In this document: positions 1-64,000 of the stretch, one piece after another
Layout of the letters: every line of letters starts with the position of its first letter
Numbering within the stretch: the first letter of the stretch is position 1
Source: Isosphaera pallida ATCC 43644
Lineage (GTDB): Bacteria; Planctomycetota; Planctomycetia; Isosphaerales; Isosphaeraceae
Assembly (NCBI RefSeq): GCF_000186345.1
Contig: NC_014962.1
Span: 1,302,001 to 1,366,000, forward strand
Direction: 5' to 3'
DNA length: 64,000 nucleotides
Made by a program: the position numbers and the translations under genes
Notes under the pieces: model-generated
Told to the model about the DNA's origin: nothing
What the model saw: only the letters and a program-made list of their open reading frames with translations
Databases searched by the model: none

Positions 1-919
1 TTGCCGACCCGGGAAGGTGGGTGGGAATGTCCTCCGAGCTTGGGTTCTCCAGACGCCTGGCCTGCTCGAGCGCTGCCAAGCGGGATTCGGGAGCGGGTGG
101 GGTGTGCCGCCAAGGGGGAGGAGCCCAGCGAGAACGACCCCAAAGCACATGTAGAACCGTCATGGCCAGAATTTTGAGATCTAGACCTAAGCTCCAATGG
201 TCGAGATATTCCAGGTCGTATTCGAGTCGTTTCGAGATGGAGGTCCGACCCCGGTAGCCGTGGACCTGGGCCCAGCCGGTCATTCCGCCTGGGCCTTCGT
301 GGCGGCGGTGGTAAAGCGGGAGGTCGCGGGCGAACTGCTCCACGAAGACCGGGCGCTCCGGGCGTGGCCCCACCAGACTCATTTCGCCTTTGAGAACATT
401 CCAAAGTTGAGGCAATTCGTCGATGTTCGTTTTACGCAGCCATGCGCCAACGCGGGTGCAGCGATCATCGTTGGCGGCGGCCCAGATGGGGCCGGTACGG
501 GTTTCGGCGTCCCGCCTCATGCTACGGAACTTCCACATTTGGAAAATTCGCCCGCCCCGACCGACTCGTTCCTGAACATAGAAGATGGGTCGGCCGTCGG
601 TCAGCCAGATCGCCAACGCCACCACTCCAAACAACGGGGTCAACAGAATCAGACCCACGGTTGCGCCCACCAGATCTAAAGCCCGTTTGAGCGGATGACT
701 CAACCCGGTCGAAGTCGAGCATGGCAGCGCGTTCGAGGGTTCGCAAGCATGAGACCGTGCAGGGAAGGTGGCGAGGTGAGAGTGTGGGTATGTGAGCCTT
801 CTCCAGCCTCTCAAGCGAACCAGGCGACGCTGGGCAGCGTTCCTGAACGAGACGCGGGAGGGTATGGTTACACTCCCCGAGGCCGATTCCGGGAATCCCT
901 TCATGGACACTTGCCCCAT
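1..919 (-). CDS. Bacterial sugar transferase (undecaprenyl-phosphate sugar phosphotransferase), partial
   Basis: The minus-strand frame reads through the left edge, so the C-terminus is missing. It encodes a bacterial sugar transferase (Bac_transf, WcaJ/EpsL type), which attaches the first sugar-1-phosphate to undecaprenyl phosphate at the membrane in exopolysaccharide synthesis. Visible signatures are a start of domain KRALDLVGATVG with a hydrophobic segment, QERVGRGGRIF, MWKFRSMR, LRKTNIDELPQLWNVLKGE and SLVGPRPERP, then GMTGWAQVHGYRG. The frame is open to about 1128. No ATG lies close to the domain. ATG 919 is preceded by GGAAG; ATG 904, ATG 955 and TTG 703 are alternatives, and the first 70 or so residues from 919 look little like coding sequence. 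The divergent glycosyltransferases at 1402-4241 fit a polysaccharide locus. Confidence 0.8.
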   Translation of the reverse strand, partial: MGQVSMKGFPESASGSVTIPSRVSFRNAAQRRLVRLRGWRRLTYPHSHLATFPARSHACEPSNALPCSTSTGLSHPLKRALDLVGATVGLILLTPLFGVVALAIWLTDGRPIFYVQERVGRGGRIFQMWKFRSMRRDAETRTGPIWAAANDDRCTRVGAWLRKTNIDELPQLWNVLKGEMSLVGPRPERPVFVEQFARDLPLYHRRHEGPGGMTGWAQVHGYRGRTSISKRLEYDLEYLDHWSLGLDLKILAMTVLHVLWGRSRWAPPPWRHTPPAPESRLAALEQARRLENPSSEDIPTHLPGSA

Positions 920-1401
920 GCCTGACGCTTCCGGCGCACTGGATTCGCAGGTCATCGTGACGTCGGAACCAAGCCGCTTGGAAGCGGGTGCCACCCGCGG
1001 CGAACCGGGGGCGGATTCTAACCCGCTCCCCCAATCGGTCAACCGCCATTGGTCGGGAACTGTCAGGAGGTGAAGTCGGCCACCCCATGTGTGTGATCGG
1101 TTCGGAACGGGTTCGCGGTTTGGCCCTCAAAACCATTTTCCGACCTTGCTGGGCCGAGTCCGTGGGTCACAACCTGAAATCCCCAAGACGCGGAGGTTAA
1201 ACAAACAGACCCGGTTTCTTGGGTTCCCATCGCTGTGAGTCTTTCCTTCTTTCGTCGTCCTTCCGGTTCGCCTTGAGGGATCGTTGGCTTGGCGGTAAGG
1301 TCCACCGCGGGGATTTCCCCCAACGAGTTCCGCACTCGGGATCGTCAAAGTCGGCGTTCTCGATGAAATCGTTGCCACGCCACGCGCGGGAGAGTTGAGG
1401 C
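920..1401. other. Intergenic region between divergent polysaccharide genes
   Basis: No convincing gene, tRNA or strong hairpin is visible. Frames here have no family signature. The region should hold the promoters of the sugar transferase (leftward) and the GT2 gene (rightward), but I could not pick a clear -35/-10 pair. Confidence 0.4.
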
Positions 1402-2628
1402 GTGTTGCCTTCAAGCGACCGACCGTTGGCCACGGCAATCGTGGTCAACTACGACGCCTGGACCGAGACGGTGGAGTTGGCTGGTCGTTTGGCCGATTCT
1501 ACCGCCGCTCGTGCTGGTCGCTTGGACGTGCTCGTTGTAGACAACGCCTCGCCCGCCCCGCCTCCTCCAGTCACCCAGACCTGGCGTCGCTTGCCGCTCA
1601 GCGGCGAGGCCTTGGGGTGGGGGGAGCTTGCCTCGGCGACGAGTCGCAACAACGAACCCCCACGCTCCCTCATCTGGTGGCTGCCACGTCCAATCAACGA
1701 CGGCTTCGCCGCCGGGATCAACGCCGGTCGCCGCTACGCCCGGAGCCCCTGGCTGTGGGTCTTCAACCCCGACGTGGAACTCGACTCCTCGACGATCGAA
1801 GCGACCCTTGACTGGTTGGAGCGGCTCGACCACAACCGCCATGACCACGCCCGGCTGGGGATCGTTGGCCTGCGGCTCACCAACCCCGATGGTTCGACCC
1901 AACCCTCGGTGGGACCGTTTCCCACCTTGGCGCGGGTCTTCCGCGAGCTTTGGCTGCCACGCAACCAACGCAAGTACCACCCGCCCGAACGAGTAGACCG
2001 GGGCCGGGTAGATTGGGTCACGGGTGCCTGTGTGTTGATCCGTACAGATTTACTTGACGATCTGGGTGGAATGGACCAAGATTTCTTCCTCTATCATGAA
2101 GAGGTCGCCCTGTGTCGCTCGGCGACCGATCGCGGTTGGATCGTCTGGTTTGAGCCCGATCTGCGCGCGACGCATCTCCACCCCCTGCAAAATCGCCCAG
2201 TCTCCACCTGGCTGCGCGTCATCCTACGACACAGCAAGTTGCTTTACTTCCGGAAACATCGACCCTCGTGGGAACTGGGCGTTCTCGCGCGGTTGATCGA
2301 GTGGGAGGCGCGGTTGCGTCCCTGGACTGCTCCTGCCCGTGATCGCCGCGCCTGGCGTTCGATCCTGCGTTTGGCGCTGCGAATGCGCCGAGCGGAAGTC
2401 CGTTTTCCCCTGGGCGTTCGGGTGCGTCATCTGGCCGACGAGGCCGTTGGACGGCCAATTCCCCCCGCCGAGCGTGTCGATTGCCGCATCGACTCGGTCC
2501 ATCCTCGTCCAAGAGGTCCATTCCTCGGGAGACCCGGCTCATGGTCCCAGCCGACGTCGCCGCCCACTTCAACGACGTGCCACCCCGCCTCCACCCCGCC
2601 TCCCGAATCGCCGCGATTCTCGCGGTGA
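1402..2628 (+). CDS. GT2-family glycosyltransferase (rhamnosyltransferase-like)
   Basis: A 408-residue cytoplasmic glycosyltransferase of family 2, GT-A fold. The N-terminus has the nucleotide-sugar pattern TAIVVNYDAW, then VLVVDNASP at about 43-51, NDGFAAGINAGRRYA at about 99-113, and the metal-binding FNPDVELD at about 119-126. The acceptor-side motif TGACVLIRTDLLDDLGGMD and FFLYHEEVALCRS follow at about 205-240. This order is typical of WbbL-like rhamnosyltransferases that extend O-antigen or exopolysaccharide repeats. The start is a GTG with GAGAGTTGAGGC just upstream. The last 70 or so residues are Pro/Ser-rich and overlap the next gene by 88 bp, so the true functional end may be earlier. 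The donor sugar cannot be read from sequence. Confidence 0.85.
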   Translation: MLPSSDRPLATAIVVNYDAWTETVELAGRLADSTAARAGRLDVLVVDNASPAPPPPVTQTWRRLPLSGEALGWGELASATSRNNEPPRSLIWWLPRPINDGFAAGINAGRRYARSPWLWVFNPDVELDSSTIEATLDWLERLDHNRHDHARLGIVGLRLTNPDGSTQPSVGPFPTLARVFRELWLPRNQRKYHPPERVDRGRVDWVTGACVLIRTDLLDDLGGMDQDFFLYHEEVALCRSATDRGWIVWFEPDLRATHLHPLQNRPVSTWLRVILRHSKLLYFRKHRPSWELGVLARLIEWEARLRPWTAPARDRRAWRSILRLALRMRRAEVRFPLGVRVRHLADEAVGRPIPPAERVDCRIDSVHPRPRGPFLGRPGSWSQPTSPPTSTTCHPASTPPPESPRFSR

Positions 2629-4241
2629 CGCTGGCGATTGGCGCGACGGCTTGGCAATCGATCCGTTCACCGGTCTTCGGACGCGACGGCATCCGCTACG
2701 TCGCCCAAGCGCGATCGATCGCCGCGGGGGACTGGTCGATTCTGGCCAAAGGGATCGACCACCCGGGACATCCTCTGGCCATCGCCGTCGCCCATTTGCT
2801 ACGCAACGCGGGTGACTCGCCCGAGAGTTGGCAGCGCTCGGCCCGTTGGGCGTCGCTGGCGGCCGCGTTCTGGCTTTGGCCCTCGTTTTGGGCGTTCGCG
2901 GCAGTCTCGTTCGGCCACCGGGCCGCGACCCTCTCTTGCCTTCTAGCCGCTTTGGCCGCCCCTCTTGCTCCCAAACTGGTGGGGGACGGCCTGAGCGAAT
3001 CGTGGCTGTTGGCCCTGGCGTTGACCGGGTTCGCTGCGATCGCGCAGTTTCTCAAGGCCGGCAGTCTGCCTTGGTTGGTCGTCGGGTTGACCGCCGCGGG
3101 TGGAGCCTATCTGGTACGCCCAGAGGGGATGCTGATTCCTCTGGCCCTGGCCCTCACCTTGATGACATCCCTCCTGATCCGCTCGGGCCGACGCAACCTC
3201 CCATACAGCCAACTGCGCGTGGCGCTCGTGGTGTTGGTGGCTCTGCCTATGTTGATCTGCGGTCCGCTCATCATCCTCAAAGGCGGAATCGGCACCAAGA
3301 TGTCGATCGGTCGGTTGGTGGGAACCACCGCTCCGGCCTCGCCTTGGGCCATCGAACGCCATCGACCACTTGACCCCGACGAACCAGCTTGGAAGATTTG
3401 GGGTTTAGCGGCTAAAGATATGTTTCAATCCTTTCGTGAAGTGACGCCTGGTCCTCTGGTGGCGCTTGCAGCTCTGGCCGGCGTCGGCATCCTCAGGGGA
3501 GGTTCTCGACGGGGGCTTGATCATCTTTTCGGCGCGATCGCTTTGGCGCTTTCGGCGTTGGCTCTAATCCGTCTCAATGCCGTGGCGGGGTATTGCGAGC
3601 CGCGTCACACCGTGTTGCCCGCCTTGCTGACGTTGGCGGCCTCGGGACGAGGTCTGGAGATGCTAGCGCGCGGGTTCGCCGCTCGCTTAACCCGTTCGAA
3701 CCGCCGTACCGACGTCGTCGCGTTGGTGGTAGTATGCCTGATTCTCATGGGGTTAACTTTGCGCGCCTGGCCCGAGACCTGCCGGCGGTTCCATGAGGAT
3801 TTGCTGGGCTATCGCCAAGCGGGCGAGTGGTTGGCCGAGCGAGTCGCTCCTGGTGAAACGACCCTAGACTTGACCGGCATCGCATTGTTCTTTGGCGGCT
3901 TGCCCGGCGACGACGCGGCTACTTTCCAACAAGGGTTGGAAAATCCCCACGCCCGTTGGTTGGTCGCCCGACCTTCGCACGTCGAAGGACCGTGGCCTTA
4001 TTGCGCGGCGATTCGTCAACGTCTTGAAGGACGCCGTCCCGTCGCCTCGTTCCCGCTCGGGTCAGTCTCGGCCCGCGACTCGGACACCAACCCACCGCCT
4101 CAATCTCGGCGTCGCCGTCATCGTCGGGTCGAGCCCTCACGGGTCGATGTGTACGACTTAATGACGCCGCCCTCGACAGCTGAACCAGGACGGGGCAGCG
4201 CGATGGCCGAACGTCCCGACTTGTTCCGACTCGTCAAGTGA
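2541..4241 (+). CDS. Multi-pass membrane glycosyltransferase, GT-C/ArnT-PMT-like
   Basis: A 566-residue polytopic membrane protein. The first hydrophobic segment (IAAILAVTLAIGATAW) is followed by a loop with GRDGIRYVAQARSIAAGDW, matching the acidic first extracytoplasmic loop of GT-C enzymes that use polyprenyl-phosphate sugars (PMT, ArnT, GT39/83). About eight to ten further hydrophobic segments follow up to about residue 430, then a soluble tail containing GEWLAERVAPGETTLDLTG, which resembles the C-terminal domain of such enzymes. The start ATG at 2541 has GGGAGA 10 bp upstream and lies inside the GT2 gene, so translation may be coupled. Family is likely; donor and acceptor are unknown. Confidence 0.7.
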   Translation: MVPADVAAHFNDVPPRLHPASRIAAILAVTLAIGATAWQSIRSPVFGRDGIRYVAQARSIAAGDWSILAKGIDHPGHPLAIAVAHLLRNAGDSPESWQRSARWASLAAAFWLWPSFWAFAAVSFGHRAATLSCLLAALAAPLAPKLVGDGLSESWLLALALTGFAAIAQFLKAGSLPWLVVGLTAAGGAYLVRPEGMLIPLALALTLMTSLLIRSGRRNLPYSQLRVALVVLVALPMLICGPLIILKGGIGTKMSIGRLVGTTAPASPWAIERHRPLDPDEPAWKIWGLAAKDMFQSFREVTPGPLVALAALAGVGILRGGSRRGLDHLFGAIALALSALALIRLNAVAGYCEPRHTVLPALLTLAASGRGLEMLARGFAARLTRSNRRTDVVALVVVCLILMGLTLRAWPETCRRFHEDLLGYRQAGEWLAERVAPGETTLDLTGIALFFGGLPGDDAATFQQGLENPHARWLVARPSHVEGPWPYCAAIRQRLEGRRPVASFPLGSVSARDSDTNPPPQSRRRRHRRVEPSRVDVYDLMTPPSTAEPGRGSAMAERPDLFRLVK

Positions 4242-4272
4242 AGCTGATGTGCATAAAAAAGTTGTGACGGTT

Positions 4273-5478
4273 TCATTGTTTGGATATCGTGGAGGAGGTC
4301 GCCAGCTTGGTGAGATCGCCGCCCCGAAGCGCCGCGTCGATCAATTCAGGCAGACGATTGGGGGTGCAGCCAAAGCAGGGAATCTTCAACGCCGAGAGCT
4401 TGCGAGCCAGTCGCTCATCGTAGCTGGGAACGCCGGAATCCGACAACGCGAGCAAACAAATCACCTTGACACCGGACGCGACCATTTCGCCCAGACGACG
4501 GACCAGTTGCGCTTCGTTGCCGCCTTCAAAGAGATCAGTGATGAGCAGAAGGATGGTTTTCTTGGGTTCGTTGATGAACTGCTCGCAATAGGCGACCGAC
4601 TTGTTGATGTTGGTCCCGCCGCCGAGTTGGACGCCGAAGAGCATCTCCACCGGGTCGTTGCCGCATTGCTCGGTGAGATCGACCACCTCGGTGTCGAAGG
4701 CGATCACATGGGTGTCGAGCGCTGGCAAACTGGCGAAGATCGAGCCAGTGACCGCGCCGTACACCACTGAGTCGGCCATCGAGCCGCTTTGGTCCATATC
4801 GACGATCACGGTCCAGGCGTTGGACTTCCGAGCGCGCGAATAGAAGTAGACTCGTTCGGGGATGATGGTGGCGAGGTCGGGGTTGTAGTTCTTGAGGTTG
4901 CGGCCAATCGTCCATTTCCAGTCGATCGCCGAGGCGCTGGGCATGGGAGTGTGTTCCTTGCGGTTGAGCGCGCCCATGACCGCTTGACGGATCGACTGCT
5001 CGAACTTTTTCTTGATCTCCTCGACGACCGCGCGGACGACCATGCGGGCGGTCTCTTTGGAGCGTTCGGGGATGCGTCCCCTCAGCGACATGAGGGTGCC
5101 GACGAGTTGGACGTTCGGCTGCACGCTTTTGAGCATTTCGGGTTCAAATAGCAGTTGCTTGAGTCCCTTGCGTTCAATGGCGTCGGCCTGAATGACCGAG
5201 ACGACATCCTCCTTGAAGTAGGCGCGAATGTCGCCCAACCACTTGGCCAAGCGGGGGGCCGAGCCGCCTAGACCGGCGGAACGTTGGCCCGAGCCGGATT
5301 CGAGATCGCCGGTTTCGTCGTAAATCGCACTGAGCGCCTGGTCCATCTCGGCGTCCATCCCGCTCAGACACGCGCCTGGACCCATTGCTTCCAGCGATGC
5401 TTGCGACTCCTTGCCCAGAATCAAACGCCAGCGACGCAGTTGTTCGGGATCGAACAACGATGAGGATGAGGTAGCCAT
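4273..5478 (-). CDS. VWA-domain protein of MoxR/SWIM cassette (YehP-like)
   Basis: 401 residues, the last gene of the leftward five-gene cassette. A helical N-terminal half (to about 190) precedes a von Willebrand A domain. The MIDAS is intact: DMDQSGSM at about 227-234 supplies the D-x-S-x-S, GGGTNI the threonine, and LLITDLFEGG the second aspartate. VWA proteins next to MoxR ATPases usually act as metal-dependent adaptor or substrate-binding partners of the AAA+ ring. The start ATG 5478 follows CCAGGT; a TTG at 5499 is also possible. It lies 60 bp after the DUF5682 gene. In E. coli the related YehP is encoded beside YehL (MoxR), YehM (DUF5682) and YehQ (SWIM). The biochemical function is unknown. 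Confidence 0.85.
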   Translation of the reverse strand: MATSSSSLFDPEQLRRWRLILGKESQASLEAMGPGACLSGMDAEMDQALSAIYDETGDLESGSGQRSAGLGGSAPRLAKWLGDIRAYFKEDVVSVIQADAIERKGLKQLLFEPEMLKSVQPNVQLVGTLMSLRGRIPERSKETARMVVRAVVEEIKKKFEQSIRQAVMGALNRKEHTPMPSASAIDWKWTIGRNLKNYNPDLATIIPERVYFYSRARKSNAWTVIVDMDQSGSMADSVVYGAVTGSIFASLPALDTHVIAFDTEVVDLTEQCGNDPVEMLFGVQLGGGTNINKSVAYCEQFINEPKKTILLLITDLFEGGNEAQLVRRLGEMVASGVKVICLLALSDSGVPSYDERLARKLSALKIPCFGCTPNRLPELIDAALRGGDLTKLATSSTISKQ

Positions 5479-5538
5479 GAGTGCGACCTGGTGGCTCAAG
5501 GGATTGGGGAAGCGTTGGGGAGGACACGCGCTGGAGGC

Positions 5539-7908
5539 TCAAAGGTCGTCAAAGTCGAGTTCGTTGAGTTCGGAGAGGGCTTGTTGCTCGGCTTCGGTCA
5601 GGGGAGTTTCCAGCGTTTCGGCGGCGAGGTCGGGGTTGAGTCCCCAGAGTTCACCGAGGTTTTCGCAGATTATCCGCTTTTGATGAGGCGAGAAGCTGCC
5701 AAAGGCGCGACGCAAAAACACCAGGGCGCGCTTGAACTGGTCGGGGTCGAGGGTGTTTACATAGTCGGCCAGTTCGGCCCAGAGGGCCTGACGCGCCAGC
5801 AGCGCCGCGCGGTTGCGTTGAGCCAAGCCCTCGAACCAGCCGGCCCCCAGATCGGCGGGCACGCCGGGCGAGAGACGCCGAGACACCTCGCGGGCCAGTT
5901 GGTCGTTGGGAATCAATCCCCGTTCCAACAGCACCGCGTAGGCGTAGCCTGAAAGGGTGGGGTTGCGATCGTCGGCGTCCGAAAGCGCTTGCAGTTGGCT
6001 TAACCACAATTCGACCTCGACCCGGTCGTGATGATCCAGCGCCACTCGGTTGAGCGCGTCGATCGCGGGCATCAGGGTTTGGGCGGCCTGCTGGTCGCAA
6101 TTGGCCGAGGAAGGCAAGGCCAATGCGCCCTGCACGAACAGGGCTTCCATGAGGGGGAGCAGCGAAGTCGCGTCGAACTTGCGCACGTCGCCGTAGCGAA
6201 TCACCTGACTCAGCTCTGCCGCGGCGCGCGCGATTGAACCGAAGTCGGAACTGACTGCCGCGAGTTCCTGAAGCCGCGACCGAGCGTGATCCAGCGAGCC
6301 GTGAAGTCCGCACAGGCAGGCGTCGTTGACCAGGTCGGCCGCCTGGGCGATCTCCTGACATTCCTCGAGCTGAGACTTGATCTTGGAAGCGGTCGCCAAT
6401 TCGACCGTTTCGCCCATCAGGACCGCTTCGACCAATGAAATCTCGCTTTCAGGACTCCACTGGACTTTCCAGACCTCCTTCCACGTGGCGTCCCGCTGGG
6501 TTGAGCGGACTGGCTCGGCGAAGCCGACCCCCAGCACCCGCAGGCGATGCAGAAAGGTGGAGCGGTTCAGGTCGAGATAGGCCGCCTCGGCCGATTTGAC
6601 CTGGCGGTTCTCTCGCAAGTCGAGTTCCAACACCTGGGCGACGGTGGTTTTGTATTTGTCCAGCCTCAAACGAGTGAGCATACGTTCGAAGTCCTCCTGG
6701 ATCGAGGTTCGGCCCACCCCTTTGGGAAGATGACCGATCGCCGTACCGACATCGACGTTCATGAGCGCTTCGGCCACCGACGAGGCTTCGCCGTGACCCA
6801 TTATGGTCACGGCGGCGTCGCGCAGGTCGGCCAAAATCGGCGCGGAGCCGCCCTTGAGCGCGGCGAGGGTACGGGCCAGGCGGACCCCTTCGATCACTTC
6901 GGCGGTGGAGCGGTGGGTGCCACTTTGGCGAAGGCGGCGGACCACTTCGGTCAGATAACGAGCCGGCAGATGATCGAGGCCGCCGGAGTTGAGCAGATCC
7001 CACATCATCTCGAAGTAGGCGGGGGCTCGATTTCCCGCGCCGTAGCCCGATTGCGAAGAAAGACGGAAATAAGAATAAGGCATCAAGGTCAATTTGCTAG
7101 AGCGGCGGGGCAGCGACTTGAGTTCGTCGTCGGTCATCGCCGGATGATCGCCAGTGAGAACCGGCGCATGGAAAGCTCCCACCACCGCCACGATCTTGTC
7201 GGGCGGAACTTGGTCGGCCAGGGTTTCCTCGATGCGACGCCTCATATAGGCTTCGCGCACCAGGTTTTCAGCCCGCCAGGGGGTTGGGTCCGGTTCGTCA
7301 CGCAACGCCTTGCCCAGTTCAAGGGCGGCGAGGCGATAGGCTTCGTCATTGAGATTTTGTTCAAAGTGGCGTTCCCAATAGTCGTCATAAGAGGATTCGC
7401 CCATCGCTTGGGCCACGCGGTCGTAGATTGAGCGGCGGGGTTCGGGACGCCAAGCGACGGGGTCATGGGTTCCCTCGTCGTCGGGATCGCTTTGGGGTTG
7501 CCTTCCGCCGAGAGGTTGAGGGGAACCGTTGGCAGGGTTGTCCGCCCGAATTCGGCTTAGTTGCCGCTGAATGTCGGCTTCCTGGAGTCCAAGAACAATG
7601 TCGGAGGGGAGGTCGATGAATTCGACGCGGGCGTTGTTTTCAACAGCCCAACGCATCGCTTGATATTCGGGGCTGTAGGAAGCGAACGGGGTGACGATGG
7701 TGCGGACCGGGACGGCGTCGGTGTAGGCGAGGATCGCCACGGGGGGTCGGGTGACCGAATGGGTCAGGTCGGGGATGAGGTCGTTGGCGTCGGCGATTCC
7801 TTCGATCAGCACGACGTAAGGCCGGAGTTGATCGAGAAAACGGACCACATGCCACGCGCCACCGGGCGAAAGGTGGCGCACCCCGAACACCGGGATGGTC
7901 CAACTCAC
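5539..7908 (-). CDS. DUF5682-family protein (YehM-like), TIKI/TraB-like N-terminus
   Basis: 789 residues, cytoplasmic by appearance (no signal peptide or membrane span). The N-terminus has GVRHLSPGGAWHVV (His12), VVLIEGIADAND (Glu36) and, at about 242-250, VVGAFHAPV (His247). This G-x-x-H / E / GxxH arrangement resembles the TIKI/TraB/ChaN/erythromycin-esterase superfamily, so a metal-dependent hydrolase role is plausible but is my inference. The remaining 500 residues are helical, without a recognised catalytic motif. The start is GTG 7908, whose GTGA overlaps the stop of the MoxR gene by 4 bp, implying translational coupling and probably matched stoichiometry with the ATPase. A charged, low-complexity insertion (about residues 125-155) interrupts the N-terminal domain. 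Confidence 0.8.
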   Translation of the reverse strand: MSWTIPVFGVRHLSPGGAWHVVRFLDQLRPYVVLIEGIADANDLIPDLTHSVTRPPVAILAYTDAVPVRTIVTPFASYSPEYQAMRWAVENNARVEFIDLPSDIVLGLQEADIQRQLSRIRADNPANGSPQPLGGRQPQSDPDDEGTHDPVAWRPEPRRSIYDRVAQAMGESSYDDYWERHFEQNLNDEAYRLAALELGKALRDEPDPTPWRAENLVREAYMRRRIEETLADQVPPDKIVAVVGAFHAPVLTGDHPAMTDDELKSLPRRSSKLTLMPYSYFRLSSQSGYGAGNRAPAYFEMMWDLLNSGGLDHLPARYLTEVVRRLRQSGTHRSTAEVIEGVRLARTLAALKGGSAPILADLRDAAVTIMGHGEASSVAEALMNVDVGTAIGHLPKGVGRTSIQEDFERMLTRLRLDKYKTTVAQVLELDLRENRQVKSAEAAYLDLNRSTFLHRLRVLGVGFAEPVRSTQRDATWKEVWKVQWSPESEISLVEAVLMGETVELATASKIKSQLEECQEIAQAADLVNDACLCGLHGSLDHARSRLQELAAVSSDFGSIARAAAELSQVIRYGDVRKFDATSLLPLMEALFVQGALALPSSANCDQQAAQTLMPAIDALNRVALDHHDRVEVELWLSQLQALSDADDRNPTLSGYAYAVLLERGLIPNDQLAREVSRRLSPGVPADLGAGWFEGLAQRNRAALLARQALWAELADYVNTLDPDQFKRALVFLRRAFGSFSPHQKRIICENLGELWGLNPDLAAETLETPLTEAEQQALSELNELDFDDL

Positions 7909-9080
7909 GAGTGTTGCTCCACGCAGGCGTTGTAAAGGGCGCGCCAGTCCGACCCCCGCTTCTTGAGGACGTTGTTGAGGTATTCGGACCAGACCACCTG
8001 ATCCTTCTCCTCATCCTTGACAATTGCTCCCTGCAAGCCGGCGGCCAGATCGTGGGCGGTGACCTCGCCGTTGCCGAAGTTGGCCGCTAGGGCCATGCCG
8101 TTGGCCAACACCGAGATCGCCTCGGCGGTCGAGAGGACGCCGGAGGGGGTCTTGAGTTTATTCTTGCCATCCAGGGTTTGGCCGGAGCGCAGTTCGCGGA
8201 AGATGGTCACCACTTGGGTGACGGCCTCCTCGGAGGGGGGAGCGGCCTTGAGCTCCAAGTTGGTGCCGAGTTCCTGAACCCGTTTGCGGACGATCGCCAC
8301 TTCAGTTTCCAGAGTCGCGGGGGTGGGCAGCACGATCGTGTTGAAGCGTCGTTTGAGCGCTGCTGACATGTCGTTGACCCCGCGATCGCGGGTGTTGGCG
8401 GTGGCGATGACCGAGAATCCCTTGACGGCGGGCACCTCGGTGAGCAGTTCAGGGATCGACAATCGCTTTTCGGACAGGAGCGAAATCAGAGCGTCCTGGA
8501 CCTCAGCGGCGCAGCGAGTGATCTCTTCGAAACGAGCGAGGGTGCCAGTTTCCATCGCGCGGAAGATCGGGCTTTTGATGAGCGCGTCATGACTGGGGCC
8601 CCGCGCGATGAGCATCGCGTAGTTCCAGGTGTAGCGGATTTGTTCCTCAGTGGTGCCGGCAGTGCCCTGGACGACCAAGGTACTATCTCCGGTGATGGCT
8701 GCGGCGAGGTGTTCGGAGAGCCACGACTTGGCGGTACCCGGCTCACCGACCAGCAGGAGGGCGCGGTCGGTGGCGAGGGTGGCGATGGCGATTTCGACGA
8801 GGCGGCGATGGCCGAGATATTTGGGGGAAATCGTCAACGATCCGGCCTTGCCGCCACAAATGTAGGTGGCGACTGCGCGGGCCGACATCCGCCAACCCGG
8901 AGGACGGTCATACGTGTCATGCTTGATGAGCGCGTCAAGTTCCTCGGCGTAGAGTAATTCAGCCGGGGCGCGGAGGATCCCACCGTTGGGGTTGATGGTC
9001 GTGGTGGCGGCATTGGCCGAGGAGTTGGCGGCAGGCGATTCGTCGTGGGTGATGTGGTCGTCGGTCTTCTTTTTGGCCAT
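7905..9080 (-). CDS. MoxR-type AAA+ ATPase (YehL-like)
   Basis: 391 residues. The Walker A is GEPGTAKS at about 112-119, Walker B is LARFEEITR near 181-189, sensor 1 is ATANTRDRG near 226-234, and the arginine-finger region is AALKRRFN near 240-247. The GxxGxAKS Walker A and the clade pattern mark the MoxR group that pairs with VWA and SWIM proteins. Such ATPases form rings that remodel or activate partner complexes. I chose ATG 9080 (MAKKKTDDH); the frame is open further upstream to 9320, but that extension is Pro-rich and unlike the family. The stop overlaps the DUF5682 start by 4 bp, while 167 bp separate it from the HEAT gene upstream. Confidence 0.88.
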   Translation of the reverse strand: MAKKKTDDHITHDESPAANSSANAATTTINPNGGILRAPAELLYAEELDALIKHDTYDRPPGWRMSARAVATYICGGKAGSLTISPKYLGHRRLVEIAIATLATDRALLLVGEPGTAKSWLSEHLAAAITGDSTLVVQGTAGTTEEQIRYTWNYAMLIARGPSHDALIKSPIFRAMETGTLARFEEITRCAAEVQDALISLLSEKRLSIPELLTEVPAVKGFSVIATANTRDRGVNDMSAALKRRFNTIVLPTPATLETEVAIVRKRVQELGTNLELKAAPPSEEAVTQVVTIFRELRSGQTLDGKNKLKTPSGVLSTAEAISVLANGMALAANFGNGEVTAHDLAAGLQGAIVKDEEKDQVVWSEYLNNVLKKRGSDWRALYNACVEQHS

Positions 9081-9247
9081 GAGGGGGGACTCGTTGCCGT
9101 TCAAGTGAAGTGGGGGAGGGGTTCCAGGAGCAATTCCGGCAGTCGGAGGACTTTGATTAGGGACGGTGCCGGCGTGGCTCGCCAACTGACACGCGGAGGG
9201 TACGACCCATCCTCGTTGGAGTTTGAGTTCAAACGTCGTCCGGTGGC

Positions 9248-11107
9248 TTAGGTTTGGGCGGGCGTGTCGAGCTCGGGATCCCACGGGCGGGCGCGAAGCT
9301 CCTTGATCGCCTCGACCCACTGCTGTTGCGTATAACCCTTCAACTTGGGGACCATCTCCTCCAAACGCGACAGCGACGCCTTAGGCAGCTGGGCGACCAA
9401 AGATGGCAACCACCAAATATGATAATATTGATATTTGCCTGTAACCATTTTCTCGCTGGTGGCGAGGATCGCGTCGGTGGCCAACGGGTGTCGAAACGTC
9501 ACGAGCGCGTGAACGATCAGATACAGAGCATTGGGGTCTTTGGCGGTCGAGATTGTTTCTTGAAACGTGGTTGCCAAGAAGGCGTCGAGTCCTGGGTGGC
9601 CGATCTTGCCGACCCGAACGACGGCCCCGAGGTGTTGGTGGGTCAAGGCGAGGTCAAGCCAACGCGGGTCGAATTGGTCATCCAAACTCTCTTCATCATG
9701 GCGGTCCCACCACGAACCGGAGCGATGGCCGCCCAACGTTTCAAGAATGACCAACGCCTTGGCGGAGTTGGATTTGGCGTTGACCTTGGCCTTGCGGGCG
9801 GGGTGCTTGGTTTCCTCAGGCGTGGTGGCGGTCAGGTAGGGGGAGAACAGGTCGAAGAGCCTCGCAGGAGACAGGCTTGTGATGCCTGCCTTGAAACATC
9901 TGGCGAGCTTGTCGGCCTCGAATTCGGCGTGGGCCTGGGCGAGTGCGGTTTGGGTCGCGGTTGAGAAGGTGGCCATCGCCTGGATGATGGCGTCACACAA
10001 GTCGTTGCCCGAGTAAGGCGTGCCCTTGAGTTTGATCCACTGATCCCGTTTCGGGAACAGATTTAACAAAAACTGCTCGGCGGCGGTTGAGCCAGTGTCG
10101 TTGAGTGCTTGAAGCCCATGGGTGATTCGTTCGACGCGCGCGCTGATCTCCTTCTTGTCGTCGAGTTGGGCCAGGCCGTCGAGATCGGTTTGGATTTGAC
10201 GGATCAGGAAAACGACGAGGTCCTCGCGTTTGGATTCTTGAATGATGTCGGCGACGGTTTGGTAGTCCTTGCTCTGAAGCGCGGTTTGGATCAGGCTGGG
10301 CACTACGGGGTCGGTATGCTTGACCAGACCGGCGAAGGCGGCGGCGCGGACCTCTTGATTGCGGGCGCGGGCTTGCTCGACCAAGCGGGCGAGATCATCG
10401 GGACCGTCGCCCAGGCAGGCGAGGGCGGCGAGTTTGACCTCCTTGCTTCCGTGTTCAAGTGCGTCCAACACGAGGGGGCGGGCGGTCTCGGGGTCGAGTC
10501 GATGGATCAGTCTCAAGCGACGAGCGTTGACCGTTTTCCCCTGGGGATCGTAATCGGCCCTGAGGAGGGGCACGATCGCCTTGCCGTAGAGGGGCAGAAC
10601 TTTTTTCTCCATGATCTCGGCGATTTCGGCGTAGGGATCGTCGAGCGCCTTGAGGGCGGGGGTGACCAACCGCGGGTCGCGGAACAGACCACGCTCGTGG
10701 GCTTCCTGAATTTGGGCGACCCGACCCGAGCCAGTGCCGGTGAGGGCGTCAAGTAGCGGCTTGAGGGTCCGAGCGCTGGCCTGAATACCGATGGATCCAT
10801 GTTGTTCCAGGTGAATCGACTCGATCGGTTCAAGTTGGCCCTCGACCCCAGTGGTCCCCTGGGTGAACAAAATGGCGGTCACCAGCGCGGCGAGGTCCAG
10901 CAGCGCCTCGGCGGTTTGGCTCTCTTCGCCTTCAACGACCCGGCGGGCCGCGTCGGCGACCTTGGCGAGGACCGGGGCTTGGGTTCCGGCCAGTTCCAAC
11001 GGCGCGATCAGCTTTTTGAGTCGGAAATCGCCGTGAGCCACCATCGCCCCGGCCACCGCCAGCCGTTTGGTTTCGTCGTACACCTGGTTGAGAATGGCGA
11101 TGCTCAT
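9248..11107 (-). CDS. HEAT/ARM-repeat-like helical protein in MoxR cassette
   Basis: 619 residues, entirely helical, with no signal peptide or catalytic motif. Between about residues 170 and 310 the sequence shows repeated helix pairs of HEAT type, for example RPLVLDALEHGSKEVKLAAL and EVRAAAFAGLVKHTDPVV. The C-terminal third contains KHPARKAKVNAKSNSAKALV and ends in a tail rich in Glu, Pro and Asp. It sits as second gene of the cassette, between SWIM and MoxR. In E. coli the equivalent neighbourhood carries the DUF4132 protein YehI, so this may be the scaffold or substrate receptor of the complex; homology to DUF4132 was not established. ATG 11107 is preceded by GGAAG; an in-frame extension to 11146 is unlikely. 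Confidence 0.7.
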   Translation of the reverse strand: MSIAILNQVYDETKRLAVAGAMVAHGDFRLKKLIAPLELAGTQAPVLAKVADAARRVVEGEESQTAEALLDLAALVTAILFTQGTTGVEGQLEPIESIHLEQHGSIGIQASARTLKPLLDALTGTGSGRVAQIQEAHERGLFRDPRLVTPALKALDDPYAEIAEIMEKKVLPLYGKAIVPLLRADYDPQGKTVNARRLRLIHRLDPETARPLVLDALEHGSKEVKLAALACLGDGPDDLARLVEQARARNQEVRAAAFAGLVKHTDPVVPSLIQTALQSKDYQTVADIIQESKREDLVVFLIRQIQTDLDGLAQLDDKKEISARVERITHGLQALNDTGSTAAEQFLLNLFPKRDQWIKLKGTPYSGNDLCDAIIQAMATFSTATQTALAQAHAEFEADKLARCFKAGITSLSPARLFDLFSPYLTATTPEETKHPARKAKVNAKSNSAKALVILETLGGHRSGSWWDRHDEESLDDQFDPRWLDLALTHQHLGAVVRVGKIGHPGLDAFLATTFQETISTAKDPNALYLIVHALVTFRHPLATDAILATSEKMVTGKYQYYHIWWLPSLVAQLPKASLSRLEEMVPKLKGYTQQQWVEAIKELRARPWDPELDTPAQT

Positions 11108-11189
11108 CGGAACACACTTCCGCGTGGATGGGGTTGGCGAGATCAAAGAAGCTCGGTTTGAAACGGCAAGCGATCTTATGTTGTTGGAG

Positions 11190-12641
11190 TTAGAAGGTCA
11201 GACGCAGGATGGTCTCTGGGGTGACGATGCTCAGCGGTTTGATACGCAGCGTGCGGGCGTCCAGATCGTGACGGAAACGGGCGATCATGACTTGATCAGC
11301 CAGGCAAGCGGGGGGAAGCAAGGGGAGGAGGTGGCAGCTGGGGGGGTCGTCGTCGATACCCGCATCGCTAAGGATCAGGCGTTGGCCCTGGGCATCCTCA
11401 GCCACGACTTGGCCGCCCACTTTGCCCAGACGCGCGAACCGCAGCGCGTGGATGGGAGTGCGGTCGGCGAGGGGACTTTTGAGCGAGGCTTTGACCTCCT
11501 TGATCAGGGTGGCGAAATCCTCACGGGCGTGGCGACGGATCGTCGCCAGGTCGTCGGATTGGAGGGGGCGGGGGGTCATCCCGTCCCAGCGAATGCGGGG
11601 ATTGACGCCGCCGGGGTAGACGCAGAGTTCTTTGACACACGCGACTTGGAAAAAACTGTCCTCGCTCTTGATGTAACGTGCTGCCTTGTAGGGCCGGATC
11701 GTCTGGGTGACACGGATTTTGCCGTCGCCTAGCGACATCCACACTCCGCTGTCGATGAATTCCTGACGGGCCGGATCGTCCTGAGCGCGGAAGGCGAGTT
11801 GGACGAGTTCCACGTCGGTTTCGACCAGACCGGCCTCCCGGAGTTCGGCGAGTTGCCAGGCGTGACCGAGCCAGGCAGCGATCGCCGAGTCGGTCGGCAG
11901 GGACAAGTTAGGGTCGTCCAAACGCTGCTTGAGGTAGGCGCGACCCTGTTTGACCAGGGCGTGGAGCCGGGCGAGGTGTTCCAACGCCTCGGACTGGATC
12001 GCCTCGGCCCGCGCGGGCGGGAGGTCGCCCACCTGGCCGTGGTCGTCGGTGAACAGACCCAGATAGCTCAACAACGCCCCCCGCGCACCAGGTAAATAAG
12101 CGTCGCCCAAGCGGGCGGCCTGAGTCTTGATCTCGGAGGCTTGCTGGGAGGTCAGATTACCCACCCCCAGGCGGATCAAGTCGCGGGTAATTTGTTCGAG
12201 GAGGTCGATGCCATCCAGCTGCGCCTCAATCTTCTTGACCAGCGCCGCCTTGTTGACCTTTTTGGGCTTGGCCGGCTCGGTCTCCTTCCTCTGGGCCTTC
12301 TCCTGGAGCTTGGCCCGCTTCTCCTGGAGGGCGGCAGGCGGCTCGGCGATGGTGAACGGTTGCTTCATCACGTAGGCGAACATCAAACCCACGCAATGCT
12401 TGCAGGGAAACTGGCGACTCGGACAGGAGCAACGGTAGGTCGGTTGGTCGGGCCGGATGAAGTCGCACGAGCATTGATAGGGGGTCTTACCACTCCCCTT
12501 GCATTCGCCAAAGATCAAAGTTCGATCTTCCGTGATGTTCAAGGTCACAAATTGACCTTTCAACACCAAGGACCGTCCGTTTTGGGATGTGTCCGGATTC
12601 GGAGCAGATGAGTTTACGAACGCCTCGTCGATGGTGATCAT
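11190..12641 (-). CDS. SWIM zinc-finger protein (YehQ-like), first gene of MoxR cassette
   Basis: 483 residues. The SWIM motif CxCx(6)CxH is present as CSCPSRQFPCKH (Cys71, Cys73, Cys80, His82), with an additional CSC at 57-59 just before it. SWIM domains bind zinc and are used for DNA or protein contacts. A Lys/Glu/Ala-rich charged linker follows (about 103-135), then a helical and mixed C-terminal domain unique to this family. The start ATG 12641 has GGAG and GGGTGGAG immediately upstream, a strong ribosome-binding site. A TTGACA-N17-TATCGT promoter lies about 100 bp upstream, so this gene opens the five-gene operon. No enzymatic motif is visible. Confidence 0.85.
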   Translation of the reverse strand: MITIDEAFVNSSAPNPDTSQNGRSLVLKGQFVTLNITEDRTLIFGECKGSGKTPYQCSCDFIRPDQPTYRCSCPSRQFPCKHCVGLMFAYVMKQPFTIAEPPAALQEKRAKLQEKAQRKETEPAKPKKVNKAALVKKIEAQLDGIDLLEQITRDLIRLGVGNLTSQQASEIKTQAARLGDAYLPGARGALLSYLGLFTDDHGQVGDLPPARAEAIQSEALEHLARLHALVKQGRAYLKQRLDDPNLSLPTDSAIAAWLGHAWQLAELREAGLVETDVELVQLAFRAQDDPARQEFIDSGVWMSLGDGKIRVTQTIRPYKAARYIKSEDSFFQVACVKELCVYPGGVNPRIRWDGMTPRPLQSDDLATIRRHAREDFATLIKEVKASLKSPLADRTPIHALRFARLGKVGGQVVAEDAQGQRLILSDAGIDDDPPSCHLLPLLPPACLADQVMIARFRHDLDARTLRIKPLSIVTPETILRLTF

Positions 12642-12743
12642 CCCGCTCCACCCTCCCGAAACGCTCCGCCGGAACGATCACCTTTCCCGCGTGCCCGTCT
12701 TCAAGTTGACGGAACACGAATTGGCGGCGGTAGTGTACGCATG

Positions 12744-12772
12744 ACGATACCGGATGGGAGCCGGTTTGTCAA
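12744..12772 (-). promoter_or_regulatory. Candidate sigma-70-type promoter for the SWIM-HEAT-MoxR-DUF5682-VWA operon
   Basis: On the minus strand, TTGACA (12772-12767) is separated by exactly 17 bp from TATCGT (12749-12744). The first box is a perfect -35 and the second matches 4 of 6 of the -10 consensus. It would give a leader of about 95 nt before ATG 12641. Confidence 0.5.
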
Positions 12773-12900
12773 CGATCCGAGGGTTGGAATTCGTCGGGAC
12801 ACCGACGGGTGGAGTTGGGGCGGGGACCGTCGAGCGGGATCGATTCGATTCGTGGTTGGAGTCGATCGTGGTGGGGGTTAGATCGGGTTTGGGGTGGGGA

Positions 12901-13737
12901 TTAGGGTCGTTCTCCCGCGCGGAGTCGGGTGGCGATGGCGTCGAGAATGGGTTCGAGGGTGGCGACCGATTCGATGACGTAATGCGCGCCGGCGCGGGCG
13001 AGGTTGTCAGTGGCTTGGGCGTGGAGGGTTTGGCGTTGGGTGGGGTCGAGGGCGTCAAGTTCGGCGGCGGAGAGGCCGGTTTCGTTGCCGGTGAGGGCAA
13101 CGCCGACGGTCCAGCAACCGGCGTTGAGTCCTTCCTCGATGTCGGCGCGGGTGTCGCCGACCTTGACGACCGCTTCAACCGGCCAGGCGCGGAGGCGTTT
13201 CATCGCCTCGAAGACCATCCAGGGTGCGGGGCGTCCAGCGGGGACTTCCGAAATGGTGACCGAACCGCCGGGATCGACCGCGTAGCCTTGGGCGGCGGCG
13301 AGTGGTTCGACCACGTCCATCATGGTTCGGTCGTAACCCGTGGTGCCGCCGAGCTTCAAACCGCGTTCCCGGAGACTGCCGATCGTGCTGGCCACGCCGG
13401 GGATGAGTTCCGAATGGTTGGGCAACACCTCGTTTTGCAAAGGGATGAACCGAGCGTAAAGGGTTTCTACGTCGGTCTCGGTCCAATCGCGCCCCTTGAC
13501 CGCCCGCCACGCGGCGGTTACTTCAGCGAGTTTGAGAATTTCACGGATGTGGTCCTTCTTGGCCATCCCCATCGGCCCCCGTGCTTGAGTGACGGTGATG
13601 GGGACCCCGTCGGCCTCGAAGGTGGCCTGGAAGGCCGCCACCGGAGCGCGAGAGCCGTGATCGACAGTGGTGCCCGCCCAGTCGAATATCACGGCGGACA
13701 GCGGACCCCGATAAGTTCGTCGAAAATAAAAATTCAT
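12901..13737 (-). CDS. phnX: Phosphonoacetaldehyde hydrolase (phosphonatase)
   Basis: 278 residues, HAD superfamily. It hydrolyses the C-P bond of phosphonoacetaldehyde to acetaldehyde and phosphate, the second step of 2-aminoethylphosphonate degradation. The HAD nucleophile motif FDWAGTTVDHG (Asp19) is intact, with the Ala/Gly-Thr variant typical of phosphonatase. PMGMAKKDHI carries the Schiff-base lysine (Lys60). TTGYDRTMM and KVGDTRADIEEG supply HAD motifs II to IV. It starts 54 bp after the stop of phnW and is surely co-transcribed. ATG 13737 is the first start in the frame and fits the family length. Confidence 0.92.
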   Translation of the reverse strand: MNFYFRRTYRGPLSAVIFDWAGTTVDHGSRAPVAAFQATFEADGVPITVTQARGPMGMAKKDHIREILKLAEVTAAWRAVKGRDWTETDVETLYARFIPLQNEVLPNHSELIPGVASTIGSLRERGLKLGGTTGYDRTMMDVVEPLAAAQGYAVDPGGSVTISEVPAGRPAPWMVFEAMKRLRAWPVEAVVKVGDTRADIEEGLNAGCWTVGVALTGNETGLSAAELDALDPTQRQTLHAQATDNLARAGAHYVIESVATLEPILDAIATRLRAGERP

Positions 13738-13791
13738 GCGAACGACTTCATCTCAAGAGCATGACGATGGGGGGGGAACTACGAAGCTGGT

Positions 13792-15084
13792 TTACGAGGG
13801 ATCGACGGCTGCGGGGATTGGCACGGGGACGCCTAGGGTGGTGAGGACTTCCTCGATGGCGTAGACCAGGGCGCGGAGGTCAGCAGGGAAGAGGCGTCCG
13901 ATGTTGCCGATGCGGAAGCAGGCGCGTTGGGTGAGTTTGCCGGGATAGATGACATGCCCGCGGCGGCTGAGCATAGCGGCGAACTGGGCGAAGTCGAAGG
14001 CGGGGTGGGCGGGCTCGGGGAAGGCGGTGATGATCGGAGCTTGGATCGACGGGTTCAGAATTGGATGGAATCCCAGAGCGGCCATTCCTTCGACCAGCAC
14101 CCGATGGTTGAGCAGATAGCGGCGCAAGCGTCCGGCCACTCCACCTTCGAGTTGGAGTTCGACCAGCGCTTGGCGTAAGGCGAGGATGGCGTGGGTGGGG
14201 GGGGTAAAGCGGAACTGGCCGTCGGTTTCCAACCCACGCCATTGGGCGTGCAGGTCTAGGCTGAGGCTGCGTGCGTGTGCTTTGCAAGACTCGATCGCCT
14301 CGCGGCGGGCCACAACCACACCGAAGCCGGGCACTCCCTCCAGACACTTGTTGGGCGAGGTCACCAGGAAGTCAATTCCGGTGGCGTTCAAGTCAACCGC
14401 CAGCGCGCCGAAGCCGCTCATGGAGTCCAGCAAAAATCGGGTCGGGCGGTTCTTGAGCGCCTGAGCGATCGGCTCGAACGGATTGAGCAGACCGGTGGAG
14501 GTCTCGCAGTGGACGATGCCGAACAGAACCGCGTCGGGGTGATGGTTCAACTCCAGCATCACCTGGTTGGGATCGACCGCTTCGGTCTCTTCAAATTCCA
14601 AGGCGACAACCCGCAGACCCTGAGTGCGGGCGATGTCCACCAGACGACGACCATACGCGCCATTGACCGCGATGACAACCTTGTCTCCAAGCGCGGTGGT
14701 GCTGGTGATCACAGACTCCAGGGCGAAGGTGCCGGCCCCTTGCATCAAGACCACAGTATGGGTGTCGCGCCCGACTCCCGCTACTTCGAGCAAGCCGTCG
14801 CGGACTTCGGCGACGATCTTGAGGAACTCCTCGTCGCGCGAGCCCATGTCGTGGAGCATCGCTTGCTTGACGGTGGCGCTGGTGGTAAGCGGACCAGGGG
14901 TATGAAGGATCTTGTCCCGCGCTGGAGGCGGATGAATCCCAACCCCGCCGGCGAGCGATGTCATGGTTTTGTAAGGGGCCTGTCGGCTCGATTCGGCGGA
15001 AGGAGCGTTGCTCGAAGGGGGTTCACGGTCCAGGCGCGTGGGCGCGGTGGTCGTGGCAAGTCCGGGGAGGGAAGGCTGGTTCAT
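13792..15084 (-). CDS. phnW: 2-aminoethylphosphonate--pyruvate transaminase
   Basis: 430 residues, a PLP-dependent class V aminotransferase that converts 2-aminoethylphosphonate and pyruvate to phosphonoacetaldehyde and alanine. Family landmarks are LHTPGPLTTSATVKQAML, LMQGAGTFALESVI, the aspartate region FLLDSMSGFGAL and the PLP lysine in TSPNKCLEGVPGFG. The C-terminal domain ends with CFRIGNIGRLF. It forms a two-gene unit with phnX. From ATG 15084 the protein has about 60 extra N-terminal residues, Pro/Thr/Ser-rich; ATG 14964 would give 390 residues, closer to the family. No phosphonate transporter or regulator gene is adjacent. Confidence 0.9.
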   Translation of the reverse strand: MNQPSLPGLATTTAPTRLDREPPSSNAPSAESSRQAPYKTMTSLAGGVGIHPPPARDKILHTPGPLTTSATVKQAMLHDMGSRDEEFLKIVAEVRDGLLEVAGVGRDTHTVVLMQGAGTFALESVITSTTALGDKVVIAVNGAYGRRLVDIARTQGLRVVALEFEETEAVDPNQVMLELNHHPDAVLFGIVHCETSTGLLNPFEPIAQALKNRPTRFLLDSMSGFGALAVDLNATGIDFLVTSPNKCLEGVPGFGVVVARREAIESCKAHARSLSLDLHAQWRGLETDGQFRFTPPTHAILALRQALVELQLEGGVAGRLRRYLLNHRVLVEGMAALGFHPILNPSIQAPIITAFPEPAHPAFDFAQFAAMLSRRGHVIYPGKLTQRACFRIGNIGRLFPADLRALVYAIEEVLTTLGVPVPIPAAVDPS

Positions 15085-15583
15085 GGGCGGACCTGAGCGA
15101 CCTGCTGGTCGCGTCGAAAACAAGAAGAATCGAACCCGTTGAACAACCGGCGGAGAGGGCGAAACAGTTCGAACCCGGAATCAAGGTCGGTCATCCGAGC
15201 CGCTTTGGTCGCAATCACGACGTGTCGAACAATGACAACACCCCGTCCAAGATCCGCATCATGGCGAACCCGAGCGGCTTGGTCCAGAGGGTGTCGCGCG
15301 TCAAATCAACCAAACTTCAAGCCGCTCCGCGAACCGGCTCCCAAGAATGGAGATTGAGCAAAAGAATCCATGACGTTGGTGTGAGCGAGGGGGTTCTACC
15401 TAGCACGTCGTTCCCCGACTGACTTTCGGGAGACCGTGGTTCGGTGGGATCAGTCTCTTCGATGGGTTGCACCGGCTGCGATAAGAAGCTACGATCATTG
15501 CACACGCGTTTCCGATGGAGATGGCGAGCGGCGGTTGAGTGGTCGAAGGGGCCAGCGAATCGTCAAGTTCGCCATGCTATTGA
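15085..15583. other. Divergent intergenic region, phnW / ilvB
   Basis: No gene is supported. The region holds a candidate ilvB promoter (15467-15495) and should contain the leftward phnWX promoter, which I could not identify. No leader peptide rich in branched-chain codons or T-box-like structure is evident. Confidence 0.4.
15467..15495 (+). promoter_or_regulatory. Candidate promoter for acetolactate synthase gene
   Basis: TTGCAC at 15467-15472 is followed after 17 bp by TACGAT at 15490-15495. Both boxes are near consensus and point toward the ATG at 15584, giving a leader of roughly 80 nt. Confidence 0.35.
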
Positions 15584-17437
15584 ATGACGGGATGCGTGAC
15601 CCGACTTCCGAGTTTCGTCCTTGATCGTTTCGAATCGAGGGACCAGGTGTCCGCCACCGACCAAGCTAATGCCCGTGCCATTTCGTCCAGCCCGTCCCAG
15701 ACTTCGGCACCGCTAACGGGAGCCGACGTCGTCGTGGAATCGCTCATTCGCCACGGGGTCAAGCTGCTCTTTGCTTACCCCGGCGGGGCGAGTATGCCGA
15801 TGCATCAAGCGCTGACCCGTCGACGGAGCGAGATCCGCACCATTCTGCCCCGACATGAGCAGGGGGGGATTTTCGCGGCCGAGGGTTACGCCCGCGCGAC
15901 CGGGCGTCCCGGGGTGGTGATGGCCACCTCGGGGCCAGGCGCGTTGAATTTAGTAACCGGTTTGGCCGACGCCAAGATGGATTCGCTGCCGGTCATCGCC
16001 ATTACTGGCCAAGTTCCCACCGGGGTCATCGGCACCGACGCCTTTCAGGAAACGCCGATGGTCGAGGTTTGCCGCTCGATCACCAAGCACCACTACCTAG
16101 TTCAAAACGCGCGCGACTTGGCTCGGATTTTCAAAGAGGCGTTTCACATCGCTACCACCGGGCGTCCGGGTCCAGTGTTGATCGACATTCCCAAGGATAT
16201 TCAAAACACCCGGCTCGACGCGGTTGATTACGACGTGCCGATGAACCTGCCGGGCTACCATTTGCCCGGCCCGCCCCGGCTTGAACGACTCACCGAGGTG
16301 GTCGAGGCGATCAAGGCGAGCAAACGCCCGTTCATCTATTGCGGCGGTGGGGTCATCGCGGGGGAGGCGACCGAGGAGGTACGGGCCTTCGTCCAGAAGA
16401 CCGGCATCCCAGTGGCGATGACCGTTCACGGCCTGGGCGCGGTTCCCAACGACCACTATTTGTGTCTGGGGATGCTCGGGATGCACGGTACGGTCTACGC
16501 CAACTACGCGATCAACGAGGCCGACCTAATCTTCGCGCTCGGGGTCCGGTTCGACGACCGGGTGACCGGGAAACTCTCCGAGTTCGCCAAAAAGGCGCGG
16601 ATCGTCCACATCGACATCGATGCTTCTGAGATCAATAAGAATAAGCTGGCGCATCTGCCGATTCATTCCGACGTGAAGACCGCGTTGGCCCATCTGTTGC
16701 CGCTGGTGGAGCGGGGCGACTGGTCGGAGTGGTATCAGCAGATCGACGAATGGCGCTCCAACGACCCGATGCGTTACGACGAACGCGAGGACGCCATTTT
16801 GCCCCAGTATTTCCTCGATCGGTTCAGCGAAATCGCCCAGGGCGAGTTCATCATGTCCACGGGGGTGGGCCAGCATCAGATGTGGGCGGCCCAATGGACC
16901 AAGTTCACCAAACCGCGGACCTGGATCACCTCCGGCGGTTTGGGCTCGATGGGCTTTGGCCTGCCCGCGGCGATGGGGGCCGCCGCCGCCTTCCCCGACG
17001 CTCTGGTGGTGGACATCGACGGCGACGGTAGCTTTCTCATGAACGTTCAGGAATTGGCCACATGCTATTGTGAAAATCTGCCGGTCAAAGTGGTCATCCT
17101 CAACAACCAGCATCTGGGCATGGTGGTTCAGTGGGAGGACCGGTTCCACGCCGGCAACCGGGCCCACACTTATCTAGGACCGATCGATCATCCCGAGGCG
17201 CTGGGGCAAGGGGATGGCGGCCTGCCCGAATCGCCCTATCCCGACTTCGTCAAAATGGCAGAGTCCTTCGGCGTGGCGGCGCGGCGGATCGTCCGCAAAA
17301 GCGACGTGGATCAGGCCATCCGTGAGATGATCGCCCACCGCGGCCCATATGTTCTTGACGTGATGGTGCCCTATCAGGAGCATGTCCTGCCCATGATCCC
17401 GGCCGGTCAATCGGTCAAGGAGATCATCAAATCGTAA
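15584..17437 (+). CDS. ilvB: Acetolactate synthase, large (catalytic) subunit
   Basis: 617 residues. It condenses two pyruvates, or pyruvate and 2-oxobutyrate, in valine, leucine and isoleucine synthesis, using ThDP, Mg and FAD. The catalytic glutamate is in LPRHEQGGIFAAEGYAR (Glu92). The FAD/central domain follows, and the ThDP motif is GDGSFLMN with the paired NN 26 residues later (VVILNNQHLGMV). PGGASMPMHQAL and ATSGPGALNLVTGLADA are typical of anabolic AHAS. The N-terminal 45 residues before SAPLTGADVV are extra. There is no ilvN regulatory subunit gene next to it. ATG 15584 has no clear SD; GTG 15647 is an alternative. Confidence 0.92.
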   Translation: MTGCVTRLPSFVLDRFESRDQVSATDQANARAISSSPSQTSAPLTGADVVVESLIRHGVKLLFAYPGGASMPMHQALTRRRSEIRTILPRHEQGGIFAAEGYARATGRPGVVMATSGPGALNLVTGLADAKMDSLPVIAITGQVPTGVIGTDAFQETPMVEVCRSITKHHYLVQNARDLARIFKEAFHIATTGRPGPVLIDIPKDIQNTRLDAVDYDVPMNLPGYHLPGPPRLERLTEVVEAIKASKRPFIYCGGGVIAGEATEEVRAFVQKTGIPVAMTVHGLGAVPNDHYLCLGMLGMHGTVYANYAINEADLIFALGVRFDDRVTGKLSEFAKKARIVHIDIDASEINKNKLAHLPIHSDVKTALAHLLPLVERGDWSEWYQQIDEWRSNDPMRYDEREDAILPQYFLDRFSEIAQGEFIMSTGVGQHQMWAAQWTKFTKPRTWITSGGLGSMGFGLPAAMGAAAAFPDALVVDIDGDGSFLMNVQELATCYCENLPVKVVILNNQHLGMVVQWEDRFHAGNRAHTYLGPIDHPEALGQGDGGLPESPYPDFVKMAESFGVAARRIVRKSDVDQAIREMIAHRGPYVLDVMVPYQEHVLPMIPAGQSVKEIIKS

Positions 17438-17494
17438 GCCGTTCAAGGGTGGGCGATTCCCAGGCGGACTCTCAAACATTTCGTCTCCACCGGT

Positions 17495-17523
17495 TTGACA
17501 AACCCCATTCGGGGGTGGACAAT
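17495..17523 (+). promoter_or_regulatory. Candidate promoter for the small cytochrome c gene
   Basis: TTGACA at 17495-17500, a 17-bp spacer, then GACAAT at 17518-17523. The first box is perfect and the second matches 4 of 6. It lies 145 bp upstream of ATG 17669, so the cytochrome gene is probably transcribed independently of ilvB. Confidence 0.4.
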
Positions 17524-17668
17524 CCGATCCGCACGACCTGGGTGACCGTCGCTCAGGTCGTAGCGGGATGGTTCATTGACGCTCCCCTCGTCCCCTTGGT
17601 TCCGTGAAAATCCGGATTTGGAACGATGTGCGGGCGGGCGGGGGTGATCCGCTCGGAGACTGGTCCCA

Positions 17669-18085
17669 ATGACGCGGAAGCTTCGCAATGTGGCGGCCGC
17701 CTTGGCCGCGGGTTTTGTGATGGTGATCGGCGCGGGAGCCGCCACCCTCGAAGAGGTGCCTTCGATCAAGGAGATCATGGGCAAGCTCAACAAAGGCCCC
17801 GATTCCCTTGTTCAGTCGCTCAAGAAGGACTTGGAAGTCGATCCGATCGATTGGAACGTGGTGCAGGACAAGACCGACGAGATCGCCAAGTACGCCGGCT
17901 ACATGCCCAAGAACGAGCCGCCTCAAGGCGACAAGGAATCCTGGGCTGCCATCACCAAGAAGTATGCCGGGACCGCCAAGAAACTCGCCAAGGCGGCCAA
18001 GGAGAAGGATCTCGAAGCCGTCACCAAGGCTCACGGGACCATGTTGAAGGCGTGTGCCAAGTGCCACATGGAGTTCAAACCCTAA
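17669..18085 (+). CDS. Small secreted c-type cytochrome (cytochrome c'-like)
   Basis: 138 residues. An N-terminal signal peptide (MTRKLRNVAAALAAGFVMVIGAGAA region) suggests export to the periplasm. A single haem-binding CAKCH sits at the extreme C-terminus (Cys129, Cys132, His133). The rest is strongly helical and Lys-rich, compatible with a four-helix cytochrome c' / c556-like fold. C-terminal CxxCH is characteristic of that class. Role and redox partner are unknown. It faces the sigma-factor gene convergently, with a strong hairpin between them. Confidence 0.8.
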   Translation: MTRKLRNVAAALAAGFVMVIGAGAATLEEVPSIKEIMGKLNKGPDSLVQSLKKDLEVDPIDWNVVQDKTDEIAKYAGYMPKNEPPQGDKESWAAITKKYAGTAKKLAKAAKEKDLEAVTKAHGTMLKACAKCHMEFKP

Positions 18086-18140
18086 CCCGGTTTGGATCGC
18101 CATGATCCTCACGGATCGTCATCCGTTGTGATATCGATCA

Positions 18141-18186
18141 ACGCCCGACTCCTTCCCTGTTCAGCCGGCGGAAGCGAGTCGGGCGT
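18141..18186. terminator. Bidirectional hairpin terminator between convergent genes
   Basis: The arms ACGCCCGACTC (18141-18151) and GAGTCGGGCGT (18176-18186) are perfectly complementary. CTTCC (18152-18156) and GGAAG (18170-18174) extend the stem with one bulged base, giving about 16 pairs and a 13-nt loop. It sits between the stops of the cytochrome (18085) and sigma-factor (18236) genes. There is no long T tract. Confidence 0.6.
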
Positions 18187-18235
18187 GTCGCTGTGCCAGA
18201 GGAGGTCAGCGTGTGGAAGAGACCTTCTCCCATCT

Positions 18236-18997
18236 TCAACTTACCAGAACTGGAAGAGAGAGATCGAACGCAACCCGTCCGCCCATGCGGGAATGTCCGA
18301 CGGTTCGCCGGGCGGGGATCGGAGCTGGAACCGGTTCGTCCCAAAGTAGGGTCTCCAAGCGATTCCATTGGGAGGTGGTCTCGGCGGCCACCTCCTCGTT
18401 GAGTTTGATTAGACGGTCCTTGAGGCGGTGACGCGCCACGTGCAACCGCCGCTTAACCGTCCCCACCGGAACGTCAAGGTTCTCCGCGATTGCGTTGAGT
18501 GACATCTCCCGCAAGTAAAACAGTTCGAGGATCTGGCGATCCAAGGGCTTAAGGTCTTCAAGAGTTTCCCGCAGCCGATCAATTCGCTCTCCACGAATCA
18601 GATCGGCCAGAGGATCGGTGGTCACCGCTTCACCCATCACCTCCAGCGCGTCCGCCTCCAGTTGGGGACCCAATCCCCGCCGCCCAGCGCGGTTGAGTGC
18701 CATGCGGACGGTCAGCTGCTTGAGCCATCCGGCGAACCGTTCGGGGTCGCGCAGCTGGTGAATCCGCCGAACCACTTGGAGGAACACGTCCTGGGCCAAT
18801 TCGTCGGCTTCGGACGGGTCACGCAGCTTCTTCAAGCAGAGGGCGTGGACCGTTTTCTCGAACTTGAGGATCAACACATTGAGCGCGTCGCGGTCGCCGG
18901 CCTGGGCACGCACGACCAGCGCGGCGATTTCTTCCCAAGGAGACGGGGACTCCGCTGTTCCCAAAGCCTCCACCGACGGCATTGGCGTTGCCAACAC
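18236..18997 (-). CDS. ECF-type RNA polymerase sigma factor
   Basis: 253 residues. The sigma-70 region 2 is seen in ALCLKKLRDPSEADELAQDVFLQVVRRI at about 50-80, followed by RFAGWLKQLTVRMALN. Region 4 has LKPLDRQILELFYLREMS and the helix-turn-helix NLDVPVGTVKRRLHVARHRL at about 175-195. The spacing fits group IV (ECF) sigma factors. The C-terminal 50 residues after region 4 are an extension of unknown function. I chose GTG 18997 because GAAGGA lies 8 bp upstream; ATG 18982 has no SD. No anti-sigma gene is adjacent, and the next gene upstream is more than 1.6 kb away. Confidence 0.87.
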   Translation of the reverse strand: MLATPMPSVEALGTAESPSPWEEIAALVVRAQAGDRDALNVLILKFEKTVHALCLKKLRDPSEADELAQDVFLQVVRRIHQLRDPERFAGWLKQLTVRMALNRAGRRGLGPQLEADALEVMGEAVTTDPLADLIRGERIDRLRETLEDLKPLDRQILELFYLREMSLNAIAENLDVPVGTVKRRLHVARHRLKDRLIKLNEEVAAETTSQWNRLETLLWDEPVPAPIPARRTVGHSRMGGRVAFDLSLPVLVS

Positions 18998-20598
18998 AGA
19001 TGCGTTCCTTCGTTCCCTTCAATTCGTCTCGATCCGTCGCCGACCGCCGGGAAAGGGGCCAGTAAGTCGCAGACTAGGATCCCGTTGGGGTTCGACTCGC
19101 AACAAGGCGTTGGTTTAGAGCCAAAACCCTCAGACCCACCAATCAACGGATCGAACGTCAATGGATCCCGCCCGCTGTCGCTGAAACGTGAACCGCGGCG
19201 ATCGCCCGCGCCCTACCTGGCATCAGGTTCGGGTGGGGGGACCGTCCAGAGCCAGTGAAGCCGGACGGATGAAACGACGTTTCCCTTCTCGACAGCGAGG
19301 GATAAACCGTCTCCATGCGACCGGTCCACGCGAGGACGACTCCCCGGCGACCGACACGACCACGACTCGAAACAAGCCGGGCCCTAGAATGTTGCGTGAG
19401 TTGACGTGAGCCGATCCGGCACCAGCCGCCTATCAAAACGGAATACGACCACTGATTGACTCGTCCTCATCCAACCAGGGATGGGGCAAGAATCACAAAC
19501 CGTCTTCCGTCAAACTTGGTCCTAATCCGGCAGCACTGCAAGACCGAGGTATGGTTGACCTTGAATCAGTCGAAATACCATCCCGCGGCTTCTCTGCGAA
19601 AACGGTCGGACCAATGCGGTGTGCTCGGAACGTTCGATTCGAGACTCAGTCGTGGGGACCGATCGCTGTCGAAGGATCTCCACCGGAACCGCCATGACTT
19701 CGCAAACCGAATCTTGCGTGAAGAGGTTTGAGAATCATGGCACTTCGATAAATGGTGGAGTCCCTTGTCGCGGATTGCCACGGTCGCGGTTCCGATGGTA
19801 TGGGTTCCAACCGGGAATAAGATGAAGCGCCGGAGGAACTGATCGGAGCATGCGCCGGGTGGCGTTGCTGATTGCGACAGCGATCTTCTCGATACGAACT
19901 GCTGGTCACGCGGAGGGAGATGGGGGCCAGGGCGACCATGTTTCCGAACGCCGCAGGGGCGACTAGCCGCGCGAACGTGCCGAGGTTCAGCCGAGCGACG
20001 ATGGCCGACGGAATCCGGTTGAGGCAGTGAAACATGGTGAGACCCTCACATCCGCCACCCACGGGCGGGATCAAAGTGTGAGGCGACGTCTTCGGGCCGT
20101 CGGAACCGACGCTTGGATGCCAAGCACGCTGCCCTCTCATTCGCAACTTGGGTTGAACGCCGAACCCAACAGCGAGTCGATCGACAGCAATGCACAGACA
20201 TTCAAGCAGCGAATGGTCCACGACGGTGAATGAACCGGATCCTCTCTCAGAGGTTAGGGTAGAGAATTCCGGCTGTCGCGTGGGGGATCAACCCCCGGGG
20301 ATTGGAAGGAAAAATCCGGTTGGAGGGAACGAAGAAAGACCAATAGCGGGGAGGGTGCACCGCGAACCGGGCAACCTTCCCTCAACGACACCCACTTGGA
20401 TGCGCGCCGCGTCGAAAAGGTTCACTCGGTTCCTGGATTTTTTTCCAAGTCTCCACCAATCGAGTCAACCTAACGAGCTGGTGCGACATCACCAGATGTG
20501 ACGCCAAGGGTTGTGTCGGTTTTTCGCCGATTCGAAGGGCGGGTTGGACCTATTTTGTGGGAACGGACGGTGAATGGCTTTGGGGTGGATTGAGTTGG
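18998..20598. other. 1.6-kb region without a convincing gene
   Basis: All frames lack family signatures and sustained coding bias. What can be seen: an ORF of 38 codons at 19850-19966 (plus) whose start resembles a signal peptide and has GGAG just upstream; nested inverted repeats at 20044-20082 (CCTCACA ... TGTGAGG around CCGCC/GGCGG); a hairpin TTGGGTT/AACCCAA near 20148-20169; CTGGTG/CACCAG at 20478-20495; and a run of eight T near 20438. It may contain non-coding RNA, a decayed gene or regulatory DNA for the flanking leftward genes. Confidence 0.4.
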
Positions 20599-23500
20599 TC
20601 AACCCCGTCCACCTCGGAGGTTGGCGGCTGCACCGCGCGAGTTGCCGATGACGGAACGGTTTCCGGGCGCTCCCAAGCCCGCCCCCACGCCAGGCCTGGC
20701 TCCGTCCATGATGCGGGGTCTAATCACGCCTCCGCCCGCTGCTGGAGGACGGAAGTTCGCACCCGTCGCGGGACGGTTGACGCCGACCGGTGGTCCAGTG
20801 GGACGCATGATGGGGGCTGGTCTTGGGCTGGCGGCCGCATTCGGCCGGTTCAGCGCGGGTGGGGTGAAAACGGGCCGATTTGCCGTCGCGGGGGACGCGG
20901 GACGGTTGGGGATCATCGCTGAAGGGCGTCCACTGAGACCGCTGGGGCTTCCGCCCCCTTGGATGACCGTGGTTCGCCCCGAGTTGGTTGGGTTGGAGCG
21001 ATTCAACGCCGGTGGAAGAGGAGTGGGACGGTTTGGGGGAGCGGAAGCTCTTCCCACGCTGGGACCGGTGATGATCGTGGTTCGCCCTGAGTTGGTTGGG
21101 TTGGAACGATTAGGCGCTGGTGGAAGCGGAGTGGGACGGGACGGTGGAACCTGGTTCGCTTGACGATTGGCTTCACCTGCTAGCGCGTTCACCCGGGGAG
21201 GACGCGGCTGCGTGATCGCGGGGGTGGGCCGATTCAAAGGGGGAGCGGGGCGGTTTTCAGACGGAGCAAGATTGGGCTGGGAAGCTCTTGAACCACCCGA
21301 GGGGCCGTCCACGATCGTGGGGCGGTTCGGCGGCGTTGGTCGCGGGCCGAGTCCGCTTGACGGACTTTGGCTCGGAACCCGAGGTCGGTTGTCGAGCCGC
21401 GGCGTGGTCAACGGACGTGACTCAATCACGGTCGGACGAGGGTTGGCAACCGCTGGCTGGGTGGTCGCAGCGTTGTTGGGACGATTCAGAGGCGGTGGAG
21501 TCGAGATGGGGGATTGGCCTCGAACCACTCGCCTCGCTGGAGGTGTGGACGTGGTTGGCGGGTTGGCGCGGTTGGGATTCGAGGGCGGCGAATCGGCCGC
21601 CGTGGAGGTCGCCGAGCGGGGCGGATTGGGGTTGGTACGGTTGGTGAGGGCTGGGAGACGATCGCCCACTGGAACCCGGGGACGATTTCCCAAACTAGGA
21701 GCCGGACCAGGGACAACTGGACGACGGTTAGTGAGGGGGGGGTTGGGTCGGTTGGCGTTGGTGTTGGTGTTGGTGTTGCTGTTAGCGGCTGTGGGACGGT
21801 TGGTGGGCGTCGCTGGAGATGAGCGCTCCGTGGCGACGGCGCGGTTGGAGGCGAGTTCGCGCCACGAACGTGGTCCGCGTCGATCGGAGTCGGCGATGGC
21901 CCCGACGGTGCGGCGACCCAGTTGATTCGTTGCGGGGAGGGCGTCGTTGTTGCTGGAGCGGTTGCCTGCTTGATCGACCGCGGTAGGGGAGTTGGGATCA
22001 ACGCTGGAGAGACGGGGAGTGGTTGTGTTCAGAGGGAGCTGAGGTCGTGTCCGAGCGCTGATTGGGGAGGCAGGACGTTCTACGCGGCGAGGGGCCAAAC
22101 CACGCAGGGCCGCGCCGCGAAGAGGACTGGTTTCTTGATTGCCCCGAACGGAGACGCCCTCGTTGTTGAGGTTGAGATCCGCCAGAGGGTTGCGGCCAAA
22201 GCCGCCTGCCACGGTTTCGATCCGTTCGCGTTGAGTGGCAAACTCGCGGAGTTGGGCAGCTCGCTCGCGGAGCGCTTGACGTTGCGCGGCGGGCATGACT
22301 TCCCCGCGACGGTTGAAGCGGTCCAGGTTACGGGCGCGGGTTGCCAGGATGGGACCGCGTCCCAGACCAACGCCGTCGTTGGTCAGATGAGCGACGTTGC
22401 CGTTGATCGATTGATCGACCAGCGCCGAAGCGTTGCCGCCGTTGAAACCCAGCGCCAGGGCCGAGTTATCCCCCTGATTGATGGCGAAGTTGTTATTAAC
22501 GTTGACGATGCCCCCGTTGTTGATGATTCCGCCGTTGGTGGCGACATCGCCGCGGAAAAAGCGTCCAGGACGTGCGAAGGCGTGGCCGCGCCGAAACAGG
22601 AAGTGATCGCAATAGACGTCTCGAAAGAACGGCGTGAAACGGTTGAAACCCACGAACCCGAAGTTCGGTAAAAAGGGGTCGAAGCCACAACCGAAGCCCA
22701 GTGAGTTGATCCCGAAGCCCACTCCGATGGAGGTCAGGCCGAATCCCAGGCCGAAGCCCGCGCCCAGGCCGAAATTGCCCGCCACGAACCCAACCCTTCG
22801 AAACGGGCTGATTGCTCCCAACGCGAAACCATTGAACGCACAATGGTTGTAGATCGGGCAGAAGCCGACGTTGTAGCTTGGGAAGAACGACCAGGGGATG
22901 AAGCCGCGGTTGAAATAGACTGGGTCGTAGAAGTCGCCGAAGTGGTAACCGCCCACAGCGGTCGAGCAAAACAGGTGGTCAACCAGACCAGCAGCAGGCA
23001 CAACCACGTCGGGGGTATAGACGAAGTGAGCGGGGATCACGTCCACCACTGGCTCAGCCGGGGCGTAGAGTACGCCGCGGTCGGCTAATGGATAATCCCA
23101 AAAGCCGTCGTTGTGGATGTACCCCGAAGGAGTGGGGTAATACGCGCCGGGATTCCAAACCCAATCAGGTTGATTCTTGACCCAAACGCCCGGACGCCAC
23201 ACGTAGCGGTCGCCCATCCATTGCCATTCGCCGGGGGCCCAGAAGTGGTTTTCATCTGGTTCGGGAGTGTTGGGACCGTGTTCCAGACTCTCGGGTGGTT
23301 CCGGTAGATACTCAATGGGTTGATCGTCGGCCTTGGCCCAGTAGCCCGCGACCCAGCGGAAGCGATCGCCCTCGGCGGTCCAGTAGCCGGGCACCCACTC
23401 GCGTCCGGGGGGGATGTCGCGCCAAATGCCGCTGATCCAAATAAACTTGGCGGCGTCCTCGTCCCAGGCCCAATAGCCGGGGATCCATTCGACTTGCTTG

Positions 23501-23973
23501 CCGTCGGGCTTGATGTCTGGCGGGAGTTCCTCGATCGGCTCGGGTGGAGCGCGGGGCGCGGTGGGACCAGGCCGAGGGTCGTAAAGCACGGGACCTGCGA
23601 ATGCCTCATGGACGGGCCCCCGTTGTAAAGGAGCAAGGGGGCCGACGTTTTCGGGGGGGGCGAGGTCGGGGTTAGCGTTGGGATTCGAATCAGGTTTGGC
23701 GGAATTGGCTCCGGCGTCGGGGTCGGGCACGGGCAAGGCGAGGTTGCCCAACGGATCGGCGGGTGGAGCGGCGTTGGTGTCCTGTTGGTCAGGAGGAGGG
23801 GGAATCTGGGCGTCGGCGCGTTCCACTCCCACTCCGTCCGCTGCTGCCATCACGACTCCAAAGAGGAGCCAGGCCATTGTGGTCCCGACGATGTTTCGTG
23901 TGCGACGAGGCGCTGCTGAGCATGGTGAAACGGAACCACCGACCTGGTGCTGTCTCGTCGTCTGGCCCATCAT
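20599..23973 (-). CDS. WXXGXW-repeat surface protein with long Asn/Pro/Arg-rich tail
   Basis: 1124 residues. A signal-like segment near the N-terminus (MAWLLFGVVMAAADGVGV, about residues 33-50) suggests export. A Pro/Asp-rich linker is followed by at least six W-x-x-G-x-W units between about 155 and 300, such as WIPGYW, WISGIW, WVPGYW, WVAGYW, WAPGEW and WRPGVW (WXXGXW/YXWXPGYW family, common in planctomycetes). A Gly/Phe-rich middle follows (GFGLGAGFGLGFG type), then about 500 residues of NRP, PTP and SNP low complexity containing a 36-codon tandem repeat. ATG 23973 has GGGAGGA 6 bp upstream; the frame extends to 24093 but that would overlap the upstream gene. Probably a cell-surface structural protein; function unknown. 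Confidence 0.75.
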   Translation of the reverse strand: MMGQTTRQHQVGGSVSPCSAAPRRTRNIVGTTMAWLLFGVVMAAADGVGVERADAQIPPPPDQQDTNAAPPADPLGNLALPVPDPDAGANSAKPDSNPNANPDLAPPENVGPLAPLQRGPVHEAFAGPVLYDPRPGPTAPRAPPEPIEELPPDIKPDGKQVEWIPGYWAWDEDAAKFIWISGIWRDIPPGREWVPGYWTAEGDRFRWVAGYWAKADDQPIEYLPEPPESLEHGPNTPEPDENHFWAPGEWQWMGDRYVWRPGVWVKNQPDWVWNPGAYYPTPSGYIHNDGFWDYPLADRGVLYAPAEPVVDVIPAHFVYTPDVVVPAAGLVDHLFCSTAVGGYHFGDFYDPVYFNRGFIPWSFFPSYNVGFCPIYNHCAFNGFALGAISPFRRVGFVAGNFGLGAGFGLGFGLTSIGVGFGINSLGFGCGFDPFLPNFGFVGFNRFTPFFRDVYCDHFLFRRGHAFARPGRFFRGDVATNGGIINNGGIVNVNNNFAINQGDNSALALGFNGGNASALVDQSINGNVAHLTNDGVGLGRGPILATRARNLDRFNRRGEVMPAAQRQALRERAAQLREFATQRERIETVAGGFGRNPLADLNLNNEGVSVRGNQETSPLRGAALRGLAPRRVERPASPISARTRPQLPLNTTTPRLSSVDPNSPTAVDQAGNRSSNNDALPATNQLGRRTVGAIADSDRRGPRSWRELASNRAVATERSSPATPTNRPTAANSNTNTNTNANRPNPPLTNRRPVVPGPAPSLGNRPRVPVGDRLPALTNRTNPNPPRSATSTAADSPPSNPNRANPPTTSTPPARRVVRGQSPISTPPPLNRPNNAATTQPAVANPRPTVIESRPLTTPRLDNRPRVPSQSPSSGLGPRPTPPNRPTIVDGPSGGSRASQPNLAPSENRPAPPLNRPTPAITQPRPPRVNALAGEANRQANQVPPSRPTPLPPAPNRSNPTNSGRTTIITGPSVGRASAPPNRPTPLPPALNRSNPTNSGRTTVIQGGGSPSGLSGRPSAMIPNRPASPATANRPVFTPPALNRPNAAASPRPAPIMRPTGPPVGVNRPATGANFRPPAAGGGVIRPRIMDGARPGVGAGLGAPGNRSVIGNSRGAAANLRGGRG
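20963..21139 (-). repeat. 36-codon direct repeat inside the WXXGXW protein gene
   Basis: Bases 20963-21031 and 21071-21139 are near-identical 69-bp copies at a 108-bp period, an exact multiple of three. They encode repeated PTPLPPA-NRSNPTNSGRTT modules. In-frame duplication or slippage is the likely origin. Confidence 0.75.
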
Positions 23974-24089
23974 GCTGATTCCTCCCGGTCGGTCCACCCC
24001 TGCTAAGGGATCATTCGTTGTCGGGGACGACTCGTCCAGTTGCTTCTTCCGAAATCTGCTCGGAATTCCCGTCAAGCAATGCCTCTGGT

Positions 24090-25304
24090 TCATCCCGACA
24101 GTTTGGCTCGATTGGTTCGATTGAGCTGCGTCAGATGGTCGATCCGGAAGGGCACGGCAGAACCCGCGGGGGGAGGGTTGGGAACCAGGCGTTGGGCAAG
24201 ACGATCGAGCAAGCGATCCAGACCTTCGCCGGTGAGGGCGGAGAGGGAAACCAGTTTGCGTGTGGTTGGCAAATCCTCGGCTCGCCAGTGGGGGGCGAGA
24301 TCGGCTTTGGTCGCCACGAGCAAGGCGTTGGGATAGGTGTGGAGCAAGGCGAGGTCAAGAGGTTCAAGCGGTTGCGAACTGTCGAGCAGCAGCAGAACCA
24401 AGTCGGCCTGCGTTTGGGCGTTGCGAGCGCGGAGGATTCCTTGGGCTTCGAGGTCGTCGGAGGGTTGGTCGCGTAGACCGGCCGTGTCGAACAACGTCAT
24501 TGGCCAGCCGTCGCAGGCCAACGGAACGGTCAACACGTCTCGGGTCGTTCCCGCCTGTGGGCTAACGATCGCCCGCGCGTGACCCGCCAAGGCGTTCATC
24601 AGCGAACTTTTGCCTACGTTGGGACGACCCGCCAGCGCGACGTTCCAGCCTGAAATCAGACGGGAACCGACCTCGAAGCGCTGGAACAGAGTGGCGCGAA
24701 GGTCCGCCGCGCAAGCAGGGTCGTCGGCTTCCAAGCGTTCGAGAGAATCTAGGTCTCGATCAAGCGCGCCGAGAGCTTGATCGAGCAGGATCGCGGCGGT
24801 TCGTCGAGTGGGGGCGTAAGCGAGGTCGTCATAAGCGTCGGCCTGGATTGTGGTCAGCCCCTGAGTCTCGATCCGCCAGACCCGAGCTGGCACCGGACGG
24901 CTTCCCGCCGCTTCCAGGATCGCTTCGACCGCCTGACGCGCCGCGAGTCCCCCGTGCCCCTGAAACTCGACCTGGGAGGGTTGGCAGGGATCATCGTCGA
25001 AGCGGATGGCCACCACCTCGTCACCCACCTCCACCCTGTTATGATTATGATTGTGAGTGTCACTGTTGTCGGTGAGACCCGTTGGGGTGGTCGGGGTTGG
25101 AGAACGAAATGTTCCAAGACGTCCAAGACGAGGACGGCGCGGTGGCGTAGCCGAGAGGGGGCGCTCCGGTTGGCGCGACGGCCGAAATACCCGATCCGCC
25201 AACGACAAGGCATCGGGGCCGAACAAGCGGACCACCGCCAGCGCGCCTGGACCTGGAGCGGTCAACCAGACATGACGACAGGTTTGGACCAACGGGGCGT
25301 CCAT
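24090..25304 (-). CDS. Degenerate MnmE/TrmE-like GTPase lacking the catalytic C-terminus
   Basis: 404 residues. The N-terminus resembles the MnmE formyl-THF-binding domain (VWLTAPGPGALAVVRLFGPDAL and VEFQGHGG), and the G domain is complete: GRPNVGKSS at about 226-234, AGTTRDV, DTAGLRD, VATKAD and a SAL G5. However, the MnmE hallmark PGEFTxRAF...NGK is absent, and the protein stops at NRTNRAKLSG without the C-terminal CxGK cysteine motif needed for tRNA U34 modification. A His/Asn-rich insert (THNHNHN) and Pro/Arg-rich insert occur in the first domain. It is therefore an MnmE paralog of unknown role rather than the housekeeping enzyme. ATG 25304 fits the domain start; GTG 25346 is an alternative. 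Confidence 0.75.
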   Translation of the reverse strand: MDAPLVQTCRHVWLTAPGPGALAVVRLFGPDALSLADRVFRPSRQPERPLSATPPRRPRLGRLGTFRSPTPTTPTGLTDNSDTHNHNHNRVEVGDEVVAIRFDDDPCQPSQVEFQGHGGLAARQAVEAILEAAGSRPVPARVWRIETQGLTTIQADAYDDLAYAPTRRTAAILLDQALGALDRDLDSLERLEADDPACAADLRATLFQRFEVGSRLISGWNVALAGRPNVGKSSLMNALAGHARAIVSPQAGTTRDVLTVPLACDGWPMTLFDTAGLRDQPSDDLEAQGILRARNAQTQADLVLLLLDSSQPLEPLDLALLHTYPNALLVATKADLAPHWRAEDLPTTRKLVSLSALTGEGLDRLLDRLAQRLVPNPPPAGSAVPFRIDHLTQLNRTNRAKLSG

Positions 25305-25403
25305 TGACGGATGCGCGGCTCCGGCGACCTCTTTGGCAAGGATCACGTTTCAAAAGCGATTTGAGGTTTGGAACGGAGGCACGGCAAGCAGCGGGATGGT
25401 GTC

Positions 25404-26291
25404 TTAGGCGAGGGAGGCCGGGGGCTGAGTTTTGGGTTTGACTGTGAGATGGGGATGGCTGACGCTGACGCGAGCATCGGCTTCGGCGGCGAGGGCGGCG
25501 AGGAGTTCCGGGTTGTCGGCGAAAAGGCGGTGTTCGCCGGAGCCAGTGACGGTCTCAACCCGCGCCCGAGGGATGCGGGGCGGGCCAAAGTGCCAGTTGA
25601 ACAGAAACTCGCGGGCCAGCTCTTCACCCATTTTCGCTCGAAACAACGGATAACCTGGAGAGTTAATGGCGTGATGGTGTTTGTAACGGACCACGTCAGG
25701 ATGATCGCCTCCGGAACTCGCCGCAGGCAACGCTGGTTTGTAGAACCGTTCGATCGTTTGATCGAGGTAGGCGCGGAAGGCCGCGCGGACGACCGGCAGG
25801 ATTTCCAGTTCGGCCGCGCCGTAGATGGCCCAGGGGGTGGCGATCTGATTGAACCATTCGGGCCGCTCGCGGTTTTCGGGGATGGCTTCCTGATAGGGAC
25901 GGGCCAGCGGTTTGAAAATCGGCTCCATCCGCGCGCGCAGGGGCGAATCAGCGGTGACGGTCTCCACGTCGAGGATGAGGGCATGGCATTTGCGCGCCAC
26001 CACCACCCACTCGGCCGCGAAGATCGGCAAAAGCTCTGGGCTGGCGGTGGGGTAACACATGATGGTGGCGATGTCGAGCAGAGCCGAACGAACCCGCGCG
26101 TACTTAAGATTGAGCCGGCCGCCCACCTCGACCCATCCTTCACTCTCGATCACCAGCGGACGTCCCGACTCGGCTCCCGATCCTCCTAGCTCCATTCGGC
26201 GGAAGCGGGTGGGGCGATCCTCGGGAAGCCATCCTAGCGGCCCCAGAAAATTCAGCGCATCGGTTCGGGTCCATCCCACCAGATCAAGCAT
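25404..26291 (-). CDS. Ferredoxin-dependent bilin reductase-like protein
   Basis: 295 residues, cytoplasmic. The stretch from LVIESEGW (46-53) through LKYARVRSALLDIATIMCYP (62-81) to LLPIFAAEWVVV and HALILDVETV (88-112) matches the core strand-helix pattern of PcyA/PebA-type reductases (PcyA: LHCVMFPEP...LPLFGCDIV...ADLSP). Near the C-terminus, HHAINSPGYPLFRAKMGEELAREFLFNWHFG resembles the last helices of that family, where G-x-x-x-A and LF recur. The position of PcyA Asp105 is Glu94 here, and PcyA His88 aligns with Thr76, so substrate or chemistry may differ. ATG 26291 has GGGAGGA 8 bp upstream. The assignment rests on by-eye comparison. Confidence 0.55.
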   Translation of the reverse strand: MLDLVGWTRTDALNFLGPLGWLPEDRPTRFRRMELGGSGAESGRPLVIESEGWVEVGGRLNLKYARVRSALLDIATIMCYPTASPELLPIFAAEWVVVARKCHALILDVETVTADSPLRARMEPIFKPLARPYQEAIPENRERPEWFNQIATPWAIYGAAELEILPVVRAAFRAYLDQTIERFYKPALPAASSGGDHPDVVRYKHHHAINSPGYPLFRAKMGEELAREFLFNWHFGPPRIPRARVETVTGSGEHRLFADNPELLAALAAEADARVSVSHPHLTVKPKTQPPASLA

Positions 26292-26387
26292 CGAACTGTC
26301 CTCCCCCCTCGAATGGATCGCGTTCCCAGATTCAGTGTAGAACGAAGAGGGAAGCGGCGGCGGCGGAAATCGTCCGCCGCGCCTCGT

Positions 26388-27584
26388 TCACCAGGCCAGA
26401 TTGAGCAAGGTGGCCAAGTCGTCGGGCCCGACTGGTCGTGGGTTGGTGTGGTGGCAGTGGTCGGCCAAGGCGAGTTCCACCACGCGGGGAATCATCGAAC
26501 GATCAAGGCCGCGCGGCTCAAGGTCGCCAAGGCGTCGGGGCAGGGGAAGGCGTTCCAGAACCAGTTCCACCAGCGTCACCAGATGACGCACCCCATCCTC
26601 GCCCTGCCCCAGACGCATCCGATCCGCTAGTTCCGCCAGCCGAGGAGCCGCGTTCTGGGCGTTGAATCGGAGAACATGGGGCAACAAAATTGCGTTGAGG
26701 GTACCGTGATGCAGAGGAGCAACCGATCCCAGCGCGTGGGACAACGAATGAACTACCCCCAACCCCTTTTGAAACGCGATCCCGCCCAACAACGCGCCAA
26801 GCATGACGTCGCGGCGTGCCTCGATGTTGGCTCCATTGGCCACTGCTGCTTCCAACCCTTTGCGTAGCCAGCGGATCGCCTCCAACGCCAGGGCGTCGCA
26901 AGGGGGGTGAAATCGTGGCGAGCAGAACGCTTCGATGGCGTGGGTCAAGGCGTCCATGCCGCAGGCGGCGGTGAGGGACGGTGGGCAACTCTTGGTCAAT
27001 TCCGGGTCGCATAGCGCTACCGAGGGGAACAAAAACTCCGAAGCGATCAACGATTTGCGACCGGTGCGCTTCAGATAAATGATCGCGCCCCGCGCTGCTT
27101 CGGAACCCGTCCCAGCGGTAGTGGGAATTGCCATCATCGGTGGAAGTTTGGGTGTAATCAGCGCTTCGCCGCCCAAGGTGAGCGCGTATTGATCGAGCGG
27201 AGCGGGATGATGAATCAACAGCCGCGCCGCTTTGGCGACATCCAGCGCCGCACCCCCACCTAGACCGATCACGCCGTCGCATTCCGCGTCGAGATAGGCA
27301 ACGCGGGCGTTCTCAACCACCTCCTCGCCCGGTTCGGTGGTGACGCTGTCGAACAGGGGTGGCAAGTCGCGCCTGCCGCGTTGTTCCAGCACCAAATCGA
27401 CGAGTCCCGCGGCGCGCACCCCTGGGTCGGTGACAACCAGTGGACGACGGATTCCCAGACGTTCCAGTTCCTCGGCCAGACAACGGCGAGCTCCGTCGCC
27501 GAACCAAATTCGGTTGGGAAAGCCGAAGAGGGCCGGAGGCTGGACGCGACTGGGGCAAACCGCGTCGGTCGCGGAGTTCAACAC
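26388..27584 (-). CDS. Iron-containing alcohol dehydrogenase
   Basis: 398 residues, group III (Fe-dependent) NAD(P)-linked alcohol dehydrogenase. The Rossmann-type N-domain has GIRRPLVVTDPGVRAAGL and the nucleotide loop GLGGGAALDVAKA. The substrate/cofactor region PTTAGTGSEAARGAIIY is typical. Metal ligands are in GMDALTHAIEAF (Asp, His), HSLSHALG and HHGTLNAI. The specific alcohol is not predictable. The start is GTG 27584, overlapping the end of the TPR gene by 7 bp (GTGTTGA), so translation is probably coupled. Confidence 0.88.
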   Translation of the reverse strand: MLNSATDAVCPSRVQPPALFGFPNRIWFGDGARRCLAEELERLGIRRPLVVTDPGVRAAGLVDLVLEQRGRRDLPPLFDSVTTEPGEEVVENARVAYLDAECDGVIGLGGGAALDVAKAARLLIHHPAPLDQYALTLGGEALITPKLPPMMAIPTTAGTGSEAARGAIIYLKRTGRKSLIASEFLFPSVALCDPELTKSCPPSLTAACGMDALTHAIEAFCSPRFHPPCDALALEAIRWLRKGLEAAVANGANIEARRDVMLGALLGGIAFQKGLGVVHSLSHALGSVAPLHHGTLNAILLPHVLRFNAQNAAPRLAELADRMRLGQGEDGVRHLVTLVELVLERLPLPRRLGDLEPRGLDRSMIPRVVELALADHCHHTNPRPVGPDDLATLLNLAW

Positions 27585-27910
27585 TGAATCAGCAGTCCTT
27601 CCATTTCGGAGGCGGCGTGAGCATCCCCCTTGAGCCGAGCCTTGACGATGCCGACCTCGAGAATGGCCCGCGCCTCTTCAATTTCACCATGATCCAGGAG
27701 AGACTGGGCGAGTTGTTGGTAGGCGGCGATCGAATCCTCGGGATGGTCGGCAATTAGGTCTCGGAGGCGCTGACGACCCTCGGCCAAATCACCTTCCTGG
27801 AGACATTGCATTGCCAGTCCATAACGTAGGAAGGTGTCGCCGGGATTTTCGGCCAAACTGGCCTCCAACTTGAGACGGCGTTCGGATTTGCCCATCGGAG
27901 GAGCGTCCAT
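27578..27910 (-). CDS. Small TPR-like protein
   Basis: 110 residues, all helical. Two or three tetratricopeptide units are visible: NPGDTFLRYGLAMQCLQEGD, then DHPEDSIAAYQQLAQSLLDH and GEIEEARAILEVGIVKARLK. It probably acts as a protein-interaction adaptor, but no partner is implied. It lies directly upstream of, and overlaps, the Fe-alcohol dehydrogenase gene. ATG 27910 or ATG 27895 (MGKSERRLKLE) could be the start. Confidence 0.7.
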   Translation of the reverse strand: MDAPPMGKSERRLKLEASLAENPGDTFLRYGLAMQCLQEGDLAEGRQRLRDLIADHPEDSIAAYQQLAQSLLDHGEIEEARAILEVGIVKARLKGDAHAASEMEGLLIQC

Positions 27911-28025
27911 CGGTCAATCGAATCGCCTCGGGACGCGACCCGTGCGAAATCGACGCTGATTACAACGGGTCGTGTCCTTTGGTCGTTTTCGTTTCTTGGA
28001 AGACAGTTCGCGGCGGCAACCCGTT

Positions 28026-28085
28026 AGAAGGGCAATGTTGGCCACCAGCGGCGACCTGAGCCGTGGCGGTCAACTTCGCCCTCTT
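28026..28085 (-). other. Long imperfect hairpin
   Basis: The 60-nt sequence folds on itself: AGAAGGGCAAT pairs imperfectly with TTCGCCCTCTT, GTTGGCCACC pairs with GGCGGTCAAC (9 of 10 with one G-U), and CGGC pairs with GCCG around the loop GACCTGA. No T run follows on either strand. Confidence 0.45.
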
Positions 28086-28108
28086 CCGGTTGGGACCAAA
28101 CCAACACG

Positions 28109-28149
28109 CGATCCAATCCTCAACACAGCTTGCGACTCGAATTGGATCG
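28109..28149. repeat. 9-bp perfect inverted repeat
   Basis: CGATCCAAT (28109-28117) and ATTGGATCG (28141-28149) are exact reverse complements separated by 23 bp. It lies 80 bp beyond the aldolase stop and could be part of its terminator or a protein-binding site. Confidence 0.4.
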
Positions 28150-28229
28150 GGAATGAGGTTCACAGCCAAGCAGGGCGATCCACGGGATTCCGATCGCCAG
28201 CGTGGGGGGAACCCCGAAATGGATCCGCC

Positions 28230-29351
28230 TCAGTAAACTTCACCGGCGCGGACGGCGGTGCCGGAACCAACGCCTCCCGCCGCGGTTGCGTGAGGAGCAT
28301 ACTTGAAGTGCCAACCTTCGGCCGCGCGGATGGTGGTCAGTTCCTCCATCGTCAGACCGTACCTCTCGAACCAGGGCTTGGCTTGGGAGCGAACCACGCC
28401 ATCGACTTCGGCCACGCGGGCGCGGGCGGTTTCGGCAGCGAACTTCGAGCGGGCTTCCGAGGTGGGCTGCTGGAAATATTCCTTCCAGAACGCCCGACCA
28501 CCTAGCACCCCCGAGGCGCCGCATTCCATCGCCATTTTGACCTGCTTGAGATAGTCGGGATAATCCACACCGGCCGAGAGCAGCACCCAGGGGGTGACGC
28601 AGGCGGCGTCGAGGGCGTGGAGGTTGTCGATCAATTGCGAGTCGGACTCGTAACCCAAGGTGCCGGGGAACTCGGCCTTGTACACGTCGCAAAGTCCCGA
28701 GAGGATGCGGGCCGATTCGATGGTGGTCCGGGCTTTGCGTTCCAGGAACGAGGGGTCAGTCTTCTTCTCCGAGCCGATCGGGAAGGCGACCGGCTCCAAC
28801 AGGAAAAGGATGTCGTAGCGGCGGCACAGCGCGGCGATTTCACTGATGAAGGCAAATTGATGTTCGGCCGAGTCCGGTTCAGTTGGCTCGAAGGGAGCCA
28901 GAAGCTTGACGGCGTCGGCCCCCAGAAGCTTCGTCTTCTCGACCGACCAGCCCGGCTCGTAGGAGGCCAAGGGGGCGTTGAGCTTGTTCTTGGCACCCCC
29001 CGACTTCTCGACCCGTACCAAGAGTCCCTTGTCGGGCGGAATCGCGTAAGAGGCGATGGCGCTCCACGCACCATAATAGGCGTCGATCAGCACGCCGGAG
29101 GCGGCGGAGGCCATTTGACGCATCATGTCCAGCTTGGCTTCGACGATTTCCTGGTAGGTGGGCTCGCGGTCTTGACCCGACGCCTTGAGGGCGGCGGCCG
29201 CCAGGTTGATCATCGAGGAGTTCTGATCGAGCGCGATCATGGTCAGCGTGCCGTTAGGGTTGCTGATCCTCTGAAGACCGCGGAGTTTGCCGGGAGTCAA
29301 CCCTTTGCTCAACAACACGGTGGCGGTCAATGATTGCGACGAAGCGGTCAT
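28230..29351 (-). CDS. Tagatose 1,6-bisphosphate aldolase-like class I aldolase (LacD family)
   Basis: 373 residues. The sequence follows the LacD/YihT class I aldolase pattern: LRGLQRISNPNGTLTMIALDQ at the N-terminus, EIVEAKLDMMRQMASAASGVLID, then the active-site strand GADAVKLLAPFEP (Schiff-base lysine candidate), FLLEPVAFPIG and WVLLSAGVDYPDYLKQVKMA. It likely cleaves a ketose (bis)phosphate to dihydroxyacetone phosphate and an aldehyde; the exact sugar is not predictable. I chose ATG 29351 (AAGGA about 14 bp upstream); TTG 29360 is also in frame. It is a single gene with no lac or sulfoquinovose neighbours. Confidence 0.8.
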   Translation of the reverse strand: MTASSQSLTATVLLSKGLTPGKLRGLQRISNPNGTLTMIALDQNSSMINLAAAALKASGQDREPTYQEIVEAKLDMMRQMASAASGVLIDAYYGAWSAIASYAIPPDKGLLVRVEKSGGAKNKLNAPLASYEPGWSVEKTKLLGADAVKLLAPFEPTEPDSAEHQFAFISEIAALCRRYDILFLLEPVAFPIGSEKKTDPSFLERKARTTIESARILSGLCDVYKAEFPGTLGYESDSQLIDNLHALDAACVTPWVLLSAGVDYPDYLKQVKMAMECGASGVLGGRAFWKEYFQQPTSEARSKFAAETARARVAEVDGVVRSQAKPWFERYGLTMEELTTIRAAEGWHFKYAPHATAAGGVGSGTAVRAGEVY

Positions 29352-30032
29352 GTGATTCAAGGTCCTTTGAAAACGCTTTCAACTCAAGCGATCGAGCCAA
29401 CACTCCCGACCCGACCGGGCATGGTCGATTCCCGAGGCGTCCTGGCGTCGAGCGGACACGACAACAACGAACCGAACAACCAAGGTGGCGGGAGGCCGGA
29501 CGAACACGGTCAAGGGGGGGCGGGGTTAGTGACGAAGAAGAACCGCGTGACGTCGCCCGCGACATCCCGACCAGAGGCCATTCGTCGGCCAGCCTCATCA
29601 TAGCCGGGGGCGTCCCACGGTCGCAAGCCGCCCTCTTGACGCGCGCCGCTGCGGGGAACCATGATGGTTTCGGACAAGTCGGTTGGTTTCTCAACTGTCG
29701 CGCGGATTCGGTCGGGTCGGCTCAAGCCGTTGCGGGAAGGCGAGGCGTGGAAGTTCTTTTCTTCACGGCCAAAACTTCCTTGTTCGAAGCCACATTCGTT
29801 TTACCTCGTCGTTTTGCTTGCGTCCGGGGATGAATCGAACTCCTCCTCGGCTTATCAGGTCGGCCGTGCCCCGGCGTTTCTCCTCACCCTCTCCAACTCG
29901 CCCTCACTCGGCACGCCGGGTTGCGGCCAAACCGCATCCGATTCATCATTGGTTGAGATCCACTTGGATTCGGATTGATTGATTTTCTCGGCGCGCGTAT
30001 CCTGTTGGGTCGAGTCGTTGCGAGTCCTGCCG
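29352..30032. other. Divergent intergenic region, aldolase / histidine kinase
   Basis: No supported gene in about 680 bp. Frames lack coding signatures. It should contain promoters for the leftward aldolase and rightward kinase; none stood out. Confidence 0.35.
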
Positions 30033-33000
30033 ATGTCGTTTCTTTCCTCACCCACCGCCTCGTCGTTGACTCCTAAGGCTGGTTCGGAATGTTCCTCCCG
30101 GCGTCTGTTCATGGCGGTTGTCTTGATTGTCGGTTTGGAAACGGCCGCTTGCGTGTGGGGGTGGTCCCGCTTCGGCGATGGAATGTTGCTCTCAAGCAAC
30201 GCTCCGCTTTGGGGTTTGATCGCGGTTTTGAGAGTGGCTGTCTGGTTCGGGGCGATCACCCTTTTGAGGTCGTCGAGGTGGCTTGGCAGCTTGGGGTCCG
30301 GTGATTCCTCACATACGTCCAGCTGGGAGTCGGAAGGATCGTCGCAGGGTTGGATTGATGGCCACGAGTCGAGGATCGCGTCGTTGGAAGCGAGATTGCC
30401 CCGGTGTTTGGAGCGGGCTGGGTTCGGGGTCCTCAAGCGAACCGGATCGGGGCGGATCGTGGCGGTCAACGCTCGGTTTTTAGAGTTATCCCAGCGACGA
30501 CAACGTGATCTGATCGCGGAATCGCCCCGGTTGGATGTCTTGACGCGCCCCCCGGTCTCCTGCCTGCTTCCAACTTACGACACCCCGGCCGTTCAGGGAA
30601 CCGACTTCGACTTGGCCGCGTTGGAGGATTCGATCCGACGTTTGGGGGTTGCTCCGCCTCTGGAGGTTGAGTTGATCCGCGGCGACGCGCGGGGGCAGAC
30701 CCTCTCCGCCGTGCCCACGCTGCTCTTCCTCTCCCCAGTGGGCGACCCTCGCGACCCCTTGGCCCGTTACGAGATCTTTGTTGAGGTCAGCGACCTGCGG
30801 GAGCGAATCGACGCCCTCTCGCTCGTCGAACGACGTCATCGCGCGTTGGCCGAATTAGTCCCAACCCCAATCTGGCGCGCCGACGCTCAGGGAGTCCTAC
30901 TCGACTGGAACGCCGCCGCCGAAGCACTCTTTCGCTCCTGCGACAACTCCCCCCACTCGTCGGCCACTCCCTCCCACCTGAACTCACCCAAAACGCAGTC
31001 CAAGGGCGACCTCGATCTGGGCGATTCAAACGATCACAACCTCGAACAGCCGCGACGCTTGCGGCTCACTGACATTCTGGAACAGGAATGCGCCCGTGAT
31101 CTTGATCGCGACTGGTTCCTCGTCGAAACCGACACCTCCTTGTCAAACACGGAGTCGCCAACTCCTCCCCCTCGCCGACTCGACGTCTTCTCGTCTCGCA
31201 TCGTGCGACTCAGGGAACCCTCCGGCTTGTCATCCGACGCGGTCCTGCTCAAAGCCCGTCCTCGTCGCGGACCGGACGGCGCGATTGTCGAATGGATCGG
31301 CGCGTTGGTGCCTCTCGAAAACATGACTGTCGAGGAGAACAAACAATCACTCCAAACGCCGATTTCTGCGAATCAAAAGTCCAACCCGGTTTTCGATCCC
31401 GCCAGCGCCACCCAAAATCCTCCGCCTGATCCCTCCGTCGCCTTTCATGGAAACGCCACCCACGTCCAAAGACCCAACCCAAGCCAATGGTTCGCCGAGT
31501 CCACGATCGAGGTGAATTGGCGCGACCGGGTGGCGACCCTTGAAATGGCCCTCAAGGTCCAAAGATGTCGAATTCGTCAATTGGAAGCCATGATTGAGGC
31601 CGCCCCCGTCGGCCTCTTCCTGATCAATAGCCAAGGACGGGTCACCACCGCCAATCGGATGGCGCGCTACTTGATGGATTGGGATTCAAGCGAATCGGAA
31701 CTCGATTTGGTGGACCAAAAAATCGCATTCGAGGACCAAGCGCTTCGCTTGGAGTGGCGGCAATCCTTGGAGGAACGAACGCGTTTCGATCGGGAATTGC
31801 GGATCACGCGGGCCAGCGATGCGGAACCGATTTGGATTCGTCTGCAAACCGTGCCGATTCCCGATGCTGACCGACGGCGCGAGATGGTGGGTCTTGTGGA
31901 GGAGATCACCCACCACGTCCTGCAAGAACAGCGAATGCGACAAGCTTTGGAGGCCGCCGACGCAGCCAACCGCGCCAAAAGTGAGTTCCTGGCCCACATG
32001 AGCCACGAGATCCGCAACCCGCTTTCGGTCGTACTGGGGCACGCCGACATGTTGGCCGACGACTCCAACAGCCGTGAGCAACGCCAAGCCCTGATTGAAC
32101 TCATCCGACGGGACGGAGCTTACCTCAATCAAATCATCGACGACATTCTTGATCTGACCCGCATGGAGCGTGGGGAACTCCGGTTGAATCCCCAACCGAC
32201 GCTTCCCGATCAACTGCTCGAGCAAGTGGTTGAATCAAATCAAGCTCTGGCCTCGGCCAAACACATCGCCTTGGTCAAGGAGACCGATTCCTCCGGCAAG
32301 CCTTTGCCTCTGTGTCTGCTTGAACCAGTCCGGATGCGACAAATCCTCGTCAACCTGATTGGCAACGCGATCAAGTTCACATCGAGTGGGACGATTTGGG
32401 TTCGATTGTGGAGTCAGGATCACCTTCCGCCGGTCCCGCCGTGTTCCCTGTTGGATCCTCCCTCCAATCCCGAGACTCCGCTGACCCTCTCAACCGATCA
32501 TCTGTGGGGTCATGGTTTGTTGACGCGGATCGACCCCGAAGCGCGACGGGTTGCGGTCTCCCGTCGAGAACCGGGGTTCCTCGGCGGTTCCACCGTGAAC
32601 CGTGCCACGGGATGGTTGACGTTCGAGGTGGAAGACACCGGTATCGGCATTGGCATCGAGGAACTCGGCAACCTGTTCCAAGCATTCCGACAGGGTGATG
32701 GTTCAATCAATCGACGGTTCGGCGGGACCGGACTGGGTTTGTATATTTGCCGCGAACTGGTCGAACGCCTGGGTGGCCGCATCGACGTGCGTTCGGTCAA
32801 AGGGCAGGGTTGTCGGTTCTCGGTTCATCTGCCTATGATTCCCGCCACGGCGGACCCGACTGAGGGAACCCCCGCTGATTCATCCCGGACGCGCGCTCGA
32901 AACAATGGAGAACGGTTGCGCAGATCCTCCAAGACCGCGTTGGGAGCGGGTTCCTCCAAGCCCCTGGAGGGTGAGGTGTTGGTCGTCGAGGACAACCTCG

Positions 33001-33386
33001 ACGTACAGCGGGTCATCCGGTTTTATCTCAAACGATTGGGGCTCACCGTCGAAAGTGCCGACAATGGGCAAGACGCCGTTCAACGCGTTTTGAGCCACCC
33101 CAAAGGACCCGACGGATTCGACCTCATCTTCACCGACGTGCAGATGCCGGTGATGGACGGATTCGAGCTGGTTCGGCGTCTTCGCCAGGCTGGACGCACC
33201 AAACCGATCGTGGCATTGACCGCCCGAGCCATGGAAGACGACCGAATCCGTTGCCTCAACTCGGGTTGTGACGACCATCTCAGCAAACCAATCGACTTCA
33301 ACCAACTGGCCGGGCTGGTTCGCTCGCAACTTCAAACCCAGACGCAGGTGCAACCGACCGACGAGAAAGACGTCTCCCACTCGTAA
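30033..33386 (+). CDS. Hybrid sensor histidine kinase with PAS domains and C-terminal receiver
   Basis: 1117 residues. Two hydrophobic segments near the N-terminus (AVVLIVGLETAACVW and LIAVLRVAVWFGAITLL) anchor it in the membrane with almost no extracytoplasmic loop. At least two PAS-like regions follow (ELVPTPIWRADAQGVLLDWN near 275, and AAPVGLFLINSQGRVTTANR near 525). The HisKA H-box is LAHMSHEIRNPLSVVLGHAD (His658). The HATPase has LVNLIGNAIKF, EDTGIGIGIEE and FGGTGLGLYIC. The receiver has VLVVEDN, phospho-acceptor Asp1035 in FTDVQMPVMDG, and SKPIDFNQL. Long Ser/Pro/Asn-rich linkers separate the PAS domains. No response-regulator gene is adjacent. ATG 30033 is favoured; TTG 29979 is an alternative. 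Confidence 0.88.
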   Translation: MSFLSSPTASSLTPKAGSECSSRRLFMAVVLIVGLETAACVWGWSRFGDGMLLSSNAPLWGLIAVLRVAVWFGAITLLRSSRWLGSLGSGDSSHTSSWESEGSSQGWIDGHESRIASLEARLPRCLERAGFGVLKRTGSGRIVAVNARFLELSQRRQRDLIAESPRLDVLTRPPVSCLLPTYDTPAVQGTDFDLAALEDSIRRLGVAPPLEVELIRGDARGQTLSAVPTLLFLSPVGDPRDPLARYEIFVEVSDLRERIDALSLVERRHRALAELVPTPIWRADAQGVLLDWNAAAEALFRSCDNSPHSSATPSHLNSPKTQSKGDLDLGDSNDHNLEQPRRLRLTDILEQECARDLDRDWFLVETDTSLSNTESPTPPPRRLDVFSSRIVRLREPSGLSSDAVLLKARPRRGPDGAIVEWIGALVPLENMTVEENKQSLQTPISANQKSNPVFDPASATQNPPPDPSVAFHGNATHVQRPNPSQWFAESTIEVNWRDRVATLEMALKVQRCRIRQLEAMIEAAPVGLFLINSQGRVTTANRMARYLMDWDSSESELDLVDQKIAFEDQALRLEWRQSLEERTRFDRELRITRASDAEPIWIRLQTVPIPDADRRREMVGLVEEITHHVLQEQRMRQALEAADAANRAKSEFLAHMSHEIRNPLSVVLGHADMLADDSNSREQRQALIELIRRDGAYLNQIIDDILDLTRMERGELRLNPQPTLPDQLLEQVVESNQALASAKHIALVKETDSSGKPLPLCLLEPVRMRQILVNLIGNAIKFTSSGTIWVRLWSQDHLPPVPPCSLLDPPSNPETPLTLSTDHLWGHGLLTRIDPEARRVAVSRREPGFLGGSTVNRATGWLTFEVEDTGIGIGIEELGNLFQAFRQGDGSINRRFGGTGLGLYICRELVERLGGRIDVRSVKGQGCRFSVHLPMIPATADPTEGTPADSSRTRARNNGERLRRSSKTALGAGSSKPLEGEVLVVEDNLDVQRVIRFYLKRLGLTVESADNGQDAVQRVLSHPKGPDGFDLIFTDVQMPVMDGFELVRRLRQAGRTKPIVALTARAMEDDRIRCLNSGCDDHLSKPIDFNQLAGLVRSQLQTQTQVQPTDEKDVSHS

Positions 33387-33457
33387 GCCGGCAGCTTCCG
33401 CCACGATGTGTGCTTTTCAACTCCTCCACTCGAGACCGGTTGGGGGGCGGAACCGAG

Positions 33458-33474
33458 AAACGAGCGGCTCGTTT
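33458..33474 (+). terminator. Short hairpin with T run after the histidine kinase
   Basis: AAACGAG (33458-33464), a 3-nt CGG loop and CTCGTTT (33468-33474) form a perfect 7-bp stem followed by TCAACC; the final TTTT resembles a short U tract. It lies 75 bp after the kinase stop, in the convergent gap. Confidence 0.35.
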
Positions 33475-33629
33475 TCAACCCCTCAATCAGTTGGAGAACG
33501 TCGGAGATTCCGTCGGTTCGTCTTGGGTCGGTCGGTTCGGTTCGGTTTCCAGGTCCCGCTCCTAAATTTTTTCCCGTTCCAAGATCGCATTCGGCGAACC
33601 AACGCGCTTGAGGATCGGATTCGGCCTAC

Positions 33630-36140
33630 TCACTCGCGCCCGGCGATCGGTTTGGATTGGGGTTGGCCAGAGTCCTGACGGTAAATCAAGATACGATCAT
33701 GCACCAATACAATGAGATCGGCGCGATGGTCGCCGTCAACATCGCCCAGCGCGACCTGGCGGGGTTCGAGCAGGTCGTCGGTGTTGCGGAACGACTTTTG
33801 TTCAAAGACCTTGAAGGCAAGACCGCGAAGGAGTTGGAGTCGTTTGGGTACGAAGGCGACGATTTCCAAAAAATGCGCCGACGTGTCGGATACAACCACG
33901 TCGGGCAGGCCGTCGTCGTTGGCGTCGCCCACGATGAGGTCGGCGAACCGGGCCTCCTCGCGGTTGGACTCGTAGCCCGCGACATTCTGGAAGGTCAGGC
34001 CAGTTTGGCCGTTGATCACGACGGCGAACTTGTCGGCTCCGGCGATCAGTAGGTCAGGCCTTTGGTCGCCGTTGAGGTCAACGGCTTGCAAGAACAGGAA
34101 CTCCAGGGGACCCACATCGATCGACCCCACCGGACGAAACACCCCGTCGCGACGCGCCAGCACCAACAACTTTTTGGAGACCCGATCCCAAGCGACTAAT
34201 TCCACCTGACCGTCGCCATTGGCGTCCAGCACGGCGACGCCCAAGACCTGGGCCGTACTGCGGTCGGTGTTGAATTGGTCGCGGGTCAACCAGGTTTCGC
34301 CTTCGAGGGCCACATGACGAACGACCGAGCCCCGCGCCACCAGCAAGGCGTCGCGGCGTTCCCGTTCTGGTTCCTGCTCCCGTTCCTCATCGAGGTTGGC
34401 GGAGATTACTTGAGCCGAATCGACCCCCAGCAGCGGTGAGTTTGCAAATGTTCGAAGTCGATAACGTCCCTCCTTAGAACCGAACAGATGCAAAGGTTCG
34501 GTCGACGTGGAACCGTCTCGCAGCGCGAGGAGGTCCAACACGCCGTCGCCGTCCAGATCGACTGGTTTGAGACGGTTGATGGTCTCGGCCTTTTCCAACG
34601 CGAGGGTTGGGGCATCTTCGCTGAGCGCCAGGGGTTCCTCTTTGAGGGACCCTTTGGCGTCGCGGGACATTCGGAAGCCTCGCAACACCACGCCTGCCTT
34701 GCCGCCGTTGGCCTTAGGGTCGCGTTCGAGGGCGATCAGGGCGGGTTGGCCTTCGGGACCGAGCGGACCCGCGGCGATCGCTAACGGTTCGCCTTCCAAT
34801 GCGATTGGGCTGGGGAAGCTCAGCCGTCCCTCGGTAAACTCGGCGTGACCGACCTGACGCTCCTTGGTCGAGAGGACGTACACTTCGGCCCGACCGTCGC
34901 CGTCCAAGTCGGCCGCGACGACGCGCTGGGTTTCCAGCAGGCTGGGATAGAACCGCGCTGGGCCGGGTCCGTCGCTGGTGCCCAGATGGACCACGAGTTG
35001 GGTATTGGCTGGGTCGGAGACCACCACGTCGTTCAAACCGTCACCGTCGAGGTCGGCTACCGCCATATCGCGATTGCGGCTGGAGCCTTCGGGCATCGGA
35101 TAGAACATCAGCCGTCCGTAGGAGTCGGCGGCGTCGAGTTCGCCCTCGCGTAAGGCCATGACTTGCAGACGTCCCGATTGCGATTCGATCATGAGCAATT
35201 CATCGCCCGGATTGCCGTCGAGATTGGCGAACTCCAATGCGCGGATGCGGTCGAGTCGGAAGCGTTGCTCGGGGCCGAAGAGACCGTGTTCGGGTCCGGT
35301 TGCCATTCGGATTCGCAACGGGAAGTCGCGATCTTGGCCGGAAATGATGAGATCGATGTTGCCGTCGCCGTTGACGTCATTCAATTTGAGAATGCTTGGA
35401 TTAGGCGCGGTGTGGGGAAACCGCCGCGGTTCGTCGAATCGTCCTTCGGTGCCCTGAATCCAGACGACGGTTTCCTTGTCGCGCAGCAATGCCAGATCGG
35501 CTTTGCCATCGCCGTTGAGGTCGGCCGTTTTGAGCGCGGAGCTGGAACGGACCGTTTCTTCGGCTTCGAGGCGTCGTCCCTCGGTGAATTTGCCTCCGCC
35601 TTGATTGAGCAAGATGACCACGCCGCTGGGTAGTCCGTAGTAGGCGATGTCCGGCTTGCCGTCGCCGTTGAAGTCAGCACAAACCAGGGATTGAACGACT
35701 TTTGAGGAGGGCACTGAGACCAGCCTCATCCGCTTGTCGGACGCGATGAGATTGGGTTCGGCTTTGGGTTCCTTGATCGGTGCGACGGGGTCGGAGCTGG
35801 AGAGAAGGAAGTCGATGCGTCCGCGGTCGTTGTTAGCGAAGGCCACGTCGCCGACGCCGTCGCCGTCGAAATCGGCCACTCGGAGGGATTCCACCCGACG
35901 ATCGGTTTTGTAAATCTCCGGCGGCAGGAAGCCGTAATAATCGGCCAGACGCGGGGGAGTCGCCTCGGCAGCGGGGGGTTGTTGAGTCACGGCTGTCCGG
36001 CTCGCTTCGGTTCGCTCGGCCACCGCTCCACCCGTCACGACCCCGAGAACGATCATCATCAAGCGCGGCCGGAATCCAACCGGATCGCGTTGTGATAGGG
36101 GCTTCCAACGCGACCTGCTAACGAACGAGGGACGAGGCAT
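33630..36140 (-). CDS. Secreted FG-GAP/VCBS repeat protein
   Basis: 836 residues. The N-terminal basic and hydrophobic stretch (RLMMIVLGVVTGGAVA, about residues 26-41) looks like a signal peptide. The rest holds about twelve copies of a calcium-binding D-x-D/N-G-D-G-x-x-D loop, for example VADFDGDGVGDVAF, CADFNGDGKPDIAYY, TADLNGDGKADLALL, VADLDGDGLNDVVV and VDLDGDGVLDLLAL, which fold as beta-propeller blades (FG-GAP/VCBS). Such planctomycete proteins are exported and thought to act in adhesion or surface binding; no catalytic domain is visible. ATG 36140 is the first start. Confidence 0.85.
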   Translation of the reverse strand: MPRPSFVSRSRWKPLSQRDPVGFRPRLMMIVLGVVTGGAVAERTEASRTAVTQQPPAAEATPPRLADYYGFLPPEIYKTDRRVESLRVADFDGDGVGDVAFANNDRGRIDFLLSSSDPVAPIKEPKAEPNLIASDKRMRLVSVPSSKVVQSLVCADFNGDGKPDIAYYGLPSGVVILLNQGGGKFTEGRRLEAEETVRSSSALKTADLNGDGKADLALLRDKETVVWIQGTEGRFDEPRRFPHTAPNPSILKLNDVNGDGNIDLIISGQDRDFPLRIRMATGPEHGLFGPEQRFRLDRIRALEFANLDGNPGDELLMIESQSGRLQVMALREGELDAADSYGRLMFYPMPEGSSRNRDMAVADLDGDGLNDVVVSDPANTQLVVHLGTSDGPGPARFYPSLLETQRVVAADLDGDGRAEVYVLSTKERQVGHAEFTEGRLSFPSPIALEGEPLAIAAGPLGPEGQPALIALERDPKANGGKAGVVLRGFRMSRDAKGSLKEEPLALSEDAPTLALEKAETINRLKPVDLDGDGVLDLLALRDGSTSTEPLHLFGSKEGRYRLRTFANSPLLGVDSAQVISANLDEEREQEPERERRDALLVARGSVVRHVALEGETWLTRDQFNTDRSTAQVLGVAVLDANGDGQVELVAWDRVSKKLLVLARRDGVFRPVGSIDVGPLEFLFLQAVDLNGDQRPDLLIAGADKFAVVINGQTGLTFQNVAGYESNREEARFADLIVGDANDDGLPDVVVSDTSAHFLEIVAFVPKRLQLLRGLAFKVFEQKSFRNTDDLLEPRQVALGDVDGDHRADLIVLVHDRILIYRQDSGQPQSKPIAGRE

Positions 36141-36751
36141 GACGGGACGGTCCTCAGTACAGGGTGAGCAAGCCCTAGGCGAGTCACCACCGGGCGAGAC
36201 GGATCGACGCCGCGCGAGTCGGCGGTGGTATAGGAAATTCTCGTGAAGCTCTTTTGAGCGTTCGCTTCACTCTACCCATTGGTTCCCCCCGGCGGCAAGG
36301 GAACCAACCGGGTGGGTGATTGGAACCGTCTCACCGAACAGGGTCGTTTGGTGTCATTCGGTTGGGACGCCCGCCTTGGTCGTGTCGAAGGGTTGGAGGC
36401 CGATCGCCAAGCCGGCGAGTCCGGCTTGAGCTGAGAGTCCCCGTGGGTCGGATCCAAAACCAGGGTCGCTCAGCTGCGAATGAGGATCCTGACCGGTCTC
36501 TCGCCTGGCTTCAAACGCCCGGTTCCCTGGAAACCTTGGCGGCCGTCCCGAGGGCTTCCAATCGAGGTTGTGGTCCATCGTTCTGCCCGAGGGATCATTT
36601 CACTTTCCTTCCTGCACCAGCATCGGCGCGCCGTTGGAGTAGACCACGTTGCGCTCGACGACGCGCTCTTGACTGAAAGCCAAGTTGCGTGCCCAGCGTA
36701 AAGGGGGGAAGGGGACGGGCAAAGGAACGAAGTGGGAGCGGGCGGTTGCGA
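36141..36751. other. Intergenic region upstream of FG-GAP gene, downstream of fabF
   Basis: No gene is supported in about 610 bp. One minus frame near 36600-36700 ends in ERNVVYSNGAPMLVQEGK, which looks protein-like, but it has no plausible start and no family I recognise. The promoter of the leftward FG-GAP gene should lie near 36150-36250. Confidence 0.35.
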
Positions 36752-38035
36752 TCACGAACAGCGGGTCATGACGAGCGAGGCGTTTTGGCCGCCGAAGCCA
36801 AAGCTGTTGGAGATTGCCACCTTGACCGGAATTTCCCGCGCCGTATTGGGCACGTAATCGAGGTCGCACTCGGGGTCGGGGGTGGAGTGGTTGATGGTCG
36901 GAGGGATCGCTCCACGTTGCAGCGTCAACGCGGTGGCAGCGGCTTCCAACGCGCCGGAGGCTCCGATGAGGTGGCCGACCATCGACTTCTGCGACGACAT
37001 GGGGATTTTGTGAGCGCGATGGCCGAACACTTTCTTCACGGCGATCGTCTCCATCACGTCGTTGAGCCGGGTGGAGGTACCGTGGGCGTTGATATAGTCC
37101 ACGTCAGCGGGATCGAGTTTGGCCTCGCGTAGCGCCGAGCGCATGGAGATCACCGCGCCGCGGGCTTGTGGATCGGGTCGGGTGATGCCGTAGGCGTCAA
37201 ACGACGCGCCGTAACCCTTGATTTCGGCGTAGATGGTGGCCCCTCGTTTGCGCGCGGTCTCGTAATCCTCCAAGACCAGGACCGCCGCGCCTTCGCCCAG
37301 GACGAAGCCATCGCGTTCACCGTCAAAGGGACGCGAGACCTCTTCGGGAGCGCGTTGGGACTGACTGACCGCCTTCATGGCGTGATAAGCGACCAGCATG
37401 AGCGGGTCCAGACGGCTGTCGCAGCCTCCGGCGAGCATGACATCGGCGTCGCCCCGCGCGATCAGCCGAAATGCTTCGCCGATGGCTTGGGTGCCCGCAG
37501 CGCAGGCGGTGACGATCGTGTTGTTGGGGCCCATTGCGTGATGCAAAATCGAAATGTGGGCGGCCGGCATGTTGGGCAGATGCTTGAGCAGCCAGAGCGG
37601 AAACATCGACTCGGTCTGAGCAGCGGCGAACCGGGTCACGTCGAAGGTCTGATCCTCGGTCATCCCCTGGGCGATCGGCTCGGCCAGTTCGGCCAGGTTG
37701 ATCGGGGTGATCCCAGTTCCCATGCAAACGCCAAACCGCTCGGGGTCGAGCTTGTCGGTTTCCAGACCGGCATCCTGAACCGCCATGTGGGCTGCGGCCA
37801 CGGCAAACCCGGCCGCGCGACTCATCACCTTGATGTTCTTGCGATGCGCTCCCAAATATGGGGTGGGATCGAAGTTTTTGACCTCGCCAGCGATCTTGAT
37901 GGGCAGGTTCGCCGTCTCAAACGACTCGATCCGACCCACCCCGGAGCGACCCGCTAGGATCGCCTCGCCGAAGGCTTCGCGGCCCAGTCCGTTGGGTGAA
38001 ACCACGCCCACCCCCGTGACGACGACTCGGTTCAT
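36752..38035 (-). CDS. fabF: Beta-ketoacyl-[acyl-carrier-protein] synthase II
   Basis: 427 residues, thiolase fold condensing enzyme of fatty-acid elongation. The catalytic triad is intact: cysteine in VTACAAGTQAIG, histidine in YINAHGTSTRLND and histidine in KSMVGHLIGASGALE. The N-terminal RVVVTGVGVVSPNG and C-terminal NSFGFGGQNASLV are canonical. ATG 38035 begins MNRVVVTG; the frame runs to 38203 but the extra part is Arg-rich and unlike the family. There is no acpP or fabG beside it, so this may be one of several paralogs and could serve a secondary pathway. Confidence 0.9.
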   Translation of the reverse strand: MNRVVVTGVGVVSPNGLGREAFGEAILAGRSGVGRIESFETANLPIKIAGEVKNFDPTPYLGAHRKNIKVMSRAAGFAVAAAHMAVQDAGLETDKLDPERFGVCMGTGITPINLAELAEPIAQGMTEDQTFDVTRFAAAQTESMFPLWLLKHLPNMPAAHISILHHAMGPNNTIVTACAAGTQAIGEAFRLIARGDADVMLAGGCDSRLDPLMLVAYHAMKAVSQSQRAPEEVSRPFDGERDGFVLGEGAAVLVLEDYETARKRGATIYAEIKGYGASFDAYGITRPDPQARGAVISMRSALREAKLDPADVDYINAHGTSTRLNDVMETIAVKKVFGHRAHKIPMSSQKSMVGHLIGASGALEAAATALTLQRGAIPPTINHSTPDPECDLDYVPNTAREIPVKVAISNSFGFGGQNASLVMTRCS

Positions 38036-38844
38036 CGGTGGCCCCCAAGAGACACAACGGCGTCGTCCTACGCCCGACCCACTCCGGGTCGCTTCGACAA
38101 CGTCCTTCGGATGGCCTTCCGACCGTCTTGGCCGGTCCCCATCCGATTGCGACGCGCCACCCTTGCCTACAAGGATGGTTCCTTCGCGTCGACGGCGTCT
38201 CACGCTTCTCGCCGCCCGTCACAACGTCGAGCCAGCGACCGCGACACGCCCGGCCCACTCTCCAAAGTGGTCCACCTCTCGAATCAGATCAGACATCTCA
38301 CGGATTGATTCGGACAAATCCTGCTTGGCTCTTGGAGACAATCCCACGAAGACGATTCTCCTCAAGCTCCTAACACCTCTATCTTAACGTCAAGCTGGCA
38401 AGAGTGGGGGATTTTTTCGTCTTACGCACGGTTGGACAACCTGATTGTGGTCGGTCAATCCACCGGGATGAGCGGTCAGGACAGCGACTCGCCGTCAGGG
38501 CGAATGGATGAAACGCGGTTCGAGATCGAGGCTCCGCTTGAGTTCGCGCGGTTTCCGTCCATAATGGGGGGCAACGAGTCCTCTCGACATGGTCCGATTG
38601 CAATGCCCACCGTGGATCCGTGTTCAATTGACACGCAGCGACCCCTGACACCCCGGGCGATTCGTTCGGGGAAAAGATTCGATGGCCCGACGACGCCGAT
38701 CGGCAGGAAGTTCGTTGCTCCTCTTGATTTCGGTGCTGTTCTGAACAAGGTGGCTCGTCTGGTTCGTTTGCTCGTCGTGCGTCGAATGAACGCTGCTGAT
38801 CCCTTTTGTCCCCGCCCGCGCGATCCGCGCTGAGATGTTCTGGC
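38036..38844. other. Divergent intergenic region, fabF / rimO
   Basis: No gene is supported in about 810 bp. Overlapping frames on both strands are compositionally weak and lack motifs. A minus-strand TTGACG at about 38386 lacks a matching -10. A TTGACA at 38629 on the plus strand is followed by a GC-rich spacer and no -10. Confidence 0.35.
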
Positions 38845-40314
38845 ATGAAGTCTGACGCTTTGAATCCGATCAAAGGGACCTTTTCGTTCGTCACCTTGGG
38901 GTGCGCTAAGAATCTGGTCGATTCGGAGCGCATGTTGGGCTTGCTGTCCCAGGACGGCTACGCTTTGGTTCCCGAAGGCGAGCCCTGCGACTTGGTCATC
39001 GTCAACACCTGCGGCTTCATTGAACCAGCGCGAAAGGAGTCGATGGCGGTTATTCACGAGTTGCTGGACCGCAAGCGGGCTGGAACGGTCAAAGGGGTGA
39101 TCGTGGCCGGTTGCTTGGCCGAACGGAACAGGGAGGAGTTGCTCGACCAGGTTCCCGAGATCGACCAGGTCATCGGCGTTTTTGGCCGGGAGCAGATCGT
39201 TCAAGCCGCTGACCGGGTGCTTGGCGGTTTGGTCGAACAGCGAACCATCTTCAACCCGGCTCCGATTCAGGCTCAGATCGACCGCGCTCGGTTGCGGGTC
39301 ACGCCCCGTCACTTGGCCTATCTCAAGGTGTCCGAAGGATGCGACCGGCTTTGCACCTTTTGCGCGATTCCCATGATGCGGGGCAAGCATGTCACTAAGC
39401 CGATCGAGGAGGTTCTTCGCGAGGCCGAGGAACTCGTCCGCGACGGCGTGAGGGAACTCGTGCTGGTTGCCCAGGACATGACCTATTACGGCATGGATTT
39501 GTACGGGGAACCCCGTTTGGCCGAGCTGCTTCAGCGTCTTGACCAACTCGACGGGCTAGACTGGATTCGCATCCTCTACTGTTACCCCCGCCACTTCACC
39601 GACGAACTTTACGCGACCCTCGCAGGGGCCACGCGGATCGTGCCCTACCTCGACATGCCGTTGCAGCACATCAACGACCGGATGCTGCGGGCGATGAACC
39701 GTCGCCACACCAAGCAGGAGACGATCGGCATCATCCAACGCCTCCGCGCTGAGATTCCCCGCCTGGTGCTGCGAACCACCTTCATCGTCGGCTTCCCCGG
39801 CGAAACCGAGGAGCAGTTCGCCGAACTCGAGGAGTTCGTGGTTCAAACGCGCTTCGAGCGGTTGGGCGTGTTCCCCTACTCTTATGAGCCGGATACCCCA
39901 GCAGCGCGTCTCAAAGGACATCTCGACGAGGAGACCAAACTCCAACGCCGCGATCGGATCATGGCTGCTCAGCAACCGATCGCCTTTGAGTTCAACGAGT
40001 CCCTCGTGGGGCAAACTCTCGAGGTCTTGATCGACGCCGCTGATCTCCATCCCCGTCATGAAGGGGATCCCTTCGGACCCGACGGCCAACCCCATCGCTG
40101 GATCGGCCGCACCTACGCTGATGCCCCCGACGTGGATGGCCTCACGCTGGTGAGCGGCAGTGGACTTCGGCCCGGCGATCTGGTCGAATGTCGCATCGTC
40201 GCGGCTCGGGGTTACGACCTAGAGGCGCGGCCCACTGGGCGTCCCCCCCGCCGTCGCAAGCTCCGACCCAGAGCCGCGCGGGGACGAGGCGCGTCGTTGC
40301 CGATTCTTTCTTGA
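38845..40314 (+). CDS. rimO: Ribosomal protein S12 methylthiotransferase
   Basis: 489 residues, radical SAM methylthiotransferase that modifies Asp of ribosomal protein S12. The N-terminal UPF0004 domain binds one 4Fe-4S cluster through Cys in FVTLGCAKNLVDSE, VNTCGF and AGCLAE. The radical SAM cluster motif is CDRLCTFC (CxxxCxxC), followed by IPMMRGKHVTKP. YCYPRHFTDEL and LDMPLQHINDRMLRAMNR are RimO-type rather than MiaB-type. The C-terminal TRAM domain is followed by an Arg/Pro-rich tail (PPRRRKLRPRAARGRG). ATG 38845 fits the family; upstream frame is unlikely. Confidence 0.93.
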   Translation: MKSDALNPIKGTFSFVTLGCAKNLVDSERMLGLLSQDGYALVPEGEPCDLVIVNTCGFIEPARKESMAVIHELLDRKRAGTVKGVIVAGCLAERNREELLDQVPEIDQVIGVFGREQIVQAADRVLGGLVEQRTIFNPAPIQAQIDRARLRVTPRHLAYLKVSEGCDRLCTFCAIPMMRGKHVTKPIEEVLREAEELVRDGVRELVLVAQDMTYYGMDLYGEPRLAELLQRLDQLDGLDWIRILYCYPRHFTDELYATLAGATRIVPYLDMPLQHINDRMLRAMNRRHTKQETIGIIQRLRAEIPRLVLRTTFIVGFPGETEEQFAELEEFVVQTRFERLGVFPYSYEPDTPAARLKGHLDEETKLQRRDRIMAAQQPIAFEFNESLVGQTLEVLIDAADLHPRHEGDPFGPDGQPHRWIGRTYADAPDVDGLTLVSGSGLRPGDLVECRIVAARGYDLEARPTGRPPRRRKLRPRAARGRGASLPILS

Positions 40315-40383
40315 CCCACGACAGCGGCGGATCGTCCACGCCTTTGGCGTGAGCGCGGCCCCGACGTTCTCAAGGCCGACCTC

Positions 40384-41058
40384 ATGGATTTGTTGCCCGC
40401 GCCCTCTCCCCTCGCTTCCACGACCCTGGCCCCCACCCTCGTACCCGAACCGGCCGAGTCGAAGGAGTCGCGGACCCAACCCAAGTCTTCCCCCGAACCC
40501 GGTTTGACTAGCCCCGCGAATCTCTTGACCCTCAGTCGTCTGATTCTGGGGATCGGCGTGGTGGCGGCCATCTCCTTCGAAGAGTTCGCAGTCGCGCTTG
40601 GCCTCTTTTTCCTGGCCAGCCTCACTGATGCCTTCGACGGTATGGTGGCCCGAGCGCGAGGAGAAACCTCTAAGCTAGGCCGCCAACTCGATCCCCTGGT
40701 CGATAAGCTGCTGGTGGCCGCTGTCTTGATCTTTCTGCTGCCCCGGGGCGATTCCGGCTTTGGTCCCGTCGCGGTCTCCCTGATCATCCTCCGCGAACTC
40801 ATGATTCAAGCAGTCCGAAGCGCGATCGAAGCGAAAGGGGGCGAGTTCGGAGCCAAACCCTCCGGCAAACTCAAGACGATCCTCCAAACGGCCGCGATTC
40901 ACGCCTCGTTGCTCAGTTTGGCTTTGGCTTCACCCTCCGCTCCCGAGGACATCCCAGCCTGGTTGATCCGCGGCCGCGACCTGCTCATCACCGCAGCCGT
41001 GGCGATGACCGTCCTCAGCGGTGCCGCTTACCTCCGCCTGGCCTGGAAACTCGGGTGA
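40384..41058 (+). CDS. pgsA: CDP-diacylglycerol--glycerol-3-phosphate 3-phosphatidyltransferase
   Basis: 224 residues, integral membrane CDP-alcohol phosphatidyltransferase making phosphatidylglycerol phosphate. The class signature DG-x2-AR-x8-G-x3-D-x3-D is seen as DGMVARARGETSKLGRQLDPLVD. NLLTLSRLILGIGVV at the start of the first membrane helix is typical. A 45-residue Pro/Ser-rich N-terminal extension precedes it, so the true start could be internal. It lies 70 bp after rimO and is probably co-transcribed. Confidence 0.88.
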   Translation: MDLLPAPSPLASTTLAPTLVPEPAESKESRTQPKSSPEPGLTSPANLLTLSRLILGIGVVAAISFEEFAVALGLFFLASLTDAFDGMVARARGETSKLGRQLDPLVDKLLVAAVLIFLLPRGDSGFGPVAVSLIILRELMIQAVRSAIEAKGGEFGAKPSGKLKTILQTAAIHASLLSLALASPSAPEDIPAWLIRGRDLLITAAVAMTVLSGAAYLRLAWKLG

Positions 41059-41212
41059 TCCCCGCGTTGGGCCCTCCCGCCCAAGATGAGGAAGTGGTGC
41101 AACGACGCCAGCGTTGGTTCATTCCCAGACCTCAAAACGCTTATCGGCCAACAACCCGGGATCAGAATCATCCGAGATCAACTCGTCAATGATGAAGTCC
41201 CCATAAAACAGA

Positions 41213-41225
41213 ATAATGACATTAT
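41213..41225. promoter_or_regulatory. AT-rich near-palindrome upstream of uppP
   Basis: ATAATG-A-CATTAT is a perfect 6-bp inverted repeat around one base, inside a 25-bp AT-rich patch that is unusual for this GC-rich window. It sits 25 bp before the uppP start and overlaps possible -10 elements (TATATT, TATTAT). Operator or promoter function is inferred. Confidence 0.35.
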
Positions 41226-41248
41226 ATTATGTTTGAGGAGGTGAAGGA

Positions 41249-42187
41249 ATGACTTGGTTGGAGGCGACGATTCTGGGGATGGTTCAGGGTTTGGCGGAGT
41301 TTCTCCCGATTTCGAGCAAGGGTCACCTAGCTTTAACTCAGCAATTCTTCGACCGCTACGCGTACCAGCGACCAAGCCGCGGCGAGGACAATCTGTTCTT
41401 CGCCGTGATACTTCATGTGGGGACCACTCTGGCGATTTTGTTCCACTACCGCGCTGCGCTCAAGGTGGGACTCAAGGGCCTGGCAGGCTCGCCTCTGGTG
41501 GCCCCCGAATATCGTCGCCCCGCTCTTGTTCGTCTGGCGTTCTTGGCAGGGGTTGCCACCCTTCCCGCGGCGGTGGCGGGCGTGTTGTTCAAATCTCAGG
41601 TCGAGCAAGCGTTCACATCGCCCACCGCCACGGCGTTGGGCTTCCTTTTCACCGCCTTCGTCCTCTTGATGATTGAATGGATCGGGACGATTCGCAAGGA
41701 GGAGGGGTGGGGACCGTCGCGCACCACGACGTTGATGGCGCTGGGGGTGGGGACCGCGCAGGCGTTGGCGTTGATGCCGGGGGTCAGCCGCAGCGGCATG
41801 ACGATCGCCGCGGCGCTCTTGGTAGGGATGTCACGGTCTTGGGCGGTGGGGTTCAGTCTGTTGATCTCCGTTCCAGTGATTGCCGGAGCGACGGCCAAGG
41901 AGTTGATCGACCACCCCGACAAGCTCGATTCGAGCAACCTTGGCCCGACCCTACTAGGCGGCCTGGTGGCGCTGGTGGTGGGTTATCTGGCGATCATTTG
42001 GCTCGTTCGCATCGTCCGCGCTCGCAAACTGTGGTGGTGTTCGATTTACCTGATGGGGCTGGCCGCCGTCGTCCTAGCCTTCCAGGCGGTGGGGTTAGCC
42101 CCGGACTCTCGCGGAGCGCCCTTGCCCGATGAACCCCGAGTCGAATCCCCATCGTCGTTCCCGGAAGCCCCGCCGGTCCAAGGTTGA
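41249..42187 (+). CDS. uppP: Undecaprenyl-diphosphatase
   Basis: 312 residues, polytopic membrane enzyme (BacA/UppP family) recycling undecaprenyl pyrophosphate for cell-envelope polymer synthesis. The family motifs GMVQGLAEFLPISSKGHL (residues 10-27) and MPGVSRSGMTIAAALL are clear. The spacer between them is longer than in E. coli UppP. The ribosome-binding site GAGGAGGTGAAGGA immediately upstream of ATG 41249 is the strongest in the window. The C-terminal 25 residues are Pro/Ser-rich and overlap the start of the next gene by 59 bp. Confidence 0.92.
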   Translation: MTWLEATILGMVQGLAEFLPISSKGHLALTQQFFDRYAYQRPSRGEDNLFFAVILHVGTTLAILFHYRAALKVGLKGLAGSPLVAPEYRRPALVRLAFLAGVATLPAAVAGVLFKSQVEQAFTSPTATALGFLFTAFVLLMIEWIGTIRKEEGWGPSRTTTLMALGVGTAQALALMPGVSRSGMTIAAALLVGMSRSWAVGFSLLISVPVIAGATAKELIDHPDKLDSSNLGPTLLGGLVALVVGYLAIIWLVRIVRARKLWWCSIYLMGLAAVVLAFQAVGLAPDSRGAPLPDEPRVESPSSFPEAPPVQG

Positions 42188-45100
42188 AGCCGAATCGCTC
42201 GATCGGGCAGCCGTTCCGGTTTCTTGCGACCAGGGCGGGTTCGACTTGGGCGGGTGGATCACCACGGCCCGCCCGCTCGACCAGGGCCGGGGATGGTTAT
42301 GGTGGACCCGCTTGAGTCGTGAGTCCGCCTCGTTCTTCGAAGTTCCTCCCAGCAAGCATCGGCTGGTCCTTTGCCCCTTCCATGCCGACGCGGCCACGCA
42401 TCTTCTCCGCACTTCGATCTGGGACGATGGTTCAATCTGGATCGTGCCCACCCCTGCCGCCCGAGATCACTGGCGCAACCGCTTCACGCTCGATCGAGCT
42501 CGGGGTTTGGTTCGGCCGCGACCCGATCGGGTCTGGGATTTCGCCGAACTGTGGGAACACATCGGTCAGGCTCTTCCCAAGCCACCCGGACGGCTGGGTG
42601 AAGTCGCCGCGCTTGCCCTCATCGACGAATGTCTGCAAACCGCGCGGCAACGCCAGCTGCTCAAACTGGTCCCCCAGGACATCGACCTCCGCGGCTATCG
42701 TCGGCTGCTGCGTGACCAGTTCCGCCTTTGGACCTTGAGCGAGCGACGCTCCGCGCCCCGCTCGGACCAGTCTAGGACGACCTCCTCTTCTCCCGCCACC
42801 CCCCTCTCCGAGTTTGACCAGACCGCCGAAGAAGACGCCTTCACACTCTTCCAACTTTACCGCCGATGGCTCGAAACCAATCGGTTCGAGGACGCAGCGG
42901 GTTGGGTAGTTTGGGCCTCGCACGGTCTGGAACACCACCCCCAGGTGGTTCGACTGCGACTCGAACCGGAGACCGTCGCAGTGATCGACCCACCCGCACA
43001 TGGTCCCGTGATACGACGCTTGTTGACCTTTTTCCGTGACCATACGCGCCGCCTAGAACTGGTTCTGCCCGACGATCCCGAACCCACCTTGAGCGAACCC
43101 TACCGCCCTTGGAACGCCTTGAAGCAACAGGTCCGCGCTTGGCGGTTCGTCGAAAATCGGGTCGATTCCCCCGCCGATCGTCCTGAAGGCTTGGCCCACC
43201 TCAACGCCACCTTGTTTCGCCTCGACGAACACCACCTCCCCCGCCATGACCAAAACCAGGGGGTTCAAATCCTGGGCGCTCCATCGGGCGAGGCGCAAGG
43301 ACTCGTCGCGGCCCGCGAAGCCTTGCGGCTTCACCAGCAAGGCATCCCCTGGAACCAAATGCTGTTTCTGACCCGAAGCTGGGACGAAGCGTCGGACGAA
43401 TGGAGTCGAGATCTCAACGCCTGCGGCGTCCCACTGCGATCCTTACGTCGCAAGACGCTCTCCGAGAAGCCCGTCATTCGCTCGCTCTTGCGGATCATCC
43501 GCTTGGTCGCGCACGATTGGCCAACCGGAGAGGTCGTGGCTTGCCTCCGCGATCGTTTGATCGCACCAACCGAAACTGTCTTTGAACCAGATGAGCGGGA
43601 CACGCAAGCCGCGTTCCAGGAGTTGCCGTCGCTGAGGTTCTCATGGCTCGACCGCGCGCTCGCCGCCGACGCGGTGGCCCGCACCCGATTGCCCGGCGGC
43701 CTGGAGGCGCTCCGCGTTGGGTTGACTCGCATGACCCAAGCCGCCACCGGCGAGCCGTTGGATGCTTCAAGGGCGGCAACCGCAAGCCCACCTCGGAACC
43801 TTGACCAAAACGATCGCTTTGGCCGCGTGCGTAAGGCCAGGCACGCGCGGATCGCGCTGCGCGTGTTGAACTGGCTGGCCGCGCGTCTCGCCCCCTTGAA
43901 CGCTCCGCGAACCCGTCCAGCGCATCTCGACGCCCTTGAGGAGGTGGCCGAGGCGTTGGATCTTACCCAACACACCGACCACCTTCACGATTGGAGTCGG
44001 TTCCGGCTCGCGTTGGAGGAGGACGAGCTGATTGTCCGAATCGACGCCGAGGCTCGCGGCCAATCGCCACCGTCGGAATCGTGGTCGGACTTCGCAAACC
44101 GCGCAGAGCAGATCGCTCGGGATGTCCGCTTTGAACCAGGTTCCGAGACCGGTTGGGACTCCGATCATCCTGACCAAGCCACCCTGATGACGTTGGGGCA
44201 GGCCCGAGGACTCAAAGCCAAGGTGGTGATGATGGCCAATCTCGGTCGAGGCGCATTTCCCTCCCACAGGGCGGCCGAGGCGTTGCTGGCCAATCCCTTC
44301 GGCGGTTCCGCCGCCGGCGAATCCGAACTCGACGCGATTGCGATCGACAACGAGTCCAGCGTGACAGACTGGTTTCCGACTCAAGAAACCGACAATCTGG
44401 CCTTCGCGCATGAAATGGCCGCCTTCCTTCGAGTAGTGGGCACTGCAACCCATCATCTGATCCTCATCTATCCCAAAGCCGATTTGTCTGGTCATCCGCT
44501 TCAAGCCGCGGCGTTCGTGGAAGAGGTTTGTCGTCGTTTCGAGCCCAATCTGTTTCCCGATCCCATCTCGCGGTTGGACGCGGTCAAGGAGCCGAATCTC
44601 TGTTTGACTCGATCCGATCGCCTGGTCGCTGCTGTGGGTCACGCCTTGCGTGGCGAGGTGGACGACCTGCGCCGTCTCGCCCGCGACCCTGGTTTCCTCG
44701 GAGCGTTGACGGGGACTTCCCGTGCTTTGGAGTCAAACCAGGCGCGTTGGCACGACCACGAATTTGGCCCTTACGACGGCATGATTTGCAGCGAGCCGTT
44801 GCGTCGTTGGATCGCCCACACCTTCGCGCCGGAACATTGGGTCTTCAGCCCCACCCAACTCGAATCCTACCTGCTTTGCCCATTTCAATTCTTTGCCCGT
44901 TATGTACTGGGTTTGATCACCGTTGAGAATAGCGATGAACTGGAACCCGATTACACCGAATCGGGACGGACGATTCATGCTGTCTTGGAACATGTTCACA
45001 AAATCCACCCCGAACCTTTGCAGTTAGCGACGCCAACGCAATCTTGGAAACAGGCCTTGGAGCGAGAGCTAGAACGCGAAGTGCGACACCGTCTCGAGAA

Positions 45101-45866
45101 ACACGACCCGCCGATTCATCCCGTCGAGGCCGGGTTGAGACGCATCTACGCCGAGCGGCTGGTCCGCCAATGCCGCCGCTATCTCAACCAGCTTGAAGAC
45201 TATCTGGCGCGAGCGGGTCGTGGCGTGCGGTTTGAAAAGGTCGAGGCCAAGTTCGGCGAACGGAACATTGATGGAACACTTATCAACCCCTTGATTCTCG
45301 GGAAGGCTTCGGAGCGGGTGGTGTTGCAAGGAACGATTGATCGGATCGATGTCAAGCGCGAACCCGACAAGCCGACGCTTTCGTTCCGAGTGCTGGACTA
45401 CAAATCGGGTCATGTCCCCTCGTTGAAGGAGGTCCGGGAGCGAGGGGCGGTACAATTGCCGCTTTATGCGTTGGCGGTCGAACGCCTCGGCCTCTTGGGA
45501 ACACCGGCCGAAGTGGAGGACTTTGGATATTGGGATGTTCGAAGAGATGGTTGGAGGGCGATCAAGGTTTCCGACTGGGGGGCGCTCCGCGACTCTCTGG
45601 AGCAATTCGTGTTGGAGGCCGTCGCGCGGTTGCGTCAAGGGGAATTTCCGGTGGCGTCACGCGATCCCCAATGCACGGCGTTTTGTGAATATCGGAATCT
45701 TTGCCGTATCCAACAAGTACGGTTGCGGGACAAGCGGTGGAGTCGGGTTCCTCAACTGGTTTGGCCCAAGGCCGATACGACCATCAAGACCGATTCCGAC
45801 TCCCATTCCAACTCGACGAATCCGCAAGGAAGCGAGGATGATCTCCAAAGGCGGTTCGATTCATGA
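42129..45866 (+). CDS. addB: AddB-like nuclease subunit of helicase-nuclease
   Basis: 1245 residues. The N-terminal two-thirds resembles an inactivated UvrD-like helicase (starting near KHRLVLCPFHADAATHLLRT), with no Walker A. The C-terminal part is a PD-(D/E)XK nuclease: FSPTQLESYLLCPFQFF at about 905, GRTIHAVLEHVH, GTIDRIDVK, the catalytic VLDYKSGHVP near 1090 and QLPLYALAVERLG. Cysteines of LLCPF and CTAFCEYRNLC (about 1182-1192) match the AddB 4Fe-4S cluster, though with C-x3-C-x5-C spacing. It processes DNA double-strand ends with AddA. The ATG lies inside uppP, and ATGA couples it to the next gene. Confidence 0.85.
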   Translation: MNPESNPHRRSRKPRRSKVEAESLDRAAVPVSCDQGGFDLGGWITTARPLDQGRGWLWWTRLSRESASFFEVPPSKHRLVLCPFHADAATHLLRTSIWDDGSIWIVPTPAARDHWRNRFTLDRARGLVRPRPDRVWDFAELWEHIGQALPKPPGRLGEVAALALIDECLQTARQRQLLKLVPQDIDLRGYRRLLRDQFRLWTLSERRSAPRSDQSRTTSSSPATPLSEFDQTAEEDAFTLFQLYRRWLETNRFEDAAGWVVWASHGLEHHPQVVRLRLEPETVAVIDPPAHGPVIRRLLTFFRDHTRRLELVLPDDPEPTLSEPYRPWNALKQQVRAWRFVENRVDSPADRPEGLAHLNATLFRLDEHHLPRHDQNQGVQILGAPSGEAQGLVAAREALRLHQQGIPWNQMLFLTRSWDEASDEWSRDLNACGVPLRSLRRKTLSEKPVIRSLLRIIRLVAHDWPTGEVVACLRDRLIAPTETVFEPDERDTQAAFQELPSLRFSWLDRALAADAVARTRLPGGLEALRVGLTRMTQAATGEPLDASRAATASPPRNLDQNDRFGRVRKARHARIALRVLNWLAARLAPLNAPRTRPAHLDALEEVAEALDLTQHTDHLHDWSRFRLALEEDELIVRIDAEARGQSPPSESWSDFANRAEQIARDVRFEPGSETGWDSDHPDQATLMTLGQARGLKAKVVMMANLGRGAFPSHRAAEALLANPFGGSAAGESELDAIAIDNESSVTDWFPTQETDNLAFAHEMAAFLRVVGTATHHLILIYPKADLSGHPLQAAAFVEEVCRRFEPNLFPDPISRLDAVKEPNLCLTRSDRLVAAVGHALRGEVDDLRRLARDPGFLGALTGTSRALESNQARWHDHEFGPYDGMICSEPLRRWIAHTFAPEHWVFSPTQLESYLLCPFQFFARYVLGLITVENSDELEPDYTESGRTIHAVLEHVHKIHPEPLQLATPTQSWKQALERELEREVRHRLEKHDPPIHPVEAGLRRIYAERLVRQCRRYLNQLEDYLARAGRGVRFEKVEAKFGERNIDGTLINPLILGKASERVVLQGTIDRIDVKREPDKPTLSFRVLDYKSGHVPSLKEVRERGAVQLPLYALAVERLGLLGTPAEVEDFGYWDVRRDGWRAIKVSDWGALRDSLEQFVLEAVARLRQGEFPVASRDPQCTAFCEYRNLCRIQQVRLRDKRWSRVPQLVWPKADTTIKTDSDSHSNSTNPQGSEDDLQRRFDS

Positions 45867-48800
45867 GCGCGTCTCACGATTGCGATCCGACTTCGCCACA
45901 GTTGACTGAGCAACAGGCGGAGGCGGTCAAGTATCGCGCCGGCCACCTGGCATTGTCCTCAGGGGCAGGCTGCGGCAAAACCACAGTGTTGAGCGAGCGA
46001 CTCATCGCCGAATATCGGGAACGGTTGCTTCATACCGATTTCCATGACCTCAGACGGGTGGTGGCGGTCACCTTTACCGACGCAGCGGCCCGCGAGTTGC
46101 TGAATCGGATTCGGCATTGCGCTTGGAAGTCAGTCGACTCGAAAACGAACGACCGTTTGGCTTGCGTTTGGAAGAACATGCTCCGGGGTCTAGATGCAGC
46201 ACCAATCGGCACGTTTCACTCCTTCTGCGGGCGATTGATTCGGCGTCACGCTCTCGCGTTGGGAATCGACCCAGCCTTTACCATTGCGAATGAAACGCTG
46301 ACACCTACTCTCAAGAGTCGGGCCGTCGTTCGATGTTTGCGGCATCTTCTCACCAATAATGACGATGATTTGCAAATCTTTGCGGTTGAAGAGGGGTTGC
46401 CGGCGGTTCGAGCCATGCTTGAAGAGATTCTGGACGACCGCGACGCCGTTGACCTGGAGGCACTGAGTCGCAAAAATTCCACCGCGTTGGTTCAGAAATG
46501 GACGCGAATTCATCGTGAGCAGTTCCTCCCTCAAGAACTTCGGGAACTCAAACGTGATCTGATGAGGCGTTTGAACGTGCTGGCTGATCTTCAGCCCGAC
46601 GATTTCAACCCAACGGCCCGAGACAATTGGTTGATTCTCCATGAGAGCATGGAGAGTCTGGAACGATTTTCTCACAAGTCCGAGACCGGGGATCCGGCCG
46701 ATTCCCTGAATTGGAACGCCCTCGGCAACGTCCTTTCCCGGATGCGCGAGGCGGCCAAAATTGGGAATAAAAAAGGATGGGCTAACGAGGAAATCAAGAA
46801 GCGTGTCAAAGATGTCTTTGAGGGGATTCGCAAGCGCATCCTCGATTTCCAAGAGAAATTGGAGCTTGCTCGGGATTCTCTGCAAGAAGACGCGGAACGT
46901 TCCATCCGGCTGGCGAGACTGGCGTGGAAAACGGTTCAAGAATATCAACGGATCAAACGTGAAGAAGGAGTGCTGGATTACGACGATTTGTTGACCACAG
47001 CGCTCGTCCTTTTGCACCAGGATTCCCGCTTGGCTGCCCAGGTGGCGCGCAGTGTCGATCTGGTGCTGGTTGACGAGTTTCAGGATACCGACCCGGTCCA
47101 GGCTCGTTTACTGGAGGCGTTCGAGCAACATGCTGGCGAGGCGTTCCGTTTGATGCTGGTGGGCGATCCCAAGCAGTCGATTTATCGTTTTCGACGCGCT
47201 CAACCCCAGGTCTTCCAGTCATTCCGCAATCACTTCCCGGATCAGGGCCGCATGGTGTTGACCGGCAACAACCGCTCAATTCCTGAGCTGCTCGATGTCT
47301 TCAACCACCTCTTCGAGGAGTTGCTGGAAGGGCCTGAAGACGCTCTGACTCACGGTCCGGTGACCCCGCCGCCCGGTTCTCTTGATCAGTATCGGGATCG
47401 GTGCCGGGGCAGCGAGCCTCCTCCCGGTCCCTTCACGCTGTTGTGGGCCAAGGTGGATCCCAAGACCCCGGTGGAACAAGCGCGGCGCGCTGAGGCCCGC
47501 GTGCTGGCAACGTGGCTCCGAACCCGTTTGGATAACGGCTGGCCGATTCGCAGCTCGAAAACCCCCAACGCCCCGGTGGTGTGGGCGAAACCGGACGACG
47601 TCGTGCTACTGTTGCGCACCCTGAACAACTCATCGATCTACGAGCGGGAACTGGTGCATGTTGGTCTGGAAGTGCATATCGTCGGCGGCGCGGCCTTTTT
47701 CACCCAGCCCGAAGTCCTCGACTTGATCAACCTGCTGGCCGCCATCGAAGATCCCGCCGACGCCACGGCGTTGGCGGCGACCTTGCGCGGTCCAATTTTC
47801 GGTCTGACCGACGCGTCGCTGTTGGCGGTCACGTTGGTCGAGCCGGGGAATCCCAGCCGTCGCGATTTATTACGCGGCTTCGCCACCGGCGAACCCGGCG
47901 ATTGGCTCGACGACACCCAACGGTCCGCCCTCCGTCGCGCTCGTGTGTTGCTGGAACGTTGGCGCGACCTCAAGGATCACCTTAAGGTGGGCGACCTCAT
48001 GGAGCGGGTTTTGTTCGAGTCAGGTTACGAAGCCGCGTTGACCGCCCAACCCTTGGGGGATCGGAGGGTGGCGAACGTGCGGAAGTTGATTCGTCAAGCA
48101 CGTCGGTTCGAGGCCGGGGGCGGCGGACGCCTCACTCTGGCCGACTGGGTTGCGCGGTTGCGCGCCGACTTGCGCAAGCCCCCCCGCGAGGATCAGGCCG
48201 TCACCGGCGACGAGGGAAGCGGACGGGTGCGGCTGATGACCATCCACCAGGCGAAAGGTTTGGAATTTCCGATCGTCGTCCTCCCCGATCTTGATCGTGG
48301 TCTCGTTTCGTGTTTTCAAAAGAACTCCTACGTGATTCGACCCGACTTGGGACTCGTCGTCAAACCCCCCGTCGATCGGGAGGACTCCAGGGACGGCTTG
48401 ACTATTGCCAAGCTCGCTGGGGAGATGGAGTCCCGCGACGATCACGCCGAGGCGAGACGCTTGTTTTACGTCGCCGCCACCCGCGCGCGCGACGCCTTGG
48501 TCCTCTCGGCGGCCTATGACCCCGACGAGGAACCCAACTCGCCGGCGATGCAGTTGCTCGCCGAGCGCTATGATTGTCGAACCGGCCAACCCCGCTGCGG
48601 GATCGCAAACCAAAAGCCAACCGCGACCGTCGCCGCCCAGGTGGTCAATCTCCCAGACCAGGAGTCTAACCCAACTCGTTCGCCCCTGGCCCGTCCCCCT
48701 TCGTCACCGCCTCAGGTCGCTTTAGTTACCCGCGTTGTGCAAGAGGCGTTGAGTGATGCGGGAAGCTCCGACGCTCCGACCGACGCCTTGGCGCGGAACG

Positions 48801-49507
48801 AGAACCCTAACACCTTGGATTCGCTCTCCGCCCAACCAATGTGGTTATTGACGCAGGAAGATGTTCGTCTTCCTCTTCGAGTTGACCTTGATCCGTCCAA
48901 CAAACCCGATTTGGATCCGATTCGCGCTCTTGTGGATCGACTGCTGAGGGCAGTTTTCGCCGACCCCGAGGGGATGTTTGCGACCGGGTCGTCTTGGCCC
49001 AGCGAACCGCGTCGCGTCCTGATCGACCGCGCGGCTCGGCGGCTGGGTTTGGCTTCTCCCCGGGTCGTTGATTGGGTCACTCAGATTCTCGACGACGACA
49101 CCTGCGCCGAATTGGCCACCGAACTGAGCCAAGCAGTGATCGTGCACCGAATGGTGAGGTGGTCCAACATCATGGGGGATCCCTCCCGACCGACGCATCT
49201 TGTCTACGGATTCGCGGACTTCGTGTTGACCGACTCCAACGGTCGAACAACACTTCTCAACGTCGTCATGGACGATCATGTCCGCGAACATCTTCGCATG
49301 GCGTTGGCGGTGGAGCCGTTGCAACGACAATTGGGAGTGCGGATCGACCGGACGACCGCGTTTAGTCCGACCCGCAAGGCGGGACGCTTCTGGGATCCAC
49401 CGCCGATCATGGTGGCCGGCACGATCCCTCCTCATTCGACTCGGTCCGAGAGCGAGGCTAAAGGGGAGGGATCATCATCAATGAAAGAGATCAGGCGTGC
49501 GACGTAA
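45863..49507 (+). CDS. addA: AddA-like UvrD-family helicase with degenerate nuclease domain
   Basis: 1214 residues, the ATP-driven helicase partner of AddB. The Walker A is SGAGCGKTT (GAGCGKT at 34-40), motif Ia VVAVTFTDAAARELLNRI, motif II VLVDEFQDTDPVQA near 405, motif III LVGDPKQSIYRFRRAQP, motif V MTIHQAKGLEFPIVVLPD and motif VI FYVAATRARDALVLSA. The C-terminal domain is unusual: YGFADFVLTD retains one acidic residue, but the expected DYK motif is replaced by LLNVVMDD and no clear QxxxY follows. The nuclease is therefore probably dead, leaving AddB as the only nuclease. The start overlaps addB by 4 bp (ATGA). Confidence 0.87.
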   Translation: MSASHDCDPTSPQLTEQQAEAVKYRAGHLALSSGAGCGKTTVLSERLIAEYRERLLHTDFHDLRRVVAVTFTDAAARELLNRIRHCAWKSVDSKTNDRLACVWKNMLRGLDAAPIGTFHSFCGRLIRRHALALGIDPAFTIANETLTPTLKSRAVVRCLRHLLTNNDDDLQIFAVEEGLPAVRAMLEEILDDRDAVDLEALSRKNSTALVQKWTRIHREQFLPQELRELKRDLMRRLNVLADLQPDDFNPTARDNWLILHESMESLERFSHKSETGDPADSLNWNALGNVLSRMREAAKIGNKKGWANEEIKKRVKDVFEGIRKRILDFQEKLELARDSLQEDAERSIRLARLAWKTVQEYQRIKREEGVLDYDDLLTTALVLLHQDSRLAAQVARSVDLVLVDEFQDTDPVQARLLEAFEQHAGEAFRLMLVGDPKQSIYRFRRAQPQVFQSFRNHFPDQGRMVLTGNNRSIPELLDVFNHLFEELLEGPEDALTHGPVTPPPGSLDQYRDRCRGSEPPPGPFTLLWAKVDPKTPVEQARRAEARVLATWLRTRLDNGWPIRSSKTPNAPVVWAKPDDVVLLLRTLNNSSIYERELVHVGLEVHIVGGAAFFTQPEVLDLINLLAAIEDPADATALAATLRGPIFGLTDASLLAVTLVEPGNPSRRDLLRGFATGEPGDWLDDTQRSALRRARVLLERWRDLKDHLKVGDLMERVLFESGYEAALTAQPLGDRRVANVRKLIRQARRFEAGGGGRLTLADWVARLRADLRKPPREDQAVTGDEGSGRVRLMTIHQAKGLEFPIVVLPDLDRGLVSCFQKNSYVIRPDLGLVVKPPVDREDSRDGLTIAKLAGEMESRDDHAEARRLFYVAATRARDALVLSAAYDPDEEPNSPAMQLLAERYDCRTGQPRCGIANQKPTATVAAQVVNLPDQESNPTRSPLARPPSSPPQVALVTRVVQEALSDAGSSDAPTDALARNENPNTLDSLSAQPMWLLTQEDVRLPLRVDLDPSNKPDLDPIRALVDRLLRAVFADPEGMFATGSSWPSEPRRVLIDRAARRLGLASPRVVDWVTQILDDDTCAELATELSQAVIVHRMVRWSNIMGDPSRPTHLVYGFADFVLTDSNGRTTLLNVVMDDHVREHLRMALAVEPLQRQLGVRIDRTTAFSPTRKAGRFWDPPPIMVAGTIPPHSTRSESEAKGEGSSSMKEIRRAT

Positions 49508-49539
49508 CGCCACAAGCGGGGGGCGGTGCTTGGTCTCAA

Positions 49540-51366
49540 TCACCGTGGGCGGAGTCGTCCCTTGCCGGTGAGTCCCGCGACGTGGGGCTCCACCGACGCC
49601 TGGGCGAGGAAGATCGACCGCGGCGGAGCCTCTTGGACTTGTCGAGGACGGGCCGAGGCGCGGCGGGTGGCCGTTGCGCGACGGCTTGGTTGATTCCTCA
49701 AAGCATTCTGACGATCTTGCAGCTGACGCTGGCCATCGTGTGGAGTGCGCATGAGTGGCCGCCGCATCTGATTCCGAGGTTGAACCAGGAGTGGGGTCAC
49801 GGGTTGGGTGGGTTGATTTGGAATGAAGACATTCTGAGGAATCGATTCATAAGGGATGCCCAGCAACGCGGCGTGGGCGTTGACCATCCCGCCGCTGGCC
49901 ACTTGGCCTTCGAGTGACGGCAGGGGACGGGCGGTTGCCAGAATGCGTTGGACGACTTCCTCGGCGCTGAGTGTGGGAAACTGGCTGATAAGGAGCGACG
50001 CGACCCCCGTGACGTAGGGAGCGGCGAAGGAGGAGCCGTCGCCGAAGGCGTAGGAGACGTTGGGTCTGAAGAGGTCGGCGGGATCGAAACGCCACCCTCG
50101 GTAGGAACCGGTGGGCACCAAGCTCACAATTGCTTCGCCGGGAGCCGCGATATCCACGGTGTTGACGCCACGGTTGGAGAAGGCGGACAGGTTGCCGGCG
50201 GAGTCGATCGAGGCGACGTTGATCACGTTTCTCAACCGCGCGCCGCCGATGATCTGGCCGTCGGGTCCGATCTGGAGACCAGCGGCGGCGGGATACACCG
50301 GCTGAATGTCGGTGTTCTCACCCTCGTTGCCGGCGGCGGTGACGACCACCACGCCGGCTCCCGCGGCGAGTTGGATGGCGTCGGTGACCGCTTGGGCCGC
50401 GGTCCTGGGCAAGCCGAGGCTGGCGTTAATCACCCGCGCTCCGTTGGCCACGGCGTATTCCACCCCAGCGAGGAAGCCGGTGAGGGTGGGAAACTCGTCG
50501 CCGATCTTCACTGGAAGAATCCGCGCACCGAAATCGACCCCAACCACGCCGCTGCCGCTGTTGTAGGGAGCCGCGATGATCGCCGAGACAAAGGTGCCGT
50601 GCCCAACGTTGTCACGCACGTCGTTAGTGTGATCGGCTGTGTTGAAGCCGATGATGTCGTCGATGTAACCGTTGAGATCGTCATCCGAGCCGTTGCCTTC
50701 GATCTCGCCGAGGTTGCGCTGGATGTTACGCTCGAGGTCGGGATGAAACGGATCGATACCGGAATCCAACACAGCCACCAAGACCCGATCCCGCGCCGGC
50801 GAGAGCGACGCCCAGGCTTGAGGGGCGTCGATGTCGATGGGACGGGTCAAACCGGAGTCGGGAGGAGGTAGGCTGGAGCTGTTGAGACCATAAAGGAATC
50901 GAAACAGCGGTCCGGTGGGCAAAGGCAGGGGGGGGAATTCGAAGAAGGTGGGGACGGTCGTCTTCCAGGTTCCGACCACGTTGGGCACGGCGTAACGCAC
51001 GCCTTGGACGCCCCCGAGGCGTTCCAGCGCCGCGGTGACATCCGTGCCCTGAGGCAGACGAACTTCAGCGGCTCCACTAGCGAAGGTGCGGGTGATCGAC
51101 CCACCCATTTGCGTGATCGCCTGGCGGACCGTCGTGGAGGGCGTGACTCCTTGAAACCCCACCACGATTGTCTCAGCGGAGGCCGAGGCGGTCGAGAGAG
51201 CGACCCTCGGTTCGAGGCCGCCAATCAGCCCCCCTTCACCAGTTTCCCACTGGAGTTTAACCACGGGTCGGCGGCGACCCACCTGACGACGTTCCGGCAT
51301 CGAGGCGTCTCCCAACAAGGTGCAAAGCAATCCGGTTCGACGGGTGAGGAGGAGGAAACGCGACAT
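49540..51366 (-). CDS. Subtilisin-like serine protease (S8) with LEPR-like N-terminal motif
   Basis: 608 residues. The S8 triad is complete: Asp in VLVAVLDSGIDPFHPD (about 201), His in NVGHGTFVSAII (about 256) and Ser in GDGSSFAAPYVTG (about 437), with oxyanion Asn in TAAGNEGEN. A pro-domain-like segment (VVGFQGVTPSTTVRQAI to RYAVPNV) precedes it. The N-terminus contains GGLEPRVALSTAS, resembling the planctomycete LEPR-XLL sorting region of exported proteins. The C-terminus is Gln/Arg/Pro-rich. No classical signal peptide is obvious from ATG 51366; ATG 51300 is an alternative. It is preceded on the same strand by the isopropylmalate dehydrogenase gene. Confidence 0.85.
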   Translation of the reverse strand: MSRFLLLTRRTGLLCTLLGDASMPERRQVGRRRPVVKLQWETGEGGLIGGLEPRVALSTASASAETIVVGFQGVTPSTTVRQAITQMGGSITRTFASGAAEVRLPQGTDVTAALERLGGVQGVRYAVPNVVGTWKTTVPTFFEFPPLPLPTGPLFRFLYGLNSSSLPPPDSGLTRPIDIDAPQAWASLSPARDRVLVAVLDSGIDPFHPDLERNIQRNLGEIEGNGSDDDLNGYIDDIIGFNTADHTNDVRDNVGHGTFVSAIIAAPYNSGSGVVGVDFGARILPVKIGDEFPTLTGFLAGVEYAVANGARVINASLGLPRTAAQAVTDAIQLAAGAGVVVVTAAGNEGENTDIQPVYPAAAGLQIGPDGQIIGGARLRNVINVASIDSAGNLSAFSNRGVNTVDIAAPGEAIVSLVPTGSYRGWRFDPADLFRPNVSYAFGDGSSFAAPYVTGVASLLISQFPTLSAEEVVQRILATARPLPSLEGQVASGGMVNAHAALLGIPYESIPQNVFIPNQPTQPVTPLLVQPRNQMRRPLMRTPHDGQRQLQDRQNALRNQPSRRATATRRASARPRQVQEAPPRSIFLAQASVEPHVAGLTGKGRLRPR

Positions 51367-51606
51367 CCTTGGCCTTGCCCTATCAGCAAGCAAACCGACT
51401 TCATCCGGTCGTCATGATCCACCCCTCCCGCCAATTTAGCACTTGGGAAAGCCAGGAGGTCTGGATGAACTGGAGGAACCGGTGATTCAACGCGAGGAAT
51501 GAGTCGGTCGAGCCGATCGCGCCGGTGATTCCGAGAGAGAGAGTGGAGACCACCGTGGCGCGCATCGACTCGACGACTTGAAGGCGGTTGACCTGGGCCG
51601 CCTGAT

Positions 51607-52728
51607 TCAGCCGATCGCCGCGAGAATCGCCGCGCCGACCTGATCGGTGGTGGCCGTCCCGCCGAGGTCGGGGGTGCGGGGGGCCTCGGGTTGTTGGAGA
51701 ACCTGAGTGACCGCGCGACGAATCGACCCAGCGGCCACTTCTTGTCCGAGATGCTCCAGCAGCATGGCCGCCGAGAGAATCGCGGCGATCGGGTTGGCCT
51801 TGCCTTGCCCAGCGAGGTCGGGAGCCGAGCCGTGAACTGGCTCGAACATCGAAGGAAACGCACGGTCGGGGTTGAGGTTGCCCGACGCGGCCATGCCCAA
51901 GCCTCCCTGCAAGACTGCCCCAAGGTCGGTCAGAATGTCGCCGAACATGTTGGTCGTTACGATCACGTCGAAGCTCTCGGGGGTCTGGATCATCCTCATC
52001 GCGCAGGCGTCCACATGCTGATAGGAGGTTTGAATCTCGGGATACGCCGGGGCCATTGCCTCGAAGGCCCGCATGTAAAGATCGTGGGCGTAGGTCAGCA
52101 CGTTGGTCTTGGCGACCAGAGTAAGCCGTCCCCGCTTGCCCGCTTGACGCGCCGCGGCGTCCAGACCAGCAAAAACCCGGACCGTCGCGCGTTTGCGGGC
52201 GGTCTCGAAGGCGTAGCGCAAGACCCGATCGACCCCCCTTCGGGTGTTCACCGAGGTCTGAATCGCCACTTCGTCGTCGGTGTCCTTGTGGGTGAAGCCT
52301 CCAGTCCCCACATACAGATCCTCGTTGTTCTCGCGCACCACCACCAAATCGACCCGTTCGGGACCCACCCCCGCGAGCGGACAGGCCACACCTGGTTCTA
52401 GCTTGATAGGTCGAAGATTGACGCACTGACGGAACGCGAACCGCAGCTTGAGCAACAAGCCGCGCTCCAGCACGCCGGGTGGTACGTCGGGCCGGCCCAC
52501 GGCTCCCAGCAGAATTGCGTCCAGACGCGCCATCGAATCAAGGTCTGACTCGGGCAAGGTTTGGCCGTCGCGCTTCCAGCGGTCGGCTCCCAGATCGTAC
52601 TCGGTGTAAACCGCTCGGGTTTCCGAACCGGCGACCTCCAGGGCGCGATCCAACGCCATGCGGGCGTGTTTGATGACTTCCGGTCCGACTCCATCGCCTG
52701 CGATGACACCAATCCGAAGTTGAGTCAT
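51607..52728 (-). CDS. leuB: 3-isopropylmalate dehydrogenase-like decarboxylating dehydrogenase
   Basis: 373 residues of the isocitrate/isopropylmalate dehydrogenase family. The NAD-binding start RIGVIAGDGVGPEVIKHA, the substrate loop LRFAFRQCVNLRPIKL, VRENNEDLYVGTGG, the metal-binding region TTNMFGDILTDLGAVLQGGLG and the adenosine loop PVHGSAPDLAGQGKANPIA are all present. The LLKLRF...VNLRP pattern is like the actinobacterial LeuB type. It oxidises and decarboxylates 3-isopropylmalate in leucine synthesis; tartrate or homoisocitrate dehydrogenase cannot be excluded. ATG 52728 (MTQLRIGV) is the family start; the upstream in-frame sequence is rejected. No leuCD nearby. Confidence 0.85.
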   Translation of the reverse strand: MTQLRIGVIAGDGVGPEVIKHARMALDRALEVAGSETRAVYTEYDLGADRWKRDGQTLPESDLDSMARLDAILLGAVGRPDVPPGVLERGLLLKLRFAFRQCVNLRPIKLEPGVACPLAGVGPERVDLVVVRENNEDLYVGTGGFTHKDTDDEVAIQTSVNTRRGVDRVLRYAFETARKRATVRVFAGLDAAARQAGKRGRLTLVAKTNVLTYAHDLYMRAFEAMAPAYPEIQTSYQHVDACAMRMIQTPESFDVIVTTNMFGDILTDLGAVLQGGLGMAASGNLNPDRAFPSMFEPVHGSAPDLAGQGKANPIAAILSAAMLLEHLGQEVAAGSIRRAVTQVLQQPEAPRTPDLGGTATTDQVGAAILAAIG

Positions 52729-53363
52729 GAATCGTTGCTCTGTTTGTCTTGACCGCTTTCGCTCACGCTGTGCGAGTTCAAGCTTGGAGGCTGAAAAAGC
52801 GGGAATCCCAGGATCCGAGAAAGGGACGCCGTGATAACGGGACGCTTGGGCGCATCGTACCGCCACTAAAGCCCAACCGCGAGTCCACGACGCCGAATCA
52901 AACAGTGACTGTTGGGAATTGAACCCCTATGATGGGCGACGTTCAACAACCCGCCAACTTTTCGGTTCAACGAACCAGCCAAACCCTTGACAACGATCGA
53001 GCAGAGCGTTAGGAATAGGTGGCTCATTTCACTCAGCGTGATCATGGCTTTGGGACACCCTGGCTCTTCCAGTCAGCCAACCGTCTCATCGTTCAGAAGG
53101 TGATTCCACCTCACATGTCACTTCCGAATCGCTTCCACCGCGAAGCGACATCTCGGAAGTTTTGGTTGGCTTGATGTTGAGAGAAGCCACCCTCGTCATG
53201 CCGATGGCGCTGAGGCTCATTGAGCTGTTCTTCCCCTTCTCGCTTTTTCCACTTTCTTCACTCACATCACAGGTCGCGCCGCGTTTCGGTAAGGGAGAGA
53301 TTCTCCGGGTTCCCGGGTCTTCACTTCCAATCCGGTTCACGGATAAACGAGGAGCATTTGTCC
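52729..53363. other. Divergent intergenic region, leuB / DUF1559 gene
   Basis: No gene is supported in about 635 bp. A candidate rightward promoter lies at 52987-53015. The stretch 53221-53270 is pyrimidine-rich on the plus strand and could be part of a long leader for the DUF1559 mRNA. Confidence 0.4.
52987..53015 (+). promoter_or_regulatory. Candidate promoter for the DUF1559 gene
   Basis: A perfect -35 box TTGACA (52987-52992) is followed after 17 bp by TAGGAA (53010-53015), a weak -10 match. It would give a leader of about 340 nt before ATG 53364. Confidence 0.3.
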
Positions 53364-54491
53364 ATGACGTCATCCTCGATGGCTCGGCGCGTGCGCCGCG
53401 CCGGTTTCACCCTGATTGAGCTTCTGGTGGTGATCGCCATCATCGCGGTGCTGATTGCGTTGTTGTTGCCAGCGGTGCAGTCGGCGCGGGAAGCGGCCCG
53501 TCGTGCCCAGTGTGTCAACAACCTCAAGCAGATCGGCCTGGCGCTGATGAACTACGAATCGGCCAATGGCGTGTTTCCTCCCGGCGGCGTCGCCGATGAG
53601 AGCAAGGCCGGAATTTGGGGCGGGGTGGGCGCAAACAACGTGCTGTCCTGGCGTGCTTTGATTTTGCCTCAAATGGAGGCGACCGCAGTTTACAACGCGA
53701 TCAACTTCAGCCAGCCGATGAGCAGCAACGCCCCCGATCCCCGCGCTCAGTGGACCGCATATATGACGGTCAACAGCACCTGGCTGTGTCCTTCGGATGA
53801 CAATCCCGGCGGGATTTCGCCTGGGTTCCGCGCGATGGGCGGCCTCAACGGCAACTTCCCCAACGGCACGTCGCCCAATAACCCCATCACCAATGCGCCG
53901 GAGACCCGGGTCCCGGTCTCGAACTACGCCGGCAGCTTCGGCGACAACTACGCCATTGGCGGTTTGACCCCGCCGGGAGGTCCTTGGGAAACCCCCATCA
54001 ACACGGTACTGCCGCCGGGCGTTCCCCGGAGCGGCCACGCTGGCTTCTGGGGGACCAACTTCAACGAGAACTTGTCGGCTCGGGGTCCGGGGGTGTTGCG
54101 GGGCTACTTCAGCTATCGCATCGCCGGCATTGCTCCAGTGACGATCGCCAGCGTGACTGACGGCACCTCCAACACCATTATGGCGGGTGAGACTCTGCCG
54201 GCTCAGGTTGCCGACAACAATTTCTGGAACCACAACGGTTGTACCTTCGGCACCACCATTCCCATCAACTGGCAGACCCGGCAAGCTCCCGCCATTCAAT
54301 TCGGCTCGCCGGTGTGGACCAGCCGCTTCAGCTATGCCAGCAAGGGAGCCAAGAGCAATCACCCCGGCGGGGCCAACTTCCTCTTTGGTGACGGCTCGGT
54401 CAAGTTCCTCAAGAACACCATCAACCCCATCGCCTACAACGCGCTGGGCTCCCGCAACGGTGGCGAAGTCGTCTCGGCCGACGCCCTGTGA
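53364..54491 (+). CDS. DUF1559 prepilin-like protein with N-terminal methylation motif
   Basis: 375 residues. The type IV prepilin cleavage/methylation motif [23 protein letters not shown] begins at residue 14, followed by [23 protein letters not shown] and [13 protein letters not shown], the signature of planctomycete DUF1559 proteins. The C-terminal [25 protein letters not shown] (H-x-G-G-x-N-F-x-F-x-D-G-S) is also diagnostic. These proteins are pseudopilins probably inserted in or exported through the envelope; their job is unknown. ATG 53364 has GAGGAGC 9 bp upstream. The gene is followed by strong hairpins and by a small lipoprotein gene, a pairing common in planctomycetes. Confidence 0.9.
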
Positions 54492-54559
54492 GGTGACCAC
54501 GGCGTAGGTGTGAGATGCTGAGACTCACTTCCGCGACCCTCTGAAAAACGTCGTTTCGT

Positions 54560-54593
54560 CCCATCACACGACACGCGACGTCGTTGTGATGGG
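54560..54593 (+). terminator. Hairpin terminator after the DUF1559 gene
   Basis: CCCATCACA-CGAC and GTCGTTGTGATGGG pair over 12 to 13 bases with a single bulge. It begins 70 bp after the stop at 54491. No T run follows, so it may be rho-assisted or an RNA-stability element. Confidence 0.5.
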
Positions 54594-54599
54594 CACCCT

Positions 54600-54631
54600 G
54601 TGGTATTACCACGATCGTCGTGGCGATCGTG
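54600..54631 (+). repeat. Two further adjacent inverted repeats
   Basis: GTGGT-ATT-ACCAC (54600-54612) and CACGATCG-N6-CGATCGTG (54610-54631) overlap by three bases, so the two stems are mutually exclusive at their junction. They directly follow the 54560-54593 hairpin. Confidence 0.5.
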
Positions 54632-54827
54632 GGTGTCGCCCTTAAAAACAGGTCTCCAATCCTTTCACGTCGATCCGTCCGAATTCGCTTCGAGTTCGAG
54701 TTCGGATTCGGAGGATCGACATGGATTTGCTCGGTTGACGGGATGTTCTATTGCGGATGAATCCACCTGGTTTCACTCCGCGCGCTTTTCCTTCTTCAAC
54801 GAACAACACGTTGGGTTGATTCCTCCG

Positions 54828-55352
54828 ATGATCGCATCTGTTGTCTCCTTGGGTTCGCAAACCGGTTCGGTGGCAGGCGTAGGTCGTTGGCGACGGTTGA
54901 CGGTGGCGGGGGTCTCCGCGCTGGCGACCATCGTTTGGGTCGTAGGATGCGGCGACGACGGCTTCGGCACCCGTTACAAGGTTTCGGGAACCGTCACCTA
55001 TAAAGGTCAGCCGATCGAAAAAGGCACAATCAACTTCTATCCGGTCAACCCGGAACAAGGTCGAGGGGCGTTTGGCACCATCACCAACGGCTCCTACACC
55101 TTGACCACTTCGGGAGCTGGAAATGACGGCATCGCGCCTGGCAAGTACAAAGTCGCGGTGGACGACCGCTTGGTGGACGAGTCCAAAACCAGCGGGTTCA
55201 GCGGCGGCTCGGCCAAGCAAGACGACGTGGCCAAAGCGATCGCTCAGGCCAAGGGTCGGATTCCCACCAAGTACAATCTGCCCGAAACCTCCGGCTTGAC
55301 CGCCACCATCGATGGTCCCAAGTCGGACCTCAATTTCGACTTGGTCGATTGA
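54828..55352 (+). CDS. Small lipoprotein with carboxypeptidase-regulatory-like domain
   Basis: 174 residues. A signal peptide ends in a lipobox, VVGC, in the segment ATIVWVVGCGDDG (cysteine near residue 44), so the mature protein is probably lipid-anchored. The remainder (KVSGTVTYKGQPIEKGTINFYP ... TNGSYTLTT ... APGKYKVAV) is a beta-sandwich of the CarboxypepD_reg type seen in many planctomycete lipoproteins encoded after DUF1559 genes. No catalytic residues. I chose ATG 54828 because the signal peptide begins there; the frame extends back to 54600. Confidence 0.8.
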   Translation: MIASVVSLGSQTGSVAGVGRWRRLTVAGVSALATIVWVVGCGDDGFGTRYKVSGTVTYKGQPIEKGTINFYPVNPEQGRGAFGTITNGSYTLTTSGAGNDGIAPGKYKVAVDDRLVDESKTSGFSGGSAKQDDVAKAIAQAKGRIPTKYNLPETSGLTATIDGPKSDLNFDLVD

Positions 55353-55545
55353 GCCGATTTGGCACGACACCCGCCGGCTCCGTTTGCTTCGGTCGCCGCA
55401 AGGCGCCTCCAACCTTTTCGAAAGACCGTGTCCGCTCTGCTCGTCGTTGCGGCTCGGATCGGGTACGTCTTTCAAAGGTCGAGGCATTTGATTTCATTTT
55501 GATCATGTCGAAAACCGCACTCTCAACTTAGCAGGGGATGTTGGG

Positions 55546-56814
55546 ATGACCACACCGGAGTCGGGCGCGACGCCCACCCCATGCGTTTCACGTCGTCGAT
55601 TCCTTCAAGTCGGAGCGACGACGGGGTTGACCCTGGGTGGTCTGGGAGGGGCCGACGCCTCGACGGCGGCCCCCGCGGGGGTGGTCTCCGCCTCGACCTC
55701 TCGCGGAGTGATTCAACCCCCCGCCGAGGGGGAACTGGGAATCCCCGGACCTTATCCTGGACGAGTGGTGGAGGTTCGCAATCCCGCCATGTCGGTCCAT
55801 CGGGTCAAAAACCGCGCTGCCATCGAAACGACCCTGGACCGCGCGATGACCGAACTGACCGGAGCTGACTCGGCGATCGAAGCCTGGCGCGTCTTCTTCG
55901 AACCAGGCGACGTGGTGGGGATCAAAATGAATCCGGTCGGCAACCCGTTGGCCAACTCCTCGTCCGAACTCATGCTAGCGGTCATCGACCGCCTGAAAGC
56001 GGTCGGAATCAAACCTTCCGACATTGTGGTTTTTGAACGCTACAAAAATGAATTCATCAACGCTCGCATGCACGAGGCGGTTCCCGACGGAATCACTTGG
56101 GGCGGTCTGACTCCGGCCGACGACCCCAGCCAACTCGAAATCGACTTCAAAGACGACCTCTGGGGCTATGACCCCGACGAGTTCGTGGAGATGGACATTG
56201 TCCACCAAGGCTTCGACCCCAAGGACGATCGCACCCGTCGTTCCCACCTGGGCAAGTTGATCACCCGTCGCGTCAACAAGTTGGTGTTGCTGCCGGTCCT
56301 CAAGGATCACGGCTCGGCGGGAGTCACCGGAGCGCTCAAAAATATGAGCCACGGGTTGGTCAACAATGTGGCCCGCTCGCACTCGACTCCTCAAACCAAC
56401 GTCTGCAATTACTTCATCCCATCGGTGGTGCGTCATCCGGTGATTCGCCGCAAGTGTGTGCTCCAAATCATGGACGGGATCATCGGAGTTTATCAAGGCG
56501 GTCCCTTCGCCCACGCTGAGAACATCCGATGGACTTGGGAGGCAAACACCTTGTTCGTGGCGACCGACCCCGTCGCCCTGGACATGGTGGAATGGATGCG
56601 GATCGATGCCAAACGCAAGGAAATGGGTTTGGCTCCCGTGGGCGCGGTGGGCCGGTTGGCCTTGGACGCCGATCGAGAAGGGTTCGATATCCGCCAACCT
56701 CAACATATCATCCTCGCCGGCAACTTGGGTTTGGGACGGTTCGAATTCAAATCGCCCCGGGGTCGGCGATCCTCCATCGACCATCGAATTGTGACGCTTG
56801 ACCCAGCGGCTTAA
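55546..56814 (+). CDS. Tat-exported DUF362-domain protein
   Basis: 422 residues. The N-terminus carries a twin-arginine motif SRRRFLQ followed by a hydrophobic stretch GATTGLTLGGLGG, indicating Tat export of a folded protein. The DUF362 domain is recognised from GDVVGIKMNPVGNP, DRLKAVGIKPSDIVVFER, LVLLPVLKDHGSAGVTGALKN and QIMDGIIGVYQGGPFAHAEN. DUF362 proteins often occur with iron-sulfur proteins, but no 4Fe-4S CxxCxxC motif is present here. The reaction is unknown. ATG 55546 is preceded by GGGATGTTGGG. Confidence 0.85.
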   Translation: MTTPESGATPTPCVSRRRFLQVGATTGLTLGGLGGADASTAAPAGVVSASTSRGVIQPPAEGELGIPGPYPGRVVEVRNPAMSVHRVKNRAAIETTLDRAMTELTGADSAIEAWRVFFEPGDVVGIKMNPVGNPLANSSSELMLAVIDRLKAVGIKPSDIVVFERYKNEFINARMHEAVPDGITWGGLTPADDPSQLEIDFKDDLWGYDPDEFVEMDIVHQGFDPKDDRTRRSHLGKLITRRVNKLVLLPVLKDHGSAGVTGALKNMSHGLVNNVARSHSTPQTNVCNYFIPSVVRHPVIRRKCVLQIMDGIIGVYQGGPFAHAENIRWTWEANTLFVATDPVALDMVEWMRIDAKRKEMGLAPVGAVGRLALDADREGFDIRQPQHIILAGNLGLGRFEFKSPRGRRSSIDHRIVTLDPAA

Positions 56815-56889
56815 TACGTCGCCTCGTCGAATTTGATCTGGGAATGAATGATTGATGATTAGATTGGTTGTCAGAAGGATGTCCTCGCT

Positions 56890-58197
56890 ATGAGTCGCGT
56901 CGGGTGGTTGGGCATTGGCCTTGGTGGCGCGACGGTGTTGTTGGGGAGTCTTGTTTTGTTTGCGGGGTCCACCTCATGGTTGACCTTGAGGCGTGGCTCT
57001 TTGTCTTGGGACCATCAAGCGATTGTGGATCAGTGGGCGGGGGGGGATCGGGAGGAGGCGCGACGTAGGGTTCGGGCGTGGCTGGAACGGACGCCCGACG
57101 ATCCTCTGGCCTGGTTCGCCTCGGCCCGTCTGGCTGTCTGGGAGGATCGCGGCCAAACCGCGTTGGACCACCTGGCACGCGCTGAGGAGCGTGGTCTGGA
57201 CCGCCGGCTTGGCGAGTCGCTTAAACGGATCATGCTAGCGCGATCGGATCGCGGGCGCGAGGTCGAGGCCATGCTGGCGACTCAGGTTGCGGACGGGACC
57301 GCGTTGGAACCGGATGCGACCGCAGCTTTGGCTCGATTGGCCATCGCCGACTTCCGACTCAAGCAGGCCCAACCCCTGCTCGATCGCTGGATTCGTCTGG
57401 CTCCAGGCGACCCGACCCCCTGGGTGTGGCGGGCCGACATCCTCCGTCGCGCTGACGCTGAACTCGACCCGATCCTTGAGGCGTACACCCGGGCGCTCGA
57501 ACTCGACCCCGCTTGCCAAAAGGCGCGACTCGGGTTGGCTGAAGCGTTGCTCAACGCCCACCGCAACGACGAAGCCGAAGCTCAATTTCAAACACTTCTT
57601 GAACAAGCGGCCGATCGGTTTGAAATCTGGTTGAGTTTTGGGCGTAACGCGGTGGAGGCGGGACGATTCGAGGAGGCGGCGACGCGGTTCGAGCGTGCGT
57701 TGAGCCTTGCGCCGGAGGGTCGTCGAGGCGAGGTCCATGCTGAATGGGGACGGATGGAGGCTCGTCGAGGTCAGTTGGAAGCGGCTCGGGAGCAACTCCA
57801 AAGCGCGTGGGAGACATCGCCCTACGATGCCGATCTGGCGGGTTCCTTGGGTCGCGTTCTTCGAGCATTGGGACGCGAGGCCGAAGCGCGACCGTTGCTA
57901 GAGCGGGCGGAGTTGTTGCGTCGCGACCAGCGCCGATTGGACGAGTTGAGAGCGCGGTTGGTCTCTCATCCTGAGGATGTTGACGCCTCGTCCGAGGTCG
58001 CCCGTTGGATGTTCGATCATGGCCGAGACGCAGAAGGGCTGATCTGGGCGGAACGAACCCTGGAGCGTGCGCCGGATCATGCGGCGACCCACCGTTGTCT
58101 GGCTACGTATTATGATCGGATTGGCCAACCTGGCCTGGCGAATCATCACCGCGAGCGCGCCGCGCTGAAAATCAATCAAGCTCATCCGAAGGGGTGA
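56890..58197 (+). CDS. Membrane-anchored TPR protein
   Basis: 435 residues. One N-terminal membrane helix (LGIGLGGATVLLGSLVLFAG, residues 7-26) anchors it, followed by about nine helical TPR-like units between 50 and 420, such as EEARRRVRAWLERTPDDPLAWFASARLAVWED, DATAALARLAIADFRLKQAQPLL and EAYTRALELDPACQKARLGLAEALL. It is probably a scaffold on the periplasmic or cytoplasmic face. ATG 56890 begins right at the membrane segment. It is close to and downstream of the DUF362 gene (75 bp). Confidence 0.8.
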   Translation: MSRVGWLGIGLGGATVLLGSLVLFAGSTSWLTLRRGSLSWDHQAIVDQWAGGDREEARRRVRAWLERTPDDPLAWFASARLAVWEDRGQTALDHLARAEERGLDRRLGESLKRIMLARSDRGREVEAMLATQVADGTALEPDATAALARLAIADFRLKQAQPLLDRWIRLAPGDPTPWVWRADILRRADAELDPILEAYTRALELDPACQKARLGLAEALLNAHRNDEAEAQFQTLLEQAADRFEIWLSFGRNAVEAGRFEEAATRFERALSLAPEGRRGEVHAEWGRMEARRGQLEAAREQLQSAWETSPYDADLAGSLGRVLRALGREAEARPLLERAELLRRDQRRLDELRARLVSHPEDVDASSEVARWMFDHGRDAEGLIWAERTLERAPDHAATHRCLATYYDRIGQPGLANHHRERAALKINQAHPKG

Positions 58198-58261
58198 GCG
58201 GCTTTCCCATCGAATGAGCTTGAAATTGAAATGTTCAAGGAAATTGACTAACGAATGGTCA

Positions 58262-59173
58262 TCAGACCTGAGTTCGACGGCGCGCCAGACAAGCAGCACC
58301 AAGGCCCGAGCCGATCCAAAGCAACAAGGTGGTGGGTTCAGGGATGGGGATTTGACCACGGACTTGGCCAGAGAACTGATCCTCGCCCGCCACCACATCA
58401 TCCAGCGACCCCGCGTAGGCGCGGATGTTGTAGCTGAAGGCGATTTCGCCGTCGAGTTCAAACGGGGTCAAACCCGGCAGACGGCTGAAGTTGCGAATGG
58501 TGAATTGGAGGTCGGGATGGTCGGGGGAGGGAGCAAAAGCGAGTTCGCCGACATGGTCGGTCAGAACCTCGCCGAAGCTTTGTTCAATGCCGCGCACCAC
58601 ACCTTCAGGGGACAAGGCGAAGCGTGCGACGGTAAAGGCGTCGAGACCAGAGCCGGGTTTGTTGGCGGGGATTCCTGCTACCACGTTGGGCACGCCGTCC
58701 ATGTTGGTGTCGAACGCGATGGTCATCGATTCGGTGCCGCCGAAGTTGGGCCAGTCGATCCCGCCGGCGGCGATGGTGCGGGGATCCGAATTATTGGGGT
58801 CGCCGTTGCCATCGGCGTCGCCCGCGATGTTGATGGGTGAACCATCCGGGTTTTTGAACCCGTTGAACGCCACCGCCATCGTGTCTGTGGCTCGGTCGTA
58901 AGCCAGACGAATGTCTCGGAAGTTCCAACCGGTCAACCAACCCTCTCGAGTCATCCAGTCGGCTTGAGCCACGTCGTTGGTGGGGTTGTTGGGGAACGTT
59001 GGATTATCGATCAGCACCACAACGTTGGGAAAGCGTTCGGGGCTGAGGTCGTTTTGGGTGTTGCCGGTAGGAAAGAACATCTGGATGGGGTCGGCCATCG
59101 TGGTCGAAGCGCCGCCGAACAAGGCGATCGCCGCGAAGGTCCAAAGACGAATGCCTGAACGGCTCATCATCAT
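58262..59173 (-). CDS. PEP-CTERM sorted secreted protein
   Basis: 303 residues. The N-terminal signal peptide (LWTFAAIALFGGASTTMA) is followed by a beta-rich domain with a dense acidic motif NIAGDADGNGDPNNSDP, likely calcium binding. The C-terminus is a PEP-CTERM sorting signal: PIPEPTTLLLWIGSGLGAACLARRR, with PEP, a hydrophobic helix and a basic cluster. An exosortase elsewhere should process it. ATG 59173 has GGAG 5 bp upstream; GTG 59185 is also in frame. It is the intact partner of the frameshifted paralog at 60096-61056. Confidence 0.85.
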   Translation of the reverse strand: MMMSRSGIRLWTFAAIALFGGASTTMADPIQMFFPTGNTQNDLSPERFPNVVVLIDNPTFPNNPTNDVAQADWMTREGWLTGWNFRDIRLAYDRATDTMAVAFNGFKNPDGSPINIAGDADGNGDPNNSDPRTIAAGGIDWPNFGGTESMTIAFDTNMDGVPNVVAGIPANKPGSGLDAFTVARFALSPEGVVRGIEQSFGEVLTDHVGELAFAPSPDHPDLQFTIRNFSRLPGLTPFELDGEIAFSYNIRAYAGSLDDVVAGEDQFSGQVRGQIPIPEPTTLLLWIGSGLGAACLARRRTQV

Positions 59174-60095
59174 CTTGCTCCACACTGTTCCGGGATGAAA
59201 GCGCGATCCTCGATCTCTTCGAGAAATCGGTTGCTTTGCCGACGCATCAGGTTCGTCGGAAAAATGTCGCGGTGGCCAACGGCGGCGACCCGTGGGATCC
59301 GTGAGTACAAGCCCACGTTGGTTGCGGATCGCGTGCGTGACGAAGCTAACTGGCCTCGCCCGTTGTCATCGACCGTTCCTAGTTGAACAGGTCAAGCTGG
59401 CGAGGTGAAAGACCATCCTGGGATCGGCGGACTTGATCTCTCCATGAACGAAGTCGAACCACCCTTGGATTCGGCGGATCGCCGTCTCACATCTCATTCG
59501 GATGGGACACGGTTCGCGCCGATCCGAATCGCTTGGGATTTCATCGTCCGATCGGAGTCAAAACTGCGACAAAACCGGAAGTCAAGCCAACACGTTGTTC
59601 AAAACCGTCGCGTTGTGGGAGTTCTCGCCACACCAAACACAACTTGAACCAGGGAGCCACGTGAACCCGAGGGCGCGATTTTCGAGCGGAGCAATATCCA
59701 ATGTTGCCGACGTCCCGTGTGTCTGACCGATGGGTTGGTTGCTGAGAGTGATCTCGCCCTAGGTTCCGCCTGGGGAATTCACCTACTCGGCTCAAATCTG
59801 GTCAACGTGTTCCGAATTGAGCGATTCCGCGTTGGTTCTGGAAAGATCGTCTCGGTACCAAGCGCCTGCGGTCGGATCGAATGGCATGGGGATGGATGAT
59901 CCCGGGTTGTCAACAGACAACCCCGCCGATTCGGCATGCCCGTGAGACGCCAAATCGACGGGGTTGGAGAAAGCGACGGATTCGACGAAAAGCTCGCAAG
60001 AAAATGACCGACCGATCCTCATCAGCGCGGTCGAGATGAAACAAACACCGCGACGCAGTAACCGATTCGAGCCGTGGGATGGATGGTGGCCGTCA
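59174..60095. other. 920-bp region between the two PEP-CTERM paralogs
   Basis: No supported gene; frames are short and unremarkable. A perfect 8-bp hairpin with a 4-nt loop occurs at 59904-59923 (GGGTTGTC-AACA-GACAACCC), about 170 bp beyond the stop of the upstream paralog. It could end that transcript, but it lacks a T run. Confidence 0.35.
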
Positions 60096-61056
60096 TCAAA
60101 CCGTCGGATCGGCGTTTCGCCTAAGGCGACGATGGGTCCGCCAACCGAAGAGCGCGGCCAAGGTAACCATCGCCACGATCGAAGACGGCTCGGGAATAAT
60201 TTGACCACGAACTTGACCGAAAAACAGATCCTCGCCCGACACCACGTCGTCCAGGCTGCCGGCGTAGGCGCGAACGTCGTAGTTGACGATCAAATCGCCA
60301 GTGAAGGGGTCGAATTCCGGGGTAAATCCAGGCAAAGTTGAGAAGTTGCGGATGGTGAACTGAAAATCGGGTGCCTCGCGGGTGCCGAAGTAGGTCAACA
60401 CCCCCACATTGTTGGTGAGGGTCTCGCCGTAGCTTTGCTCGATGCCGGGTTGGATTCCGCCGCCGAGGACTTGACGATAAGCGGGCGACAGTGAAGGCGG
60501 CCAGACCATCGCCAGGCTTGTCGGCGGGAATGCCCGCCACCACGTCGGGCACGCCGTCGCGATCCAGATCGAGCGCGACGGTGATGCTTTCCGTGCCCCG
60601 GAAGTTCGGTTGATCGATGCCGCCAGCGGCGATGGTGCGGGGGTCGGAGGTGTTGGGGTTGCCGTTGCCGTCGGCATCGCCCGCGATATTGATACCAGTC
60701 CCGTCAGGATTCTTGAAGAAGTTGACCGACACGCCCATCGTATCGTTCGAGGGGTCGTACAAGAACCGCAAATCCTTAAAGTTCCAGCCTGACAACCAAC
60801 CTTCGTCGGTCATGAATTGGGCCTGAGCCACGTCGTTGGTCGGGTTGTCGGGGAAAAGGGGGTTGTCGATCAGAATGACGACGTTTGGAAAACGGCTCGG
60901 ACTCAAGTCCCGCTCGGCGTTGCCGGTTGGGAAAAAGTTGATCGGTTCCGCGAAGACTGGTTTCCCTAGAGAGGTCGCGGCGGCAAGCACGATCACCGCA
61001 CCCAGTCCCCACCAGCGCCACGTCCTGCGACAACCCGAGAACCTCGTTAACTTCAT
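60096..61056 (-). pseudogene. Frameshifted PEP-CTERM paralog
   Basis: Translation from ATG 61056 (GGAG upstream) gives a signal peptide (GAVIVLAAATSLGKPVFA) and a domain closely matching the 58262-59173 protein: NIAGDADGNGNPNTSDPRTI and AGGIDQPNFRGTESITVALD. It runs in frame to AAFTVAR, then the homologous continuation (GIEQSYGETLTNNVGVLTYF ... IIPEPSSIVAMVTLAALFG with an Arg cluster) is in another frame. The switch falls around 60470-60495, where GTCGCCCGCTTATCG can be read both ways. Either a sequencing indel, a recent mutation or a programmed shift. If corrected it would be a full-length PEP-CTERM protein. Confidence 0.75.
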
Positions 61057-61259
61057 CAAACCACGCTCCTCGATCAGGGGTGCGAGCCATCCGTGGTAAG
61101 GCCAAGCCGAACGTCCGCCAAGTTGAGGATGAGGCGGGTCGATCACTTGCTCAAGCCGGTCCGCGCGTCGATCCTACCCGACGCGCCAACGATCCGCCCG
61201 AAATCTTATTCTCCATCTAACCAAAATCATCGAGTCTCCGCAAGAAGCCGTGAGGATTC

Positions 61260-61760
61260 TCAGTGCGGTTCCCTGGAGGTCCGCGCGGGGGGGAGGATTT
61301 GGAATTCCACCTTCTTGGTGGCTCGGGGCTTGGGATCGCCGCCCAGACGATCCCTCAACTCCATCTCCAACCAATAGTGGCCGGGTGGGAGTCCTTTGGT
61401 CTCGATGGTATTTTCCAGGTAAACGCCGTCGGGATAGTCCGGTTGCGTTTGGTCAAAATCCACGATGTTGAGCTTGCTGAACACCGGCTTTCCTTCCGAC
61501 CCCACCCGACGAATGAAGGCGTCTTGGGTGAGCGACACTCGAAAGCCCCGAGGGGTTTCCCGAATCGTGGCTCCTTCGACGCGGGCGTAGACCCGAAGTT
61601 TCTCGCCGCGACTCAACACGGGCTGTTCACGAGGAACGTAATCCTCGTAACCGTTGATGGTTTCGCAAACCACTGCCAGGGGAATGGTCAATCCCAGCTG
61701 GCTTGGTTGAGCGTCGTCGCAAGCCGCAACCAGAAGGGCGACCAAGATGCACGGTGTCAT
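61260..61760 (-). CDS. Small lipoprotein of unknown function
   Basis: 166 residues. A short signal peptide ends in a lipobox LVAAC (cysteine at residue 14), implying a lipid-anchored protein. The mature part is beta-rich: NGYEDYVPREQPVLSRGEKLRVYARVEGA, then a DYPDGVYLENT loop and GHYWLEMELRDRLGG near the C-terminus. It resembles small planctomycete lipoproteins that I cannot assign to a named family. ATG 61760 is the only good start. It lies between the PEP-CTERM paralog and clpC, all on the minus strand. Confidence 0.7.
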   Translation of the reverse strand: MTPCILVALLVAACDDAQPSQLGLTIPLAVVCETINGYEDYVPREQPVLSRGEKLRVYARVEGATIRETPRGFRVSLTQDAFIRRVGSEGKPVFSKLNIVDFDQTQPDYPDGVYLENTIETKGLPPGHYWLEMELRDRLGGDPKPRATKKVEFQILPPARTSREPH

Positions 61761-61889
61761 GGCGAAGAGACTCCCCGTAAACGTGGCCCGATGTTAGCGG
61801 GTCCGATCTGAGGTTGCAACTACCTAGCCGGCGATTCACCCCGGGGCTTGCGAATCATCAGACCTGGGCCCTGCAAAGCATTAAAGCCT

Positions 61890-61935
61890 TACGGATGGTT
61901 TTGGTTCGATACGTATCGAACCAAAACCATCCGTA
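61890..61935. repeat. Perfect 46-bp palindrome downstream of clpC
   Basis: Two 23-bp arms with no spacer are exact reverse complements, centred on ACGT at 61911-61914. The left arm begins TACGGATGGTTTTGG and the centre reads TTCGATACGTATCGAA. It lies 40 bp past the clpC stop and 130 bp before the lipoprotein start. Such a palindrome can extrude a cruciform or make a long RNA hairpin; no clear T run follows on either strand. Confidence 0.9.
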
Positions 61936-61974
61936 CTAATACTGATGGACAGGTTGGAACGGGTAAGAAGGGTC

Positions 61975-64000
<2,026 letters not shown>

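Follow-up and report, generated by a model that had tools for sequence, protein, structure and literature searches.

A cassette of five consecutive minus-strand genes, encoding in order SWIM, HEAT, MoxR, DUF5682 and CoxE-type VWA proteins, spans positions 4273-12641 of the window, the 64,000-nt stretch of DNA that was analysed and within which positions are counted (the host genome comprises 5.5 Mb in two contigs). All five genes of the original prediction were recovered by ORF reading and Pfam, as were the GTGA sequence at 7905-7908, where the start of the DUF5682 gene overlaps the MoxR stop by four bases, and the intact VWA MIDAS (DQSGS, T, D). The features are as follows.

4273-5478, minus strand: VWA_CoxE co-chaperone protein (Pfam VWA_CoxE, E 1e-46; intact MIDAS)
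5539-7908, minus strand: DUF5682 protein of the YehM family (Pfam DUF5682, E 2e-155, residues 21-754)
7039-7908, minus strand: predicted Tiki-fold domain, DUF5682 residues 1-290 (AF2 model and invariant residues)
7873-7875, 7801-7803 and 7612-7614, minus strand: codons of the invariant DUF5682 residues H12, E36 and D99, respectively (alignment)
7255-7257 and 7168-7170, minus strand: codons of the invariant DUF5682 residues R218 and H247, respectively (alignment)
7905-9080, minus strand: MoxR-type AAA+ ATPase (Pfam AAA_5, E 1.5e-37; Walker A)
9248-11107, minus strand: HEAT-repeat alpha-solenoid protein (Pfam HEAT_2, E 8e-8)
11190-12641, minus strand: SWIM zinc-finger protein (signature CSCPSRQFPCKH; Pfam SWIM, 15.8 bits, under the cut-off of 19.6 bits)

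The longest ORFs are probably too long for three of the genes, for which internal ATG starts are favoured: VWA likely begins at ATG 5478 (longest ORF from TTG 5499), MoxR at ATG 9080 (longest ORF from GTG 9320), and HEAT at ATG 11107 (longest ORF from TTG 11146). The GC3 of the cassette equals that of the neighbouring genes and thus gives no indication that the cassette was acquired very recently. Immediately upstream of the SWIM gene on the same strand, phosphonoacetaldehyde hydrolase-like and 2-aminoethylphosphonate transaminase-like genes were recognized by eye at 12901-15123; they likely belong to a phosphonate pathway unrelated to the cassette. The window proteins have the intact Walker A (GEPGTAKS) and intact MIDAS of a MoxR-VWA chaperone pair, and these motifs are kept in 103/104 MoxR homologues and, as D.SGSM, in 100/101 VWA homologues; the Pfam bpMoxR match among the five window proteins lies below its cut-off. 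The SWIM signature CxC(6)CxH is conserved in 20/20 aligned homologues, and the CxC...CxH form occurs in 84 of the 86 SWIM matches of at least 350 aa, the remaining two ORFs beginning at a contig end. The slot that the HEAT protein occupies in the window is filled elsewhere by DUF5691 or DUF4132 proteins, and homology between HEAT and DUF5691 is not claimed, since their comparison was equivocal (probability 37%, E 4e-4).

The co-location of homologues of the five genes in other genomes was checked by a DUF5682 neighbourhood survey of 111 other loci, comprising 80 GTDB contigs, 20 regions from planctomycetes and 11 annotated records (E. coli K-12 plus 10 matches in a plasmid collection). The seed proteins for their annotation came from the window, E. 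coli, Deinococcus, Allorhizobium and a handful of further loci. Because DUF5682 was the entry point to every locus, the survey covers DUF5682-containing cassettes, and counts were restricted to the 75 loci in which DUF5682 is flanked on both sides by 6.5 kb or more (the window itself, with too short a left flank, falls outside this set). The outcome favours a unit: MoxR and VWA were each present in 73/75 loci, SWIM in 68/75, a HEAT, DUF5691 or DUF4132 protein as the fifth part in 69/75, and the complete five-part set in 67/75. The cassette ranges from E. coli to Firmicutes, Bacteroidota, Cyanobacteria and Planctomycetes, and the exact gene order of the window also occurs in Paenibacillus, Bacillus, Lachnospiraceae, Fusobacterium and three other planctomycetes, a recurrence across phyla that is far beyond chance. 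DUF5682-VWA fusions were found in Paenibacillus sp. 32O-W, Streptomyces atratus and one planctomycete, and SWIM-DUF5691 fusions in several lineages. Pairwise distance matrices of the five proteins from 44 loci correlate at 0.81-0.97 for all ten pairs (0/999 permutations as high), shared species descent accounting for part of this correlation, and the trees of DUF5682, MoxR and VWA each set HEAT-type cassettes apart from DUF5691-type ones. The five genes are a genuine, widely conserved unit. A recurring sixth gene was sought in the cassette flanks and none was found.

Several loci depart from the common arrangement. DUF5682-VWA single frames lie at L062:9887-13450, L018:8941-12708 and L034:7848-11486, in three distant lineages, and loci L029, L036 and L062 are without SWIM and solenoid genes. 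In two planctomycete DUF5682 loci (L039 and L040), no MoxR or VWA was detected within about 8 kb, possibly reflecting stand-alone use of DUF5682 or very diverged partners, and a tandem pair of HEAT-protein genes lies inside the cassette at L066:5208-8897 and L072:4723-8698. The window VWA protein clusters with Priestia/Bacillus VWA proteins (support 0.83), and the window MoxR and DUF5682 proteins cluster with the planctomycete loci L031-L033 (support 0.999 and 1.0, respectively); as these placements disagree, there are hints that the VWA gene, or the VWA of its relatives, may have had a different history from MoxR and DUF5682.

The original prediction also drew a comparison with E. coli, which is right: yehL-yehM-yehP-yehQ encode homologous MoxR, DUF5682, VWA and SWIM proteins side by side. 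The gene order in E. coli is, however, MoxR-DUF5682-VWA-SWIM, with SWIM last, whereas SWIM is first in the window, and the large neighbours are DUF4132/WGR proteins in E. coli and a HEAT protein in the window. The window has adjacent MoxR, DUF5682 and VWA genes on one strand together with a SWIM partner gene, and its copy is a YehLMPQ-type cassette in variant form, with a HEAT protein. The cassette was matched in 5301/5426 complete E. coli genomes, and at least 80% of its 6.3 kb was held by 5162/5426, with a median of one copy that is almost always chromosomal. One 393-kb E. coli plasmid (CP088875.1, locus L019) carries the chromosomal yeh cassette and its neighbours at 345141-364898, with an ISEc53 transposase gene alongside. 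Neighbours of the E. coli cassette include yehF/yehH/yehI, the molR genes. A YehL subfamily of MoxR ATPases has been named (PMC3893208). A historical link of molR to molybdate use (Lee 1990) is cited in PMC4245954, which also describes a synthetic growth defect of molR with lepA, and Deinococcus DUF4132/WGR genes are induced on DdrO depletion (PMC8533742). The molybdate and lepA links of molR and the DdrO-linked induction are leads, short of proof. A literature search on DUF5682, yehM/P/Q and molR returned passing mentions at most, and DUF5682 was named in none of the papers searched.

The architecture of DUF5682 combines an N-terminal predicted Tiki-superfamily domain (residues 1-290) with a C-terminal alpha-solenoid. 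When the full-length protein was compared with the PDB, the matches were swamped by the helical repeat part, and the N-terminal domain was therefore refolded alone. The resulting AF2 model of residues 1-310 (pLDDT 87) gave ciliate complex IV chains as top structural matches (Z 9.8-10.2), followed by ChaN (2g5g, Z 7.9), HopBA1 (5t09, Z 7.5), EreC (Z 6.2 and 6.0) and BcR135 (Z 5.6); the first unrelated match, a phosphatase (Z 5.4), ranked after BcR135, and RRSP matched at Z 5.3, 5.2 and 4.8. The ciliate complex IV is reported to include a TraB-family subunit, which may differ from the matched chain (PMC10060162). As the Foldseek E-values are not significant (best 0.18), the case for the fold is made by the motifs and by the accumulation of members of one superfamily among the top-ranked matches. 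The common alpha/beta core fold of the superfamily is present in the predicted model, and residues 1-290 are accordingly assigned, as a prediction, to the Tiki-superfamily fold. ChaN and TraB/PrgY/GumN were among the leading other families in a Pfam scan of 54 DUF5682 members, as weak second matches in 5/54 (best 4.6e-4) and 2/54 (best 0.002), respectively. Similarly, the TraB model PF01963 gave one match only in 40 genomes, below its curated cut-off, and this match (G036:C313:48916-49035) falls inside a DUF5682 gene (47233-49524). Searches of sequence profiles against PDB chains returned nothing relevant, and planctomycete ChaN proteins sought for a profile test were not found.

The N-terminal 290 residues of DUF5682 carry the motifs GxRH, LIEGPxD, DLP, R[ED]xxM and GAxH, and H12, E36, D99, E183, R203, R218 and H247 are invariant in 111/111 DUF5682 homologues, the invariance of H12 being independent only in the window, planctomycete, plasmid and E. 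coli loci because the GTDB loci were picked by a pattern containing R11-H12, which leaves the invariance of the other residues unaffected. Essential residues of the Tiki superfamily are a His-Glu pair, a conserved basic residue (Arg) and another His (PMC6254334), and H12, E36, R218 and H247 are the predicted counterparts of this His/Glu/Arg/His active site. The His-Glu spacing is 24 residues in DUF5682 vs. 28 in the superfamily, and the Arg-His spacing is 29 in both. Profile alignments by hhalign were not significant but placed R218, E219, M222 and H247 in register with planctomycete Ere proteins (E 0.14) and H247 in register with E. coli YbaP (E 0.011), whereas two unrelated control profiles aligned to DUF5682 elsewhere than at the family residues. 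The first superfamily Glu, that of ExH in the 2His/2Glu set, is absent in DUF5682, which has GxRH instead. A G-x-x-H form of the first-His motif is found in Tiki itself, so that not every superfamily member needs the ExH Glu. Relatives in the superfamily include peptidases, esterases and the haem-binding ChaN, and since haem binding or inactivity is found in some proteins of this fold, the fold alone falls short of proving hydrolysis.

Taken together, we give an even chance to the reading that the five genes encode one ATP-driven complex in which DUF5682 is a Tiki-superfamily hydrolase served by MoxR-VWA, with a conditional processing role, the cassette being, as part of the same reading, the planctomycete/Firmicute version of E. 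coli YehL-YehM-YehP-YehQ. In MoxR-VWA pairs, the VWA MIDAS captures a client peptide and ATP drives remodelling (PMC7159879). By analogy, the SWIM and solenoid proteins would select and present a client, the VWA protein would bind it through its MIDAS, and ATP hydrolysis by MoxR would remodel the client or the complex and give access to the DUF5682 site, the MoxR-VWA chaperone thereby loading or gating a Tiki-type hydrolase. The variation of the solenoid slot (HEAT, DUF5691 or DUF4132) between lineages fits client choice, and the earlier proposal of VWA and SWIM proteins as target recruiters is plausible from family knowledge. Such a machine would serve conditional processing, maturation or quality control and would not be a weapon dedicated to phage defence. 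The original prediction is supported in part. Its view of one machine is well supported by co-location, fusions and congruent trees, the fusions speaking indirectly for a physical complex of the products. Its view of DUF5682 as the effector gains a concrete basis in the predicted fold and the invariant His/Glu/Arg/His set, and the conflict role that it had suggested is not supported.

Among the alternatives, a metal-cofactor maturation machine is unlikely but fares best; modelled on CoxD-CoxE, NorQ-NorD and CbbQ-CbbO, it would have MoxR-VWA insert or activate a metal centre and DUF5682 bind metal or haem with no hydrolysis. The CoxE type of the window VWA protein (Pfam), the predicted fold shared with haem-binding ChaN and the position of the E. 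coli cassette beside yehF/yehH/yehI, with the molybdate tie of molR, all point this way, but no metalloenzyme gene recurs beside the cassette in the flank survey, and an invariant His/Glu/Arg/His set is the feature retained by catalytic members. The yehM mutation reported in copper-evolved E. coli is likewise in its favour, but is one among many (PMC12409786). Improbable, and ranked lower, is a ternary MoxR-VWA system for conflict or phage defence in which DUF5682 would be the toxic effector. In its favour, a conflict role has been predicted for several MoxR-VWA systems (PMC7159879), planctomycetes carry the cassette patchily (30/294 genomes), and the window SWIM and MoxR proteins match the PADLOC candidate PDC-S62 (E 4e-4) and mad8, respectively, both weakly; however, the single, chromosomal and near-universal E. 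coli cassette belongs to the core of that species, unlike patchy defence systems, and the third component stays the same instead of diversifying. The 97 nearest flanking ORFs are mostly transporters, regulators and metabolic enzymes by Pfam, with scattered PADLOC matches (commonest mad3 with 5 and AriA with 3, as raw counts), and the Kaur 2020 survey of MoxR-VWA conflict systems makes no mention of SWIM or yeh genes. No VMAP, iSTAND, related third component or variable effector domain was found by Pfam in the five window proteins, the viral contigs searched yielded no relative, and the sole phage-database match is an unverified 14-kb faecal scaffold. This scaffold (MT835988.1, L134), labelled 'bacteriophage', holds a full DUF5682 relative with 45% identity and is probably bacterial DNA. 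That the five genes have separate functions and stay adjacent through a common promoter is very improbable given the fusions, the congruent trees and a membership that stays constant across phyla while the flanks differ.

Of the new points, the predicted assignment of DUF5682 to the Tiki superfamily is the most useful; with the named likely active-site residues and the five-part co-travel, it turns a gene list into something experimentally addressable and offers the long-unexplained yehLMPQ set of the E. coli core a testable activity. If the preferred reading of a chaperone-served hydrolase is true, a MoxR chaperone is wired to a Tiki-superfamily enzyme, linking two families with poorly understood bacterial roles. 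With slightly less than even confidence, the cassette may represent a new class of AAA+-gated hydrolase, in which MoxR-VWA is permanently paired with a Tiki-superfamily enzyme and SWIM and interchangeable solenoid adaptors choose the clients. CoxD-CoxE and RavA-ViaA likewise pair a MoxR ATPase with a VWA co-chaperone, and the window VWA protein matches the CoxE Pfam model, but those systems lack DUF5682, SWIM and solenoid proteins and act on known enzyme complexes. The MoxR-vWA ternary conflict systems (VMAP, iSTAND; Kaur 2020, 2021) share the MoxR-VWA core and an extra component, which in the window is the constant DUF5682 with its predicted Tiki fold. Similarly, the Tiki superfamily (ChaN, TraB/GumN, EreA/EreC, HopBA1, RRSP and Tiki) shares with DUF5682 the predicted fold, a GxxH-type first His, a Glu on the next strand, R[DE]xxM and a final His in register, whereas DUF5682 differs in its helical extension of ~480 residues, in having no ExH first Glu and in its tie to MoxR-VWA.
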